Shown one piece after another: positions 1 to 49,308 of a stretch of 49,308 nucleotides of DNA. A program made the position numbers and the translations under genes. Numbering within the stretch: position 1 is the first letter of the stretch; every line of letters begins with the position of its first letter. Under the pieces are notes generated by a model. It did no database searches, had not been told where the DNA came from, and saw only the letters and a program-made list of their open reading frames with translations. This DNA is from Clostridiaceae bacterium (GTDB lineage: Bacteria > Bacillota_A > Clostridia > Clostridiales > Clostridiaceae), in contig JAQSXU010000019.1 of the NCBI GenBank assembly GCA_029256485.1, positions 1 through 49,308 of the forward strand, given 5' to 3'.

Positions 1-15
1 ATATAAATTAAATAT

Positions 16-91
16 GCTGGCATGGCTCAGTTGGTAGAGCAATTGATTTGTAATCAATAGGTCGCGGGTTCAAATCCTGCTGCCAGCACCA
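16..91 (+). tRNA. tRNA-Thr (anticodon TGT)
   Basis: Complete cloverleaf with a 7-bp acceptor stem (GCTGGCA/TGCCAGC), discriminator A and an encoded CCA end. The anticodon loop TTTGTAA gives TGT, reading ACA. It is the first of five closely packed tRNA genes that probably share one transcript; the promoter lies outside or at the very edge of the window. Confidence 0.96.
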
Positions 92-96
92 GGTAC

Positions 97-181
97 GGAG
101 GAGTTCCCGAGTGGCCAAAGGGGGCAGACTGTAAATCTGTTACGTAATGTTTCGATGGTTCGAATCCATCCTCCTCCACCA
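97..181 (+). tRNA. tRNA-Tyr (anticodon GTA)
   Basis: Class II tRNA of 85 nt with a long variable arm, acceptor stem GGAGGAG/CTCCTCC, anticodon loop CTGTAAA (GTA) and encoded CCA. It starts five bases after the upstream tRNA-Thr and is identical over its full length to the second tRNA-Tyr at 376-460. Confidence 0.96.
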
Positions 182-187
182 TAAAAT

Positions 188-263
188 GGGCGCATAGCTC
201 AGCTGGGAGAGCATCTGCCTTACAAGCAGAGGGTCACAGGTTCGAGCCCTGTTGTGCCCACCA
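188..263 (+). tRNA. tRNA-Val (anticodon TAC)
   Basis: Acceptor stem GGGCGCA/TGTGCCC, anticodon loop CTTACAA giving TAC (codon GTA), encoded CCA. It sits between the two Thr-Tyr pairs. Confidence 0.95.
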
Positions 264-294
264 TTTTATTTAATTTATATAGACAAAATAATGC

Positions 295-370
<76 letters not shown>

Positions 371-375
371 TGTAT

Positions 376-460
376 GGAGGAGTTCCCGAGTGGCCAAAGG
401 GGGCAGACTGTAAATCTGTTACGTAATGTTTCGATGGTTCGAATCCATCCTCCTCCACCA
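376..460 (+). tRNA. tRNA-Tyr (anticodon GTA), second copy
   Basis: Identical in sequence to the tRNA-Tyr at 97-181, including the CCA end. The Thr-Tyr pair is therefore duplicated around tRNA-Val. Confidence 0.96.
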
Positions 461-485
461 AAGACACTAGGATTAGTGTCTTTTA
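461..485 (+). terminator. Terminator of the tRNA cluster
   Basis: Hairpin AGACACTA/TAGTGTCT followed by a short T run directly after the last CCA. It closes the tRNA transcript before the SAM leader. Confidence 0.75.
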
Positions 486-510
486 AGTTTGTAAAAATTA
501 TATATAGTTA

Positions 511-612
511 CTCTTATCAAGAGAGGTGGAGGGAAAGGGCCCTATGAAACCCGGCAACCGGTGCATTGCATTATGGTGCCAATTCCTGCGGATTATTTCT
601 GCAAGATAAGAG
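511..612 (+). promoter_or_regulatory. SAM-I (S-box) riboswitch
   Basis: Classic S-box core: P1 arms CTCTTATC (511-518) and GATAAGAG (605-612), then the conserved segments GAGAGGTGGAGGGA, GGGCCCTATGAAACCCGGCAACC and GGTGCCAATTCCTGC. It lies directly upstream of metK, the usual target. SAM binding is expected to favour the terminator at 627-653 and switch metK off. Confidence 0.96.
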
Positions 613-626
613 AGTTGTTAGTAATT

Positions 627-653
627 AACCTCTTCTTATGAAGAGGTTTTTTT
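627..653 (+). terminator. SAM-riboswitch expression-platform terminator
   Basis: Stem AACCTCTTC/GAAGAGGTT with a TTAT loop and a seven-T tail, between the riboswitch aptamer and metK. It ends 36 bases before the metK start. Confidence 0.9.
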
Positions 654-689
654 ATTAAATAGTGTGTTGAGAAAGGTGGAAAGGGAATA

Positions 690-1865
690 ATGAGAAGATT
701 ATTTACATCAGAATCTGTTACTGAAGGACATCCAGATAAAATATGTGATCAGATTTCAGATGCAGTATTAGATGCAATATTAGAAAACGACCCTGATGGT
801 AGGGTTGCCTGTGAAGCCACTGTAACCACTGGTATGGTTATGGTTATGGGAGAAATATCTACAAAATGTTACGTTGATATTCCAAAGATAGTTAGAAAAA
901 CAATAGAGGATATAGGTTACACAAGAGCTAAATATGGTTTCGATGCAGATACCTGTGCAATACTTACTTCAATTGATGAGCAGTCAGCAGATATTGCATT
1001 AGGTGTAAACGAAGCTTTAGAATCAAAAAAAGGACAGATGGATAAGGTAGAAGCTATTGGAGCTGGTGATCAAGGAATGATGTTTGGGTTTGCTACAAAC
1101 GAGACTCCTGAATATATGCCTATGCCAATAGCAATGGCACATAAGCTTTCTAGAAGACTTGCGGAGGTCAGAAAGAACGGTACATTAGATTATTTAAGAC
1201 CAGACGGCAAAACACAAGTTACAGTTGAATATGAAGATGATAAGCCAGTAAGAATAGACACTATAGTAATATCAACTCAACATAGTCCAGAAGTAACTAG
1301 GGAACAAATTGAGAAAGATATGATTGAATTTGTAATTAGAAAAGTTATTCCGCATGACTTGCTAGATGAAAATACAAAGTATTATATCAATCCAACAGGA
1401 AGATTTGTTATAGGCGGACCTCAGGGAGATTCAGGCCTAACAGGAAGAAAGATTATTGTTGATACCTATGGTGGATATGGAAGACATGGAGGGGGAGCTT
1501 TTTCAGGAAAAGATCCAACAAAAGTTGATAGATCCGCAGCATATGCAGCAAGATGGGTAGCTAAGAATCTAGTGGCTGCTGGGGTTTCAGATAAACTTGA
1601 AATAGAATTGGCATATGCAATTGGTGTGGCAAAACCAGTATCCATTGAGGTTGATACATTTGGAACAGGGAAAATATCTGATGATAAAATTGTTGATATA
1701 ATAGGCAAAGTATTCGATTTAAGGCCAGCTGCAATTATAAAAGATTTGGATTTAAGAAGACCTATATATAAACAGGTTGCGGCTTATGGCCATTTTGGAA
1801 GAACAGATTTAAATCTTCCGTGGGAAAAGTTAAACAAAGTTTCTGAAATAAAAAAATATATGTAA
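690..1865 (+). CDS. metK: S-adenosylmethionine synthetase
   Basis: Cytosolic enzyme that makes S-adenosylmethionine from methionine and ATP. The 391-residue length is typical. The N-terminus has [15 protein letters not shown] (the ATP/methionine-binding region), followed by [10 protein letters not shown] near residue 127 and [16 protein letters not shown] near residue 268, the family signature for phosphate binding. The ATG follows a clear AAGGTGG ribosome site. It stands alone behind the SAM-I riboswitch and ends at a strong terminator, so it is a monocistronic unit under SAM feedback. Confidence 0.98.
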
Positions 1866-1874
1866 TTTATTTAT

Positions 1875-1908
1875 AAGGATTTCTTTTTTACATAAGAAAT
1901 CCTTTTTT
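1875..1908 (+). terminator. metK terminator
   Basis: Stem AAGGATTTCTT/AAGAAATCCTT followed by TTTTTTATTTT, ten bases after the metK stop. Confidence 0.9.
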
Positions 1909-2062
1909 ATTTTAAGCGGTAATTTGCTCTATGAAATTATTTTAATAAATACTTACATTTTTTATGATATAATAATAATACGTTTTATAAGGTGTGATTT
2001 TCAATATTTGAATAAACTATAAGAATATTGTTAAACATTATAATAATAGTAGGTGAAATTTT

Positions 2063-4167
2063 ATGCAGGAAATACAAGGTTCTATTGAAGATATAGTGTT
2101 TAAAAATGATGATAATGGATATACTGTAGCTAAGTTAAAAGATGATAAAACAACTATAACCATTGTTGGATGCTTGCCATATATTATTGAAGGACAAAAT
2201 GTGAAATTAAAGGGAGAATGGGCAATACATCCACAGTTTGGTCAGCAATTCAAGGTAGAGAGTATTGAGGAAATAGTTCCTAGTTCTCTAACTGGGATTG
2301 AGAGATATTTATCCTCTGGAATTATTATGGGCATAGGACCTGTTACTGCAAAAAAGATTGTAGAGAAATTTGGAGAAAAAACATTAGAAGTTTTTATGGT
2401 GTCACACCAAATCAGTGCCTAAAAATCCATAAAAGGTTTGGCGGTGAATCTATTTCTGTAGTAAAAAATAATCCTTATGTGCTTACAGATGAAATTTCCG
2501 GAATTGGCTTTAAAACTGCAGATAAAATTGCTAGAAGTATAGGAATAGAAGCTAATTCGCCATTTAGGATTCAAAGTGGAATTATTTATATAGTTAATCA
2601 ATTCTGTATGCTAGGAAATACATATATGCCAATGAACAAATTGTTAAAAGAAAGTGTGTCTATTTTAGGCGTAAAGCAAAGTGAAGTTGAAGAAAATATA
2701 ATACAATGTACAGTTGACGGGAAACTGAAAATTGATACGGTAGAAAATAATAACTGCGTTTTTACAGTACCATATTATTACTGTGAATTAGGAGTTACAA
2801 GAAAAATACTTTCTCTTTGCTTCAATAAATATGAAGATTTAAAAATTGACATTGAAAATGATATAAATGAATTTGAGAAGGATAATAATATTAATTTTGC
2901 ACCTTCACAAAAAGAAGCCATTAGAGGAGCATTAGAAAATGGTGTTGAAATTATTACAGGTGGCCCAGGAACTGGTAAAACCACTATCATTAACTGTATT
3001 ACAGAAATATTTGAAAAGTATAGCCTAACGGTTATGATGGCTGCACCTACAGGAAGAGCAGCAAAAAGGATGACGGAAACAACTGGCAGAGAAGCAAAGA
3101 CAATTCACAGGTTATTAGAAATGGGTATAAATGAGCAGGAAAGTGATATGCTGTTTAATAGGGGAGAAGAGTCACCACTTGAATGCGATGTAATAATAGT
3201 GGATGAGGCATCAATGATAGATATTATGCTCATGAATAATCTTCTAAGAGCAATATCATTGGGTACAAGGCTGATTATTGTGGGAGATGTAGATCAATTG
3301 CCTTCAGTTGGGCCTGGAAATGTATTAAGGGATTTAATTGAAAGTAATTGTGTTAAAGTGGTTAGACTAAGGGACATATTCAGGCAATCGGAAAAAAGTA
3401 TGATAACCTTAAATGCTCATAAGATAAATAATGGTGAGATGCCAATTTTAAATGAAAAGGATAAGGATTTTTATTTTATAAGATGTGAAGAACAGAATAA
3501 AATTATAGATACACTAATTCAGCTAATTGATACTAGACTGCCTAAATTCAATAAAAGCTGGAACAAGAAATCTGATATTCAAATTTTATCTCCAATGAGG
3601 AAGGGAATACTTGGAGTATCTAATTTAAATAAAATGCTTCAAAGTGTTTTAAATCCACCCGATAAATCTAAAAATGAAAAGGAAGTAAGAGATATTATCT
3701 TCAGGGTTGGCGATAAGGTAATGCAGACAAAAAATAATTACTCGTTAAAATGGACTAGAATTAGCGGCTATGGAGAAAATGAAGGACTTGGCATATTTAA
3801 TGGGGATGTGGGTTTTATCGAAGAAATTAATCATGATAATAATACTGTAAGTATTATATTTGATGATGAGAGAAGAGTAATTTATGATAATATTTATCTA
3901 GATGAAGTTGATCTTGCATATGCAATTACTATTCATAAGAGCCAGGGAAGTGAATTTCCAGTAGTAGTAATGCCGGTTTTTAACGGTCCGCCTTTACTAA
4001 TGAATAGAAACTTGTTTTACACAGGTATTACTAGAGCTAAGAAGTTAGTGGTTTTAGTGGGGTCAATAAAGGCAATTAAGCACATGATTGACAACAATAG
4101 AAGTTTTGAGAGATATTCACTATTAAAGTGGAGAATTAAGGATATTATTGAGAGTGATATAGTATGA
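2063..4167 (+). pseudogene. recD2: RecD2/YrrC-type helicase gene with internal deletion and frameshift
   Basis: Two reading frames together match a RecD2 (RecD/TraA family) 5'-3' DNA helicase. Frame one (2063-2422) carries the N-terminal OB region and the first helix-hairpin-helix, and stays family-like up to TLEVF. Frame two becomes family-like at about 2394 (YGVTPNQC, then KIHKRFGGESI), before its first ATG at 2479, and holds Walker A GGPGTGKTT, DEASMID, GDVDQLPSVGPG and the late motif AITIHKSQGSEF. About 40 residues expected between them, including the second hairpin-helix, are missing. The frames are offset so that the lost DNA is not a multiple of three. The C-terminal part from 2479 could still be translated. 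It overlaps the next gene by four bases. A sequencing or assembly error cannot be excluded. Confidence 0.85.
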
Positions 4168-5168
4168 AAATAAATATATGGGAAAATAAAGTTAGTGAAT
4201 TTATTTATGAATGGAGTAATGGTAATGAAAAAGTATTGAATATTACTTCAGTACCATTTAATTCTTCAATATACCTATTAAAAACAATTATATCCTATGT
4301 ATATAATCAAAAAAAAATTATGTATATTACTGGGGAAAACGAAAAAGAAATTGATTTAATAGATAATATAAAACAATCTACAAAATTCAGAGGATATACA
4401 TATATTAGATCCAAAAGTATAAGTGCTGATAGCCCATTAGTAATATGTAATTATGAAAATGCGGAAGCTAGCTTGGAAAAGTATGATTTGATAATATACA
4501 ATGAGGTTAGAAGTCTTCCAGTGCATACAAAAGACCAAATTATTAATTTGGCTAAAGATAAATGCAAAGAAAACGGTAAAATAATATTTTATTCCATTGA
4601 AGGAATTGAAAATGATAATAAAGAAATATTACTTCCTGTAAATAGAAGCAGATTGCCGCAAAGTGAGCCTAGAGTTGTGCTTACCAGATTAGATATTAAC
4701 AAAGAGATACCATATGTAATTTATGAATATTTGAATTGGTCATTAAGCTCAATGAGAAAAGTAATAATTTATGTTCCAAGTATGGAACGATTGGTAAATG
4801 TTTATGGTCATATAAGCCAATGCGGAAGTAATTTAACTAAAAATATTTACTGCTATCATACAGGGGACAATGGTAAAGTGATTATAAATTTTAAACATGT
4901 AAAGGATGGAATCTTAATAACAGATGATTTTTCTTCTATATTCAATAATATAAGAAATCTTGACAAAATGATATTTTTTACTAATGATGGATTATATGAT
5001 TATAAGAAATTGGTTTATTTATGCAGTTCAAATTTACAAGGTAAAAAAGATTATAGAGGAGAGATAATTTTTTTATCTAACTCAGAAACCGATGATATGG
5101 ATACTGCTAGAAAAATAATAAGGGATTTTAATAGAGAAGCATGGGAAAGAAATTTATTAGATATATAA
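4164..5168 (+). CDS. Degenerate ComFA-like helicase-fold protein
   Basis: A 334-residue protein placed exactly where ComFA would sit, overlapping recD2 (ATGA) on one side and comFC on the other. The layout resembles a superfamily 2 helicase: a strand-helix at residues 25-60, a DLIIYNEVRSLP stretch in the place of the ComFA DEAD-like box, a RKVIIYVPSMERL strand like the start of the second RecA domain, and DGILITDDFS near motif V. The Walker A GKT is absent (SVPFNSSIYL instead) and the acidic box is YNEV. I infer a catalytically inactive ComFA relative. No function is assigned; a role beside ComFC in DNA uptake or repair is possible. Confidence 0.6.
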   Translation: MKINIWENKVSEFIYEWSNGNEKVLNITSVPFNSSIYLLKTIISYVYNQKKIMYITGENEKEIDLIDNIKQSTKFRGYTYIRSKSISADSPLVICNYENAEASLEKYDLIIYNEVRSLPVHTKDQIINLAKDKCKENGKIIFYSIEGIENDNKEILLPVNRSRLPQSEPRVVLTRLDINKEIPYVIYEYLNWSLSSMRKVIIYVPSMERLVNVYGHISQCGSNLTKNIYCYHTGDNGKVIINFKHVKDGILITDDFSSIFNNIRNLDKMIFFTNDGLYDYKKLVYLCSSNLQGKKDYRGEIIFLSNSETDDMDTARKIIRDFNREAWERNLLDI

Positions 5169-5821
5169 GATATATTTTCAATTGCATAGTGGAGTTAATT
5201 TATCCTTCATTGGAACAATGTATATTGTGTGGTAATCTTCTTGAAAATCATGAATTCCTATGTGAAGATTGCTTAAATAGTATAACAAAGTGTTCAGTTC
5301 CAATGGTAGTTAAGAGAGAAAGAGAAATTAAATGTTTCAGCTTCGCATATTATTCAAGAACAACTATGGAATTGATATTAAAGTTTAAATATAAAAATAA
5401 TTTTATATGTTCTGAGGCATTAAGTTGTTTTATGGCTGATGCATATATAAAAAACTCAATTAATTGTGATTTAATTACATACGTTCCATTAACAAAGCTT
5501 TCTTGTAGGAAAAGAGGGTTTAATCAAAGTGAAATTCTTGCAAGGTTAATTGGCAGAAGACTAAATATACCTGTTAAGGCAATGTTAATAAAAAGTAAGG
5601 AAACTAAAGATCAAATTGGACTAAGCGGCGAGAAACGCTGGGAAAATATTAAAGACAGCTTCCAAATAAAAATTGATAAAACTAAAATAAAGGACAAAAC
5701 AATATTAATTATAGATGATGTTATTACCACTGGTGCTACCTCATATAGCTGCAGTGAAGTGTTATTAAAAAATGGAGCTAAGGAAATTGTTATATTGACT
5801 GCAGCAAAAAGTAAGATATAA
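5141..5821 (+). CDS. comFC: ComFC/ComF phosphoribosyltransferase-like protein
   Basis: A 226-residue protein of the ComF family, needed for late steps of natural DNA uptake in competent bacteria. The N-terminal zinc ribbon has CILC and CEDC pairs (residues about 27-46). The C-terminal half is a type I phosphoribosyltransferase fold with the PRPP loop ILIIDDVITTGAT near residue 190 and the preceding YVPLTKLSCRKRGFNQSE segment. It overlaps the upstream gene by 28 bases, which suggests translational coupling; its own ribosome site is weak. Its 3' end overlaps a strong promoter for the RNA at 5829-6110. Confidence 0.9.
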   Translation: MGKKFIRYIRYIFNCIVELIYPSLEQCILCGNLLENHEFLCEDCLNSITKCSVPMVVKREREIKCFSFAYYSRTTMELILKFKYKNNFICSEALSCFMADAYIKNSINCDLITYVPLTKLSCRKRGFNQSEILARLIGRRLNIPVKAMLIKSKETKDQIGLSGEKRWENIKDSFQIKIDKTKIKDKTILIIDDVITTGATSYSCSEVLLKNGAKEIVILTAAKSKI

Positions 5822-5822
5822 T
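5795..5822 (+). promoter_or_regulatory. Near-consensus sigma-A promoter for the ncRNA, inside the end of comFC
   Basis: TTGACT at 5795-5800, a 16-bp spacer and TATAAT at 5817-5822. The -10 box straddles the comFC stop codon. Predicted start of transcription is about 5829, just before the structured RNA. Confidence 0.75.
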
Positions 5823-5828
5823 GTAATA

Positions 5829-6110
5829 GTAATATAATTTTATATTATAAATTAAGCTAGGTTTGTGGTTGAAAGTCGATGCCAGTCGCAGGCAAAACGA
5901 TCCACGTAAGTTAAATAAAATGTTTAATGAGCATGGTGCGGCTTAGAAGTTAGTCCTGCCGCTTAAAGCGAGAGAATTAGTAGTGAGAGGGTAATTCCGG
6001 GTAGCAAAACTTCCAGCAGGCGAGTGTGGGGTCAAAGACCAGGTCAACTGGCTTAAGAATGCATTAATAATGCGATATGGCGGTCTCTTATGAGGCTGCT
6101 ATATTTATTT
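5829..6110 (+). ncRNA. Structured non-coding RNA, probably the raiA-motif RNA
   Basis: A non-coding stretch of about 280 nt with its own promoter. Nested pairings are visible: GTGG 865-868 with CCAC 902-905, TCG 876-878 with CGA 898-900, GCC 881-883 with GGC 891-893, GCGGC 938-942 with GCCGC 958-962, GAATTA 974-979 with TAATTC 992-997 (all offsets from 5000), then CCAG/CTGG and GCATT/AATGC hairpins near 6039-6073. It ends in GGCGGTCTC/GAGGCTGCT plus a T-rich tail (6079-6110), which looks like a terminator. In clostridia the raiA RNA lies near the raiA (hpf) gene. Here hpf is 5.8 kb away across an insertion. The name rests on synteny, not on matching a covariance model. Confidence 0.55.
6018..6110 (+). 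repeat. 93-bp direct repeat, left copy (3' end of the ncRNA)
   Basis: Runs from AGGCGAGTGTGGGGTCAAA to ATATTTATTT. It matches 10842-10934 with about six substitutions in 93 positions. This copy is the natural 3' end of the RNA at 5829-6110; the other copy has no RNA body in front of it. Confidence 0.93.
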
Positions 6111-6113
6111 GTA

Positions 6114-6148
6114 TTTTAGAACCACAGGTTTTACCTGTGGTTCTAAAA
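6114..6148 (+). terminator. Left-end hairpin of the IS200-like element
   Basis: A perfect 16-bp inverted repeat (TTTTAGAACCACAGGT/ACCTGTGGTTCTAAAA) with a three-base loop, directly after the ncRNA tail and upstream of the transposase gene. IS200 elements carry such a left-end hairpin, which also blocks incoming transcription. Confidence 0.75.
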
Positions 6149-6241
6149 AGATTATAGCTATGAGTAGAAAAAATGAACCTCCATTGCTAATATAAAATTA
6201 GGTTCGCCAACCAAGTTTTATAAGCAAAGGAGGTAATCCAA

Positions 6242-6715
6242 ATGGATAGTCAGAGTTTAGCACATAGTAAATGGAATTGCAAATATCATATTGTGTTTGC
6301 ACCCAAATATCGTAGACAGATAATTTATGGGAAAGTAAAGGCAGATGTAGGGCAGATACTTAGGAATTTATGCCAGCATAAAGGGGTAGAAATAATAGAA
6401 GCAAATGTATGTCCAGACCGCATTCATATGCTGGTGAGTATACCACCAAAGTTAAGTGTAGCACAGTTTATGGGATACTTGAAAGGTAAGAGTTCGCTTA
6501 TGATATTCGATAGGCATGCCAATCTTAAATATAAGTATGGGAATAGACAATTTTGGTGTAAAGGATATTATGTTGACACAGTTGGAAGAAATAAAAAGGC
6601 AATAGAAGAATATATAAAGAACCAATTACAGGAAGATATTGCAAGTGATCAAATAAGTATGAAAGAATTTATTGACCCGTTTACGGGTGAGCCAGAAAAT
6701 AAAGGCAATAAATAA
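6242..6715 (+). CDS. tnpA: IS200-type Y1 transposase, HUH motif altered
   Basis: A 157-residue IS200/IS605 TnpA, which cuts and rejoins single-stranded DNA ends through a tyrosine. The start follows an AAAGGAGG site. Family features are WNCKYHIVFAPKYRRQ at the N-terminus, YLKGKSSLMIFDRHANL near residue 80, and FWCKGYYVDTVGRNKKAIEEYI with the catalytic tyrosine region near residues 107-125. The HUH metal site, normally PDHIHML, reads PDRIHML because the codon is CGC in place of CAC, so one metal-binding histidine is gone. This copy is probably inactive or weak unless another transposase acts in trans. Confidence 0.9.
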   Translation: MDSQSLAHSKWNCKYHIVFAPKYRRQIIYGKVKADVGQILRNLCQHKGVEIIEANVCPDRIHMLVSIPPKLSVAQFMGYLKGKSSLMIFDRHANLKYKYGNRQFWCKGYYVDTVGRNKKAIEEYIKNQLQEDIASDQISMKEFIDPFTGEPENKGNK

Positions 6716-6817
6716 ATGACCCCTTTTAGGGGTAAACAGTAAAATTGTGCGGTTGGCGGACTATTTAGCGTGTCTTGAGACACAGCCAGCATTATGCCCT
6801 TATAGGGCTAGAGCAAA

Positions 6818-6839
6818 CCACCCATTTTATAATGGGTGG
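6818..6839 (+). repeat. Right-end hairpin of the IS200-like element
   Basis: Inverted repeat CCACCCATT/AATGGGTGG with a TTAT loop, of the kind TnpA recognises as single-stranded DNA. RHS-like coding sequence starts within a few bases of it. Confidence 0.65.
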
Positions 6840-7280
6840 ACATATACCTGGGAAAAAGGAAGACAACTAAAGTCTATGATTGGAAATGGACATAGTATAA
6901 GCTATAAATATAATGATTCCGGAATAAGGAATCAGAAGACAGTAGATGGAGTAACAACTAATTACCGTCTAGTTGGAGATAAGGTAACATACGAAGATAA
7001 TGGAACTTACAAAATATATTATTCATATGATGCTTCAGGAAGCCTTGTAAGCATGAGCTTAAATGGTGCAGAATACTACTATATAAGAAATGCACAGGGA
7101 GATATAATTGGACTTTTTGATAAAACAGGAGCACAGGTTATAGCATATACCTATGATACTTGGGGTAAGCTGATATCAACTACTGAAAGTTTGGCAAGTA
7201 CTGTAGGATCTAAGAATCCATACAGAATTTTCAAAATTATTGATGCTAGGGTCTTGGTCATTACTTTTGAAAGCCATTAA
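6840..7280 (+). pseudogene. RHS/YD-repeat protein fragment
   Basis: From about 6840 to 7229 the frame reads as the C-terminal part of an RHS (YD-repeat) shell protein: TYTWEKGRQLKSM, ISYKYNDSGIRNQKTVDG, YYYIRNAQGDIIGLFD, AYTYDTWGKLIST, ending at SKNPYR. RHS proteins normally continue with YRGYYYDEETGLYYLQSRYY and then a toxin tip. Here unrelated residues and a stop follow. The 5' side ends at the IS200 right hairpin, so the open frame upstream of 6840 is IS sequence and the fragment has no proper start. It is a remnant with both ends lost, and no immunity gene is recognisable beside it. Confidence 0.8.
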
Positions 7281-7394
7281 AAATCCTCCAAAAAAATTTT
7301 ACTTAAATTATATATTATATGCAAATGTTTTCTAAGTGTTACTAATATTCATTTTAGTTTATGGTGAATTTATTTAATAATTTACATTAATTAA

Positions 7395-7425
7395 AGTTAT
7401 TATCGAAAGATAGTAACTATTTTTT
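7395..7425 (+). terminator. Hairpin terminator after the RHS fragment
   Basis: Stem AGTTATTATC/GATAGTAACT with a GAAA loop and a six-T tail. The rest of 7281-7697 holds no convincing gene: one 66-codon open stretch (7391-7588) overlaps this hairpin and lacks a start. Confidence 0.7.
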
Positions 7426-7605
7426 GATAGAACAAATTGAAACTATACATGAAATATTATGGAAAAAGGTAGAAATGGGTTTGTTAGACAGAAATAATGC
7501 AACTTTTATTTTATTATCTAATATTAATAATATTAAAGCTGTTAGAAAAAAATATTACCATTGCTATTTAAGAAAGGCTAGTATATAATAATTTTGCCGA
7601 ATAAA

Positions 7606-7626
7606 TGATAATAAAATTCAATATCA
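7606..7626 (+). promoter_or_regulatory. Possible Fur-like operator upstream of the iron permease
   Basis: AT-rich dyad TGATA(N11)TATCA about 70 bases before the efeU start. Half-sites resemble Fur boxes, but spacing is longer than the usual 7-1-7 form, so this is a weak call. Confidence 0.25.
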
Positions 7627-7697
7627 AATGGTATTAGTTATCAAATATTAAATTCGAAATTATTATTAAATAGGATTAATGAAAGGAGTAGTTAAAG

Positions 7698-9185
7698 TTG
7701 AAAAAAGTTTTTGCATTATTTTTACTTGTTATGATTACTATATCTATTTTACCTAGTACAGTTTTTGCAGCAAGTGCTGAAGAAGATTTAAACAAAGCAA
7801 ATCAAGCTGTGTTGAAATCAATTGAATCAGTTCAATCAGGAGATATGGAAAAGGTCAAAGAATCATATAATAATTTTCAAGAGAGCTGGAGGAATATTGA
7901 GGATGGAGTAAAGGCTAAATCGAAAGAAGCCTACGGTAGTATTGAAGATAAAATGGGAATGGTTACATTTTTACTTTCCCAAAATCCAATTCAAAAGGAT
8001 AAGTTGTTACAAGCTCTTAAAGATTTAGATACTGTAGATAAAGATTTTGCTTCAGGAAAGTTTAAAAGTAATGAAAATAGTAAAAGTAGTTCAAAAGATA
8101 ATGGACAGGGAAATACTACTGTTGAAGATTTAGTGAAACTTTTAGAAAAAGCAAAATCTCAAATAGATAATGGAGATACGTCAGCAGCTTTGAAAACCAT
8201 GAATAATTTTAGCTCTTCATGGCTTGATGTTGAAGGAGTAGTTCTTACTAAGTCTAAAAAGGTATATGATGATGCAGAGAAAGATATGGTTAGTGCTAAG
8301 GCATATCTTTCTACAAGTCCAGTACAAACTGATAATGCTTTAAAAGCAATTAATAAAATGCATACATATTTATCACCACTTGCAGGTGGTAATTCTTATT
8401 CAGTGGTAGATGTTATTACTATAATACTTCGTGAAGGGTTAGAAGCTCTGCTAGTGGTAATAGCATTATTGGGCTATTTAAATAGGTCAGGACATGAAGA
8501 CAAGAAAATATGGATATATGGCGGGGTTGGTATAGGCTTTGCGGTAAGTATAGTACTAGCTGTAATTGTAAAGGTCTTATTCTCATCTGGCACTTTTGGA
8601 AATAATAATTTTCTAATTTCAGGTTGGACAGGGGCATTTGCGGCAGTAATGCTTATATATGTTAGCTATTGGTTACATAGCAAATCTAGCGTTAAGGCAT
8701 GGCAAAGTTATGTTAATGATAAGAGTTCACAAGCTATAGCCACCGGTAGCTTATTTTCATTAGGATTATTAGCATTTTTAGCGGTGTTTAGAGAAGGAAC
8801 TGAAACAGTTTTATTTTATATCGGAATGGCTTCATCAATTAAGTTATCCGACTTACTTATTGGTATTGCAATTGGTATGGCTATATTAGTATTTATTGCT
8901 TTGCTTATCTTAAAGGTTGGCTTACGTATTCCAATGAGACCATTCTTTATGGTATCAAGCTTATTAGTTTTCTACTTAGGATTGAAGTTCACAGGGATGG
9001 GTATAAATGGACTACAATTAGCCGGATTATTACCTGCAACTTCTAGTGATATTCTACCTAGTATAGGTTGGATAGGAATGTACCCAACCTGGGAAGGATT
9101 TCTTCCACAGTTAATTCTAATAATAGTTGCAATTACAATGCTTTTTATAAATCAAATAAATTCAAAAGACTTAAAAGTTGACTAA
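7698..9185 (+). CDS. efeU: FTR1/EfeU-type high-affinity iron permease with extracytoplasmic helical repeats
   Basis: A 495-residue FTR1-family permease that imports ferric or ferrous iron. Residues 1-25 form a signal peptide (cleavage after VFA). Residues 26-225 hold two helical repeats with the WRNIEDGVKAKSK and WLDVEGVVLTKSK cores, and the rest has about seven membrane segments. Both iron-binding REXXE motifs are present: REGLEALLVV (about 244) and REGTETVLFY (about 364). The start is TTG, nine bases after AAAGGAG. The lipoprotein gene follows after 45 bases with no terminator between. No DyP-type peroxidase (EfeB) gene is nearby. It lies inside the accessory block. Confidence 0.88.
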   Translation: MKKVFALFLLVMITISILPSTVFAASAEEDLNKANQAVLKSIESVQSGDMEKVKESYNNFQESWRNIEDGVKAKSKEAYGSIEDKMGMVTFLLSQNPIQKDKLLQALKDLDTVDKDFASGKFKSNENSKSSSKDNGQGNTTVEDLVKLLEKAKSQIDNGDTSAALKTMNNFSSSWLDVEGVVLTKSKKVYDDAEKDMVSAKAYLSTSPVQTDNALKAINKMHTYLSPLAGGNSYSVVDVITIILREGLEALLVVIALLGYLNRSGHEDKKIWIYGGVGIGFAVSIVLAVIVKVLFSSGTFGNNNFLISGWTGAFAAVMLIYVSYWLHSKSSVKAWQSYVNDKSSQAIATGSLFSLGLLAFLAVFREGTETVLFYIGMASSIKLSDLLIGIAIGMAILVFIALLILKVGLRIPMRPFFMVSSLLVFYLGLKFTGMGINGLQLAGLLPATSSDILPSIGWIGMYPTWEGFLPQLILIIVAITMLFINQINSKDLKVD

Positions 9186-9230
9186 GATAAAAATTAAAAG
9201 CTTTAATATTTAGGAGGAAAGAGCATAATT

Positions 9231-9959
9231 ATGAATTTAAAAAAATTATTTATTGTAAGTTCTTTAGGTATAGTACTAACTTTGTCAGGATGTGGCACAC
9301 AGAAAACTGAACAAGCTTCAAATTCAGCTCAAAATCAAAATAAACTGGGGTCTTCTTCAGAAAAGCCAAAAACTCTTACTATTCAAGAGGGAAGCAATAA
9401 TATGAAAGAGGTTATTAAGCAAATGAAAACAGAACTTAATAATAAGGAAGAAGATAAGGTTATAAAAACTTCTGAAGGTTTAGAAGGAAACTGGAAGATA
9501 TTTGAGGACAATGTTAAAGAAAAATACCCTACTCTATACGAAAAAGTTGAGGATCCATTACATACTATAACTGCAGCTGTAAAGGTAAAACCTCTTGATG
9601 TCAATTCTATTAATACTGCTATGGATAATTTAGATAAGCTGCTGGATCAAGTAAAATTAGCAGACTTAACTACATCTGGTATCCAAAACATGAGAGATAT
9701 TTCAAAAAAGATGAAGGAACAGATAGCCAATAAAGAAGAGGATAACGCTATAAAAACTTCTGAAGGTTTAGAAGAAAACTGGAAGCAATTCGAGGATAAT
9801 ATTAAGGCAAAATCCCCGGCATTATATGATAGGATAGAAGAACCATTACATATTATAACTGCTGCAGTAAAAGTAAAACCACTAGATACTAAGACATTAA
9901 ACGCAAATATCGATAACTTAGATCAGCAGTTAGAACAGTTGCAAAAGTTACAGTTTTAA
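9231..9959 (+). CDS. Lipoprotein with two helical repeats, partner of the iron permease
   Basis: A 242-residue secreted lipoprotein: lipobox LSGC with Cys21, then a Ser/Asn/Gln-rich linker to about residue 50. Two tandem repeats follow with a 96-residue period (from residues 57 and 153). Both share the cores KTSEGLE-NW-FEDN-K-K and PLH-ITAAVKVKPLD. The W-FED-K-K core resembles the repeats in the exported part of the upstream permease, so I infer an iron-capture or docking partner. It is not a standard EfeO: no M75 imelysin HxxE motif is visible. Expressed with efeU and ended by the terminator at 9964-10005. Confidence 0.75.
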   Translation: MNLKKLFIVSSLGIVLTLSGCGTQKTEQASNSAQNQNKLGSSSEKPKTLTIQEGSNNMKEVIKQMKTELNNKEEDKVIKTSEGLEGNWKIFEDNVKEKYPTLYEKVEDPLHTITAAVKVKPLDVNSINTAMDNLDKLLDQVKLADLTTSGIQNMRDISKKMKEQIANKEEDNAIKTSEGLEENWKQFEDNIKAKSPALYDRIEEPLHIITAAVKVKPLDTKTLNANIDNLDQQLEQLQKLQF

Positions 9960-9963
9960 AAAT

Positions 9964-10005
9964 GCAGCTATATGTCCTGATAAGACAGGATATATAGCTA
10001 TTTTT
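9964..10005 (+). terminator. Terminator of the efeU-lipoprotein operon
   Basis: Long imperfect stem AGCTATATGTCCTG/CAGGATATATAGCT followed by ATTTTT, just after the lipoprotein stop. Confidence 0.85.
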
Positions 10006-10115
10006 GCTTGTATATGAGAAAAAATGGAACGGTTTTGATTTTGAATAGCACTAAACTATTATGTTATAAATGATATATATAAAGATAACAATGGAGTTAA
10101 TAGAATGAATAACTA

Positions 10116-10151
10116 AGAAAGTAGCATTACAAAAGATGACAGCTACTTTCT
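10116..10151 (+). repeat. Inverted repeat in gene-poor DNA
   Basis: Perfect 10-bp arms AGAAAGTAGC/GCTACTTTCT with a 16-base loop and no T run. The stretch 10006-10286 holds no other gene signal. Confidence 0.5.
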
Positions 10152-10239
10152 GGTTATGGTATAGGTGCATATTAGAATTAATAATAATTCAATTGATAGA
10201 AGTCTTAAATAGAAATACAGTAAATTTTAGACCAATTCT

Positions 10240-10289
10240 CATAACGGAAAGGGGCCGACGATGAAAGAGTTGGAAAGGTGTCCGTTATG
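10240..10289 (+). promoter_or_regulatory. Inverted repeat that would pair with the start codon of the broken small gene
   Basis: CATAACGGA (10240-10248) is the exact reverse complement of TCCGTTATG (10281-10289), and the last three bases are the ATG of the gene at 10287. Pairing would hide the start codon and bring the GGAAAGGTG ribosome site into the loop edge. Confidence 0.4.
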
Positions 10290-10541
10290 AAAGTTGGTAG
10301 TTTAGAATCTGAATATTGCATAGGAAAACATATTTGGCCACTTTATCTAATTAGAGGAATTCTATGTGTCGGATTTTCATTATTTATTGTTGACAAGATG
10401 GTATCTATTTTAATTGCAGTATTAGGCTTTACAATGTTTTGATAGATTCATGAACTGTATAAACAGGAAGAACGAGTAAAAAAAGGTCGGTTTCCTGCTA
10501 ATCCAAAAAAGAAAACAGTAAAGAAAAGTACTATTATATAG
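10287..10541 (+). pseudogene. Small membrane protein gene with two consecutive stop codons
   Basis: Reads 51 codons from an ATG with a GGAAAGGTG site: a polar N-terminus, then two hydrophobic segments (WPLYLIRGILCVGFSLFIV and VSILIAVLGFTMF). TGA at 10440 and TAG at 10443 then interrupt the frame, after which it stays open to 10541 with a coherent basic tail (IHELYKQEERVKKGRFPANPKKK). TGG and CAG would restore an 84-residue protein, so the gene looks recently broken. A truncated 51-residue product is still possible. The family is not recognised with confidence; the layout is like small two-helix DUF2892-type proteins. Confidence 0.5.
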
Positions 10542-10841
10542 ATTAATTACCATGATTTCATAGTTTCTTTTTTTTATTAAAATATTTTATTTTAATTATA
10601 AGGGCTGAGAAATTCTAGTAGGATATGTGGAGATTGTGGGCAGATAGTGTAACGTAAGCTTTCACAAATCCCCATACCTTTCAGATTATTATTAATTAAT
10701 AAATTATAAATTATTCCCGATTCATTCCCGACTGAGTTAATAAATAATACAGTTTATATATAAAAAGATATAACTAGGTAAGCTAGTAGTATCAAGACTT
10801 GCACACACTCCATCATAAAATATAAGTAAGACTGTTTCTAA

Positions 10842-10934
10842 AGGCGAGTGTGGGGTCAAAAACCAGGTCAACTGACTTAAGAATGCATTAATAATGCGCA
10901 ATGGCGGTCTCTTTTGAGGCTGCCATATTTATTT
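10842..10934 (+). repeat. 93-bp direct repeat, right copy (orphan ncRNA 3' end)
   Basis: About 94% identical to 6018-6110, including the GCATT/AATGC hairpin and the terminal GGCGGTCTC TTTT GAGGCTGCC hairpin. The sequence upstream (10542-10841) does not resemble the 5' two-thirds of the RNA and has no recognised promoter or gene, so this copy is an orphan 3' end marking the right edge of the accessory block. Confidence 0.93.
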
Positions 10935-10952
10935 TGAGGCTGCCATATTTAT
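10913..10952 (+). repeat. Tandem 20-bp duplication at the end of the right repeat copy
   Basis: The unit TTTGAGGCTGCCATATTTAT occurs twice in a row (10913-10932 and 10933-10952). The left copy at 6018-6110 has this unit once only. Confidence 0.9.
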
Positions 10953-11119
10953 ATTGTGAGTGATTTTGAAATTCTTATCCTTTCAGAAAATATATAGCTA
11001 GCTATATTCCCAACTAGTAAACTAGCTGTTCCTGGAATTATATACATAATCATAGTAATGAGGCACTGTTGATGATTTATTATCCCGTTCCAGTCAGTGT
11101 AGAAATTGAATACAATAAT

Positions 11120-11158
11120 AAAACTTCAATAGGGTCTGAAACCTGTTGAAGTTTTTTT
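11120..11158 (+). terminator. Terminator-like hairpin upstream of the 3D-domain gene
   Basis: Stem AAACTTCAA/TTGAAGTTT with an inner AGG/CCT pairing and a T7 tail. No gene is recognisable just upstream: 10953-11119 has only a 34-codon minus-strand frame without a ribosome site. Confidence 0.75.
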
Positions 11159-11236
11159 CTGTTCAAATAGTGAATACATTAATAAAAATCAGTCAATAAT
11201 TTAGAAATAAATGGAAATCAATAAGGTGGTGATTCA

Positions 11237-11695
11237 ATGTCAATAGGCCTGTTTGGAGTAATTGGACTGGCAGCTTATATAGAGTGCAGACCGATTAACA
11301 CTGGAATGACGGCTCAAATTAAGGGAAGGGAAATTAATATTAGTGAAGTAAAAAAGGAGGAATATATAAACACATGTTTTTCTGAGGATGAAAATTGGAT
11401 AAATGTTATAGTCTCATATTATACAAATAATATATCAGATTGTAATAAAACAGATGGAATTGGAGCAAACAATTTAAAACTTAGCAGGGGAAACATAGCC
11501 ATGCCTAAGGAATATCCTTTTGGTACAAAATTATATTTAGAAAACATGGGAGTGTTTGTTAACCAGGATATAGGTGGAGCAATAAAGAGGATAAATAATA
11601 ATACAATTAAAATAGATATGTATATACCGGATGTTAGTGAAGAATATTTAAGAAAATTAGGAATTAAAAAGGCTAGGGGTAAGGTAATCAAATAA
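11237..11695 (+). CDS. Small 3D-domain protein (YabE/MltA-like C-terminal fold)
   Basis: A 152-residue protein. Residues 3-17 are a hydrophobic export or anchor segment without the usual leading lysines. The C-terminal half is a 3D (Asp-Asp-Asp) domain: LSRGNIAMPKEYPFGTKLYLE, VNQDIGGAI and IKIDMYI supply the spaced aspartates seen in cell-wall lytic proteins such as the Rpf/YabE C-terminus. There is no G5, LysM or NlpC domain, so it is a minimal version. The ATG follows AAGGTGGTG, and an in-frame stop 13 bases upstream rules out a longer form. It lies between the accessory block and hpf. Confidence 0.75.
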   Translation: MSIGLFGVIGLAAYIECRPINTGMTAQIKGREINISEVKKEEYINTCFSEDENWINVIVSYYTNNISDCNKTDGIGANNLKLSRGNIAMPKEYPFGTKLYLENMGVFVNQDIGGAIKRINNNTIKIDMYIPDVSEEYLRKLGIKKARGKVIK

Positions 11696-11860
11696 GGGAT
11701 ATTTGCGGTTGGACAAGTAATAAGTAGATAAATTTACAAATATGGAGAATAAATAAGGAATATTAATAAATAATTGCGTAAATATATTTAATATTTTGTA
11801 AATTACCAATATTAAACTTGTTATTATTTTAAAAAGGTATTAAAATAATATTAATAAATA

Positions 11861-11880
11861 ACCACTAATTCATTAGTGGT
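11861..11880 (+). promoter_or_regulatory. Leader hairpin upstream of hpf/raiA
   Basis: ACCACTAA/TTAGTGGT with a TTCA loop, 53 bases before the hpf start, in an AT-rich leader and without a T run. A second short stem CACC/GGTG (about 11905-11916) sits next to the ribosome site GAGAGGGG. Either may regulate hpf translation; I cannot tell which. Confidence 0.4.
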
Positions 11881-11933
11881 AACATAGTTTATTTTACAAA
11901 AATCACCTACGGGGTGTGAGAGGGGCTGAAAAC

Positions 11934-12464
11934 ATGAAGATAACAGTAAATGGGAAAAACATCGATATTACTAATGGGCTTAGGAGTGCAGTTGAAAAAA
12001 AGTTGTTTAGATTGGATAAATATTTCAACCCTGAAGTAGAGGCACATGCTACTTTAAGTGTTCAAAAGACAAGACAAATAATCGAAGTTACGATACCTTT
12101 TAATGGAGTAATATTAAGAGGTGAGGAATCAAATGATGATATGTACGCTTCAATTGATTTAGTTGTAGATAAATTAGAAAGACAAATAAGAAAACAGAAA
12201 ACAAAATTGGAAAGAAGAAATCATGGTGATTCATTAAGATTTCAGTATATTCCAGATGTAGATGAAAAAGAAAAAGCTGAAGGAAAAATTGTTAAGACTA
12301 AGAAATTTGCAATAAAACCTATGTCAAATGAGGAAGCTGTATTGCAGATGGAATTACTAGGACACAATTTCTTTGTATATGAAAATGCCGATAATGGTGA
12401 AGTAAATGTTATCTATAAGAGAAAAGATGGGAACTTTGGTTTAATCGAACCTGAATTTGAATAA
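11934..12464 (+). CDS. hpf: Long-form ribosome hibernation promoting factor (RaiA/HPF)
   Basis: A 176-residue long HPF. The N-terminal ribosome-binding domain (1-100) begins MKITVNGKNIDIT and has the usual beta-alpha pattern. After a charged linker comes the dimerisation domain with VKTKKFAIKPMSNEEAVLQMELLGHNFFVY near residues 117-150. It binds the 30S subunit and pairs ribosomes into inactive 100S dimers in stationary phase. I chose the ATG at 11934, eight bases after GAGAGGGG, over the GTG at 11916 that overlaps that site. A terminator separates it from secA. The proposed raiA RNA that normally neighbours it is displaced by the accessory block. Confidence 0.95.
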   Translation: MKITVNGKNIDITNGLRSAVEKKLFRLDKYFNPEVEAHATLSVQKTRQIIEVTIPFNGVILRGEESNDDMYASIDLVVDKLERQIRKQKTKLERRNHGDSLRFQYIPDVDEKEKAEGKIVKTKKFAIKPMSNEEAVLQMELLGHNFFVYENADNGEVNVIYKRKDGNFGLIEPEFE

Positions 12465-12470
12465 GAGTCT

Positions 12471-12498
12471 AAAGAGGAGCTTTACTCCTCTTTTTTTT
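12471..12498 (+). terminator. hpf terminator
   Basis: Stem AAAGAGGAG/CTCCTCTTT followed by a run of Ts, immediately after the hpf stop. Confidence 0.92.
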
Positions 12499-12545
12499 AT
12501 AAAACAATGGTTTTGATATATTTACCAATATTTAAAATTATGAAG

Positions 12546-12574
12546 TTGAATGAAATTTAATTAAGTGCTATAAT
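12546..12574 (+). promoter_or_regulatory. secA promoter
   Basis: TTGAAT, 17-bp spacer, TATAAT, about 60 bases upstream of the secA start and downstream of the hpf terminator. Confidence 0.7.
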
Positions 12575-12632
12575 TTTATGGTGTATATTTATGCTTATAT
12601 AAATTTTTATTTGAATAGTGAGGATAAAAAAT

Positions 12633-15143
12633 ATGAAAATCTTTGACAAAGTTTTTGGAACATATAGCGAAAGGGAAGTAAAGAGAATACTTCCTATTGT
12701 AGATAAAATTGAAAGCCTAGAACCTGAAATCTCCAAATTGAGTGATGATCAGTTAAGGGGTAAAACTGATGAATTTAAAAACAGACTAAACAATGGTGAA
12801 ACTTTGGACGACATTTTACCAGAAGCCTTTGCTGTTGTAAGAGAGGCATCACAGAGGGTGCTTGGTATGAAACACTTTAGAGAGCAGTTAATTGGCGGCA
12901 TTGTTCTTCATCAGGGAAGAATATCGGAAATGAAAACTGGTGAAGGTAAAACATTAGTTGCAACATTGCCATCCTATTTAAATGGATTGTCAGGTAAGGG
13001 CGTTCACATTGTAACAGTAAATGATTATTTGGCAAAAAGAGATAGAGACTGGATGGGAAAAATACATGAATTTTTAGGATTAAAGGTTGGAGTAATACTT
13101 CACGATTTAGACCAGACTCAAAGGCAGGAAGCTTACAACTGTGACATAACATATGGAACTAACAGTGAGTTAGGCTTTGATTATCTTAGAGATAACATGG
13201 TTATATACAAGGAAGAAAGGGTCCAAAGAAAACTAAACTTTGCCATCGTGGATGAGGTGGACTCTATATTAATTGATGAAGCTAGAACACCATTGATAAT
13301 ATCTGGTCAGGGTGAGAAATCAACTGAGCTTTATAAGGTAGCAGATTATTTTGCAAAGTCATTAGTTAAGGAAAAAGATTTTACAGTGGATGAAAAAGCA
13401 AACTCAGTTATTTTAACTGATGAAGGAGTTGAAAAGGCAGAAAAGTTCTTTAGGTTGGAAAACTATGCTGATCCGGAAAATATGGAGATTCAGCATCATG
13501 TTGTTCAGGCATTGAAGGGTAATTATATAATGAAAAAAGATAAGGACTACATGGTTAAAGATGGAGAGGTTCTTATTGTTGATGAATTTACTGGAAGAGC
13601 AATGGAAGGAAGAAGATATAGTGATGGATTACACCAGGCTATAGAAGCAAAAGAAGGAGTTAAAGTAGAAAGAGAATCTAAAACCCTTGCTACTATAACA
13701 TATCAGAACTATTTTAGAATGTATAATAAATTATCAGGAATGACAGGTACAGCTTTGACTGAGGAAAATGAATTTAGAGAAATTTATGGATTGGATGTTA
13801 TTGTGATTCCAACACATTTGCCAGTAGCTAGAACTGACAGCTCTGATCTAGTTTATAAATCTGCAAAGGGAAAATTTATGGCAATTGCCGATGACATAGT
13901 TGAAACACATTCAAAGGGTCAGCCAATACTTGTTGGTACTGTTAGTATAGAAAAATCAGAATTGCTTTCAGACATACTTAAGAAAAGAGGGATTCCTCAT
14001 CAGGTTTTAAATGCTAAGTTCCATGAGATGGAGGCAGAAATAATATCCCATGCAGGAGAGAAGGGCATGGTAACCATAGCTACTAACATGGCAGGCCGTG
14101 GTACTGATATTAAACTTGGAGAAGGCGTAGTAGATGTAGGCGGATTAAAGGTAATAGGAACTGAGAGACATGAGTCAAGAAGAATAGATAACCAGTTAAG
14201 AGGACGTTCCGGACGTCAAGGGGATCCAGGTGCCTCAAGATTTTATGTATCTTTAGAGGATGACCTTATGAGAATATTTGGCTCAGATAAACTTCAAGGG
14301 CTAGTTGATAAGCTTGGATTGGAGGAAGATGAAGCCATTGAAAGCAAAATGGTTACTTCTGCCATTGAAAGTGCTCAAAAGAAAGTTGAAGGAAATAACT
14401 TTGATATAAGAAAAACATTACTTCAGTATGACGATGTTATCAATAAGCAGAGAGAAATAATCTATAAACAAAGATCCGAAGTTCTTGAAGGGGAAGACTT
14501 AAAAGAACAAGTTCAACAGATGATAGAGGATATTATAACAGGAGCTGTTGACTCTCATGTTTCAGGTATAGAAGAAGAGTTTGAAAGTGATTTGGCAAAA
14601 TTAATAGATTTTGAGGAGGACTTATACCTGCCTAAAGATTTTGTTTCTGTTGAAGAACTTTCAAAGTTATCAAATGAAGAAATAAAGGATAAATTATTAG
14701 AAACCGCAAAAAGTATGTATGCTGCAAAAGAGCAGGAGTTTACTTCTGAACAAATGAGAGAAATTGAAAGAGTAATTATGCTAAGAGTTGTTGACTCAAA
14801 GTGGATGGACCATATTGATGATATGGAGCATCTAAAACAAGGTATTGGCTTAAGAGCATATAAGCAGCAGGATCCTGCTCAAGCTTATCAGTTTGAAGGC
14901 AGCGATATGTTTAATGAAATGATATATAACATTAAAATAGATACTATTAAGTATTTATTCCATGTTCAGATTGAAAGGGCTCCTGAGAGAGAGAGAGTTG
15001 CTAAAGAAACTTCAACTAACTATGAAAATGATAATTCATTAAAAAAAGAACCTGTTAGAAAAGAAAACAAGGTAGGAAGAAATGATCCATGTCCATGCGG
15101 TAGTGGTAAGAAGTATAAAAACTGCTGCGGAAGACAGGCTTAA
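12633..15143 (+). CDS. secA: Preprotein translocase ATPase SecA
   Basis: An 836-residue motor ATPase that drives proteins through SecYEG. In order: [14 protein letters not shown] start; Walker A MKTGEGKT near residue 105; [17 protein letters not shown] (DEAD box) near 207; the preprotein cross-linking region; [11 protein letters not shown] and [23 protein letters not shown] of the second nucleotide domain; the helical scaffold; and a C-terminal zinc-binding tail [16 protein letters not shown] at 12633 is chosen over GTG at 12618, which forms part of the AGTGAGGA ribosome site. prfB follows after 15 bases, a conserved Firmicute order. Confidence 0.98.
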
Positions 15144-15158
15144 ATTGGAGTGATGGAA

Positions 15159-16266
15159 ATGTTGCTGCAGGTAGAAGAATCAATTAATGAACTTATAGAA
15201 CTCAGAAAAACATTAAAAGAAATAAGGGATTCACTTTGACATAGAAGCTTTGACAAAGAGGGTTACGGAATTAGAAAATAATATGCAGGAAAAAGGCTTT
15301 TGGGATAATATAAATAAAGCCCAAGAAGTAACTGTAGAGGCCAAAAATATTAAGGATAAAATTGATAAATTTTCATCTGTAAATAATTCACTTGAAGATT
15401 TAATTATACTATCCCAGCTAACCCTTGAAGAAGAAGATACAAATTCAATATCAGAGGTGTTGTCAGAGACTGCAAAAATCAAGGAAGAAATTGAAAGATT
15501 AAAAATAGAAACGCTTTTATCAGGACAATATGATAAAAATAATGCTATACTAAATCTGCATGTTGGTGTCGGCGGTACTGATGCTCAGGATTGGACTGAG
15601 ATGCTGCTTAGAATGTATACACGATTTGCGGAAAAAAGAGGATTTAAAGTAGAAACCTTAGACATACTTCCTGCAGATGATTATGGTCTGAAAAGTGCCA
15701 CTTTGAGGATTGTAGGAGATTTTGCCTATGGATATTTAAAAGCTGAGAAGGGTATACACAGATTAGTGAGAATATCACCATTTAATGCAAATGGGAAAAG
15801 ACAAACATCCTTTGCTTCATTAGAAGTATTGCCGGAACTTACAGAAGAACAGGATATAGATATTAGAAATGAGGACTTAAGAATTGATACTTACAGGGCA
15901 AGCGGGGCAGGGGGACAATATGTTAATAAAACAGAATCAGCCATTAGAATAACCCATATACCAACTGGTATAGTTGTACAGTGTCAAAATGAAAGAAGTC
16001 AACATTCAAATAAGGAAACTGCATTAAAAATGCTGAAGGCTAAATTAGTTGAGCTAAAGGAAAGAGCTCACAAAGAGAAAATTGAAGATTTAACTGGTGA
16101 ACTTAAAGATATGGGCTGGGGAAGTCAGATTAGATCTTATGTTTTCCAACCATACACTATGGTAAAAGATCATAGGACAGGGGCTGAAAGCGGAAATATT
16201 AATGGGGTTATGGATGGAGACATAGATATTTTTATTATTGAATATCTAAAACTAAATTCAAAATAA
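15159..16266 (+). CDS. prfB: Peptide chain release factor 2, made by programmed +1 frameshift
   Basis: RF2 recognises UGA and UAA stops. A 26-codon leader frame from ATG 15159 (GGAG site eight bases upstream) ends at CTT TGA (15234-15239). Skipping T at 15237 and reading GAC continues as LDIEALTKRVTELEN through to 16266, giving 368 residues, normal for RF2. An AGGG pseudo Shine-Dalgarno lies just before the slip site. The SPF tripeptide (RISPFNANGKRQTSF) and the GGQ motif (SGAGGQYVNKTESA) are intact. This is the autoregulatory frameshift in which scarce RF2 favours its own synthesis. The ATG at 15153 is too close to GGAG to be used. Confidence 0.97.
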
Positions 16267-16269
16267 ATT

Positions 16270-16302
16270 ATAGGGATTTACATTATTGTAAATCCCTATT
16301 TA
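16270..16302. terminator. Convergent terminator between prfB and the M28 peptidase
   Basis: Stem TAGGGATTTACA/TGTAAATCCCTA with a TTAT loop. It serves both strands and contains the stop of the minus-strand gene. Confidence 0.85.
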
Positions 16303-17617
16303 AAAGCAGTATTGCAAATATTAATGTTAAGGAAATGCCCATAATTTCTTTATAGTAAAAATAAAGAAAATTATTATTAAATGCATTTGCTATAACTTCC
16401 TGTGATACTATGCCAAAGCACCTATCGATGGATTTACTGTCAATAAATGAAACTTTATCATTGGGAGTATGAATTCTTGACAGATCATTATCAATAAAAG
16501 TTATAGCATCAATATTTTCTTTCCTGAAATATTCATGATCGCTGGAATCTTCAAAAAGATAGTTAAAGTAAATTTTATTGCTTTTACATATATTGGCTGC
16601 TGATTTTATTAATGGTGTGTTGTTAGTGTCTTTATTCCCACCCATTATACATAACGGCACAGAATTATTACTGCCTATCATATCAAAATTAAATACCTTT
16701 GCGCCATTTATATCCGACTTATACTTCTCAACAAATTCTTTGGATCCCAGACATCCAAATTCTTCAGCATTAAAGCCCACAAAAATAATATCCCTTTCCG
16801 GCTTACCAAGTGATTTCACATAATTGGAAAGCTCCATAACAAATGAAATGCCTGATGCATTATCTAGAGCTCCATTATAAACTGTGCCGTTTAAATCAGT
16901 GCCTACATGATCAAAATGACCACTAATAATAATTGGAGAAAGCTTTGGATTCTTCCCTTTAATATAGGCTGTAACGTTATTTATTTGGGCATCCTTTACC
17001 TCATAGGGTATGTAGCAGCTAACGGTATACCCCTTTTTTAACATATTTTCAATTTCCTCATTGGTTTTCTGCGTCACCATTATAAGTAAGCTTACAGAGG
17101 AATCGTTAATAAAGGAGCTTCTGAAATTGATATTGTTTTTCTCAGGTACATAAAAAAACACTTTATGGTCACCTTTTGTTACTTGAGTTGTACTATCAGA
17201 AAAAGTTACTTTATCATTTACATTGAAGCTTATATTTTTAATTTTAAAATTCAGCATATCTTCTTTATAGTCTATGCCATAATTGAATTCCTTCACAAGC
17301 TGTTTGTTCTGATTGTAGATTTTTAAATAAGGCTTATTATCCATTTTATAAGGATACTTAACAGAGAAATTCTCGTAATAGGAACCTTTGTAGGGCAGTA
17401 AATTTTCACTTTGAAATTGCTCTTTAACATATTGTGCTGCCATGGCATTGTCAACCGTTCCGGCAAGTCTGCCCTTAAGAGAATCTGAGGATAGATAGCT
17501 TATATAATCTATAACCCTGCTGCTTTTGAAGGGATGAATATAATAACATATTTGAAAGGTGGAAAATAGAAAAACCAGTAAAATTGTTAATATATATGTG
17601 TTTATAAGCTTTTTCAT
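16283..17617 (-). CDS. Membrane-anchored M28-family metallopeptidase
   Basis: A 444-residue zinc peptidase of the M28 (aminopeptidase Y) type. Residues 7-26 form an uncleaved signal anchor and a second hydrophobic segment lies at the C-terminus (about 421-440), so the catalytic part should face outward. Zinc and catalytic residues are visible in ISGHFDHVG, YNGALDNASG, GFNAEEFG, NFDMIG and IHTPND, in family order. The region between 110 and 210 is a poorly conserved insert, perhaps a PA-like domain. The ATG follows AAAGGAG. It is transcribed alone, facing prfB. The substrate is unknown; extracellular peptide use is the simplest guess. Confidence 0.85.
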   Translation of the reverse strand: MKKLINTYILTILLVFLFSTFQICYYIHPFKSSRVIDYISYLSSDSLKGRLAGTVDNAMAAQYVKEQFQSENLLPYKGSYYENFSVKYPYKMDNKPYLKIYNQNKQLVKEFNYGIDYKEDMLNFKIKNISFNVNDKVTFSDSTTQVTKGDHKVFFYVPEKNNINFRSSFINDSSVSLLIMVTQKTNEEIENMLKKGYTVSCYIPYEVKDAQINNVTAYIKGKNPKLSPIIISGHFDHVGTDLNGTVYNGALDNASGISFVMELSNYVKSLGKPERDIIFVGFNAEEFGCLGSKEFVEKYKSDINGAKVFNFDMIGSNNSVPLCIMGGNKDTNNTPLIKSAANICKSNKIYFNYLFEDSSDHEYFRKENIDAITFIDNDLSRIHTPNDKVSFIDSKSIDRCFGIVSQEVIANAFNNNFLYFYYKEIMGISLTLIFAILLLNRDLQ

Positions 17618-17768
17618 GAATTACTCCTTTAAATTATTACTTGTTAATATTATGAATTAAAATAGATATATATAACTGTTTAAAGGTGTATTGTAATTGA
17701 TTTTAATGTATAATTTATTGTATGACATAAATAATAAACTATAGAAAATGTTGTTATTGGAGGTAAAA

Positions 17769-19940
17769 ATGAAGAATATTACTGAAAGCTTAATGAAAGA
17801 ACTTAATTTAAAGGAACATCAGGTTAATGATGTAATCAAACTGCTGGATGATGGTAATACTGTACCATTTATAGCTAGATATAGAAAGGAAGCCACTGGA
17901 GGCTTAGATGATATAGTGCTTAGAAATTTTGCTGAAAGATTAACCTACCTTAGAAATTTGGAAAGCAGAAAAGAAGATATTATAAGGTTAATTGATGAAC
18001 AGGGGAAGATGACAGCAGAATTAAAAGTTAATATAGAAAAGTGTGATACATTAACGGAAGTAGAAGACATTTACAGACCATATAAACCTAAAAAAAGAAC
18101 GAGAGCTACTATAGCAGTTGAAAAAGGATTAAAACCATTATCAGAACTAATATTAAGTGGAGCTTTTAAAGGTGATATTGAGGAATACTCCAAACAATTT
18201 ATTGATGAGGATAAGTCTGTGAGCTCTGGAGAGGAAGCCTTACAAGGGGCTGTGGATATAATAAGTGAAGTTATGTCCGACAATGCAGATTATAGAAAGT
18301 GGATAAGGACTCTGGTACAAAGAGAGGGAATAATTGAAACTACAGGTGACAGTAAGGAAACTACTCCATATGAAATGTATTATAATTATCAGGAAGCAGT
18401 AAGATTGATTCCACCTCATAGGATATTAGCAATCAATAGGGGAGAAAAAGAAAAAATATTATCTGTTAAAATAACTGTAGACAATGAAAAGATAATAAAT
18501 TTCTTAGAAAAACAATGTTTAAAAAGTAATCCCATTACTGATAAATATATTGTAGGGAGCATAAAAGACTCACTAAAGAGGCTCATTTACCCATCTATCG
18601 AAAGAGAAGTGCGAGCAGATCTCACTGAAAAGGGTGAGAATGGTGCCACTGAAGTATTTAAAGCTAATTTGAAATCATTATTAATGCAATCACCAATAAA
18701 AGGTAAAGTAGTATTAGGATATGATCCAGGATTTAGAACAGGGTGCAAGATAGCGGTACTTGACGATACAGGCAAATTTTTAGAGCAAGCCACAGTGTAT
18801 GCCACAGCTCCACAAAATGACATTGAAGGATCTATAAAAATACTGAAGAATTTAGTATACAAACATAATGTAGATGTATTATCTCTAGGAAATGGAACTG
18901 CCAGCAGAGAATCCGAAGAGGTAATTGCACGATTAATTAAAGAGGTAAAGGAAGAAAAAGGTAAAGAACTTTATTATGTTATAGTATCTGAAGCTGGCGC
19001 TTCAGTATATTCTGCTTCTCAGCTAGCCAGCGAAGAATATCCTGATATAAATGTTTCAATAAGGGGAGCTATCTCCATTGGCAGGAGACTTCAAGATCCA
19101 TTGTCAGAGCTTGTAAAGATAGATCCCAAGGCTTTAGGGGTTGGCCAGTATCAGCATGACGTGACACCTAAAAAGCTTGATGAGTCATTGGGAGGGGTAG
19201 TAGAGAACTGTGTTAATAATGTAGGTGTAGATTTAAATATGGCCACACCGTCCCTCTTATCCTATGTGTCTGGTATAAATTCAACCATTGCTAAGAACAT
19301 AGTTACATATAGAGAGGAAAATGGTAAGTTCAATAACAGAAAGGAACTTTTAAAAGTTAAAAGACTTGGAGAAAAGGCATATGAGCAATGTGCGGGCTTT
19401 TTAAGAGTCATGGAAAGTGCTGAGCCATTAGACAATACAGGAGTACATCCTGAATCTTACACTGCGTGTAAAGTACTTCTTAAAAATTTAGGTTATTCTA
19501 TACAGGATTTGAAAAACAATAAGCTTATAGATATTGACAACAAAGTGGAGACAATTGGTTTTGAAAAACTTGCACAAAGTATTAATATTGGAGTACCAAC
19601 CTTAAAGGATATAATTAAAGAAATAAAGAAGCCGGGAAGAGATCCAAGGGAGGAGCTGCCAAAACCAATTCTTAAAACTGGTGTAATAGACATTAATCAG
19701 TTAAAACCTGGAATGGTGTTAAATGGAACTGTGAGAAATGTTGCTGATTTTGGTGCATTTGTAGATATTGGGGTGCATCAGGATGGACTTGTACATATTA
19801 GCCAGCTGTCTGATAAATTTGTGAGAAATCCATTAGATGTGGTTAAGGTTGGAGATATAGTAGAAGTAAGAATCTTAGAGGTTGATGAAAAAAGAAAGAG
19901 AATATCCCTTAGTATGAAAAAGGAAGAATTAGGTAATTAA
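17769..19940 (+). CDS. tex: Tex-family RNA-binding transcription accessory protein
   Basis: A 723-residue Tex protein: N-terminal helical region with DDGNTVPFIARYRKEATGGLDD, YqgF-like domain around 330-460 (GYDPGFRTGCKIAVLDD), helix-hairpin-helix modules (NVGVDLNMATPSLLSYVSGI and YREENGKFNNRKELLKV) and a C-terminal S1 RNA-binding domain from about residue 645 (GMVLNGTVRNVADFGAFVDIGVHQDGLVHIS). Homologues bind nucleic acids and affect transcription. ATG 17769 follows TTGGAGG; the earlier in-frame ATG at 17748 has no site. Transcribed alone. Confidence 0.95.
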   Translation: MKNITESLMKELNLKEHQVNDVIKLLDDGNTVPFIARYRKEATGGLDDIVLRNFAERLTYLRNLESRKEDIIRLIDEQGKMTAELKVNIEKCDTLTEVEDIYRPYKPKKRTRATIAVEKGLKPLSELILSGAFKGDIEEYSKQFIDEDKSVSSGEEALQGAVDIISEVMSDNADYRKWIRTLVQREGIIETTGDSKETTPYEMYYNYQEAVRLIPPHRILAINRGEKEKILSVKITVDNEKIINFLEKQCLKSNPITDKYIVGSIKDSLKRLIYPSIEREVRADLTEKGENGATEVFKANLKSLLMQSPIKGKVVLGYDPGFRTGCKIAVLDDTGKFLEQATVYATAPQNDIEGSIKILKNLVYKHNVDVLSLGNGTASRESEEVIARLIKEVKEEKGKELYYVIVSEAGASVYSASQLASEEYPDINVSIRGAISIGRRLQDPLSELVKIDPKALGVGQYQHDVTPKKLDESLGGVVENCVNNVGVDLNMATPSLLSYVSGINSTIAKNIVTYREENGKFNNRKELLKVKRLGEKAYEQCAGFLRVMESAEPLDNTGVHPESYTACKVLLKNLGYSIQDLKNNKLIDIDNKVETIGFEKLAQSINIGVPTLKDIIKEIKKPGRDPREELPKPILKTGVIDINQLKPGMVLNGTVRNVADFGAFVDIGVHQDGLVHISQLSDKFVRNPLDVVKVGDIVEVRILEVDEKRKRISLSMKKEELGN

Positions 19941-19967
19941 AGTTATTGATAATATAAATTTTAACTA

Positions 19968-19996
19968 TTGAATTATTAGTAAGTATGTAGTAGAAT
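19968..19996 (+). promoter_or_regulatory. Promoter of the FMN riboswitch-ribU unit
   Basis: TTGAAT, 17-bp spacer, TAGAAT (a TATAAT overlaps slightly downstream), about 30 bases before the aptamer. Confidence 0.6.
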
Positions 19997-20024
19997 ATAA
20001 TCATAAAATAATTAAATAAAGATG

Positions 20025-20133
20025 ATCTTCGGGGCGGGGTTTGATTCCCCACCGGTGGTATAGCCCACGAGCCTATTTAGGCATGATTCGGTGTAATTCC
20101 GAAGCCGACAGTAAAGTCTGGATGAAAGAAGGT
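20025..20133 (+). promoter_or_regulatory. FMN riboswitch (RFN element)
   Basis: Nearly invariant RFN segments are present: ATCTTCGGGGCGGGG, GATTCCCCACCGGTGGTA, GCCCACGAGCC, GATTCGGTGTAATTCCG, AGCCGACAGT and GTCTGGATG, closing with GAAGGT to form P1. It precedes the riboflavin transporter gene ribU. FMN should promote the terminator at 20155-20182. Confidence 0.97.
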
Positions 20134-20154
20134 TAAGGTATAATGTAATTTTCG

Positions 20155-20182
20155 CCCTGTCATTTTTTTTGACAGGGTTTTT
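20155..20182 (+). terminator. FMN riboswitch terminator
   Basis: Stem CCCTGTCA/TGACAGGG with a T-rich loop and a T5 tail between the aptamer and ribU. Confidence 0.92.
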
Positions 20183-20231
20183 ATTATGCCCACACCCTTA
20201 GAAGATATCAAAATTTTAGGAGGGTACATTT

Positions 20232-20855
20232 ATGAAAAATGAAAAACTTAATATTTTAGTGAAGGTATCAATGCTTGGGGTTATAGGCTTTTTACTGATG
20301 TTCATTGAATTGCCATTACCAATATTTCCAAACTTCTTGCAAATTGACATTGGTGATTTACCTGCTTTAATTGGCGCTTTTGCCATGGGACCTATTGCTG
20401 GAGTATTAATCGAATTATTAAAAAATATACTTCATGCAATATTTAAAGGTAATACTGCTTTCATTGGAGAATTTGCTAATTTTGCAGTAGGATCAGTAAT
20501 GGTGTTGATTACTGGATATATTTATAACAAAAATAAAAGTAGAAAAACAGCTTTAGGAAGTTTAGTATTGGGCACTATAGTAATGTCAATATTTGCTACA
20601 ATATTAAATTATGTTCTAGTTTTACCTCTTTATGAATCAGTTTTAGGATTCCCAATAAGTGCTGTAGTTGCGATGGGTAATAAAATTAATCCTAATATTA
20701 CAAATTTAAATTCCTTTGTAGTTTTGTCCATAATGCCATTTAATATATTAAAAGGAGTTTTAATATCAGCTTTAACAATGGCAGTATACAAAGGAGTATC
20801 ACCAATACTACATGATGATACTTTCGTACAAAGCAAAACAGTAAAAGAAAATTAA
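20232..20855 (+). CDS. ribU: Riboflavin ECF transporter S component RibU
   Basis: A 207-residue integral membrane protein with five or six hydrophobic segments. The segment FLQIDIGDLPALIGAFAMGP near residues 36-55 is characteristic of RibU and lines the riboflavin pocket; PIAGVLIELLKNILHAI follows. It works with the shared EcfA/A'/T energy module, which is not encoded here. The GGAGG site precedes the ATG by seven bases. Regulation by the FMN riboswitch agrees with the assignment. A very long hairpin follows the gene. Confidence 0.95.
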   Translation: MKNEKLNILVKVSMLGVIGFLLMFIELPLPIFPNFLQIDIGDLPALIGAFAMGPIAGVLIELLKNILHAIFKGNTAFIGEFANFAVGSVMVLITGYIYNKNKSRKTALGSLVLGTIVMSIFATILNYVLVLPLYESVLGFPISAVVAMGNKINPNITNLNSFVVLSIMPFNILKGVLISALTMAVYKGVSPILHDDTFVQSKTVKEN

Positions 20856-20860
20856 AAAAA

Positions 20861-20911
20861 TACAATAAAATAAAGTACTAACCAAATTTGGTTAGTGCTT
20901 TATTTTATTGT
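20861..20911. terminator. Long hairpin terminator after ribU
   Basis: About 23 bp of stem (arms beginning TACAATAAAATAAAGTACTA and ending TTATTTTATTGTA) with one mismatch, then TAAAAAA. It separates ribU from the next operon. Confidence 0.8.
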
Positions 20912-20967
20912 AAAAAATTATTCATATTTAACGATAATTAAATAATAAATTAATTGAGGTGTATAAA

Positions 20968-22626
20968 ATGGCGGCAGTATGGAATGTAAATAGTATAAAT
21001 AGCCCTGACTTAAAAAAATTTTCTGGGAAAATTTCATTTGATATAGGACAGGTTTTTTTAGCAAGAATAATTAAGCTTAGTGATAATAACAATGAAGTAC
21101 TGCTGAGATTACTTGATGGATGGCAATTCCCCGCAGAACTATTAAATCAAAATAACATTTCTACGGATAAGCCAATAAAGTTTCAAGTGGATGGCTTTAA
21201 GGATGGAAAACTTCAGATAAAAGTTGTTAACCAAAATGAAGATAGCACAAAAAATAATGGTAGTTCTATAGAATCAGTGTTAATGGATCAAAATATTGAA
21301 TTGGGTAAGGAACAATATGATTTATTAGAAAATATGGCGAAGCATAACATGCCGCTAACTAAGGAAAATATTTCAAAGGTTAAAACATATATAGATATGG
21401 CTGGTAAAATAGCTTCAACACCAGATGAACAGGACAATTTTATAGCAAAATATCTAAACAGTAAGAATATAGATATTAATTCACCAAAAGGTAAGGAAAT
21501 TGCAAGCACTCTTAAGTCATTTTTTAATGAACTTAAGAATGTAACTGCAGAAGATATTATGACAATGCTGGAAAACGGTATGGAAATAAATCAGGAAAAT
21601 ATTAAAAGTTATAATAGACTTTTTAAGGAACCTGAAGGAATATATAAGCAAATAAAAAATTTGGGAGCACAGCTGGAGACCAATTTAGGCAAAAGTGAAA
21701 CAGAGAATATAATAAGCAATGTACCAAAGGATAATATTGAAAATGATAACACAAATTTGGAAAGCAGCAGAAAAATACAATCCAATGATAATAATGAAAA
21801 GGGAACAATCAATGAAAATATTAATAATAATGATTTGAATGTGAAAAAAGACAAAATGTTGGATAGCAGCAATAGCAATAAAACTGATATTAGGTTAAAT
21901 GAAGATAGTGTAAAAAGCCGTGATCCAAATAACAAAATTGAAAAACACATTGATAATACCCAAAATAAAGACACAGCTAAGAGCAATAGAACTAACATTT
22001 TAGATAACAAAAGTACTGTGAAAAACAGTGAGGAGCTTTTTAGAGATATTAAAACCAAGGGTATTGAAAAAGGTACTGAGTTGGAAATTAAGTCTCAGCT
22101 AAACAGTAAAACTGAGGAAATAAAAAATATTATAAAATCCGTACTTCAAATGAATAATGAAAAGTTACCGGAAACATCCAATAAGATATCTCAAATAATT
22201 AAGCAGAATATTTCAGATTTTAAGACCTTCAACTCCATTTCGAATCAATATTACTATATGGATTTACCTGTTAAAATGGACAATAGTAATTATGAATGCA
22301 AGTTAATTGTTAAAGATGATAGAAAAAAAGGCAAAAAAGTAGATACAAAGGATGTTAAAATTGCTGCATCTGTAAATACTATAAATATGGGTGTAGTAAA
22401 TGCCTACATTAAAATTAAGAACAGCAGTATGAATGTTAATATTAGGTGCAGCGAAACTTGGATAAAAATAATAGATAATAGTAAAAATAATTTATTAAAC
22501 AGCTTATGTGATTTAGGCTATAATGTTAATATAGAAGTAGAAAAAAAAGAACAGGACATTAACCTATCTAATTGTGCATCATTTTTTGAAGATAGTAATT
22601 TTTCAGGTTTAAACATTAGGGTTTAG
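20968..22626 (+). CDS. FliK/YlqG-like protein with hook-length-control C-terminal fold
   Basis: A 552-residue protein. The N-terminal 90 residues look like a beta-rich domain (FDIGQVFLARIIKLSD, FQVDGFKDGKLQIKV). The middle (about 230-370) is low-complexity, rich in Asn, Lys, Ser and Asp. The last 110 residues resemble the FliK C-terminal domain (MDLPVKMDNSNYECKLIV, IAASVNTINMGVVNAYIKI, LLNSLCDLGYNVNIEV). The next gene encodes an FlhB C-terminal-like protein. The same pairing exists as ylqG-ylqH in Bacillus, away from flagellar operons, and its role is unclear. ATG 20968 follows GAGG. Confidence 0.65.
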   Translation: MAAVWNVNSINSPDLKKFSGKISFDIGQVFLARIIKLSDNNNEVLLRLLDGWQFPAELLNQNNISTDKPIKFQVDGFKDGKLQIKVVNQNEDSTKNNGSSIESVLMDQNIELGKEQYDLLENMAKHNMPLTKENISKVKTYIDMAGKIASTPDEQDNFIAKYLNSKNIDINSPKGKEIASTLKSFFNELKNVTAEDIMTMLENGMEINQENIKSYNRLFKEPEGIYKQIKNLGAQLETNLGKSETENIISNVPKDNIENDNTNLESSRKIQSNDNNEKGTINENINNNDLNVKKDKMLDSSNSNKTDIRLNEDSVKSRDPNNKIEKHIDNTQNKDTAKSNRTNILDNKSTVKNSEELFRDIKTKGIEKGTELEIKSQLNSKTEEIKNIIKSVLQMNNEKLPETSNKISQIIKQNISDFKTFNSISNQYYYMDLPVKMDNSNYECKLIVKDDRKKGKKVDTKDVKIAASVNTINMGVVNAYIKIKNSSMNVNIRCSETWIKIIDNSKNNLLNSLCDLGYNVNIEVEKKEQDINLSNCASFFEDSNFSGLNIRV

Positions 22627-22641
22627 CTAAAGGAGCATTCT

Positions 22642-22908
22642 ATGAATAAAAGTAAAAAAGCGGCAGCAATAAAATATGAAGAAAATTATACAGCACCAAT
22701 AGTTACAGCTTCAGGTATGGGATATGTAGCGGATAAAATTATTGAAAAGGCTGGGGAAAACAATGTACCAGTTGTATATGACAAGGAACTGACAGAATTA
22801 CTAAGCAATGTTGATGTGGGGGACAATATACCCTATGAGCTTTATGATGCTGTTGCAAAGGTAATTGCTTATGTCATGGATATAGATAAAAAAGTAAGTG
22901 GAAAGTAA
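22642..22908 (+). CDS. FlhB C-terminal-domain-like protein (YlqH/FlhX type)
   Basis: An 88-residue protein matching the cytoplasmic export-gate domain of FlhB without the membrane part: AAAIKYEENYTAPIVTASGMGYVADKI, then VPVVYDKELTELLSNVDVGDNIPYELYDAVAKVIAYV. The self-cleavage NPTH motif of FlhB is replaced by NYTA. It starts 16 bases after the FliK-like gene behind AAAGGAG and is followed ten bases later by the metallophosphoesterase gene, so the three are probably co-transcribed. Confidence 0.85.
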   Translation: MNKSKKAAAIKYEENYTAPIVTASGMGYVADKIIEKAGENNVPVVYDKELTELLSNVDVGDNIPYELYDAVAKVIAYVMDIDKKVSGK

Positions 22909-22917
22909 GGTGAAGAT

Positions 22918-23604
22918 ATGGCGCTTTATGCAATATCAGATCTTCATTTAGCTTTATCAAGTGATAAACCAATGGACATTTTTGGACAACACTGGTATAA
23001 GCATGATGAAAAGATTAAGAAAAATTGGTTAAAGAACATCGAGGCAAATGATACTGTTCTTATTGCAGGGGATATATCCTGGTCCATGAATATGGAAGGC
23101 GGTGTTAAAGATTTAGAATGGGTTCATAACCTTCCGGGAAAAAAGGTACTGGTAAGGGGTAATCATGATTATTGGTGGTCTAGTATAACAAAGCTAAATA
23201 ATTTATATGATGACATGTTTTTTATACAAAATAACTTTTTCCCCTATGAAGATTATGCTATTTGTGGCACAAGAGGATGGGTTTTGCCATCAAGTGATAA
23301 TTTTACAGCACATGATGAAAAAATATACGCAAGAGAAGTAATAAGATTAAAATTATCTTTGGATGAAGCTTATAAAGCTGGTTATAGAAAATTTATTGTA
23401 ATGACACACTATCCACCGGCTAATGAAAACATGGAGGATACACAGTTTACAAAAATTTTTGAGCAATATGCTGTGAATATGGTTATATATGGTCACTTGC
23501 ATGGACCTATTTTGAAAAACATCAAAAATTATAATAAAAATGATATTAGATATATTATGACTTCTTGTGATTTTATAGATTTCAATCCTATTAAATTATT
23601 ATGA
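22918..23604 (+). CDS. Calcineurin-like metallophosphoesterase
   Basis: A 228-residue protein with all family metal motifs: SDLHLA (DxH), GDISWSM (GDxxW variant), RGNHDYWW (GNHD), MTHYPP and YGHLH. It should hydrolyse a phosphoester, but the substrate cannot be read from the sequence. It ends at a strong terminator and is third in the ylqG-ylqH-like operon. Confidence 0.88.
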   Translation: MALYAISDLHLALSSDKPMDIFGQHWYKHDEKIKKNWLKNIEANDTVLIAGDISWSMNMEGGVKDLEWVHNLPGKKVLVRGNHDYWWSSITKLNNLYDDMFFIQNNFFPYEDYAICGTRGWVLPSSDNFTAHDEKIYAREVIRLKLSLDEAYKAGYRKFIVMTHYPPANENMEDTQFTKIFEQYAVNMVIYGHLHGPILKNIKNYNKNDIRYIMTSCDFIDFNPIKLL

Positions 23605-23638
23605 TTTAGAATTTGAAAAAATAACTAAGGATAGTTTT

Positions 23639-23665
23639 GCTTTTCAGCTTTGCTGAAAAGCTTTT
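23639..23665 (+). terminator. Terminator after the metallophosphoesterase gene
   Basis: Stem GCTTTTCAGC/GCTGAAAAGC with a TTT loop and T5 tail. The core TTTCAGCTTTGCTGAAA recurs in the hairpin array at 48745-48761. Confidence 0.88.
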
Positions 23666-23694
23666 TAATTTTTTATTTTTCATAGAGCACATTA

Positions 23695-23723
23695 TTGACT
23701 TATATATTCATATATTGTAATAT
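23695..23723 (+). promoter_or_regulatory. Promoter and possible operator of the ArsR gene
   Basis: TTGACT, 17-bp spacer, TAATAT. An AT-rich dyad ATATT(N10)AATAT (23704-23723) overlaps spacer and -10, where an ArsR-type repressor would act on its own operon. Confidence 0.55.
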
Positions 23724-23838
23724 ATAAATATAACGATGTTTGATATTTAACAAGCAAAGTAACAACAAACTTGAAATAATAAGTAGAAAAAATATAATAG
23801 ATGTAAGAATATAAGTAGAAATAGAAAGGGTAATAACA

Positions 23839-24123
23839 ATGGAAAATAATATTAAGCAATATAATGATAGTGCTGAATTACTGAAGGTGTTGGCGCACCC
23901 AGCTAGATTATGTATAGTAAGGGGACTCTTAAATAAAGGGCAATGTAATGTAACCTATATGCAAAATTGCCTTGGTCTTCCTCAATCAACAATATCTCAG
24001 CACTTACAGAAACTGAGAGCTGCTGGAATTATTGAAGGGGAAAGAAATGGCCTGGAAATAAACTATAAGGTGTGTAATGAAAAGGTTATATCAATAATTA
24101 AAGTATTATTTGGTGAAGAATAA
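23839..24123 (+). CDS. ArsR-family repressor, probable persulfide or thiol sensor
   Basis: A 94-residue winged-helix regulator (LLKVLAHPARLCIVRGLL; recognition helix LPQSTISQHLQKLRAAGII; wing GERNGLEINYKV). Cysteines lie at 25, 36, 44 and 79. The metal-site ELCVCDL of classical ArsR is replaced by GQCNVTYMQNCLGL. Because the next gene, 28 bases downstream, encodes a sulfane-sulfur enzyme, I infer that the cysteines sense persulfides, as in BigR/SqrR/CstR-type logic. It is probably autoregulated through the dyad in its promoter. Confidence 0.82.
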   Translation: MENNIKQYNDSAELLKVLAHPARLCIVRGLLNKGQCNVTYMQNCLGLPQSTISQHLQKLRAAGIIEGERNGLEINYKVCNEKVISIIKVLFGEE

Positions 24124-24151
24124 ACTAATTAAATTTAGGAGGTAACACGTT

Positions 24152-26602
24152 ATGAGTAAAAAGATTTTAATTGTAGGCGGAGTTGCTGGGGGAGCTTCAA
24201 CGGCAGCAAGACTTAGAAGACTGGATGAAAACGCTGAAATAATAATGTTTGAGAGAGGAGAGTATATTTCCTTTGCCAATTGCGGACTTCCTTATTACAT
24301 TGGAGAAACCATAAAGGATAGAAGTAACTTACTAGTTCAAACTCCTGAAGCAATGAGAAGTAGGTTTAAAATCGATGTAAGGGTAAACAGCGATGTGATT
24401 TCTATAGACACGGTTAATAAGAAGGTTAAAGTTAATTCTGTAGAAAAGGGAGAGTATGAGGAAAGTTATGATTACTTAGTTTTGTCACCGGGCGCAAAGC
24501 CAATAAAACCGCCTATCGAGGGAATAAATAATCCAAGAATATATACACTTAGGAATGTTCCAGATACAGATAAAATTAAGGCTTACATTGATAGCAATAA
24601 TGCAAAGAGCGCTGTAGTTATCGGAGGAGGATACATTGGAGTTGAAATGGCAGAAAACCTGAAAGAAAGAGGTTTAAATGTGGTTCTTGTAGAAGCTGCA
24701 CCACATATCTTGGCGCCATTTGACAGCGATATGGTAACAAATGCTGAAAAAGAACTTCAGGATAATGGAATTGGAATAATTTTAAATAATGGGGTTAAAT
24801 CCTTTAAGAAAAATGGAGAACAGGTAGAAGTTGTTCTGCAAAGCGGAACCAGCTTATGCTGTGATATGGTTATATTAGCTATTGGAGTAAAACCAGATAC
24901 TGATTTTATAAGAAATACATCAATAGAACTTGGACCAAAAGGACACATTGTTGTTGATGAGCATTTACAGACAAATGTCCATGGAGTATATGCTATTGGT
25001 GATGCCGTAGAGGTAGTGGATTATGTTAATAAAGGAAAGACTGCCATAGCTTTAGCAGGACCTGCAAATAAACAGGGAAGGATTGCTGCAGATAATATTT
25101 GTGAAATAAATTCAACCTATAAGGGAACTCAGGGAACAGCTATTATTAAAGTATTTGGATTAACAGGTGCTAGTACAGGAAACAATGAGAGAACATTAAA
25201 AGCTAAAGGAATACCATATAAGTTAATTTATGTTCATCCTCAGTCTCATGCAAGCTACTATCCAGCAGCAAGTCCTATATCACTTAAACTTATATTTAAT
25301 CATGAGGGAAAGGTTCTTGGAGCTCAAGCCTTTGGATATGATGGAGTAGATAAGCGAATTGACGATATTGCTGTAGTTATAAGGCTAGGTGGAACAATTT
25401 ATGATTTAGAAGAGCTAGAATTGGCTTATGCACCGCCCTTTAGTTCAGCAAAGGACCCAGTAAATATGGCAGGATTTACAGCAGAGAATGTACTAACAGG
25501 TAAGGTTGAAGCAATTACACCTATGGAAATTGAAAGTAGGGATAAGAACAATTCTATACTACTTGATGTAAGAGACCTCATTGAAACTGATAATGGAATT
25601 ATAGAAGGTGCATATAAAATACCAGTAAATTCCCTAAGAGAAAGAATGAATGAATTAGACAAAAGTAAGGAAATAATTATATACTGCCAGGTAGGCTTAA
25701 GAGGATATATAGCAGCTAGAATACTGTTAGCTAATGGATATAAGGTAAAGAATGTTACTGGTGGTTATAAGAGCTATTTAATGGGCAAATTCAAACCTGA
25801 TAGCATCAGCTCAATGCCTGGAGATAAAAAGAAAGAAAACAATAACTGCGTAAAAGAAAAAGAGACTGCAGCGGATGTAACCTTAGATGCCAGTGGGTTA
25901 TGCTGTCCTGGACCACTTATGAGAATAAACAATTGTGCAGAAACAATGGAAGTTGGGCAAATTATGAAGGTTACAGCTTCAGATGCTGGTTTTTACGAAG
26001 ATGTAAAGGCTTGGTGTGAGAGAACTAATAATGAATTAATCAGCAGATCTAAGGAAAATGGTTTAATCTCAGCTGTTATAAGAAAAGGCAAAAAGCCGGA
26101 AGTAACACCATCTAATAATTTTGCACCGGTAAGGGACGATAAAACCTTAGTGGTATTCAGCGGAGATTTAGATAAGGCCATTGCATCATTTATTATTGCT
26201 AATGGAGCTGCAGCAATGGGCAAAAAAGTAACAATGTTCTTTACATTCTGGGGCTTAAACATTTTAAGAAAGCCTGAAAAGGTTAATGTAAAAAAAGGAT
26301 TTATGGATAAAATGTTTGGAGCTATGATGCCAAGAGGAAGTAAGAAACTTAAGCTTTCAAATATGAATATGATGGGTATGGGAGCTAAAATGATCAGAAA
26401 GGTTATGAAGGACAAGAATATAAATTCCCTGGAGGAATTAATTCAATCAGCTATTGACAGCGGTATAGAAATAGTAGCTTGTCAAATGTCTATGGATGTA
26501 ATGGGACTAACAAAAGATGAGTTAATAGATGGAATAAAGATTGGTGGAGTTGGCTATTACCTTGGCCAAGCAGAGGATGCAAATGTTAATTTGTTTGTAT
26601 AA
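24152..26602 (+). CDS. Four-domain CoA-disulfide/persulfide reductase (CoADR-rhodanese-TusA-DsrE)
   Basis: An 816-residue fusion. Residues 1-445 are an FAD/NAD(P)H CoA-disulfide reductase (GGVAGGASTAARLRRLD, active-site SFANCGLPYYIG with Cys near 43, VIGGGYIGVEMAE). About 455-550 is a rhodanese (LLDVRDLIETDNGIIEGA, IIYCQVGLRGYIAA with the catalytic Cys). About 575-650 is TusA/SirA (LDASGLCCPGPLMRI). 665-816 is a DsrE/F-like domain (TLVVFSGDLDKAIASFIIA). Such fusions reduce CoA persulfide or polysulfide and pass sulfur between domains. It shares an operon with the ArsR regulator. Confidence 0.92.
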   Translation: MSKKILIVGGVAGGASTAARLRRLDENAEIIMFERGEYISFANCGLPYYIGETIKDRSNLLVQTPEAMRSRFKIDVRVNSDVISIDTVNKKVKVNSVEKGEYEESYDYLVLSPGAKPIKPPIEGINNPRIYTLRNVPDTDKIKAYIDSNNAKSAVVIGGGYIGVEMAENLKERGLNVVLVEAAPHILAPFDSDMVTNAEKELQDNGIGIILNNGVKSFKKNGEQVEVVLQSGTSLCCDMVILAIGVKPDTDFIRNTSIELGPKGHIVVDEHLQTNVHGVYAIGDAVEVVDYVNKGKTAIALAGPANKQGRIAADNICEINSTYKGTQGTAIIKVFGLTGASTGNNERTLKAKGIPYKLIYVHPQSHASYYPAASPISLKLIFNHEGKVLGAQAFGYDGVDKRIDDIAVVIRLGGTIYDLEELELAYAPPFSSAKDPVNMAGFTAENVLTGKVEAITPMEIESRDKNNSILLDVRDLIETDNGIIEGAYKIPVNSLRERMNELDKSKEIIIYCQVGLRGYIAARILLANGYKVKNVTGGYKSYLMGKFKPDSISSMPGDKKKENNNCVKEKETAADVTLDASGLCCPGPLMRINNCAETMEVGQIMKVTASDAGFYEDVKAWCERTNNELISRSKENGLISAVIRKGKKPEVTPSNNFAPVRDDKTLVVFSGDLDKAIASFIIANGAAAMGKKVTMFFTFWGLNILRKPEKVNVKKGFMDKMFGAMMPRGSKKLKLSNMNMMGMGAKMIRKVMKDKNINSLEELIQSAIDSGIEIVACQMSMDVMGLTKDELIDGIKIGGVGYYLGQAEDANVNLFV

Positions 26603-26604
26603 TA

Positions 26605-26637
26605 AAAAATTCCTAGCATAATTGCTAGGAATTTTTT
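26605..26637. terminator. Convergent terminator
   Basis: Stem AAAAATTCCTAGCA/TGCTAGGAATTTTT with a TAAT loop, used from both sides between the reductase and the DUF2225 gene. Confidence 0.88.
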
Positions 26638-27511
26638 ATCTTTTAAATAATTTTGAAAACAGGCCCTTTTTATCCTTATTATGTAATTCGTTTTCTTCCT
26701 CTTCCTCTTCTTTTCGTGCTTTTTCAGCTTCAGCTTCATCATATTTAATTAAATCTTTTTGGTCCCTGCACATTTCCTTAATTTTCTGCTTTGCTGCTGC
26801 TGATGTAATTACCTTGCTAAACCATGAAAGAGCTTCGTCATTTTTACCTATTCTTCTATTTAATTCACCAATTAAGTACATAACAGTAAATCTATCCATA
26901 CCATAAATAGGCATGTCCTCATTGAAATAAGCATCATCAAACCCTTCCTTAGCTTTTGTTAAGAAGAGTAATTCATTGTTTGTATCTTCTTTTACCCTGT
27001 ACATCCATGCGATTTTTAGGCATGTCATTGCTTTCATACTTGACTTTGAATCAATTGCCCAATAATTAAGCAATGCTAATTTATATCTCTCAATGGCTAC
27101 ATCCACATCATAGGTTTCTGGGTAATCTTTAGCAACCCATCTTTGAGAAATTTTTTCTTTAACCTGATCAATTTGATGATACTTAATTTTTTCAAAATCA
27201 GACTTTAAAGCCGCATACCCGCATTCATTGCAAATCCAGACATCATAAAAATATGGATTTACAAGGTTGTAAGAAACATAAAAGTCACTATGTTTTTTGC
27301 CAACTCTATATGCGGAGCTTTTCAATGCTTTTGCTTTAAATTTTGAACCACAAACAGGACAATCTACATCTCTGTTAAAAAGATAATCTTCTTCTGTTTT
27401 CTGTTTTTCTACTTTTTTCTTTGGATCTTCTTGTTTTTTATTGTATAAATCAAGACCTGCAGCGTCTTCAAAACCTAAATCCTCTAAGCCAGAAAAAATA
27501 TCCTTATTCAT
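26636..27511 (-). CDS. DUF2225 family protein with zinc ribbon
   Basis: A 291-residue cytosolic protein. The zinc ribbon has CPVC (about 52-55) and CNEC (about 94-97) pairs; the AYRVGKKHSDFYVSYNLVNPYFYDVWIC segment between them is typical of DUF2225. A helical, TPR-like part follows, and the tail is strongly charged (an EEEEEE run, then LFSKLFKR). No biochemical function is known to me. ATG at 27511 follows AGGTGATT; the upstream TTG overlaps that site. It is transcribed alone. Confidence 0.85.
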   Translation of the reverse strand: MNKDIFSGLEDLGFEDAAGLDLYNKKQEDPKKKVEKQKTEEDYLFNRDVDCPVCGSKFKAKALKSSAYRVGKKHSDFYVSYNLVNPYFYDVWICNECGYAALKSDFEKIKYHQIDQVKEKISQRWVAKDYPETYDVDVAIERYKLALLNYWAIDSKSSMKAMTCLKIAWMYRVKEDTNNELLFLTKAKEGFDDAYFNEDMPIYGMDRFTVMYLIGELNRRIGKNDEALSWFSKVITSAAAKQKIKEMCRDQKDLIKYDEAEAEKARKEEEEEENELHNKDKKGLFSKLFKR

Positions 27512-27692
27512 ATACAATCACCTACTATATAATATTATTATCTCTTATAAATTATATTATAACAAAAAAAATGGAAAAATGTATTATTTATTTATAGATA
27601 TATATTATAATATAATTATAATATATATTCAAATACCCCAAAACAAGGGTTTAAATATATTTATATTAATGTTTAGTAAAGGATGAATAATA

Positions 27693-28481
27693 ATGGCTAT
27701 TAGAGAATGGAAAACTTTTTTAATCCCATACGAGCAAGCAACTGAGGAATTAAAAGTTAAGTTCAGAAGTATAAGAACAGAATATAGAATGAAAAATGAA
27801 TATTCACCTATCGAATTTGTAACAGGAAGAGTTAAGGAAATTTCAAGTATGCTGGAAAAAGCCAATAAATTTAATATTCCATTGGACAGAATTGAATATG
27901 AAATGGAGGATATATCAGGCATTAGGATAATGTGCCAGTTTGTAGATGATATTGAAAAAGTTGTTGAGCTGGTAAGAAATAGAAAGGACATGCAGATAAT
28001 TTATGAAAAGGACTATGTAACTAATTATAAACAGAGCGGATACAGAAGTTATCATATTATAATAAGATATCCTATTAATATGGCCGAAGGACAGAAAAAC
28101 ATTTTAGCGGAATTACAAATAAGAACTCTAGCTATGAACTTTTGGGCCACAATAGAGCACTCACTAAATTATAAATACAAGCAGCAAATACCGGAAAATA
28201 TAAAATACAAGCTTAAGACTGCTGCAGATGCTGCTTTTCAACTGGATAACTTAATGTTAGAAATAAAAGATGAAATAAAAGATGCACAGAAGTTATTTGA
28301 GGTAAAGTCTAGCATAATATCAGATATTATGAATAATATTTTGTTTTTAGCATCTATAGGGAAAATACAAGAATCAAACAGATATCAGATACAGCTGAAT
28401 AAACTCATTGAACGAGGAGAAGTATCAGAGCTAAATAATCTAAAAGAAGCTACTAAAAAAACTTTAGACTTATATAAATAA
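27693..28481 (+). CDS. Small alarmone synthetase, (p)ppGpp synthase of the YjbM/RelP type
   Basis: A 262-residue single RelA/SpoT synthetase domain without hydrolase, TGS or ACT domains. Motifs: FVTGRVKEISSMLEKA, DISGIRIMCQFVDDIEKV, QSGYRSYHIIIRYP (ATP/GDP site) and AELQIRTLAMNFWATIEHSLNYK. The C-terminal 80 residues are helical, as in the tetrameric SAS proteins. It transfers pyrophosphate from ATP to GDP or GTP. An AT-rich leader of more than 150 bases lies upstream. Transcribed alone. Confidence 0.92.
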   Translation: MAIREWKTFLIPYEQATEELKVKFRSIRTEYRMKNEYSPIEFVTGRVKEISSMLEKANKFNIPLDRIEYEMEDISGIRIMCQFVDDIEKVVELVRNRKDMQIIYEKDYVTNYKQSGYRSYHIIIRYPINMAEGQKNILAELQIRTLAMNFWATIEHSLNYKYKQQIPENIKYKLKTAADAAFQLDNLMLEIKDEIKDAQKLFEVKSSIISDIMNNILFLASIGKIQESNRYQIQLNKLIERGEVSELNNLKEATKKTLDLYK

Positions 28482-28512
28482 GGATTAGGGGTGTTACCCC
28501 TAATCCTTATTT
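28480..28512. terminator. Convergent terminator between the alarmone synthetase and leuS
   Basis: Stem AAGGATTAGGGG/CCCCTAATCCTT with loop TGTTA and T-rich flanks on both strands; it overlaps the leuS stop. Confidence 0.88.
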
Positions 28513-30936
28513 AATAACTATATTTATAAGTCTGCCTTTAATAACTATAACTTTTACTACAGTTTTATTATCTATAAATGACTTAACATCTTGGTTTTCT
28601 AGTGCAGTTGCTTTGATATCCTCCTCTGACGAGTCAGAAGATACATTAATTCTTGCTTTAATTTTACCATTAACCTGTACAGCAATTTCTATTTCATCTT
28701 TTACCAGTGCCCTTTCATCATATTTAGGCCAAGATTCATTAAAAACTGAATATGGCATATCCATTGAATGCCATTGTTCTTCTGCAAAATGAGGAGCAAA
28801 TGGTGCAATTAATCTAATGAAATCAAGAATAGTTTCTTTTACTAAGGTAATATTTTTTACAGTTTCACTTTCGTATTTTGAAAGAGCATTAGTCAGCTCC
28901 ATCATTCTGGCAATACATGTATTAAACTGCATTTTCTCAGCATCTTCAGTAATAGACTTTATTGCATAATTTCTTACATAGTTTAAGTCCTTTTCTGCAT
29001 TATCAAAGGAATTCTTTGTGCTGGCTGAATCAAAATTCTTTAAACCATCAAGTACTCTTTCTATTCTTTCAATGAATCTTGATATTGATTTTATTCCATC
29101 GTCGCTCCAAGCTCCGCCAGTAGAATAATCAAATCCAAACATTAGATACATTCTGAATACATCAGCGCCATATTCATTTATATATTCATCTGGTGATATT
29201 GTATTTCCCTTTGATTTACTCATTTTTTGACCATCAGGACCAAGTATTAGTCCTTGATGCCTTAAGGATAAGAATGGTTCATCAAAGTTTAAATATCCCA
29301 TATCTCTTAAAGCTTTTGTAATAAATCTAGCATAAAGTAAGTGCATACATGCATGTTCTGGTCCGCCAACGTATTTGTCAACTGGAAGCATTTCATTAAT
29401 AATTTCTGAATCAAAGGCTTTAATGCTGTTTTTATTATCAGGGTATCTTAAATAATACCAGGATGAACATACAAATGTATCTAAAGTATCAGCTTCCCTA
29501 TGAGCCGGTCTGCCGCACCTAGGGCAGGTGGTTTTCATAAAATCTTCACTTTTTGCCAGTGGTGATTTACCATCTGGGGCAAATTCAACGTCATATGGCA
29601 GTTCAACTGGAAGTTGATCCTCTGGTATAGGAACTATACCGCAATGGTCGCAATATACTACTGGAATTGGAGCACCCCAGTATCTTTGTCTTGATACAAG
29701 CCAGTCTCTCAGTCTGTAGTTTATCTTCTTAGCTCCCAGTCCTAACAATTGAAGTTTATCTACTACTGCATTCTTTGCAGCTTCTCCAGATAGACCATTA
29801 AAATCACCGCTATTAGTCATGGCACCATATTCAGTGAATGGAAGTTCGCCGCCTTCTATAACTCTTATTATTGGTAAATTGTATTTAGTTGCAAAAGCAA
29901 AATCTCTTTCATCATGAGCAGGAACTGCCATTACTGCACCGGTTCCATAGGTGCTTAATACATAATCACCAATCCAAATTGGTACTTTTGTTCCATTAAT
30001 AGGATTTATAGCATAGCTTCCAGTGAATACTCCTGTTTTTTCTCTTGTTATGGACTGCCTTTCTATATCAGATTGCTTTTTAGTACTTTCCTTATAATCT
30101 TTTACAGCCTCTTTATAATCATCAGCAGTAATTTTATCAACAAGAGGACTTTCAGGAGCTAAAACTACATAAGTAACTCCAAAAAGTGTATCCACTCTTG
30201 TAGTGAAAACTTGAAATTCCAGGTCAGAATCTACTACTTTAAATGTAACTTCAGAACCGGTGGATTTTCCTATCCAATGTCTTTGCATAGCCTTAGTTTT
30301 TTCAGGCCAATCCAATTCATCTAGTTTCTGAAGAAGCTCTTCAGCATAATCTGTAATTTTTAAGAACCATTGGGTTAAATCCTTTTTTGTAACCTCAGTT
30401 CCACATCTTTCACAGCAATTATCAATTACCTGCTCATTAGCTAAAACCGTATTGCAGCTAGGACACCAATTTACAGGTGCTTTTTTTCTATAAGCTAACC
30501 CTTTTTCATAAAGTTTAAGAAAAACCCATTGAGTCCATTTATAGTATTCAGGGTTGCATGTGATAACTTCGTTATCCCAATTAAACATTGCTCCCATAGC
30601 TCTTAACTGTTTTTCCATAGTTTCAATGTTTTTTAATGTTGAATCCTTTGGATGAACGCCAGTTTTAATAGCATAGTTTTCTGCAGGCAATCCAAAAGCA
30701 TCAAATCCCATTGGCTGAAAAACATTATATCCCTGCATTCTTTTAAATCTAGCCCAAGAGTCTACAGGCCCATAATTAAACCAGTGACCAGCATGAAGCT
30801 TACTGCCTGATGGGTAGGAAAACATCTCTAGTACATATAGCTTTTTATCCATTTTATTTTTATCAAATTTGTATAAATTAGTTTCTTCCCATTTTTTTTG
30901 CCATTTCTCATCAATGGCAGTTCCGTACTTGCTCAT
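28507..30936 (-). CDS. leuS: Leucyl-tRNA synthetase
   Basis: An 809-residue class I synthetase that charges tRNA-Leu. HIGH motif in the form HAGHW near residue 49, zinc-type cysteine pairs around 158-180 (CPSC and CERC), CP1 editing domain at about 220-410 ([32 protein letters not shown]), [18 protein letters not shown] motif [10 protein letters not shown] near 575 and the tRNA-binding tail. The ATG follows AAGGAGAG. A T-box leader and a good promoter lie upstream, so expression should rise when tRNA-Leu is uncharged. Confidence 0.98.
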
Positions 30937-30973
30937 AATATCTCTCCTTGCATATTTTAGTGTTTTATTAAAA

Positions 30974-31011
30974 TAAAAAAAGCCTTCATCTCTGTATAAG
31001 AGACGAAGACT
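30974..31011 (-). terminator. T-box-controlled terminator of leuS
   Basis: On the minus strand: stem AGTCTTCGTCTC/GAGATGAAGGCT (with G-U pairs) and a seven-T tail, directly after the antiterminator sequence. Confidence 0.9.
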
Positions 31012-31195
31012 GTATTCCGCGGTACCACTCTAATTAAACCATAAATGGTTTCACTCACAGACTTTATCGAATCAACCCGTATCTGTTTCAGCAGATAAGC
31101 TCACAGGCAAGTTCATAAATTTCAAACACTGTTTTACACCAAACAACAGCTCTCTAAAGAATGAATAAATACTATTACTCCTGATCAAAGCATAA
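30974..31195 (-). promoter_or_regulatory. T-box leader of leuS
   Basis: Minus-strand leader with the conserved T-box AGAGTGGTACCGCGG ending near 31017, the stem I features GGAGTAATAG and AGAGAGC, and the terminator at 30974-31011. A CTT triplet (31111-31109) inside GAACTTGCC is a plausible leucine specifier codon, though I have not folded stem I in full. Uncharged tRNA-Leu pairing should favour antitermination. Confidence 0.93.
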
Positions 31196-31225
31196 TGATA
31201 TTATATTTAATCAAATTTTATTCTT

Positions 31226-31254
31226 ATTTTATATTAATGTTCAATTATTGTCAA
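31226..31254 (-). promoter_or_regulatory. Promoter of the leuS T-box leader
   Basis: On the minus strand: TTGACA (31254-31249), 17-bp spacer, TAAAAT (31231-31226). Transcription should start near 31219. Confidence 0.75.
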
Positions 31255-31258
31255 GAAA

Positions 31259-31672
31259 TTAATCTTTTTCAATGTTATATGTCCACTGATCTATACCTCC
31301 AAGTGAATACACATTATTATATCCAAGCTGCTCTAAGACTTCAGCAGCTTTCTCAGACCTTATTCCCCTTTGACAATAAACTATTATTTTTGTGGATTTA
31401 TTTATATTTTTATTTATAACTTCATCTTTTAAAATTTGAAGAGGAATATTTATGCTTTTAGGTATATGACCCTGTTTGTACTCGCTGGGAGTCCTTACAT
31501 CTATGATCAGAGCATCCAGGGAGGGTGTATTTATTATATCTTTTACTTCAATTGCAGTAATTTTTTTATAGGCTTTAACACTTTCACCAGGAAAAAGTAA
31601 ATTAGTAACTATTAATGAAATAGCTATTAAATAAAAGCAAAGTTTAAAATTAGTAGTATTATTGGAAAACAT
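31259..31672 (-). CDS. Exported or membrane-anchored rhodanese-domain protein
   Basis: A 137-residue protein. Residues 12-30 are a hydrophobic anchor or signal (FYLIAISLIVTNLLF). The rest is one rhodanese domain with LIIDVRTPSEYKQGHIPKSINIP and the active-site loop VYCQRGIRSEKAAE carrying the catalytic cysteine. The domain should lie outside the membrane, where it may move sulfane sulfur or act on thiols. ATG 31672 is chosen because the upstream GTG is part of the GAGGTG ribosome site. It is upstream of, but not co-transcribed with, leuS, which has its own promoter. Confidence 0.85.
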   Translation of the reverse strand: MFSNNTTNFKLCFYLIAISLIVTNLLFPGESVKAYKKITAIEVKDIINTPSLDALIIDVRTPSEYKQGHIPKSINIPLQILKDEVINKNINKSTKIIVYCQRGIRSEKAAEVLEQLGYNNVYSLGGIDQWTYNIEKD

Positions 31673-31782
31673 AAATTGCACCTCACTATAATTAAAGACT
31701 AAGTTACATTTATTACTAAATTTAACTTAATCCTATTATGTGTTGAGATGAAAAAAATATCCAAAAATCTAAAGGGTAAAAT

Positions 31783-31810
31783 AAAAAGCTCTTGAATTTC
31801 AAGAGCTTTT
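31783..31810 (-). terminator. Terminator of tRNA-Gln
   Basis: Stem AAAGCTCTTGA/TCAAGAGCTTT with an AAT loop and T-rich tail on the minus strand, right after the CCA end. Confidence 0.88.
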
Positions 31811-31884
31811 GGCTGCCCATGCTGGACTCGAACCAACAAATACCTGTTCCAGAGACAGGTGCCTTACCATTTGGCGAATGGGCA
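31810..31884 (-). tRNA. tRNA-Gln (anticodon CTG)
   Basis: Minus strand: acceptor TGCCCAT/ATGGGCA, discriminator G, encoded CCA, anticodon loop CTCTGGA giving CTG (codon CAG). The U1-A72 start is typical of bacterial tRNA-Gln. A CTG isoacceptor is the minor one in AT-rich genomes; the TTG one must be elsewhere. Confidence 0.93.
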
Positions 31885-31926
31885 TTATCATATCTACGAC
31901 ATAAACTATTATATCAAAGATAATAA

Positions 31927-32436
31927 TTATGTCAAGATTTTTTTGTATTTAGATAAATATGATATAAAGATAGTTAAAGCATAATCATATATCCAAAAAC
32001 TAACTTCACATAAAATAATGAGAATATAAATAGGATATTTCAATTTTATGCTGCCAATAAAAAATGATTTAATGATTAAACTGAAAATTAGTAATGACAA
32101 ATTGAAAAATACAAATTTTATTATTATCTCAAAAGGCAGTCTTCTAATTTTTTCAATAAAATATTTACATATGCCGTATATTCCAAAAAATAAGGCATAA
32201 GCTAAAACTGCAATGTTAAGTCCACTTATCAGAATTGATAATAAAGTGGTGGCTAAATAAACCATAATTGAAGTAAGAATATTAGTTGAAACTACTGCCA
32301 TTGGAATTAAAGCAGAGGCAATAATTAAAATAAAAGCTTTATTAATGGGAAAAAAATTACTCCCATATACGCATATAACACCAATAGCAGTGAGAATACC
32401 GCCTTTAGCAATATTCGAAGCATTATTTTTAGCCAT
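31927..32436 (-). CDS. Polytopic membrane protein, family not identified
   Basis: A 169-residue protein with five or six hydrophobic segments (about 15-32, 34-55, 56-80, 85-100, 113-131, 136-158) and few charges. The start is taken as ATG 32436 behind AAGGAGT. The pattern GGILTAIGVICVYGSNFFPINKAF at the N-terminus is reminiscent of S components of ECF transporters or DUF2232 proteins, but I cannot name it. It is last in the minus-strand cluster after the J-domain gene, with a gap of 26 bases. Confidence 0.7.
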   Translation of the reverse strand: MAKNNASNIAKGGILTAIGVICVYGSNFFPINKAFILIIASALIPMAVVSTNILTSIMVYLATTLLSILISGLNIAVLAYALFFGIYGICKYFIEKIRRLPFEIIIKFVFFNLSLLIFSLIIKSFFIGSIKLKYPIYILIILCEVSFWIYDYALTIFISYLSKYKKILT

Positions 32437-32462
32437 AAACACAACTCCTTTTAATGGGTATA

Positions 32463-33062
32463 TTAGCATCCAGTCATTCCGTTACATAAGCAATCGATAC
32501 AATATAAGGTTGCACATATATCACAAATGGAACTATCTCTTTGTGTATTAAAAGGCTGTCTGTAAGATTGGTTAGCATATTGAATTTTGGAAAGTGCTTC
32601 TCTATATTCTCTGTTTGTAGGATCCAAGTTACAGGCAGTTCCAATATTATTGTAGGCTGCATCATACCAGCCTTTTTGCATGTTTACTATACCCATTAAA
32701 TAATGCCACTGAGCATCACGTGTGTTAATACCGTTCAATTTACTTTCAGCTGATGAAAAGCTATTATTGTTTATATCCATACGAATGGACTGATAGATTG
32801 AATAATTGTCTGAGGAATAGTTTGTTGAAGAATAATTATCATAACTTGATGAAGAATTTCTATATGAATTGTCATTAGAATTTTTCATAAGATAATCATA
32901 TGCCTCATTTATTTCTCTCATTTTGTCTTCAGCAAGATCCTTTAATGGGTTATTACCGTATTGATCCGGATGATATTTTTTTGCAAGCTCCCTATAAGCT
33001 CTTTTTATTTCTTCTTTTGAAGCGTTCTCTTTAATCTCTAAAATTTCGTAGGGGTTTCTCAT
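32463..33062 (-). CDS. J-domain (DnaJ-like) protein with TPR-like region and cysteine-rich tail
   Basis: A 199-residue protein. Residues 3-62 are a J domain with the HPD motif ([14 protein letters not shown]), which stimulates Hsp70 (DnaK). Residues 62-90 are a Ser/Asn/Tyr linker. Residues 95-165 look like TPR helices ([35 protein letters not shown]). The C-terminal 20 residues hold six cysteines ([16 protein letters not shown]), suggesting metal binding. It lacks the DnaJ zinc finger and substrate domain, so it is not the general chaperone. Six bases separate it from the DUF5685 gene; the two are probably linked in function. Confidence 0.85.
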
Positions 33063-33068
33063 GGGTTT

Positions 33069-33920
33069 TCACTCCTTGTTTTTTACTTTATCCATTTTTT
33101 CAATTAGCCCTAAATTTAAAATATTATATAAAAGTTCTTTGTTCTTTTTCAAGGGAATTTTAGTTAGCTGATTTGCACACTGTCTTCCGCAATTTGTTAA
33201 TATAAAATCAATTCTTTTATCAATTAATTTTTTAAAAATATCATAGGGGTCATTGTTGACGTTGTAGCATGAATTAATTGCGTTAAACTTATGCCTTTCC
33301 ATATCCTTTTTTAAATCATCATATGCATCTATAATATAAATCCATTTCCCTAAATTATACCCAAGCCAATACAAATTCTCATGGTAGTTATCTAAATATG
33401 ATGATAATATTATACCAGTAATATCAGCAAAATTATGTGAAAGTTCATCTAAACTTTTGCCGGATGAATTTGATTCAAATGAATACAATTCATTCAGTTT
33501 ATCTTTAATTTTTATATCTATTATACTATATTTCTCAGGAAACTTATAAAAGAATTTGTGTAAAACTCTGCTAAATAATTTGCTCTTTATTTTGTTTTCA
33601 TCATTAACATCATCTATTAGTTTATAATAGGATAGGCAAACATTGCAAAATGCAGCATAGTTTAAGGCATCTGAATTAATAACAATAATTTTTTTTGTAA
33701 AAGGATGAATGATACATTTATGATTTTTGTATTCTATTTCTTTATCCTCTAAAGCATCAAGTAAAATAGCCAAAAATGTCATGTCATAATTTAAAGTAAG
33801 TCTAGGCAGATTTCCATAGTTTTTCTTAATACTTAAGCAAAGTCCGCAGTAGTATGCCTTAAATTTCTCAAAGTCTTTAATTTTTAGTTCCATTTTATAT
33901 GGGAAAACATATCCAAACAT
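33069..33920 (-). CDS. DUF5685 family protein
   Basis: A 283-residue protein starting MFGYVFPYKMELKIKDFEKFKAYYCGLC, the DUF5685 signature with a cysteine pair near residues 25-28. The rest is alpha-helical. GYNLGKWIYIIDAYDDLKKD (about 189-208) is an aspartate-rich helix like the second Asp motif of isoprenoid-synthase-fold enzymes; this likeness is my inference only. Cysteines recur at about 68, 92 and 95. It lies between the CYTH gene (four bases upstream) and the J-domain gene (six bases downstream). Confidence 0.72.
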   Translation of the reverse strand: MFGYVFPYKMELKIKDFEKFKAYYCGLCLSIKKNYGNLPRLTLNYDMTFLAILLDALEDKEIEYKNHKCIIHPFTKKIIVINSDALNYAAFCNVCLSYYKLIDDVNDENKIKSKLFSRVLHKFFYKFPEKYSIIDIKIKDKLNELYSFESNSSGKSLDELSHNFADITGIILSSYLDNYHENLYWLGYNLGKWIYIIDAYDDLKKDMERHKFNAINSCYNVNNDPYDIFKKLIDKRIDFILTNCGRQCANQLTKIPLKKNKELLYNILNLGLIEKMDKVKNKE

Positions 33921-33923
33921 AAT

Positions 33924-34460
33924 TTATAATCCTTTATCTTTCAGTATATCATATATACTTAATGAAGTAGTATCTTTCATAGTATATCCAAGCAGTTCAA
34001 CTGTTTTAATAAGCTCATTTTCTGTTGGAGCTTCTATTTCAATATATGGAAATGGACAGAAAGACTTATCATTAACATCTATTTCAATTAAAGTGTTTTT
34101 GTATTTATAGCTTTCTCTATACTTGAATATTGTTTGTACAAGTTCTAAGCCTAAAGCCCCAAATATTTTTTCTCCCTCTTCAGCATTTTTTATCTCTGTT
34201 TCATTTTCAGACATAATTTTAAATTCAGTATTACTTAAAAGTTTTTTTGTGGTCATATAATAAATTTGTTGTTTTTTTAATAAATCCTCAACAATTCTTA
34301 TTCTAGCATAACCATGGTTATTAATAAGTCTCCTATCAGAAAAATCAAAGATCTTATTAATCTGGTTTTCACTTTTTACTATTTTCGCATGAATTCCATC
34401 TAAAATTTTCTTTAATTCAGTAATATTTATGTTAAGTATTTTAACTTCAATTTCTTGCAA
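33924..34460 (-). CDS. CYTH-domain protein (CyaB / triphosphate tunnel metalloenzyme)
   Basis: A 178-residue CYTH protein. The N-terminal EIEVKIL is the family ExExK motif. YARIRIVED, YYMTTKK, KYRESYKYKNTLIEIDV and YIEIEAPTEN supply the tunnel of acidic and basic side chains that binds triphosphates. Relatives include class IV adenylate cyclases and thiamine-triphosphate or inorganic triphosphatases, and the sequence alone does not choose between them. The start is TTG, eight bases after GGAGG. First gene of the minus-strand cluster. Confidence 0.85.
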   Translation of the reverse strand: MQEIEVKILNINITELKKILDGIHAKIVKSENQINKIFDFSDRRLINNHGYARIRIVEDLLKKQQIYYMTTKKLLSNTEFKIMSENETEIKNAEEGEKIFGALGLELVQTIFKYRESYKYKNTLIEIDVNDKSFCPFPYIEIEAPTENELIKTVELLGYTMKDTTSLSIYDILKDKGL

Positions 34461-34576
34461 ATTTTATGCCTCCCATAAAATACAAATTCATTATTTAAAA
34501 TATAAACATTGGATTATTTTCACGAAATATTATATCATAAAATATGTATAAAAGCTTTTTAATATGGGGTGATGAA

Positions 34577-35074
34577 ATGGATAATTTTTATGAACAATTA
34601 GTGACTACTTCAAAAACAATAAAGTACAGAACTGCAGGTATTGCCGCTATTGTACTGTGCATTATGGGAATACTTGCTGAAATAGTGGGACAATTAATAC
34701 CAGGTCTTATTATTATAGCTCTGGCAGCCTTATTATATTATAATAAAAAAATATTTTATGTTGAATATGAATATGCTTTTACTAATGGAGATGTAGACAT
34801 TGATAAAATACTAGAAAAAAAGAATAGGTCAAAGATAATAAGCTTTAACATAAAAGATTGCGAATTATTGGCTCCAAGAAATAGTGATTACATTAGAGAT
34901 TTTTCAAATAAACCACAAAAAATGTTAAGCTTATATCCTGAAACTTATACAGGAACAATTTATACAGCTATGATTACTGGTGGGGCAAATAGGCTGCAGT
35001 TAGATTTTGCACCTGATAATGAATTCTTAGGGCACTGCATTAAATATAATCCAAGAGGGGTTAAGATTAACTAA
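34577..35074 (+). CDS. DUF6106-like membrane protein
   Basis: A 165-residue protein starting MDNFYEQLV, with two membrane segments (about 20-40 and 42-57) and a soluble C-terminal part of about 100 residues that ends in a basic tail. The first 40 residues match my memory of DUF6106 proteins. The soluble part (YVEYEYAFTNGDVDIDKIL, RSKIISFNIKDCELLAP) has a PH-like strand pattern. ATG 34577 follows GGGGTGATG; the longer frame from 34544 has no ribosome site. Function unknown. Confidence 0.65.
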   Translation: MDNFYEQLVTTSKTIKYRTAGIAAIVLCIMGILAEIVGQLIPGLIIIALAALLYYNKKIFYVEYEYAFTNGDVDIDKILEKKNRSKIISFNIKDCELLAPRNSDYIRDFSNKPQKMLSLYPETYTGTIYTAMITGGANRLQLDFAPDNEFLGHCIKYNPRGVKIN

Positions 35075-35106
35075 AAAAGGCTGTTTCAATTTGAAACAGC
35101 CTTTTG
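35075..35106. terminator. Convergent terminator before fba
   Basis: Stem AAAAGGCTGTTTCAA/TTGAAACAGCCTTTT with almost no loop; T runs on both strands. Confidence 0.9.
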
Positions 35107-35109
35107 TTT

Positions 35110-36033
35110 TTATAAAGTATTAGCACTTCCTAAAACTTCGTCAATTTTCTTTTCAACTAATTGTTGAATATTTTTTCTTGCAGCTCCCAAGTACTTTCTT
35201 GGATCGAATTCCTTTGGATTTTCACCAAATACTTCTCTAACAGAAGCTGTCATAGCTAATCTTATATCTGTATCCATATTAATTTTACAAACAGCCATTG
35301 AAGAAGCTTTTCTTAACATTTCTGCTGGGATTCCTTTAGCTCCTGCAATGTTTCCACCATATTTATTACATTTTGCAACTGAAGCCTGATCAACTGATGA
35401 AGCACCATGAAGAACTATTGGAAATCCTGGTAATTTATTTTGAATTTCTTCTAGTATATCAAATCTTAATTTTGCTTCTCCAGCAAACTTATATGCACCA
35501 TGGCTTGTTCCTATAGCTATAGCTAATGAATCAACACCAGTTCTATTTACAAAATCAACTGCTTGTTCTGGGTCTGTGTAGATATGAACATCGCTCTTAA
35601 CATCATCTTCTACTCCAGCAAGCACTCCAAGTTCTGCTTCAACTACTACTCCGCGTGCATGAGCATATTCAACTACCTCTTTAGTTTTAGCAACATTTTC
35701 TTCATATTCATAATGTGATCCGTCAAACATAACGGATGTAAATCCAGTTTCAATAGCTAATTTTACTGTTTCAAAATCTGGACCGTGATCTAAGTGAAGA
35801 GCTAAATCTATATTAGTATCAGCAATTGCAGCATCAACCATAGCTTTTAAATATTTTGGACCTGCATATTTAAGAGCTCCTGATGATACCTGCAAAATTA
35901 CAGGGGATTTTTTCTCTTTACATGCATTCACTACACCTTGAATTATCTCCATATTATTAATGTTGAAAGCACCAATTGCATAATGTCCTTCATAAGCCTT
36001 TTTAAACATGTCTTTAGTAGTTACTAATGCCAT
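35110..36033 (-). CDS. fba: Class II fructose-1,6-bisphosphate aldolase
   Basis: A 307-residue zinc aldolase of glycolysis and gluconeogenesis. Motifs: YAIGAFNINNMEIIQG, LALHLDHGPDFE (zinc histidine and proton-donor region near 80), MFDGSHYEYEENV, VEAELGVLAGVEDDV, IAIGTSHGAYKF (zinc histidine) and PIVLHGASSV (zinc histidine). ATG 36033 follows AAGGTGG; the longer frame starts in the leader. It is transcribed alone from a promoter near 36170, with a perfect palindrome just downstream of the predicted start site. Confidence 0.97.
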   Translation of the reverse strand: MALVTTKDMFKKAYEGHYAIGAFNINNMEIIQGVVNACKEKKSPVILQVSSGALKYAGPKYLKAMVDAAIADTNIDLALHLDHGPDFETVKLAIETGFTSVMFDGSHYEYEENVAKTKEVVEYAHARGVVVEAELGVLAGVEDDVKSDVHIYTDPEQAVDFVNRTGVDSLAIAIGTSHGAYKFAGEAKLRFDILEEIQNKLPGFPIVLHGASSVDQASVAKCNKYGGNIAGAKGIPAEMLRKASSMAVCKINMDTDIRLAMTASVREVFGENPKEFDPRKYLGAARKNIQQLVEKKIDEVLGSANTL

Positions 36034-36131
36034 ATTAATTCCACCTTCCAATTTAAAATTTTAATCATTAAAAATAATAAACCCAATTATAATAAGTTTA
36101 TTTATTAAATAATAAATTTAGGGCCTTACAA

Positions 36132-36146
36132 TGTCCCAGTGGGACA
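36132..36146 (-). promoter_or_regulatory. Palindromic operator in the fba leader
   Basis: TGTCCCAGTGGGACA is a perfect 7-1-7 palindrome. On the minus strand a TATAAT box (36169-36164) lies upstream and the palindrome falls at about +11 to +25. The TGTCCC/GGGACA half-sites resemble those of the CggR central-glycolysis repressor in Bacillus, although the arrangement differs. Confidence 0.6.
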
Positions 36147-36255
36147 CTAATGATTACAATATTATTATAATCCATAACCTTTTTATTTTCCATAGTTTCA
36201 TTATAAAATATTTATTTCTTTTATCAACTAAAAATTTTCATTTTACAATTGGATT

Positions 36256-36636
36256 TTAAAATATGTTTTGAAAATTTATTTTTTCACTTTCCATAACATG
36301 CCTTATTAGAAGTTTGATAGTATGAACTGAAGCAAGAGATTCATCTTTATTTTTACATTTTACAAATTGAATCATTCTAAAAGCTTCACTATTAATGGGA
36401 TCTAGTTCAGAATGATGAACAATAATGGACATAGTTTTGGATGTATCCTGCCATTGATTTAAAAATTCATAAGATGCAGTGTAAGCATCTTCCCAGGCTT
36501 CACTACTTATATAGTCTTCTAGGTTTTTACTTGCTACTTCAAATTTTTCACAGGTTTTATTCAAATATTTTAGAGAAAATACTATTGTAAATATTAAAAC
36601 CACAAAGATGATAAATGAAGAATATATATTTTTCAT
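36256..36636 (-). CDS. DUF4363 family protein
   Basis: A 126-residue protein with an N-terminal membrane anchor (FIIFVVLIFTIVFSLKYL, about 8-25) and a helical outer part (EDAYTASYEFLNQWQDTSKTMSIIVHHSELDPI, LLIRHVMESEKI). This matches DUF4363, often paired with YetF-like proteins in spore formers. Its start overlaps the end of the DUF421 gene by four bases, so the two are coupled. Function unknown. Confidence 0.78.
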   Translation of the reverse strand: MKNIYSSFIIFVVLIFTIVFSLKYLNKTCEKFEVASKNLEDYISSEAWEDAYTASYEFLNQWQDTSKTMSIIVHHSELDPINSEAFRMIQFVKCKNKDESLASVHTIKLLIRHVMESEKINFQNIF

Positions 36637-37313
36637 GGAGTATCCTTCCTTTCCTGAAAGTAAAATTCCCCTTTTGAATCAATCATGGCAATAAAAACAT
36701 CCTTTGCATCTGAAATGTTGTATTTACTTAGTTTTTTATTCACCCAGTTAATATCCTTTTTTAATAATTTTAAATTGTCATAGTTTACTTTACCATCTAA
36801 GATCAAAGTAATAGGCATTGCATCCTGGGTAGTTTGTATCTTCATATCCTGCTTTGTTACATTTGAAAGTTCAGTCTTAGGAATTATGGACAGCTGTCCG
36901 CTGGTTTCTAAAATTGCATACTGCACATCTGAAATATTATAGTACCCCTGAAGCCTTACCTCCTCCATTAAATCATTAAGATTATATTTATTATTTTTTA
37001 ATTGGTTAATATCAATTTTGCCATCCTTAATAATAATACTTGGCTCACCGCTGAATAATTTTCTGGCAAATTCACTTTTTAATTCTAATATTGATAAAGT
37101 AATTTCTAAAATAAGTAATGTTACAATGGGAATAATACCATTTAACAAAGGTATCTTAGTATCCTGCATAGGTAATGATGCCAATTCAGAAATCATAATA
37201 GCTATAGCTAATTCAAAGGGCTGCAGCTGCCCTATTTGTTTTTTGCCCATTAGCCTCATTGTTATTACAACTAGAAAATATAAAATTGCAGTTCTTATGA
37301 GTGTAATAAACAT
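36633..37313 (-). CDS. DUF421/YetF-like membrane protein
   Basis: A 226-residue protein with three membrane segments in the first 80 residues (MFITLIRTAILYFLVVITM, LASLPM region, LLNGIIPIVTLLILEITL) and the family stretch RLMGKKQIGQLQPFELAIA. The cytosolic part has GEPSIIIKDGKID and LMEEVRLQGYYNISDVQYAILETSGQLSI, typical of YetF/DUF421. The start is taken at 37313 because the ATG at 37331 lies within the GGAGGTG ribosome site. Paired with DUF4363. Confidence 0.85.
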   Translation of the reverse strand: MFITLIRTAILYFLVVITMRLMGKKQIGQLQPFELAIAIMISELASLPMQDTKIPLLNGIIPIVTLLILEITLSILELKSEFARKLFSGEPSIIIKDGKIDINQLKNNKYNLNDLMEEVRLQGYYNISDVQYAILETSGQLSIIPKTELSNVTKQDMKIQTTQDAMPITLILDGKVNYDNLKLLKKDINWVNKKLSKYNISDAKDVFIAMIDSKGEFYFQERKDTP

Positions 37314-37433
37314 TAAGAATAACACCTCCATAGTTCTATTCTGCTAAAAAAAAGTAAAATTATAAGTGAAAAAGTAACAATTTTATATTTAATAAAGTAT
37401 AATAATATTACATCCGAAAATAGGAGATGAATT

Positions 37434-39095
37434 TTGGTGGAGAAATTAAAAGTAAAGTTTAGTAATGGTACTAATGAACTTTGTGAGTATGGGGAAATAA
37501 TAGGTAATATTTTTAAAGAAAAGTATAAAGATACAAACCCAAAACCAGTATTAGCTAAAGTAAATAATAAATATTATGAACTAACTTCACCACTAAATGA
37601 AGAGGGAGAAATAAAACCAGTATTTATTAATGAAAACATGGGGCTGAAAAGCTATATTAGAACATTGCAGTTTATCTTAATTAAGGCTGTATCAGATTTA
37701 TATAAAAATAGTAAGATTACCATTGAACATTCTATAAGTAAAGGAATATTCGGAGAAATCCATAAAGAAACACCACTTACTGAAGATGATATATGCAAAA
37801 TAAAGAAGAAAATGAAGGAAATAATAGATAAAGATTTTTTAATAAATAAAACAACTGTTAAAAAAGATGGTGCTATTAAAATTTTTACAGATTATAATAT
37901 GCCTGATAAAGTAAAACTATTAAGACAGTTAGATGTAGAATGTTTAAAATTATATGAATTAGATGGAAGATATGATTACTTTTATGGACCTATGGCATAT
38001 TCTACTGGAGTAATCTATAAGTTCGATTTAATTTTTTATAATCCTGGATTTATATTAAGGTACCCTAGCTTAGACAATCCGTCAGAAATACCGCCATTTA
38101 AGGAATATGCTAAGCTGGCTAAGATATTTTATGAAACAGAAAAATGGGGAGAAATATTAGAAGTTGGAGATGTTGGATCCCTTAATAATAAAGTTATTGA
38201 TGGGGATATAGTTGACATTATAAGAGTATCTGAAGCACTTCATGAAAAAAAGATAGCATATATAGCAGATACTATAGCGGAAAAAGAAAAAGTAAAAATA
38301 GTGCTTATTGCAGGCCCTTCATCATCAGGCAAAACAACATTTGCAAAGCGGTTAGCTATTCAGCTAAGGGTAAATGGATTAGTACCAATACCAATTTCCC
38401 TGGATGATTACTTTGTTGACAGACAGCATACACCAAGGGATGAAAATGGAGATTATGATTTTGAATCAATAAATGCTTTGGATTTACAATTATTTAATGA
38501 AAATTTACAATTACTTCTTCAGGGGGAAGAAACCTATATACCAAGCTATAATTTTAAAACAGGCAATAGAGAATGGAGCGGAAATAAGATAAAGCTGCCT
38601 CAGAATGGGGTTTTAATAATTGAAGGAATTCACGGTCTAAATGATATGCTAACTAATTCCATACCTAAGGAGAATAAATTTAAAATATACATTAGTGCTT
38701 TGACCCAATTAAATTTGGACTGTCATAACAGAATATCTACAACTGATGTAAGAATAATCAGAAGGATAGTTAGAGATTATTTATCTAGGGGATATGTTGC
38801 TGAAGACACATTAAAGATGTGGCCGTCCATAAAAAGGGGAGAAGAAAATAATATTTTTGTATATCAGGAGAATGCAGATGTTATGTTTAACTCCACTTTG
38901 GTATATGAGCTATGTATTTTAAAAAAGTATGCCTTGGCAGAGCTAGAGAAAATTGATATTAACAGTCAGGTATACTATGAAGCATTAAGGTTAAGCAGTT
39001 TCTTACATTTTTTTAAGGATGTAGAAGGAGAGCTTGTTCCGGAGAATTCAATTTTAAGGGAATTTATAGGGGGAAGTTGTTTCTATAAGTACTAG
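37434..39095 (+). CDS. Uridine-kinase-like P-loop kinase with N-terminal TGS/ThrRS-like domains
   Basis: A 553-residue protein. The first 60 residues resemble a TGS domain. Residues 80-230 resemble the threonyl/alanyl-tRNA synthetase second additional domain (IEHSISKGIFGEI, LTEDDICKIKKKMKEIIDKD). From about 285 comes a phosphoribulokinase/uridine-kinase domain: Walker A AGPSSSGKTTFAKRL, PISLDDYFVDRQHTP, ESINALDLQLFNENL and VLIIEGIHGLND. The family is widespread in Firmicutes and Thermotogae; the phosphorylated substrate is not certain. The start is TTG at 37434 (GTG at 37437 is equally placed) seven bases after AGGAG. Confidence 0.88.
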   Translation: MVEKLKVKFSNGTNELCEYGEIIGNIFKEKYKDTNPKPVLAKVNNKYYELTSPLNEEGEIKPVFINENMGLKSYIRTLQFILIKAVSDLYKNSKITIEHSISKGIFGEIHKETPLTEDDICKIKKKMKEIIDKDFLINKTTVKKDGAIKIFTDYNMPDKVKLLRQLDVECLKLYELDGRYDYFYGPMAYSTGVIYKFDLIFYNPGFILRYPSLDNPSEIPPFKEYAKLAKIFYETEKWGEILEVGDVGSLNNKVIDGDIVDIIRVSEALHEKKIAYIADTIAEKEKVKIVLIAGPSSSGKTTFAKRLAIQLRVNGLVPIPISLDDYFVDRQHTPRDENGDYDFESINALDLQLFNENLQLLLQGEETYIPSYNFKTGNREWSGNKIKLPQNGVLIIEGIHGLNDMLTNSIPKENKFKIYISALTQLNLDCHNRISTTDVRIIRRIVRDYLSRGYVAEDTLKMWPSIKRGEENNIFVYQENADVMFNSTLVYELCILKKYALAELEKIDINSQVYYEALRLSSFLHFFKDVEGELVPENSILREFIGGSCFYKY

Positions 39096-39220
39096 TATTT
39101 TTACAAAAAGTGCATAAAAAAGTAGAGCCTTTGGACTAGATTTATTGTATAATAAATTTAGTTCATTTTACTTTTAAAATGAAAGAATTTATGCAATTAC
39201 TGAAAGGCTGGTGTATCCAT

Positions 39221-39901
39221 TTGAGGGAATACAGTGTTTTTGATATATTAGGACCTATTATGATAGGACCATCAAGTTCTCATACTGCCGGAGCTGCGAG
39301 ATTAGGGAAAATAGCTGCAATTATCTCAGGTAACGACGTAAAAGATGTTAAATTTTTATTACATGGATCATTTGCAAAAACTTATAAGGGTCATGGAACG
39401 GATAGGGCATTAGTTGCGGGTATATTAGGAATGGACCCGTCAGATGAGAGACTAAAAGATTCAATGGAAATTGCCAGAATGGACGGTATAACATTTGAAT
39501 TTATTGAAACAAATTTAGGAGAGGTACATCCTAATACAGTAAAATTTATAATAACCAAAAGTGACAACAGCAAAGTGGAAGTAGTAGGCTCTTCTATAGG
39601 TGGTGGTAATATTGAGATTTTTGAGGTGGATGGAGAAAGTATTTCATTTACAGGTGCTTATCCAACTTTAATTATCACACATCTTGACGTACCAGGAGCC
39701 GTTTCTGAGGTAACATCACTGCTTTACGAAGAAAAAGTAAATATTGCATTTATGAAGGTATATAGAAGCAAAAAGGGAGAAAAGGCGATGATGGTTTTGG
39801 AAACAGATAGTGAACTCACAGAAAATGTTATTAATGAAATTTCAAACGCTAAGAATATTCAAAGCGTTAAAGTTATAAATCCAGCCAGGGAGAGTGAATA
39901 A
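39221..39901 (+). CDS. sdaAB: L-serine dehydratase, iron-sulfur type, beta subunit
   Basis: A 226-residue beta subunit of the oxygen-sensitive [4Fe-4S] serine dehydratase (serine to pyruvate and ammonia). Residues 1-150 include SVFDILGPIMIGPSSSHTAGAARLG, and the C-terminal ACT domain (about 150-225) has YPTLIITHLDVPGAVSEVTSLL. The TTG at 39221 gives the usual MREYSVFDI start; the frame runs open further upstream without a good site. The alpha-subunit gene follows one base after the stop. Confidence 0.95.
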   Translation: MREYSVFDILGPIMIGPSSSHTAGAARLGKIAAIISGNDVKDVKFLLHGSFAKTYKGHGTDRALVAGILGMDPSDERLKDSMEIARMDGITFEFIETNLGEVHPNTVKFIITKSDNSKVEVVGSSIGGGNIEIFEVDGESISFTGAYPTLIITHLDVPGAVSEVTSLLYEEKVNIAFMKVYRSKKGEKAMMVLETDSELTENVINEISNAKNIQSVKVINPARESE

Positions 39902-39902
39902 A

Positions 39903-40784
39903 GTGGTTGACTATGGAAGAGAGCTTATAGAAGTTTGCAAAAAAGAAAATATAAGCATTTGGGAATATACATTGAAATCAGAGATGAGTGAAAGTGGAAT
40001 AGGCAGAGAAAAAATTTTAGAAAAAATGAAGGCTAACTTACATATAATGAAAAAGTCAGCAATACTTGCCATTAACCGTCCAATAAAATCTGTAAGCGGA
40101 CTTATCGGAGGAGATGCAATTAAATTGTCAAAATATGCTGATGATGGCAACACATTAACTGGAAGTTTTATGGTTAAAGCCATGGCAAGAGCAATTTCTT
40201 GTTCAGAAGTGAATGCAGCTATGGGGAAAATAGTTGCTGCGCCAACAGCAGGATCCTGTGGAATATTACCTGCAGTAATTATAACAGCTGGTGAGAAACT
40301 TAATAAATCTGAAGATGAATTAGTAAGAGCACTATTAACAGCATCTGGAATAGGAATAATAATAGCCAAAAATGCCACATTATCCGGAGCAGAGGGAGGA
40401 TGTCAGGCAGAGTGCGGCTCAGCAGCAGCTATGGGAGCTGCTGCTGTAGTTGAAATGATGGGTGGCAGTGTTTCACAAGCATTAGATGCGGCAGCCATAG
40501 TAATAAAGAATATCCTGGGTTTAGTATGTGATCCAATAGCAGGTTTAGTAGAAATACCATGTGCAAAAAGAAATGCATCAGGAACAGTAAGTGCTTTAAC
40601 AACAGCAGACATGGTTATGGCTGGAGTACATAGCCATATACCATTTGATGATTGTGTATCAGCTATGTATAAGGTAGGAAGACAGATGCCTTGCGAATTA
40701 AGAGAAACAGCTCTGGGAGGATTAGCAGTAACAGAAACAGGATTAAAGTTAAAGGAACAAGTTTTAGGAGAAACAAAAAAATAA
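39903..40784 (+). CDS. sdaAA: L-serine dehydratase, iron-sulfur type, alpha subunit
   Basis: A 293-residue catalytic subunit holding the [4Fe-4S] cluster. Cysteines and context match the family: APTAGSCGILPAVI (about 116), EGGCQAECGSAAAMGAAAVVEMMGG (about 163) and LVCDPIAGLVEIPCAKRNASG (about 203). The GTG at 39903 is chosen because the AGGGAG site is ten bases upstream; the GTG at 39894 is too close to that site. It forms the enzyme with SdaAB. Confidence 0.95.
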   Translation: MVDYGRELIEVCKKENISIWEYTLKSEMSESGIGREKILEKMKANLHIMKKSAILAINRPIKSVSGLIGGDAIKLSKYADDGNTLTGSFMVKAMARAISCSEVNAAMGKIVAAPTAGSCGILPAVIITAGEKLNKSEDELVRALLTASGIGIIIAKNATLSGAEGGCQAECGSAAAMGAAAVVEMMGGSVSQALDAAAIVIKNILGLVCDPIAGLVEIPCAKRNASGTVSALTTADMVMAGVHSHIPFDDCVSAMYKVGRQMPCELRETALGGLAVTETGLKLKEQVLGETKK

Positions 40785-40870
40785 ATAAATATTGGCTGTT
40801 TTTGTGGTTTGTAACATTTTTAATTATAGAGAATAAAATGATATCGAAGCAATCTATTGGAGGATTATTA

Positions 40871-41410
40871 ATGGAATTCAAGGGCAGCCAAACAGAGAAG
40901 AATCTTTTAAAAACCTTTGCCGGGGAAGCCAGGGCAAGGGATAAATATGACTTTTATGCAGAAAGATCAAAAATGGAGGGATATGAATACATTGCATCTA
41001 TTTTTCAGCAAACGGCCATGAATGAATATGCTCATGCAAGAGAAGTATTTAGAAGATATCTTGGATTAGTAAAAAATACTGCAGATAATCTTATGGATGC
41101 AGCTCAAGGGGAATCCCTTGAGAGCTCAAAGCTTTATAAGGAATTTGAAAATACAGCAAGACAAGAGGGCTTTGGTGAAATTGCAGATTTTTATAAGGAT
41201 CTGGGCGAAGTTGAAGAAAACCATATGAATAGATTTATGACCATTCTTGACCATTTAAATAATGATACCACTTTTAAAAGAGATACACCTGTAAAATGGC
41301 AGTGTATGAATTGCGGTTATATTTACATTGGAGAAGAAGCACCTGCTGTTTGTCCTTTATGTAAATTCCCAAGATCTTATTTTAAAATCTATTGTGAAGA
41401 TTACAAATAG
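40871..41410 (+). CDS. rbr: Rubrerythrin
   Basis: A 179-residue non-haem iron peroxidase protecting anaerobes from hydrogen peroxide. Di-iron ligands are in EARARDKYDFYAERS, NEYAHAREVF and ENTARQEGFGEIADFYKDLGEVEENH; the C-terminal rubredoxin-like site is CMNCGYIYIGEEAPAVCPLC. ATG 40871 is seven bases after GGAGG. The frame is open upstream into the end of sdaAA but is not coding there. It lies 86 bases after sdaAA; the neighbouring dehydratase cluster is oxidant-sensitive. Confidence 0.95.
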   Translation: MEFKGSQTEKNLLKTFAGEARARDKYDFYAERSKMEGYEYIASIFQQTAMNEYAHAREVFRRYLGLVKNTADNLMDAAQGESLESSKLYKEFENTARQEGFGEIADFYKDLGEVEENHMNRFMTILDHLNNDTTFKRDTPVKWQCMNCGYIYIGEEAPAVCPLCKFPRSYFKIYCEDYK

Positions 41411-41421
41411 GAGGGATATTT

Positions 41422-41610
41422 ATGTATTTAAATTACCCTGATAAATACTTTAGACAATTAGATTTTATGGATAATTTTGAGGAAGAAAACCTAAATAATA
41501 TTAATTTAGATAACGCAGAGGACTTAAATATACCTGTGGAAAACACCATACAAAGCCTAATTGAAGAGATTGATAACGAATTTGTAAATGAAATGACCTC
41601 TATGTCATAA
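41422..41610 (+). CDS. Small acidic protein of unknown function
   Basis: A 62-residue protein with a strong GGAGGG site, 11 bases after the rubrerythrin stop. It is rich in Asp, Glu and Asn (DNFEEENLNNINLDNAEDLN) with one amphipathic helix (TIQSLIEEIDNEFVNEMTSM). No cysteines, no membrane segment, no family recognised. Its tight spacing and ribosome site argue that it is translated. Confidence 0.65.
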   Translation: MYLNYPDKYFRQLDFMDNFEEENLNNINLDNAEDLNIPVENTIQSLIEEIDNEFVNEMTSMS

Positions 41611-41638
41611 ATATGCACTGCTTAAGTTGGTGTTTATA

Positions 41639-42688
41639 ATGAAGAAAAAATATTTTATATTACTTTCTACATCTTTATTAATGTTCATTAAAATTACAAA
41701 TCCAATTTTGAATGCTGTTATGTATTCAATTGCCATAATTCCCTTGGCTATTTTGCTTGGGGAATTTACTACAAATATAGCCGAATATATTGGGGATAAG
41801 AAAGGTGGGCTTTTAGCAGCTGCAGTTGGAAATATACCAGAACTTACAATTGGACTATGGTCTATAAAATATGGAATGATATCTATGGTAAAGGCCTCAT
41901 TAGTAGGGGCTATAATAAGCAACATGCTATTGGTACTTGGTATCTCAACTTTTATAGGAGGAACTATATATAAGGAACAAAAATTTAATAAAAATATAGC
42001 TAGAACAAATTTCAGTATGTTATTTTTAGCACTGACAACTATAGTAATTATTTCATCTTTGGATAAATATAGCTATAAGCTTTCAATTGACAACTTGCAG
42101 TCTATTAGTGTGAAAATAGCTTTAGTGTTAATACTTGTATATTTACTGGGACTGTTTTTTTCATTATATACTCACAGGAATCTATTTGTAATAAGTGAAA
42201 ATGCTGCAGAAGATAAAGTGAAAAAAAATAGGAATTACTATATCATTCTAGCTGAAATAATATATAGTGCTGTTATTATATATTTCATTAGTGAGAAACT
42301 GATATCAAATATAAAAATAATAACTAATTCCTATAATATATCAGAAGAATTCATAGGAATTATTCTCATACCCATATTGGGAAATATCGGGGAAAATTTT
42401 TCGGCAATAATGGCCTCAATAAAAAATAAGGTCAGCTTAAGCTTAGAAATTGCCATAGGATCAAGTATTCAAATTTCACTTTTTGTAATGCCAATGCTAG
42501 TGATATTTTCTAATTTTTATGCAATGCCTTTAACACTGCTCTTCTCGGAATTTCAGGTAGTATTGGTAATTGTAGCAGTAGCTATGTCATTTTTTGTGTT
42601 TCAAGATGGGAAAACTTATTGGTTAGAAGGTGCAATTTTAATAGCAATATATGTTGTTATTGCATTAGCTTATTACTACATGGTATGA
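41639..42688 (+). CDS. CAX-type calcium/cation:proton antiporter
   Basis: A 349-residue membrane protein with about ten or eleven segments in two inverted halves. Each half has a CAX alpha-repeat: AAVGNIPELTIGLWSIKYG with LVGAIISNMLLVLGIS in the first, and ILGNIGENFSAIMASIKNK with IAIGSSIQISLFVMPM in the second. The conserved acidic residues of the GNxPE and GNxGE motifs are present. Export of calcium in exchange for protons is expected. ATG 41639 has only a modest GGTG site; TTG at 41627 is the alternative. Confidence 0.88.
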   Translation: MKKKYFILLSTSLLMFIKITNPILNAVMYSIAIIPLAILLGEFTTNIAEYIGDKKGGLLAAAVGNIPELTIGLWSIKYGMISMVKASLVGAIISNMLLVLGISTFIGGTIYKEQKFNKNIARTNFSMLFLALTTIVIISSLDKYSYKLSIDNLQSISVKIALVLILVYLLGLFFSLYTHRNLFVISENAAEDKVKKNRNYYIILAEIIYSAVIIYFISEKLISNIKIITNSYNISEEFIGIILIPILGNIGENFSAIMASIKNKVSLSLEIAIGSSIQISLFVMPMLVIFSNFYAMPLTLLFSEFQVVLVIVAVAMSFFVFQDGKTYWLEGAILIAIYVVIALAYYYMV

Positions 42689-42742
42689 AAAATCAAAATT
42701 TCTAATATAATTAATATATAAACCAATTACTAAGAGGGTTAT

Positions 42743-43072
42743 ATGTCACACAAAAGGGTTGTAGATAATTATTACGTAGATGTAAATAATTTAGTTGATG
42801 TTTTAAGCAAATTAGTAAGTTCATACAGACTATTAATAGGCGGTGCTGCTGAATTGAATCAAATAGCATTAGCTAAAAAAAAAGATATAAAAGATGCAAT
42901 TGACAGGGCATCAGATTTAGGTGACATTATAGATAAAGTAATTGAATCTTTAGAAAAGACAGAAGGTACCTATCTTGATTACTGTAAGCTAAAATCAAAA
43001 ATTTTAGAATGTAAGGTGGAAAGCCAGTTTGTAGAAACAGAAATTGATGAGGAATTAAAACTCAAGGACTAA
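42743..43072 (+). CDS. Small helical protein of unknown function
   Basis: A 109-residue soluble protein with a GAGGG site. It is mostly helical with heptad-like spacing (VDVNNLVDVLSKLVSSYRLL, LGDIIDKVIESLEKTEGTYLDY) and a charged C-terminus. Two cysteines, no recognised family. Transcribed alone and ended by the terminator at 43078. Confidence 0.6.
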   Translation: MSHKRVVDNYYVDVNNLVDVLSKLVSSYRLLIGGAAELNQIALAKKKDIKDAIDRASDLGDIIDKVIESLEKTEGTYLDYCKLKSKILECKVESQFVETEIDEELKLKD

Positions 43073-43077
43073 AAAAT

Positions 43078-43104
43078 AAGATGTGAGTAATCACATCTTT
43101 TTAA
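43078..43104. terminator. Convergent terminator before pssA
   Basis: Stem AAGATGTGA/TCACATCTT with a GTAA loop and T tail; overlaps the end of the minus-strand pssA. Confidence 0.85.
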
Positions 43105-43612
43105 ACTTTATTGAGCTGACCATTAGATAAGAAAGCATAATTTCCAGTAACATTGCTAAACCTATATTTGTTGGATGATTTATAGTAATCAATGCAAACA
43201 AAGACAGTAACATTCCTGCAATGGTAATAGGTATTCCCATAAATACACCCGTAAATGTAGAAGAGTTATATCTAGCAAGTCTATAAGCACCTGCTATGGG
43301 AAAAAGAAGAACCAACAAATAACCTAAAAGACCTAGTGATGAATAATTATATAGGTTAAATATCAGTATAGCTGGAGCGACACCAAATGAAACTAAATCA
43401 GCTAAAGAATCAAGCTCTTTTCCTAAATCACTTGATACCTTTAAAAACCTTGCAACCCTTCCATCATATCTATCAGCCAAAGCTGCTAATACTATAAAAA
43501 GACATGCTAATTTATAATTTTCTTGAAAAGTCATCATTAAGGACATAACCCCGAAACCTAAATTACTTAATGTAAAAAAGTTTGGTACTGCGCTTTTAGC
43601 AATTTTTGCCAT
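43091..43612 (-). CDS. pssA: CDP-diacylglycerol-serine O-phosphatidyltransferase
   Basis: A 173-residue membrane enzyme making phosphatidylserine from CDP-diacylglycerol and serine. The CDP-alcohol phosphotransferase motif is complete: DGRVARFLKVSSDLGKELDSLAD (DG-AR-G-D-D spacing), preceded by NFFTLSNLGFGVMSL. About six membrane segments. The start follows AGGAGTGAT. It is a short form; no psd gene is adjacent. Assignment over PgsA rests on the NFFTLSNL start and short length. Confidence 0.88.
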   Translation of the reverse strand: MAKIAKSAVPNFFTLSNLGFGVMSLMMTFQENYKLACLFIVLAALADRYDGRVARFLKVSSDLGKELDSLADLVSFGVAPAILIFNLYNYSSLGLLGYLLVLLFPIAGAYRLARYNSSTFTGVFMGIPITIAGMLLSLFALITINHPTNIGLAMLLEIMLSYLMVSSIKFKKM

Positions 43613-43810
43613 TATATCACTCCTAAAAAATATCGTATGTTAAAGTTAACATAAAACTACATACCTATAAAAATCATTATATTATATTATAACTCAAAAG
43701 TAAAAAAAAATTAAGGGTTTATTTATGTATTTTTTATGGAATAAATAATAATATTTTGTTAAAATGGACTGTGTAAAGTAACGTTATATTATAATTAAAG
43801 GAGATAAAAT

Positions 43811-44473
43811 ATGAACGGCAGAATTAAAAATGCCTTGAAATACATAATTTCAGCATTGTTTTTTGTAATTATAGTATTTATATTTTTTAAATACAGAAGT
43901 ATTGGAAGAGTATTTAATTTTCGCCATATGAAAAGGTTTATTTTAAGTTATGGAAAATATTCATCATTAGTTTTCATATTAATATATACCTTAAAACCTA
44001 TTATATTTATTGTACCAGCATCATTATTATCAATACTGGCAGGTAATGTTTTTGGACCCTATATAGCATTATTACTCAGTATGATTGGATGTTTTGGTTC
44101 AGCAACAGTTGCATTTTATATGGCAAGGTTTTTAGGGCGCTCTTTTGTAGACAAATTATTGAAAGGTAAAGCTTTAAAACTAGATAATAACATAGAAAAA
44201 AATGGATTCTTTATAATGTTAATAATGAGACTTTCTGTGATTTTTAATTACGATGCATTAGGATATGCAGCAGGACTTACAGCTATGAAGTATAAAGACT
44301 TTATAACTGCCACTATGATTGGAATATTACCAGAAATGGTAACATACTCATTAATGGGTAAAAATATTGAACATCCATTTTCACTTAAATTTATTGCACC
44401 TATAATAATAGTTATAATCATTGCATTAATTGCTTCCTACTTTTATAAGACCCGAATATCAAAAAAAAGATAA
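43811..44473 (+). CDS. TVP38/TMEM64 (DedA-like VTT) membrane protein
   Basis: A 220-residue protein with five or six hydrophobic segments and the VTT-domain signature: IYTLKPIIFIVPASLLSILAGNVFGP, FGSATVAFYMARFLGRSF, and VIFNYDALGYAAGLTAMKYKDF. Members of this group are thought to move lipids across the bacterial membrane, but the cargo of this one is unknown. It is followed 46 bases later by a CBS-domain gene. Confidence 0.85.
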   Translation: MNGRIKNALKYIISALFFVIIVFIFFKYRSIGRVFNFRHMKRFILSYGKYSSLVFILIYTLKPIIFIVPASLLSILAGNVFGPYIALLLSMIGCFGSATVAFYMARFLGRSFVDKLLKGKALKLDNNIEKNGFFIMLIMRLSVIFNYDALGYAAGLTAMKYKDFITATMIGILPEMVTYSLMGKNIEHPFSLKFIAPIIIVIIIALIASYFYKTRISKKR

Positions 44474-44519
44474 ATAAAAACATTTTGGTTGGATAAAATA
44501 ACACCAGGAGGTGTTATAA

Positions 44520-44948
44520 ATGAAGATTAGTGATGTGATGACTAAAACAGTTGCCAGCTTAAATGCGGAAGATACAGTAAAACGTGCGGCTGAACTCATG
44601 AAGGAACATGACATTGGCTCAATCCCTGTATGCAGAGATGAAAAAGTAGTTGGAATTATTACAGATAGAGATATAGCAGTTAGAACTGTAGCAGATGGAA
44701 AGAATTCATTAGAGCAGAAGGTTAAAGATGTAATGTCAAGTAATCCTGTTGTGGGAAGACCAGAAATGGACATTCATGATGCTGCTAGGATAATGAGTGA
44801 AAGGCAGATAAGAAGATTACCTATAGTTGAAAATAATAATTTAGTAGGCATAGTTGCATTAGGAGACTTAGCGGTTGAAAATATATTAGTTGATGATGCA
44901 GGAAGAGCTTTAAGTGAAATCTCTTCTCCAAGTATTCCCCAAATGTAA
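44520..44948 (+). CDS. Tandem CBS-domain protein
   Basis: A 142-residue protein made of two CBS domains (MTKTVASLNAEDTVKRAAELM with GIITDRDIAVR, and MSSNPVVGRPEMDIHDAARIM with RRLPIVENNNLVGIVALGDLA). Such stand-alone pairs bind adenine nucleotides and act as energy or redox sensors. Strong AGGAGG site. It ends at the terminator at 44969. Confidence 0.9.
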   Translation: MKISDVMTKTVASLNAEDTVKRAAELMKEHDIGSIPVCRDEKVVGIITDRDIAVRTVADGKNSLEQKVKDVMSSNPVVGRPEMDIHDAARIMSERQIRRLPIVENNNLVGIVALGDLAVENILVDDAGRALSEISSPSIPQM

Positions 44949-44968
44949 AGTTTAATATTTTGTAAATT

Positions 44969-45006
44969 AATCCACAAGGTGTATTGAATAATCTTGTGGA
45001 TTTTTC
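44969..45006 (+). terminator. Terminator after the CBS gene
   Basis: Stem AATCCACAAG/CTTGTGGATT with a 14-base loop and T5 tail. Confidence 0.8.
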
Positions 45007-45123
45007 ATAGAAGGTGTTATAATTATGTAGTTGAATATTGAAAATTAGCAGTAAATATTAAATTATGTTTTGTAGTAAAGAAGTCAGTAATCAACTAGTA
45101 ACTGTAAATTGGGAGAGTTAATT

Positions 45124-46014
45124 ATGAACAAAGTTAAATTTATTTATAACCCTTACTCAGGTGAGAATACCATAATTTCTGATATTGATAAGATCATTAT
45201 GATACACCAAAAATTTGGATATGAAGTTGTACCTTTTAGAATAAGCTTAGAATGTGATATTACTGAAGCATTAAAGGAAATAGATGAGTCATTCAAATAT
45301 ATCCTAATAGCTGGTGGCGATGGAACTGTAGACAATGTTGTAAACCATATCAAACAATTAAATATCAATATTCCAATTGCAATACTTCCAACAGGGACAG
45401 CAAATGATTTTGCTAAATTTATAGGAATGCCACAAGATGTTGAAAGTGCCTGTGAACAAATATTAACCAGTGATGCTAAAGAAGTTGATTTAGGTAAAAT
45501 TAATAATAAATATTTTATTAATGTTGCAAGTACCGGATTGTTTACAGATGTATCGCAAAAAACAGATGTAAATTTAAAGAATACCATTGGCAAGTTAGCA
45601 TATTATGTTAAGGGATTGGAGCAATTACCCAACTTTAGAAGTCTTGAAATTGATGTAAAGTCACAGCATGGAGAGTTCAAAGGCGGTATGTATTTAATGC
45701 TTGTATTTAATGGTCAAACTGCCGGAAATCTAAAATTTGCATATAAAGCTGAAATAGATGATGGAATGCTGGATGTAATAATAATTAAAGCAGGTGTTCT
45801 AAAGGATATGATTACATTATTTATTAAAATGTTTAAAGGCGAACACTTAGAAGATACACCGGGATTGGTCTACTTTAAAACAGATAAAATTGAAATTGAA
45901 TGTCACGAAGATATTGTTACAGATATAGATGGTGAGAGGGGACCGGATTTTCCCTTAACAATTGAATGTATTAAAGGCGGCATTAAGATATTAGGAGCTA
46001 AAAATTATAAATAG
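45124..46014 (+). CDS. Diacylglycerol/lipid kinase (YegS/DgkB family)
   Basis: A 296-residue soluble lipid kinase. The catalytic domain has the GGDGTVDNVVNHI nucleotide loop near residue 62 and ILPTGTANDFAKFIGMP near 90; the C-terminal beta domain follows (GGMYLMLVFNGQTAGNLKFA, ADIDGERGPDFPLTIEC-like segment). It probably phosphorylates diacylglycerol to phosphatidic acid, recycling lipid head-group turnover; related sphingosine- or undecaprenol-type activities cannot be excluded. ATG 45124 follows GGGAGAG. Confidence 0.88.
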   Translation: MNKVKFIYNPYSGENTIISDIDKIIMIHQKFGYEVVPFRISLECDITEALKEIDESFKYILIAGGDGTVDNVVNHIKQLNINIPIAILPTGTANDFAKFIGMPQDVESACEQILTSDAKEVDLGKINNKYFINVASTGLFTDVSQKTDVNLKNTIGKLAYYVKGLEQLPNFRSLEIDVKSQHGEFKGGMYLMLVFNGQTAGNLKFAYKAEIDDGMLDVIIIKAGVLKDMITLFIKMFKGEHLEDTPGLVYFKTDKIEIECHEDIVTDIDGERGPDFPLTIECIKGGIKILGAKNYK

Positions 46015-46090
46015 AATTCTTTATTTGTAATAAAAATTTCAATATATAAATAAATATAAACTAGAAACAATTATTTAGCATGGAGAAAAT

Positions 46091-46729
46091 GTGAATCAGT
46101 TTTATATTTATTTTCCGCTGTTAATACTCATATTTATCTTATGGCTCAAAGATTTGAACTTAAGTTTTGCTGCACCTGTTAAAATTAAAACCTTAAGCAT
46201 TATTACATTAAGTATTTTAATAACACGATACATAGTTTTATTCATTTTATGCCTGGCTGATAATATAAGGCTTATATATTTACTAAAGCCATTTTATTTT
46301 GCTAATTTTATAGCTATACCAACTTTGATATTATGTACAATTTATATAATTTCTAAAAATAATAAAATGAATTTTCTATATGTATTCTTATTAGAATTCA
46401 TAGTATTAATAATATATATAATCACACTTTATTATTTTAACATAGTTATTAAAGTAGATAACAGCATTGGATTCATAATGTTGTTTAACAATGAATCAGC
46501 CTATTATTTGTACCTTATAGAAATTTCAATAATATTATTATTAATACTTTACCTAAGAAGAAAAGGAAATGGAGATAAGTTAATTGGAATATTTGCTGCG
46601 GTTATAGTTTTAATGATAGAGGTATTATTAATAATTATGAAAATTAGAATTTTACCTGAGTATTTAGCAGGTGAATTAGCTACTCTTATAGTATTTGAAA
46701 AGGCATTAGATAAGGTGAAAAAACAATAG
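46091..46729 (+). CDS. Polytopic membrane protein of unknown function
   Basis: A 212-residue, very hydrophobic protein with six or seven membrane segments and a short basic C-terminus (KALDKVKKQ). It starts with GTG after a GGAG site. No family is recognised; the composition (Ile and Leu above 35%) and regular segment spacing suggest a small polytopic protein, not a transporter of a known family. It lies 76 bases after the lipid kinase gene. Confidence 0.65.
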   Translation: MNQFYIYFPLLILIFILWLKDLNLSFAAPVKIKTLSIITLSILITRYIVLFILCLADNIRLIYLLKPFYFANFIAIPTLILCTIYIISKNNKMNFLYVFLLEFIVLIIYIITLYYFNIVIKVDNSIGFIMLFNNESAYYLYLIEISIILLLILYLRRKGNGDKLIGIFAAVIVLMIEVLLIIMKIRILPEYLAGELATLIVFEKALDKVKKQ

Positions 46730-46751
46730 ATTAGTTATCTATTGTTTTTTA
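46716..46751. terminator. Convergent terminator before the radical SAM gene
   Basis: Stem AAACAATAGAT/ATCTATTGTTT with T runs on both sides, overlapping the stop regions of both genes. Confidence 0.85.
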
Positions 46752-48580
46752 GATTTATGGTTTGTTCTATTATTAAAAGGCTTAGGCGGAGTATTGCCAA
46801 TTAAGCACTTGGAACTGCTGCCTATTAAATCTTCTCTATGGGCTGAAATTAGTGCCTCTTTTACAAGCTTATAGTTTTTTGGTAAATTAAACTGCAAAAG
46901 AGCCCTCTGCATGTTCTTTTCTTTTTGGGATTTTGGCACATATACCTTTTCACCGGTTATAGGATTAATACCACTATAATAAATAGTAGTGGACAAGCTG
47001 CCAGGGGTAGGATAAAAATCCTGAACCTGTTCAGGAGTGTAACCCATAGTTTTTATATACTGAGCTAACTCAATAGCAGCATTCAAATCACTGCCTGGAT
47101 GGCTGCTCATTAAATATGGCACTAAATATTGCTTTTTACCAAGTTTTTCATTTATGTTTGAATATTTTTTTGAAAATTTTTCATAAACCTCTCTATTTGG
47201 TTTGCCCATTTGTTTTAAAACTCTATCGCTTATATGTTCAGGAGCCACTTTTAATTGACCGCTAATATGGTATTTGCATAACTCTTTGAAAAATGTATCA
47301 TCCTTATCATATATTAAATAATCAAATCGTATGCCTGAACGTATAAATACCTTCTTAATTCCAGGTACTTTTCTTATATTTCTTAATAAACTCAGATATT
47401 CAGAGTGATCTACTATTAAATTTTTACAAGGGGCAGGAAACATACACTGCCTATTTTTACAAACCCCAGCCTTCTCCTGTATCTTACAAGCTCTATGTCT
47501 AAAGTTCGCAGTAGGCCCGCCTACATCATGAATATAACCCTTAAAGTTTGGTGAATTAGTCATAGATTTCACCTCTTTAAGTATAGATTCTTGAGTTCTA
47601 TGTTGAATAGTCCTTCCCTGATGAAATGTTAGTGCACAAAATGAACAAGCGCCGAAACAGCCTCTATGACTTGATATGGAAAATTCCACTTCTTTTATAG
47701 CTGGTATTCCGCCCTTATCCTCGTACATTGGGTGGTATGTTCTGGCAAAAGGTAAAGAATATACTAAGTCCATTTCATCCTCAGTTAAAGGATACTGTGG
47801 CGGGTTTTGAACAATGTAATGATCACCATGCTTTTGAACAATTGTTTTTCCGCTTACTGCATCCTGCTCAAAGTATTCTATTTTATAGCTGTTTGCATAT
47901 TCTATTTTATCTTCAACGCACTGTTCATAGGAGGGGGCTTCTATAAAGTCTTTAATATTTTCTGTATCTTTAGCTAAATAAACAGTTCCCCTCACATCTG
48001 TGGCGCTGGATATTTTCATTCCATACTTTAAAAGTTCAGCTATTTGAATTATTGTTTTCTCACCCATACCATAAACTAATAAATCTGCTCTCGAATCCAA
48101 TAAAATACTTCTTCTTATTTTATCGTCCCAATAATCATAATGTGCAAATCTTCTTAAACTAGCTTCGATTCCACCTATAATAATAGGCACATCTTTATAA
48201 GCCTCTCTAACTCTATTACAATAAACTATTACTGCTCTATCTGGCCTATGGCCACCTTCACCACCTGGTGAGTAAAAATCATCATGTCTCTTTTTTTTAG
48301 CTGCTGTGTAGTGGTTAACCATTGAATCAATATTACCAGAATTAATTAAAAAGCCCAGTTTGGGTTTGCCTAATTTAATAAAATCCTTTGTGTCAGACCA
48401 ATCAGGCTGAGCAATTATTCCCACAGTAAATCCCTGACTTTCAAGAATTCTTCCTATAATTGCAGCCCCAAAGGATGGGTGATCAACATAAGCATCCCCG
48501 GTTATAAGTATAAAGTCAAGCTGATCAATACCCATGTTCTTTAAATCTTCTTTTGATACTGGAAGAAAAGTGTTAATCAA
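46739..48580 (-). CDS. YgiQ-family radical SAM protein
   Basis: A 613-residue protein: an N-terminal B12-binding-like or DUF3362-type region ([29 protein letters not shown]), the central radical SAM core with the cluster motif [10 protein letters not shown] near residue 312, and a C-terminal DUF3362-like part with more cysteines ([12 protein letters not shown] near 380). The protein family is widespread and uncharacterised. The start is TTG about ten bases after GGAG, matching the usual family start. Transcribed alone. Confidence 0.9.
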
Positions 48581-48642
48581 TTTTTAAAATCTCCATTCCT
48601 CAATAAACTTTTAATTTTAGTCATGTCATTATATTATCACAA

Positions 48643-49061
48643 TATAAGAATTTTGCATTACAAAATTCTTATAAAGTAAGAAAGATCAAAGAGCAAATAA
48701 CAAATACGGACAGTTTTGCTGTGTGGCAAAACTTAAAGTTTACCTTTCAGCTTTGCTGAAAATTAACCTAATTTGAACTTTATTATTTGCAATTTGAACT
48801 TTATTATGAGAATTTTGCTGTGAAAATTCTCATAATATGAACCATTTCTTAATTTATAACATATATTATTATGGTAATGTTATGGAAAAGTTCAAAGAAC
48901 AAAGTTAATTTAAAGTATAAATAACATATAAAATACAAATATATATAGTTTTAACTTGAGGCAGAACTTAAATTTAAGATTTTCTGTTACAGAAAATCCT
49001 CATTATTTGAACTTTGTTATTTGTTATATGAACTTTAAGAATTTTGCAATGCAAAATTCTT
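48643..49061. repeat. Array of six intergenic hairpins
   Basis: Six inverted repeats in 420 bases: 48643-48673 (13 bp), 48712-48733 (8 bp), 48745-48761 (7 bp), 48802-48837 (15 bp), 48978-48998 (9 bp) and 49037-49061 (11 bp). Cores share AAGAATTTTG/CAAAATTCTT or TTTTGC/GCAAAA. They are linked by TTTGAACTTTATTAT-like spacers, which occur three times directly and once inverted (near 48889). No open frame or tRNA lies between 48581 and 49213. Confidence 0.85.
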
Positions 49062-49158
49062 GTAAACCTTTGTAATTATAAATAATATTAAGGAAACCTT
49101 AAAGAATTTAAACTAATGTGTGAAATTAAAAGTTTTTTAGTAAATTCCCTATTTTTTA

Positions 49159-49186
49159 TTGCTTTTTGATAAAATAGGTCTATAAT
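49159..49186 (+). promoter_or_regulatory. Promoter of the M-box leader
   Basis: TTGCTT, 16-bp spacer, TATAAT, about 28 bases before the riboswitch. Confidence 0.65.
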
Positions 49187-49213
49187 TAAGATGTAAAAGT
49201 TAATAATTATTAT

Positions 49214-49308
49214 GTTAGGTGAGGCTCCTATATAGATGCATGCTACTGCCCGGAAACATCGAGAGATGCCAATGGGTCAACAGGTACTACCGAATTAAGG
49301 TTTTACTT
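49214..49308 (+). promoter_or_regulatory. M-box (ykoK) magnesium riboswitch, cut by the window end
   Basis: The conserved M-box segments GTTAGGTGAGGCTCCTATAT, GCTACTGCCC, ACATCGAGAGATGCCAATGG and GTCAACAGG are present in order. The 3' part and the regulated gene, usually a magnesium transporter such as mgtE or a P-type ATPase, lie beyond the window. Confidence 0.93.

Follow-up and report, generated by a model that had tools for sequence, protein, structure and literature searches.

Islands that split a tRNA or tmRNA gene and rebuild it are treated as classical in the sections available of PMC4383910, and the excerpt available of a review (PMC7380047) places the integration site of phage PhiW104 (Balbontin 2008) at the 3' end of ryeB, a small RNA gene of Salmonella. 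The RNA considered here, raiA (ModT), is the subject of two papers whose available sections deal with its function, structure and variable terminators (PMC11706538, PMC11751092); the former describes the 3' extension of ModT as poorly conserved and its terminators as varying, and discusses this as loss over time. In the text available, the terms "prophage" and "genomic context" are absent from PMC11706538, and "phage" and "integrase" from PMC11751092. Among the matches listed in the literature searched, these raiA papers included, we came across no account of integration at raiA.

We analysed a stretch of 49,308 nucleotides from a Clostridiaceae bacterium (assembly GCA_029256485.1, contig JAQSXU010000019.1), hereafter the window. 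Comparison of its raiA locus with those of related genomes and of viral contigs makes it very probable that the 3' end of raiA serves as the chromosomal attachment site (attB) for a family of temperate phages of clostridia and for the relics that descend from these phages, and that the window holds one such element in advanced decay. Within the window, the genes and repeats from comFC to hpf all lie on the forward strand. The raiA gene (5852-6056), the proposed integration target, follows comFC (5141-5821; PF00156; name taken from the initial annotation), a conserved left neighbour that occupies the same place in relatives. The conserved right neighbour is hpf (11916-12464; PF02482, PF16321), preceded by a gene for a 3D-domain protein (11237-11695) that adjoins hpf in the closest relative, G190, too. 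Further upstream, the window opens with a row of five tRNA genes (16-457) followed by a SAM riboswitch, and two ORFs (2063-2422 and 2479-4167) are seemingly one split helicase gene, which we take to be of the RecD2 type.

The initial annotation had described a direct repeat of about 94% identity whose left copy completes a noncoding RNA and whose right copy lacks an RNA body, bounding an accessory block without an integrase, and this description stands at every point. The copies occupy exactly 6018-6110 and 10842-10934, with 6 mismatches in 93 nt (93.5% identity), a spacing of 4824 and, at both ends, an adjacent base that differs between the copies. The repeat is composed of the last 39 nt of the raiA model and the terminator behind it. 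The left copy, the putative attL, spans the core, with the 3' strand of helix P1 in raiA, as well as the terminator, and completes a full-length raiA (RF03072, model positions 1-209, 204 bits against a gathering cut-off of 101.3). An Rfam scan of the window returned this single raiA and no second raiA body before the right copy, which is preceded by the flank TTTCTAA. Inspection of the sequence also revealed a 20-bp direct duplication at the right copy's end (10912-10931 and 10932-10951), within its terminator stem, and a perfect 16-bp hairpin (6114-6148, not assigned to a strand) directly behind the raiA terminator, flanked by T and A runs, which could be either the end of an IS200-like element or a (second) terminator.

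The block between the copies has the contents announced by the initial annotation: an IS200, an RHS fragment, iron uptake and a broken small gene. It begins with an IS200-type transposase (6242-6715; PF01797, E 6e-40) and an RHS-repeat fragment (6747-7280) whose match to PF05593 (E 5e-4, 20.7 bits) falls below the Pfam cut-off of 22. An FTR1-family iron permease follows (7698-9185; Pfam match), with close relatives in 12 of 200 genomes; those of G098 and G094 come nearest, at 88-89% identity, and lie at other loci, far from raiA. The FTR1 genes may have come either with the phage or later. The next ORF (9231-9959) matches nothing above any Pfam cut-off and reads as lipoprotein-like from its N-terminus; within it, a 209-nt unit occurs twice (9441-9649 and 9729-9937) at 76% identity. 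Finally, a small membrane-protein-like frame (10245-10541) is interrupted by stops near 10442. Since no integrase was found in the block, we class it as a relic rather than a functional element; most likely it is what remains of a mobile element that entered the end of the raiA gene and then decayed.

Searching with window positions 5840-6125 across 206 genomes of the family of G001, we found matches in 183 and a second match in 6 (E <= 0.001). With second matches in only 6 of the 206 genomes, the repeat is not a dispersed family. Nor do relatives all carry the same genes between two repeats: in G190 two other genes, which on inspection look like a P-type ATPase gene and one of ROK type, fill the same interval (5242-8832 of its locus), with no second raiA copy. 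The initial annotation had singled out both outcomes as adverse to an island, and neither was seen. Compared with named phages and plasmids, the repeat gave merely short partial matches. Under a looser limit, the second match starts at query position 179, corresponding to window position 6018, in G185 (17 kb downstream of raiA), G109 (10.7 kb downstream), and G147 and G168 (both on another contig); in G183 the second copy is decayed and starts 9 nt later, and that of G186, at a contig edge, was left out. To the left of the break base, right copies have no raiA likeness, and four of the six, the window's included, carry a TTTCTAA or TTTCTTA flank. These data bear on an alternative in which the repeat stems from a duplicated segment or from two raiA copies that recombined, the second raiA then losing its 5' part while genes gathered between. 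The window copies are indeed alike across the terminator too, and the block has no integrase, as such an origin would allow. However, the missing raiA body, the break at the same base in other genomes and the recurrent flank, together with the arm repeats and the phage attP described below, leave a duplication very improbable as the source of the block.

Integrase-bearing islands at the same point had been suggested as a further comparison, and elements of this sort occur there in two genomes. Directly behind raiA in G168, 93 nt away and on the opposite strand, lies a gene for a tyrosine integrase of 396 aa (PF00589, PF14659). Next to it come an ImmA/IrrE-like gene (Peptidase_M78) and a CI-type repressor (HTH); the other copy of the repeat in this genome, nearly identical over about 98 nt, stands before hpf on another contig. 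G083 has a whole integrase (66% identity) about 112 nt behind raiA, and fragments lie at raiA in G109, G147, G148 and G167, those of G147 and G167 being short and detected by tblastn only. A fragment of the same clade (67%) in G127 lies 10.7 kb from raiA and does not adjoin it. Among 225 genomes of the order, this integrase was found at E <= 1e-100 only in G168 and G083, both at raiA. There were 24 remoter matches (33-38% identity), 20 of them in genomes with a listed raiA position; none of these 20 is near raiA, the nearest on raiA's contig being 136 kb away. A database search returned 71 proteins at E <= 1e-60, of which 60 (P0001-P0060) have 63-92% identity, some of them assigned to Clostridium autoethanogenum, C. 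estertheticum and C. intestinale, followed by 11 at 36-40%; the raiA-site integrases thus form a discrete clade. Six residues (R214, K262, H338, R341, H364 and Y375) are invariant across 25 aligned sequences, and correspond to the catalytic Arg, Lys, HxxR, His and Tyr of tyrosine recombinases. Relatives in named phages (searched with the G168 integrase) and in plasmids (searched with P0009) all have less than 60% identity. Beyond the family, a class-wide sample contained raiA in 57 of 291 genomes, 48 of them outside the 206-genome scan, and the integrase model found nothing in the 40 raiA loci fetched from these 48.

The proposed insertion can be followed in G109, which groups on the tree with G105 and G108, where hpf lies 541 and 470 bp behind raiA. 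This pair of single-copy genomes and their occupied sister provides, among relatives of the window, the empty-site comparison that the initial annotation had called for. Fused to each other at the core, the flanks of the G109 block give a 2,100-nt query that aligns over its full length with G105 (90%) and G108 (84%), as well as with the more distant G106 and G107 (74%). Without this fusion, alignment to G105 and G108 ends 38 nt inside the core; to G106 and G107, both of which carry an element-type tail, it continues for another 49 nt. The tail at the right end of G109 matches the native terminator of G108, whereas the tail of its raiA is different and of the element type. The 37 nt common to both G109 copies correspond to window positions 6018-6054, which is where crossover would be expected. 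Of the 9 pairs of helix P1 in G109, 7 form with the new strand versus 8 with the displaced one. Across the loci scored, pairing persists, with a mean of 8.4 of 9 for element-type tails (36 loci) versus 8.5 without them (66 loci), both means including L054 and L068.

Additional putative marks of site-specific recombination appear to the left of the right copies. In the window, the motif ATTCCCGA occurs as a pair with an 11-bp step (10713-10732), its two members beginning 129 and 118 nt before the right core, an arrangement expected by chance 0.02 times per window with up to 2 mismatches allowed. The same pair lies at 129/118 nt in G185 and at 127/116 nt in G168, and a second type (TTAGCCACC and variants) lies at 126/115 nt in G109 and at 127/116 nt in the viral contigs G207 and G208. 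In all, paired 8-9-bp repeats stand 115-129 nt left of the core in 6 of 8 attR or attP ends; they are absent at the right copies of G147 and G183. These arm-type repeats are putative integrase arm sites, and it is on account of their presence that we read the right end of the window block as attR. The left side of the window element has no arm repeats, and the IS200-like gene sits there.

The raiA core is also present in two IMG/VR contigs. In the 41-kb G207, an integrase gene (37281-38465; 65% identity) is followed by the raiA 3' end and terminator at 38539-38621, in a match that starts at the equivalent of window position 6018; behind the core lie ORFs with matches to endolysin families and a weak match to a holin family. 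A 2.8-kb stretch of G207 scanned against Rfam gave no match, so no raiA body stands beside the core, which is the arrangement expected of a phage attP; the core is internal to the contig, which as a virus record may be a fragment. The 8,060-bp G208 (8 kb, locus L143) has the raiA core at one end and the start of an integrase with an internal stop at the other, and might be a short element, some 9 kb long. Scanning IMG/VR with a single integrase sequence gave no confirmed match; an alignment-based scan kept 80 of 96 loci, of which three have 65-66% identity, G207 among them, and the rest at most 35%. G506 and G507, the contigs of the remaining two, break off just past the integrase, with no core in the sequence present. 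An IMG/VR scan for the TTCTNAAGGCG flank plus core returned none. A scan for the arm motifs retrieved a sole IMG/VR contig, L213, ruled out as it has no core and no credible integrase.

The events behind such a locus can be outlined as follows. The tyrosine integrase of the element would recombine the raiA attB with an attP that holds the last ~39 nt of raiA and the terminator. After integration, attL would comprise a whole raiA whose P1 3' strand and terminator derive from the element, and the host's own raiA 3' end would be displaced to the far end, at attR. In the window, decay would have left attL at 6018-6110 and attR at 10842-10934 with its arms at 10713-10732, the integrase having been lost, with the IS200, the RHS fragment and the iron-uptake genes between, a cargo that we suppose arrived with or after the element. 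The initial annotation's proposal of an island integrated at an RNA 3' end, with that end rebuilt on one side, is therefore borne out by the empty and occupied pair, the site-specific integrases, the phage attP and the arm repeats, and its view of the RNA as an integration site is supported, the RNA proving to be a known Rfam family, raiA. As far as sequence comparison can tell, clostridial phages appear to insert at raiA repeatedly, bringing a new 3' end each time.

We gauged how widespread these tails are in 149 raiA loci, comprising the window and 148 of the 183 matching genomes (35 were left out). The classification set aside seven loci: L054, a duplicate of G185; L065, L067, L069 and L137, without a full raiA; and L068 and L139, at a contig edge. 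An element-type tail is present in 34 of the 149, a proportion that is no unbiased frequency, the loci having been fetched by similarity to a query that holds the window's own tail. More than 700 bp separate raiA from hpf in 23 of the 34 loci with such a tail versus 5 of the 115 others (Fisher p 3e-14, kinship ignored; loci without hpf in the stretch counted at the available length), a comparison whose tail pattern and 700-bp limit we chose once the data had been inspected; the pattern was later widened, bringing in the window and a few others. Arm motifs, mostly 64-79 nt behind the raiA end, accompany 16 of the 34 element-type tails versus 1 of the 115 others. On a tree of 98 loci, the tail requires at least 15 changes. 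Across 31 distinct tails, 5 of the 8 pairs in the 8-bp terminator stem vary in pair type, with 5 mismatched cells, which lends weak support, as the selecting pattern itself requires such a stem.

Several observations run counter to insertion at raiA. The window block lacks an integrase and, on its left side, arm repeats. The extra copy of G147 is on another contig, without arms and with no hpf in the stretch examined, and that of G183, decayed and offset by 9 nt, has no arms either. G190, the closest relative, is filled by different genes and shows no second copy; used to polarise the window copies, it agrees with each at 2 of the differing sites and so favours neither as the original. The clade fragment of G127 does not adjoin raiA. 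Finally, hpf is within 700 bp for 11 of the 34 element-type tails, while 5 of the 115 others lie beyond. The interval behind raiA might instead be merely a tolerant intergenic region, into which unrelated genes were brought by homologous recombination or IS activity, the repeats being chance survivals. This fits the many islands with unrelated cargo and no second copy in the stretch fetched, and such a process may explain later cargo such as the FTR1 genes. Yet a tolerant region would hardly account for the integrases of one clade, whole or fragmentary, that six genomes have at a fixed place, for arm motifs concentrated behind element-type tails, or for a clean empty and occupied pair. The phage attP likewise argues against a tolerant region as the whole story, a reading that we hold to have a very small chance of being correct. 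A sub-point compatible with phage insertion at raiA is that the element-type tail is the ancestral clostridial raiA terminator, which elements copy and which native-type tails later replaced. Related species often share the tail, and three genomes carry it only 207 bp from hpf; against this, the displaced tail of G109 is that of its sister G108, so that there the host tail went out and the element tail came in, and we consider an ancestral tail rather unlikely. These three genomes, G129, G130 and G132 (loci L044, L045 and L055), could possibly bear scars that remained after loss of an element.

If phages insert at raiA as proposed, a conserved and abundant RNA joins the noncoding RNA genes used as phage integration sites, with a rule for locating where clostridial islands behind raiA end and an integrase clade whose target is a predicted, defined stretch of 37 nt. 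Replacement by elements may account for part of the terminator variation of raiA/ModT. Lysogeny would rewrite part of P1 and the terminator of what is among the cell's most abundant RNAs, and a speculative extension, to which we give little credence, is that phages thereby alter the isoforms or level of an RNA with a part in sporulation and in the growth transition, perhaps for their own advantage. Structures say little about the choice of site: the Int of PDB 6emy/6en0 and the integrase 3nkh align with the raiA-site integrase over the catalytic domain, at a weak similarity (E 2e-10 to 1e-5) that gives no hint of the target. The closest parallels are those with which we began. As in the tRNA and tmRNA islands covered by the sections available of PMC4383910, a tyrosine integrase is involved, the target RNA gene is restored and a displaced fragment marks the far end; unlike in those islands, the target is raiA, a structured RNA of about 205 nt, and the rebuilt piece includes the terminator. 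With PhiW104 at ryeB, as far as the excerpt describes it, raiA shares a phage att site in the terminal bases of a noncoding RNA other than tRNA or tmRNA, but RNA and host differ, and here many genomes of one bacterial family are concerned. Integration at the 3' end of an RNA gene is thus of a known kind, while raiA appears to be a new target.
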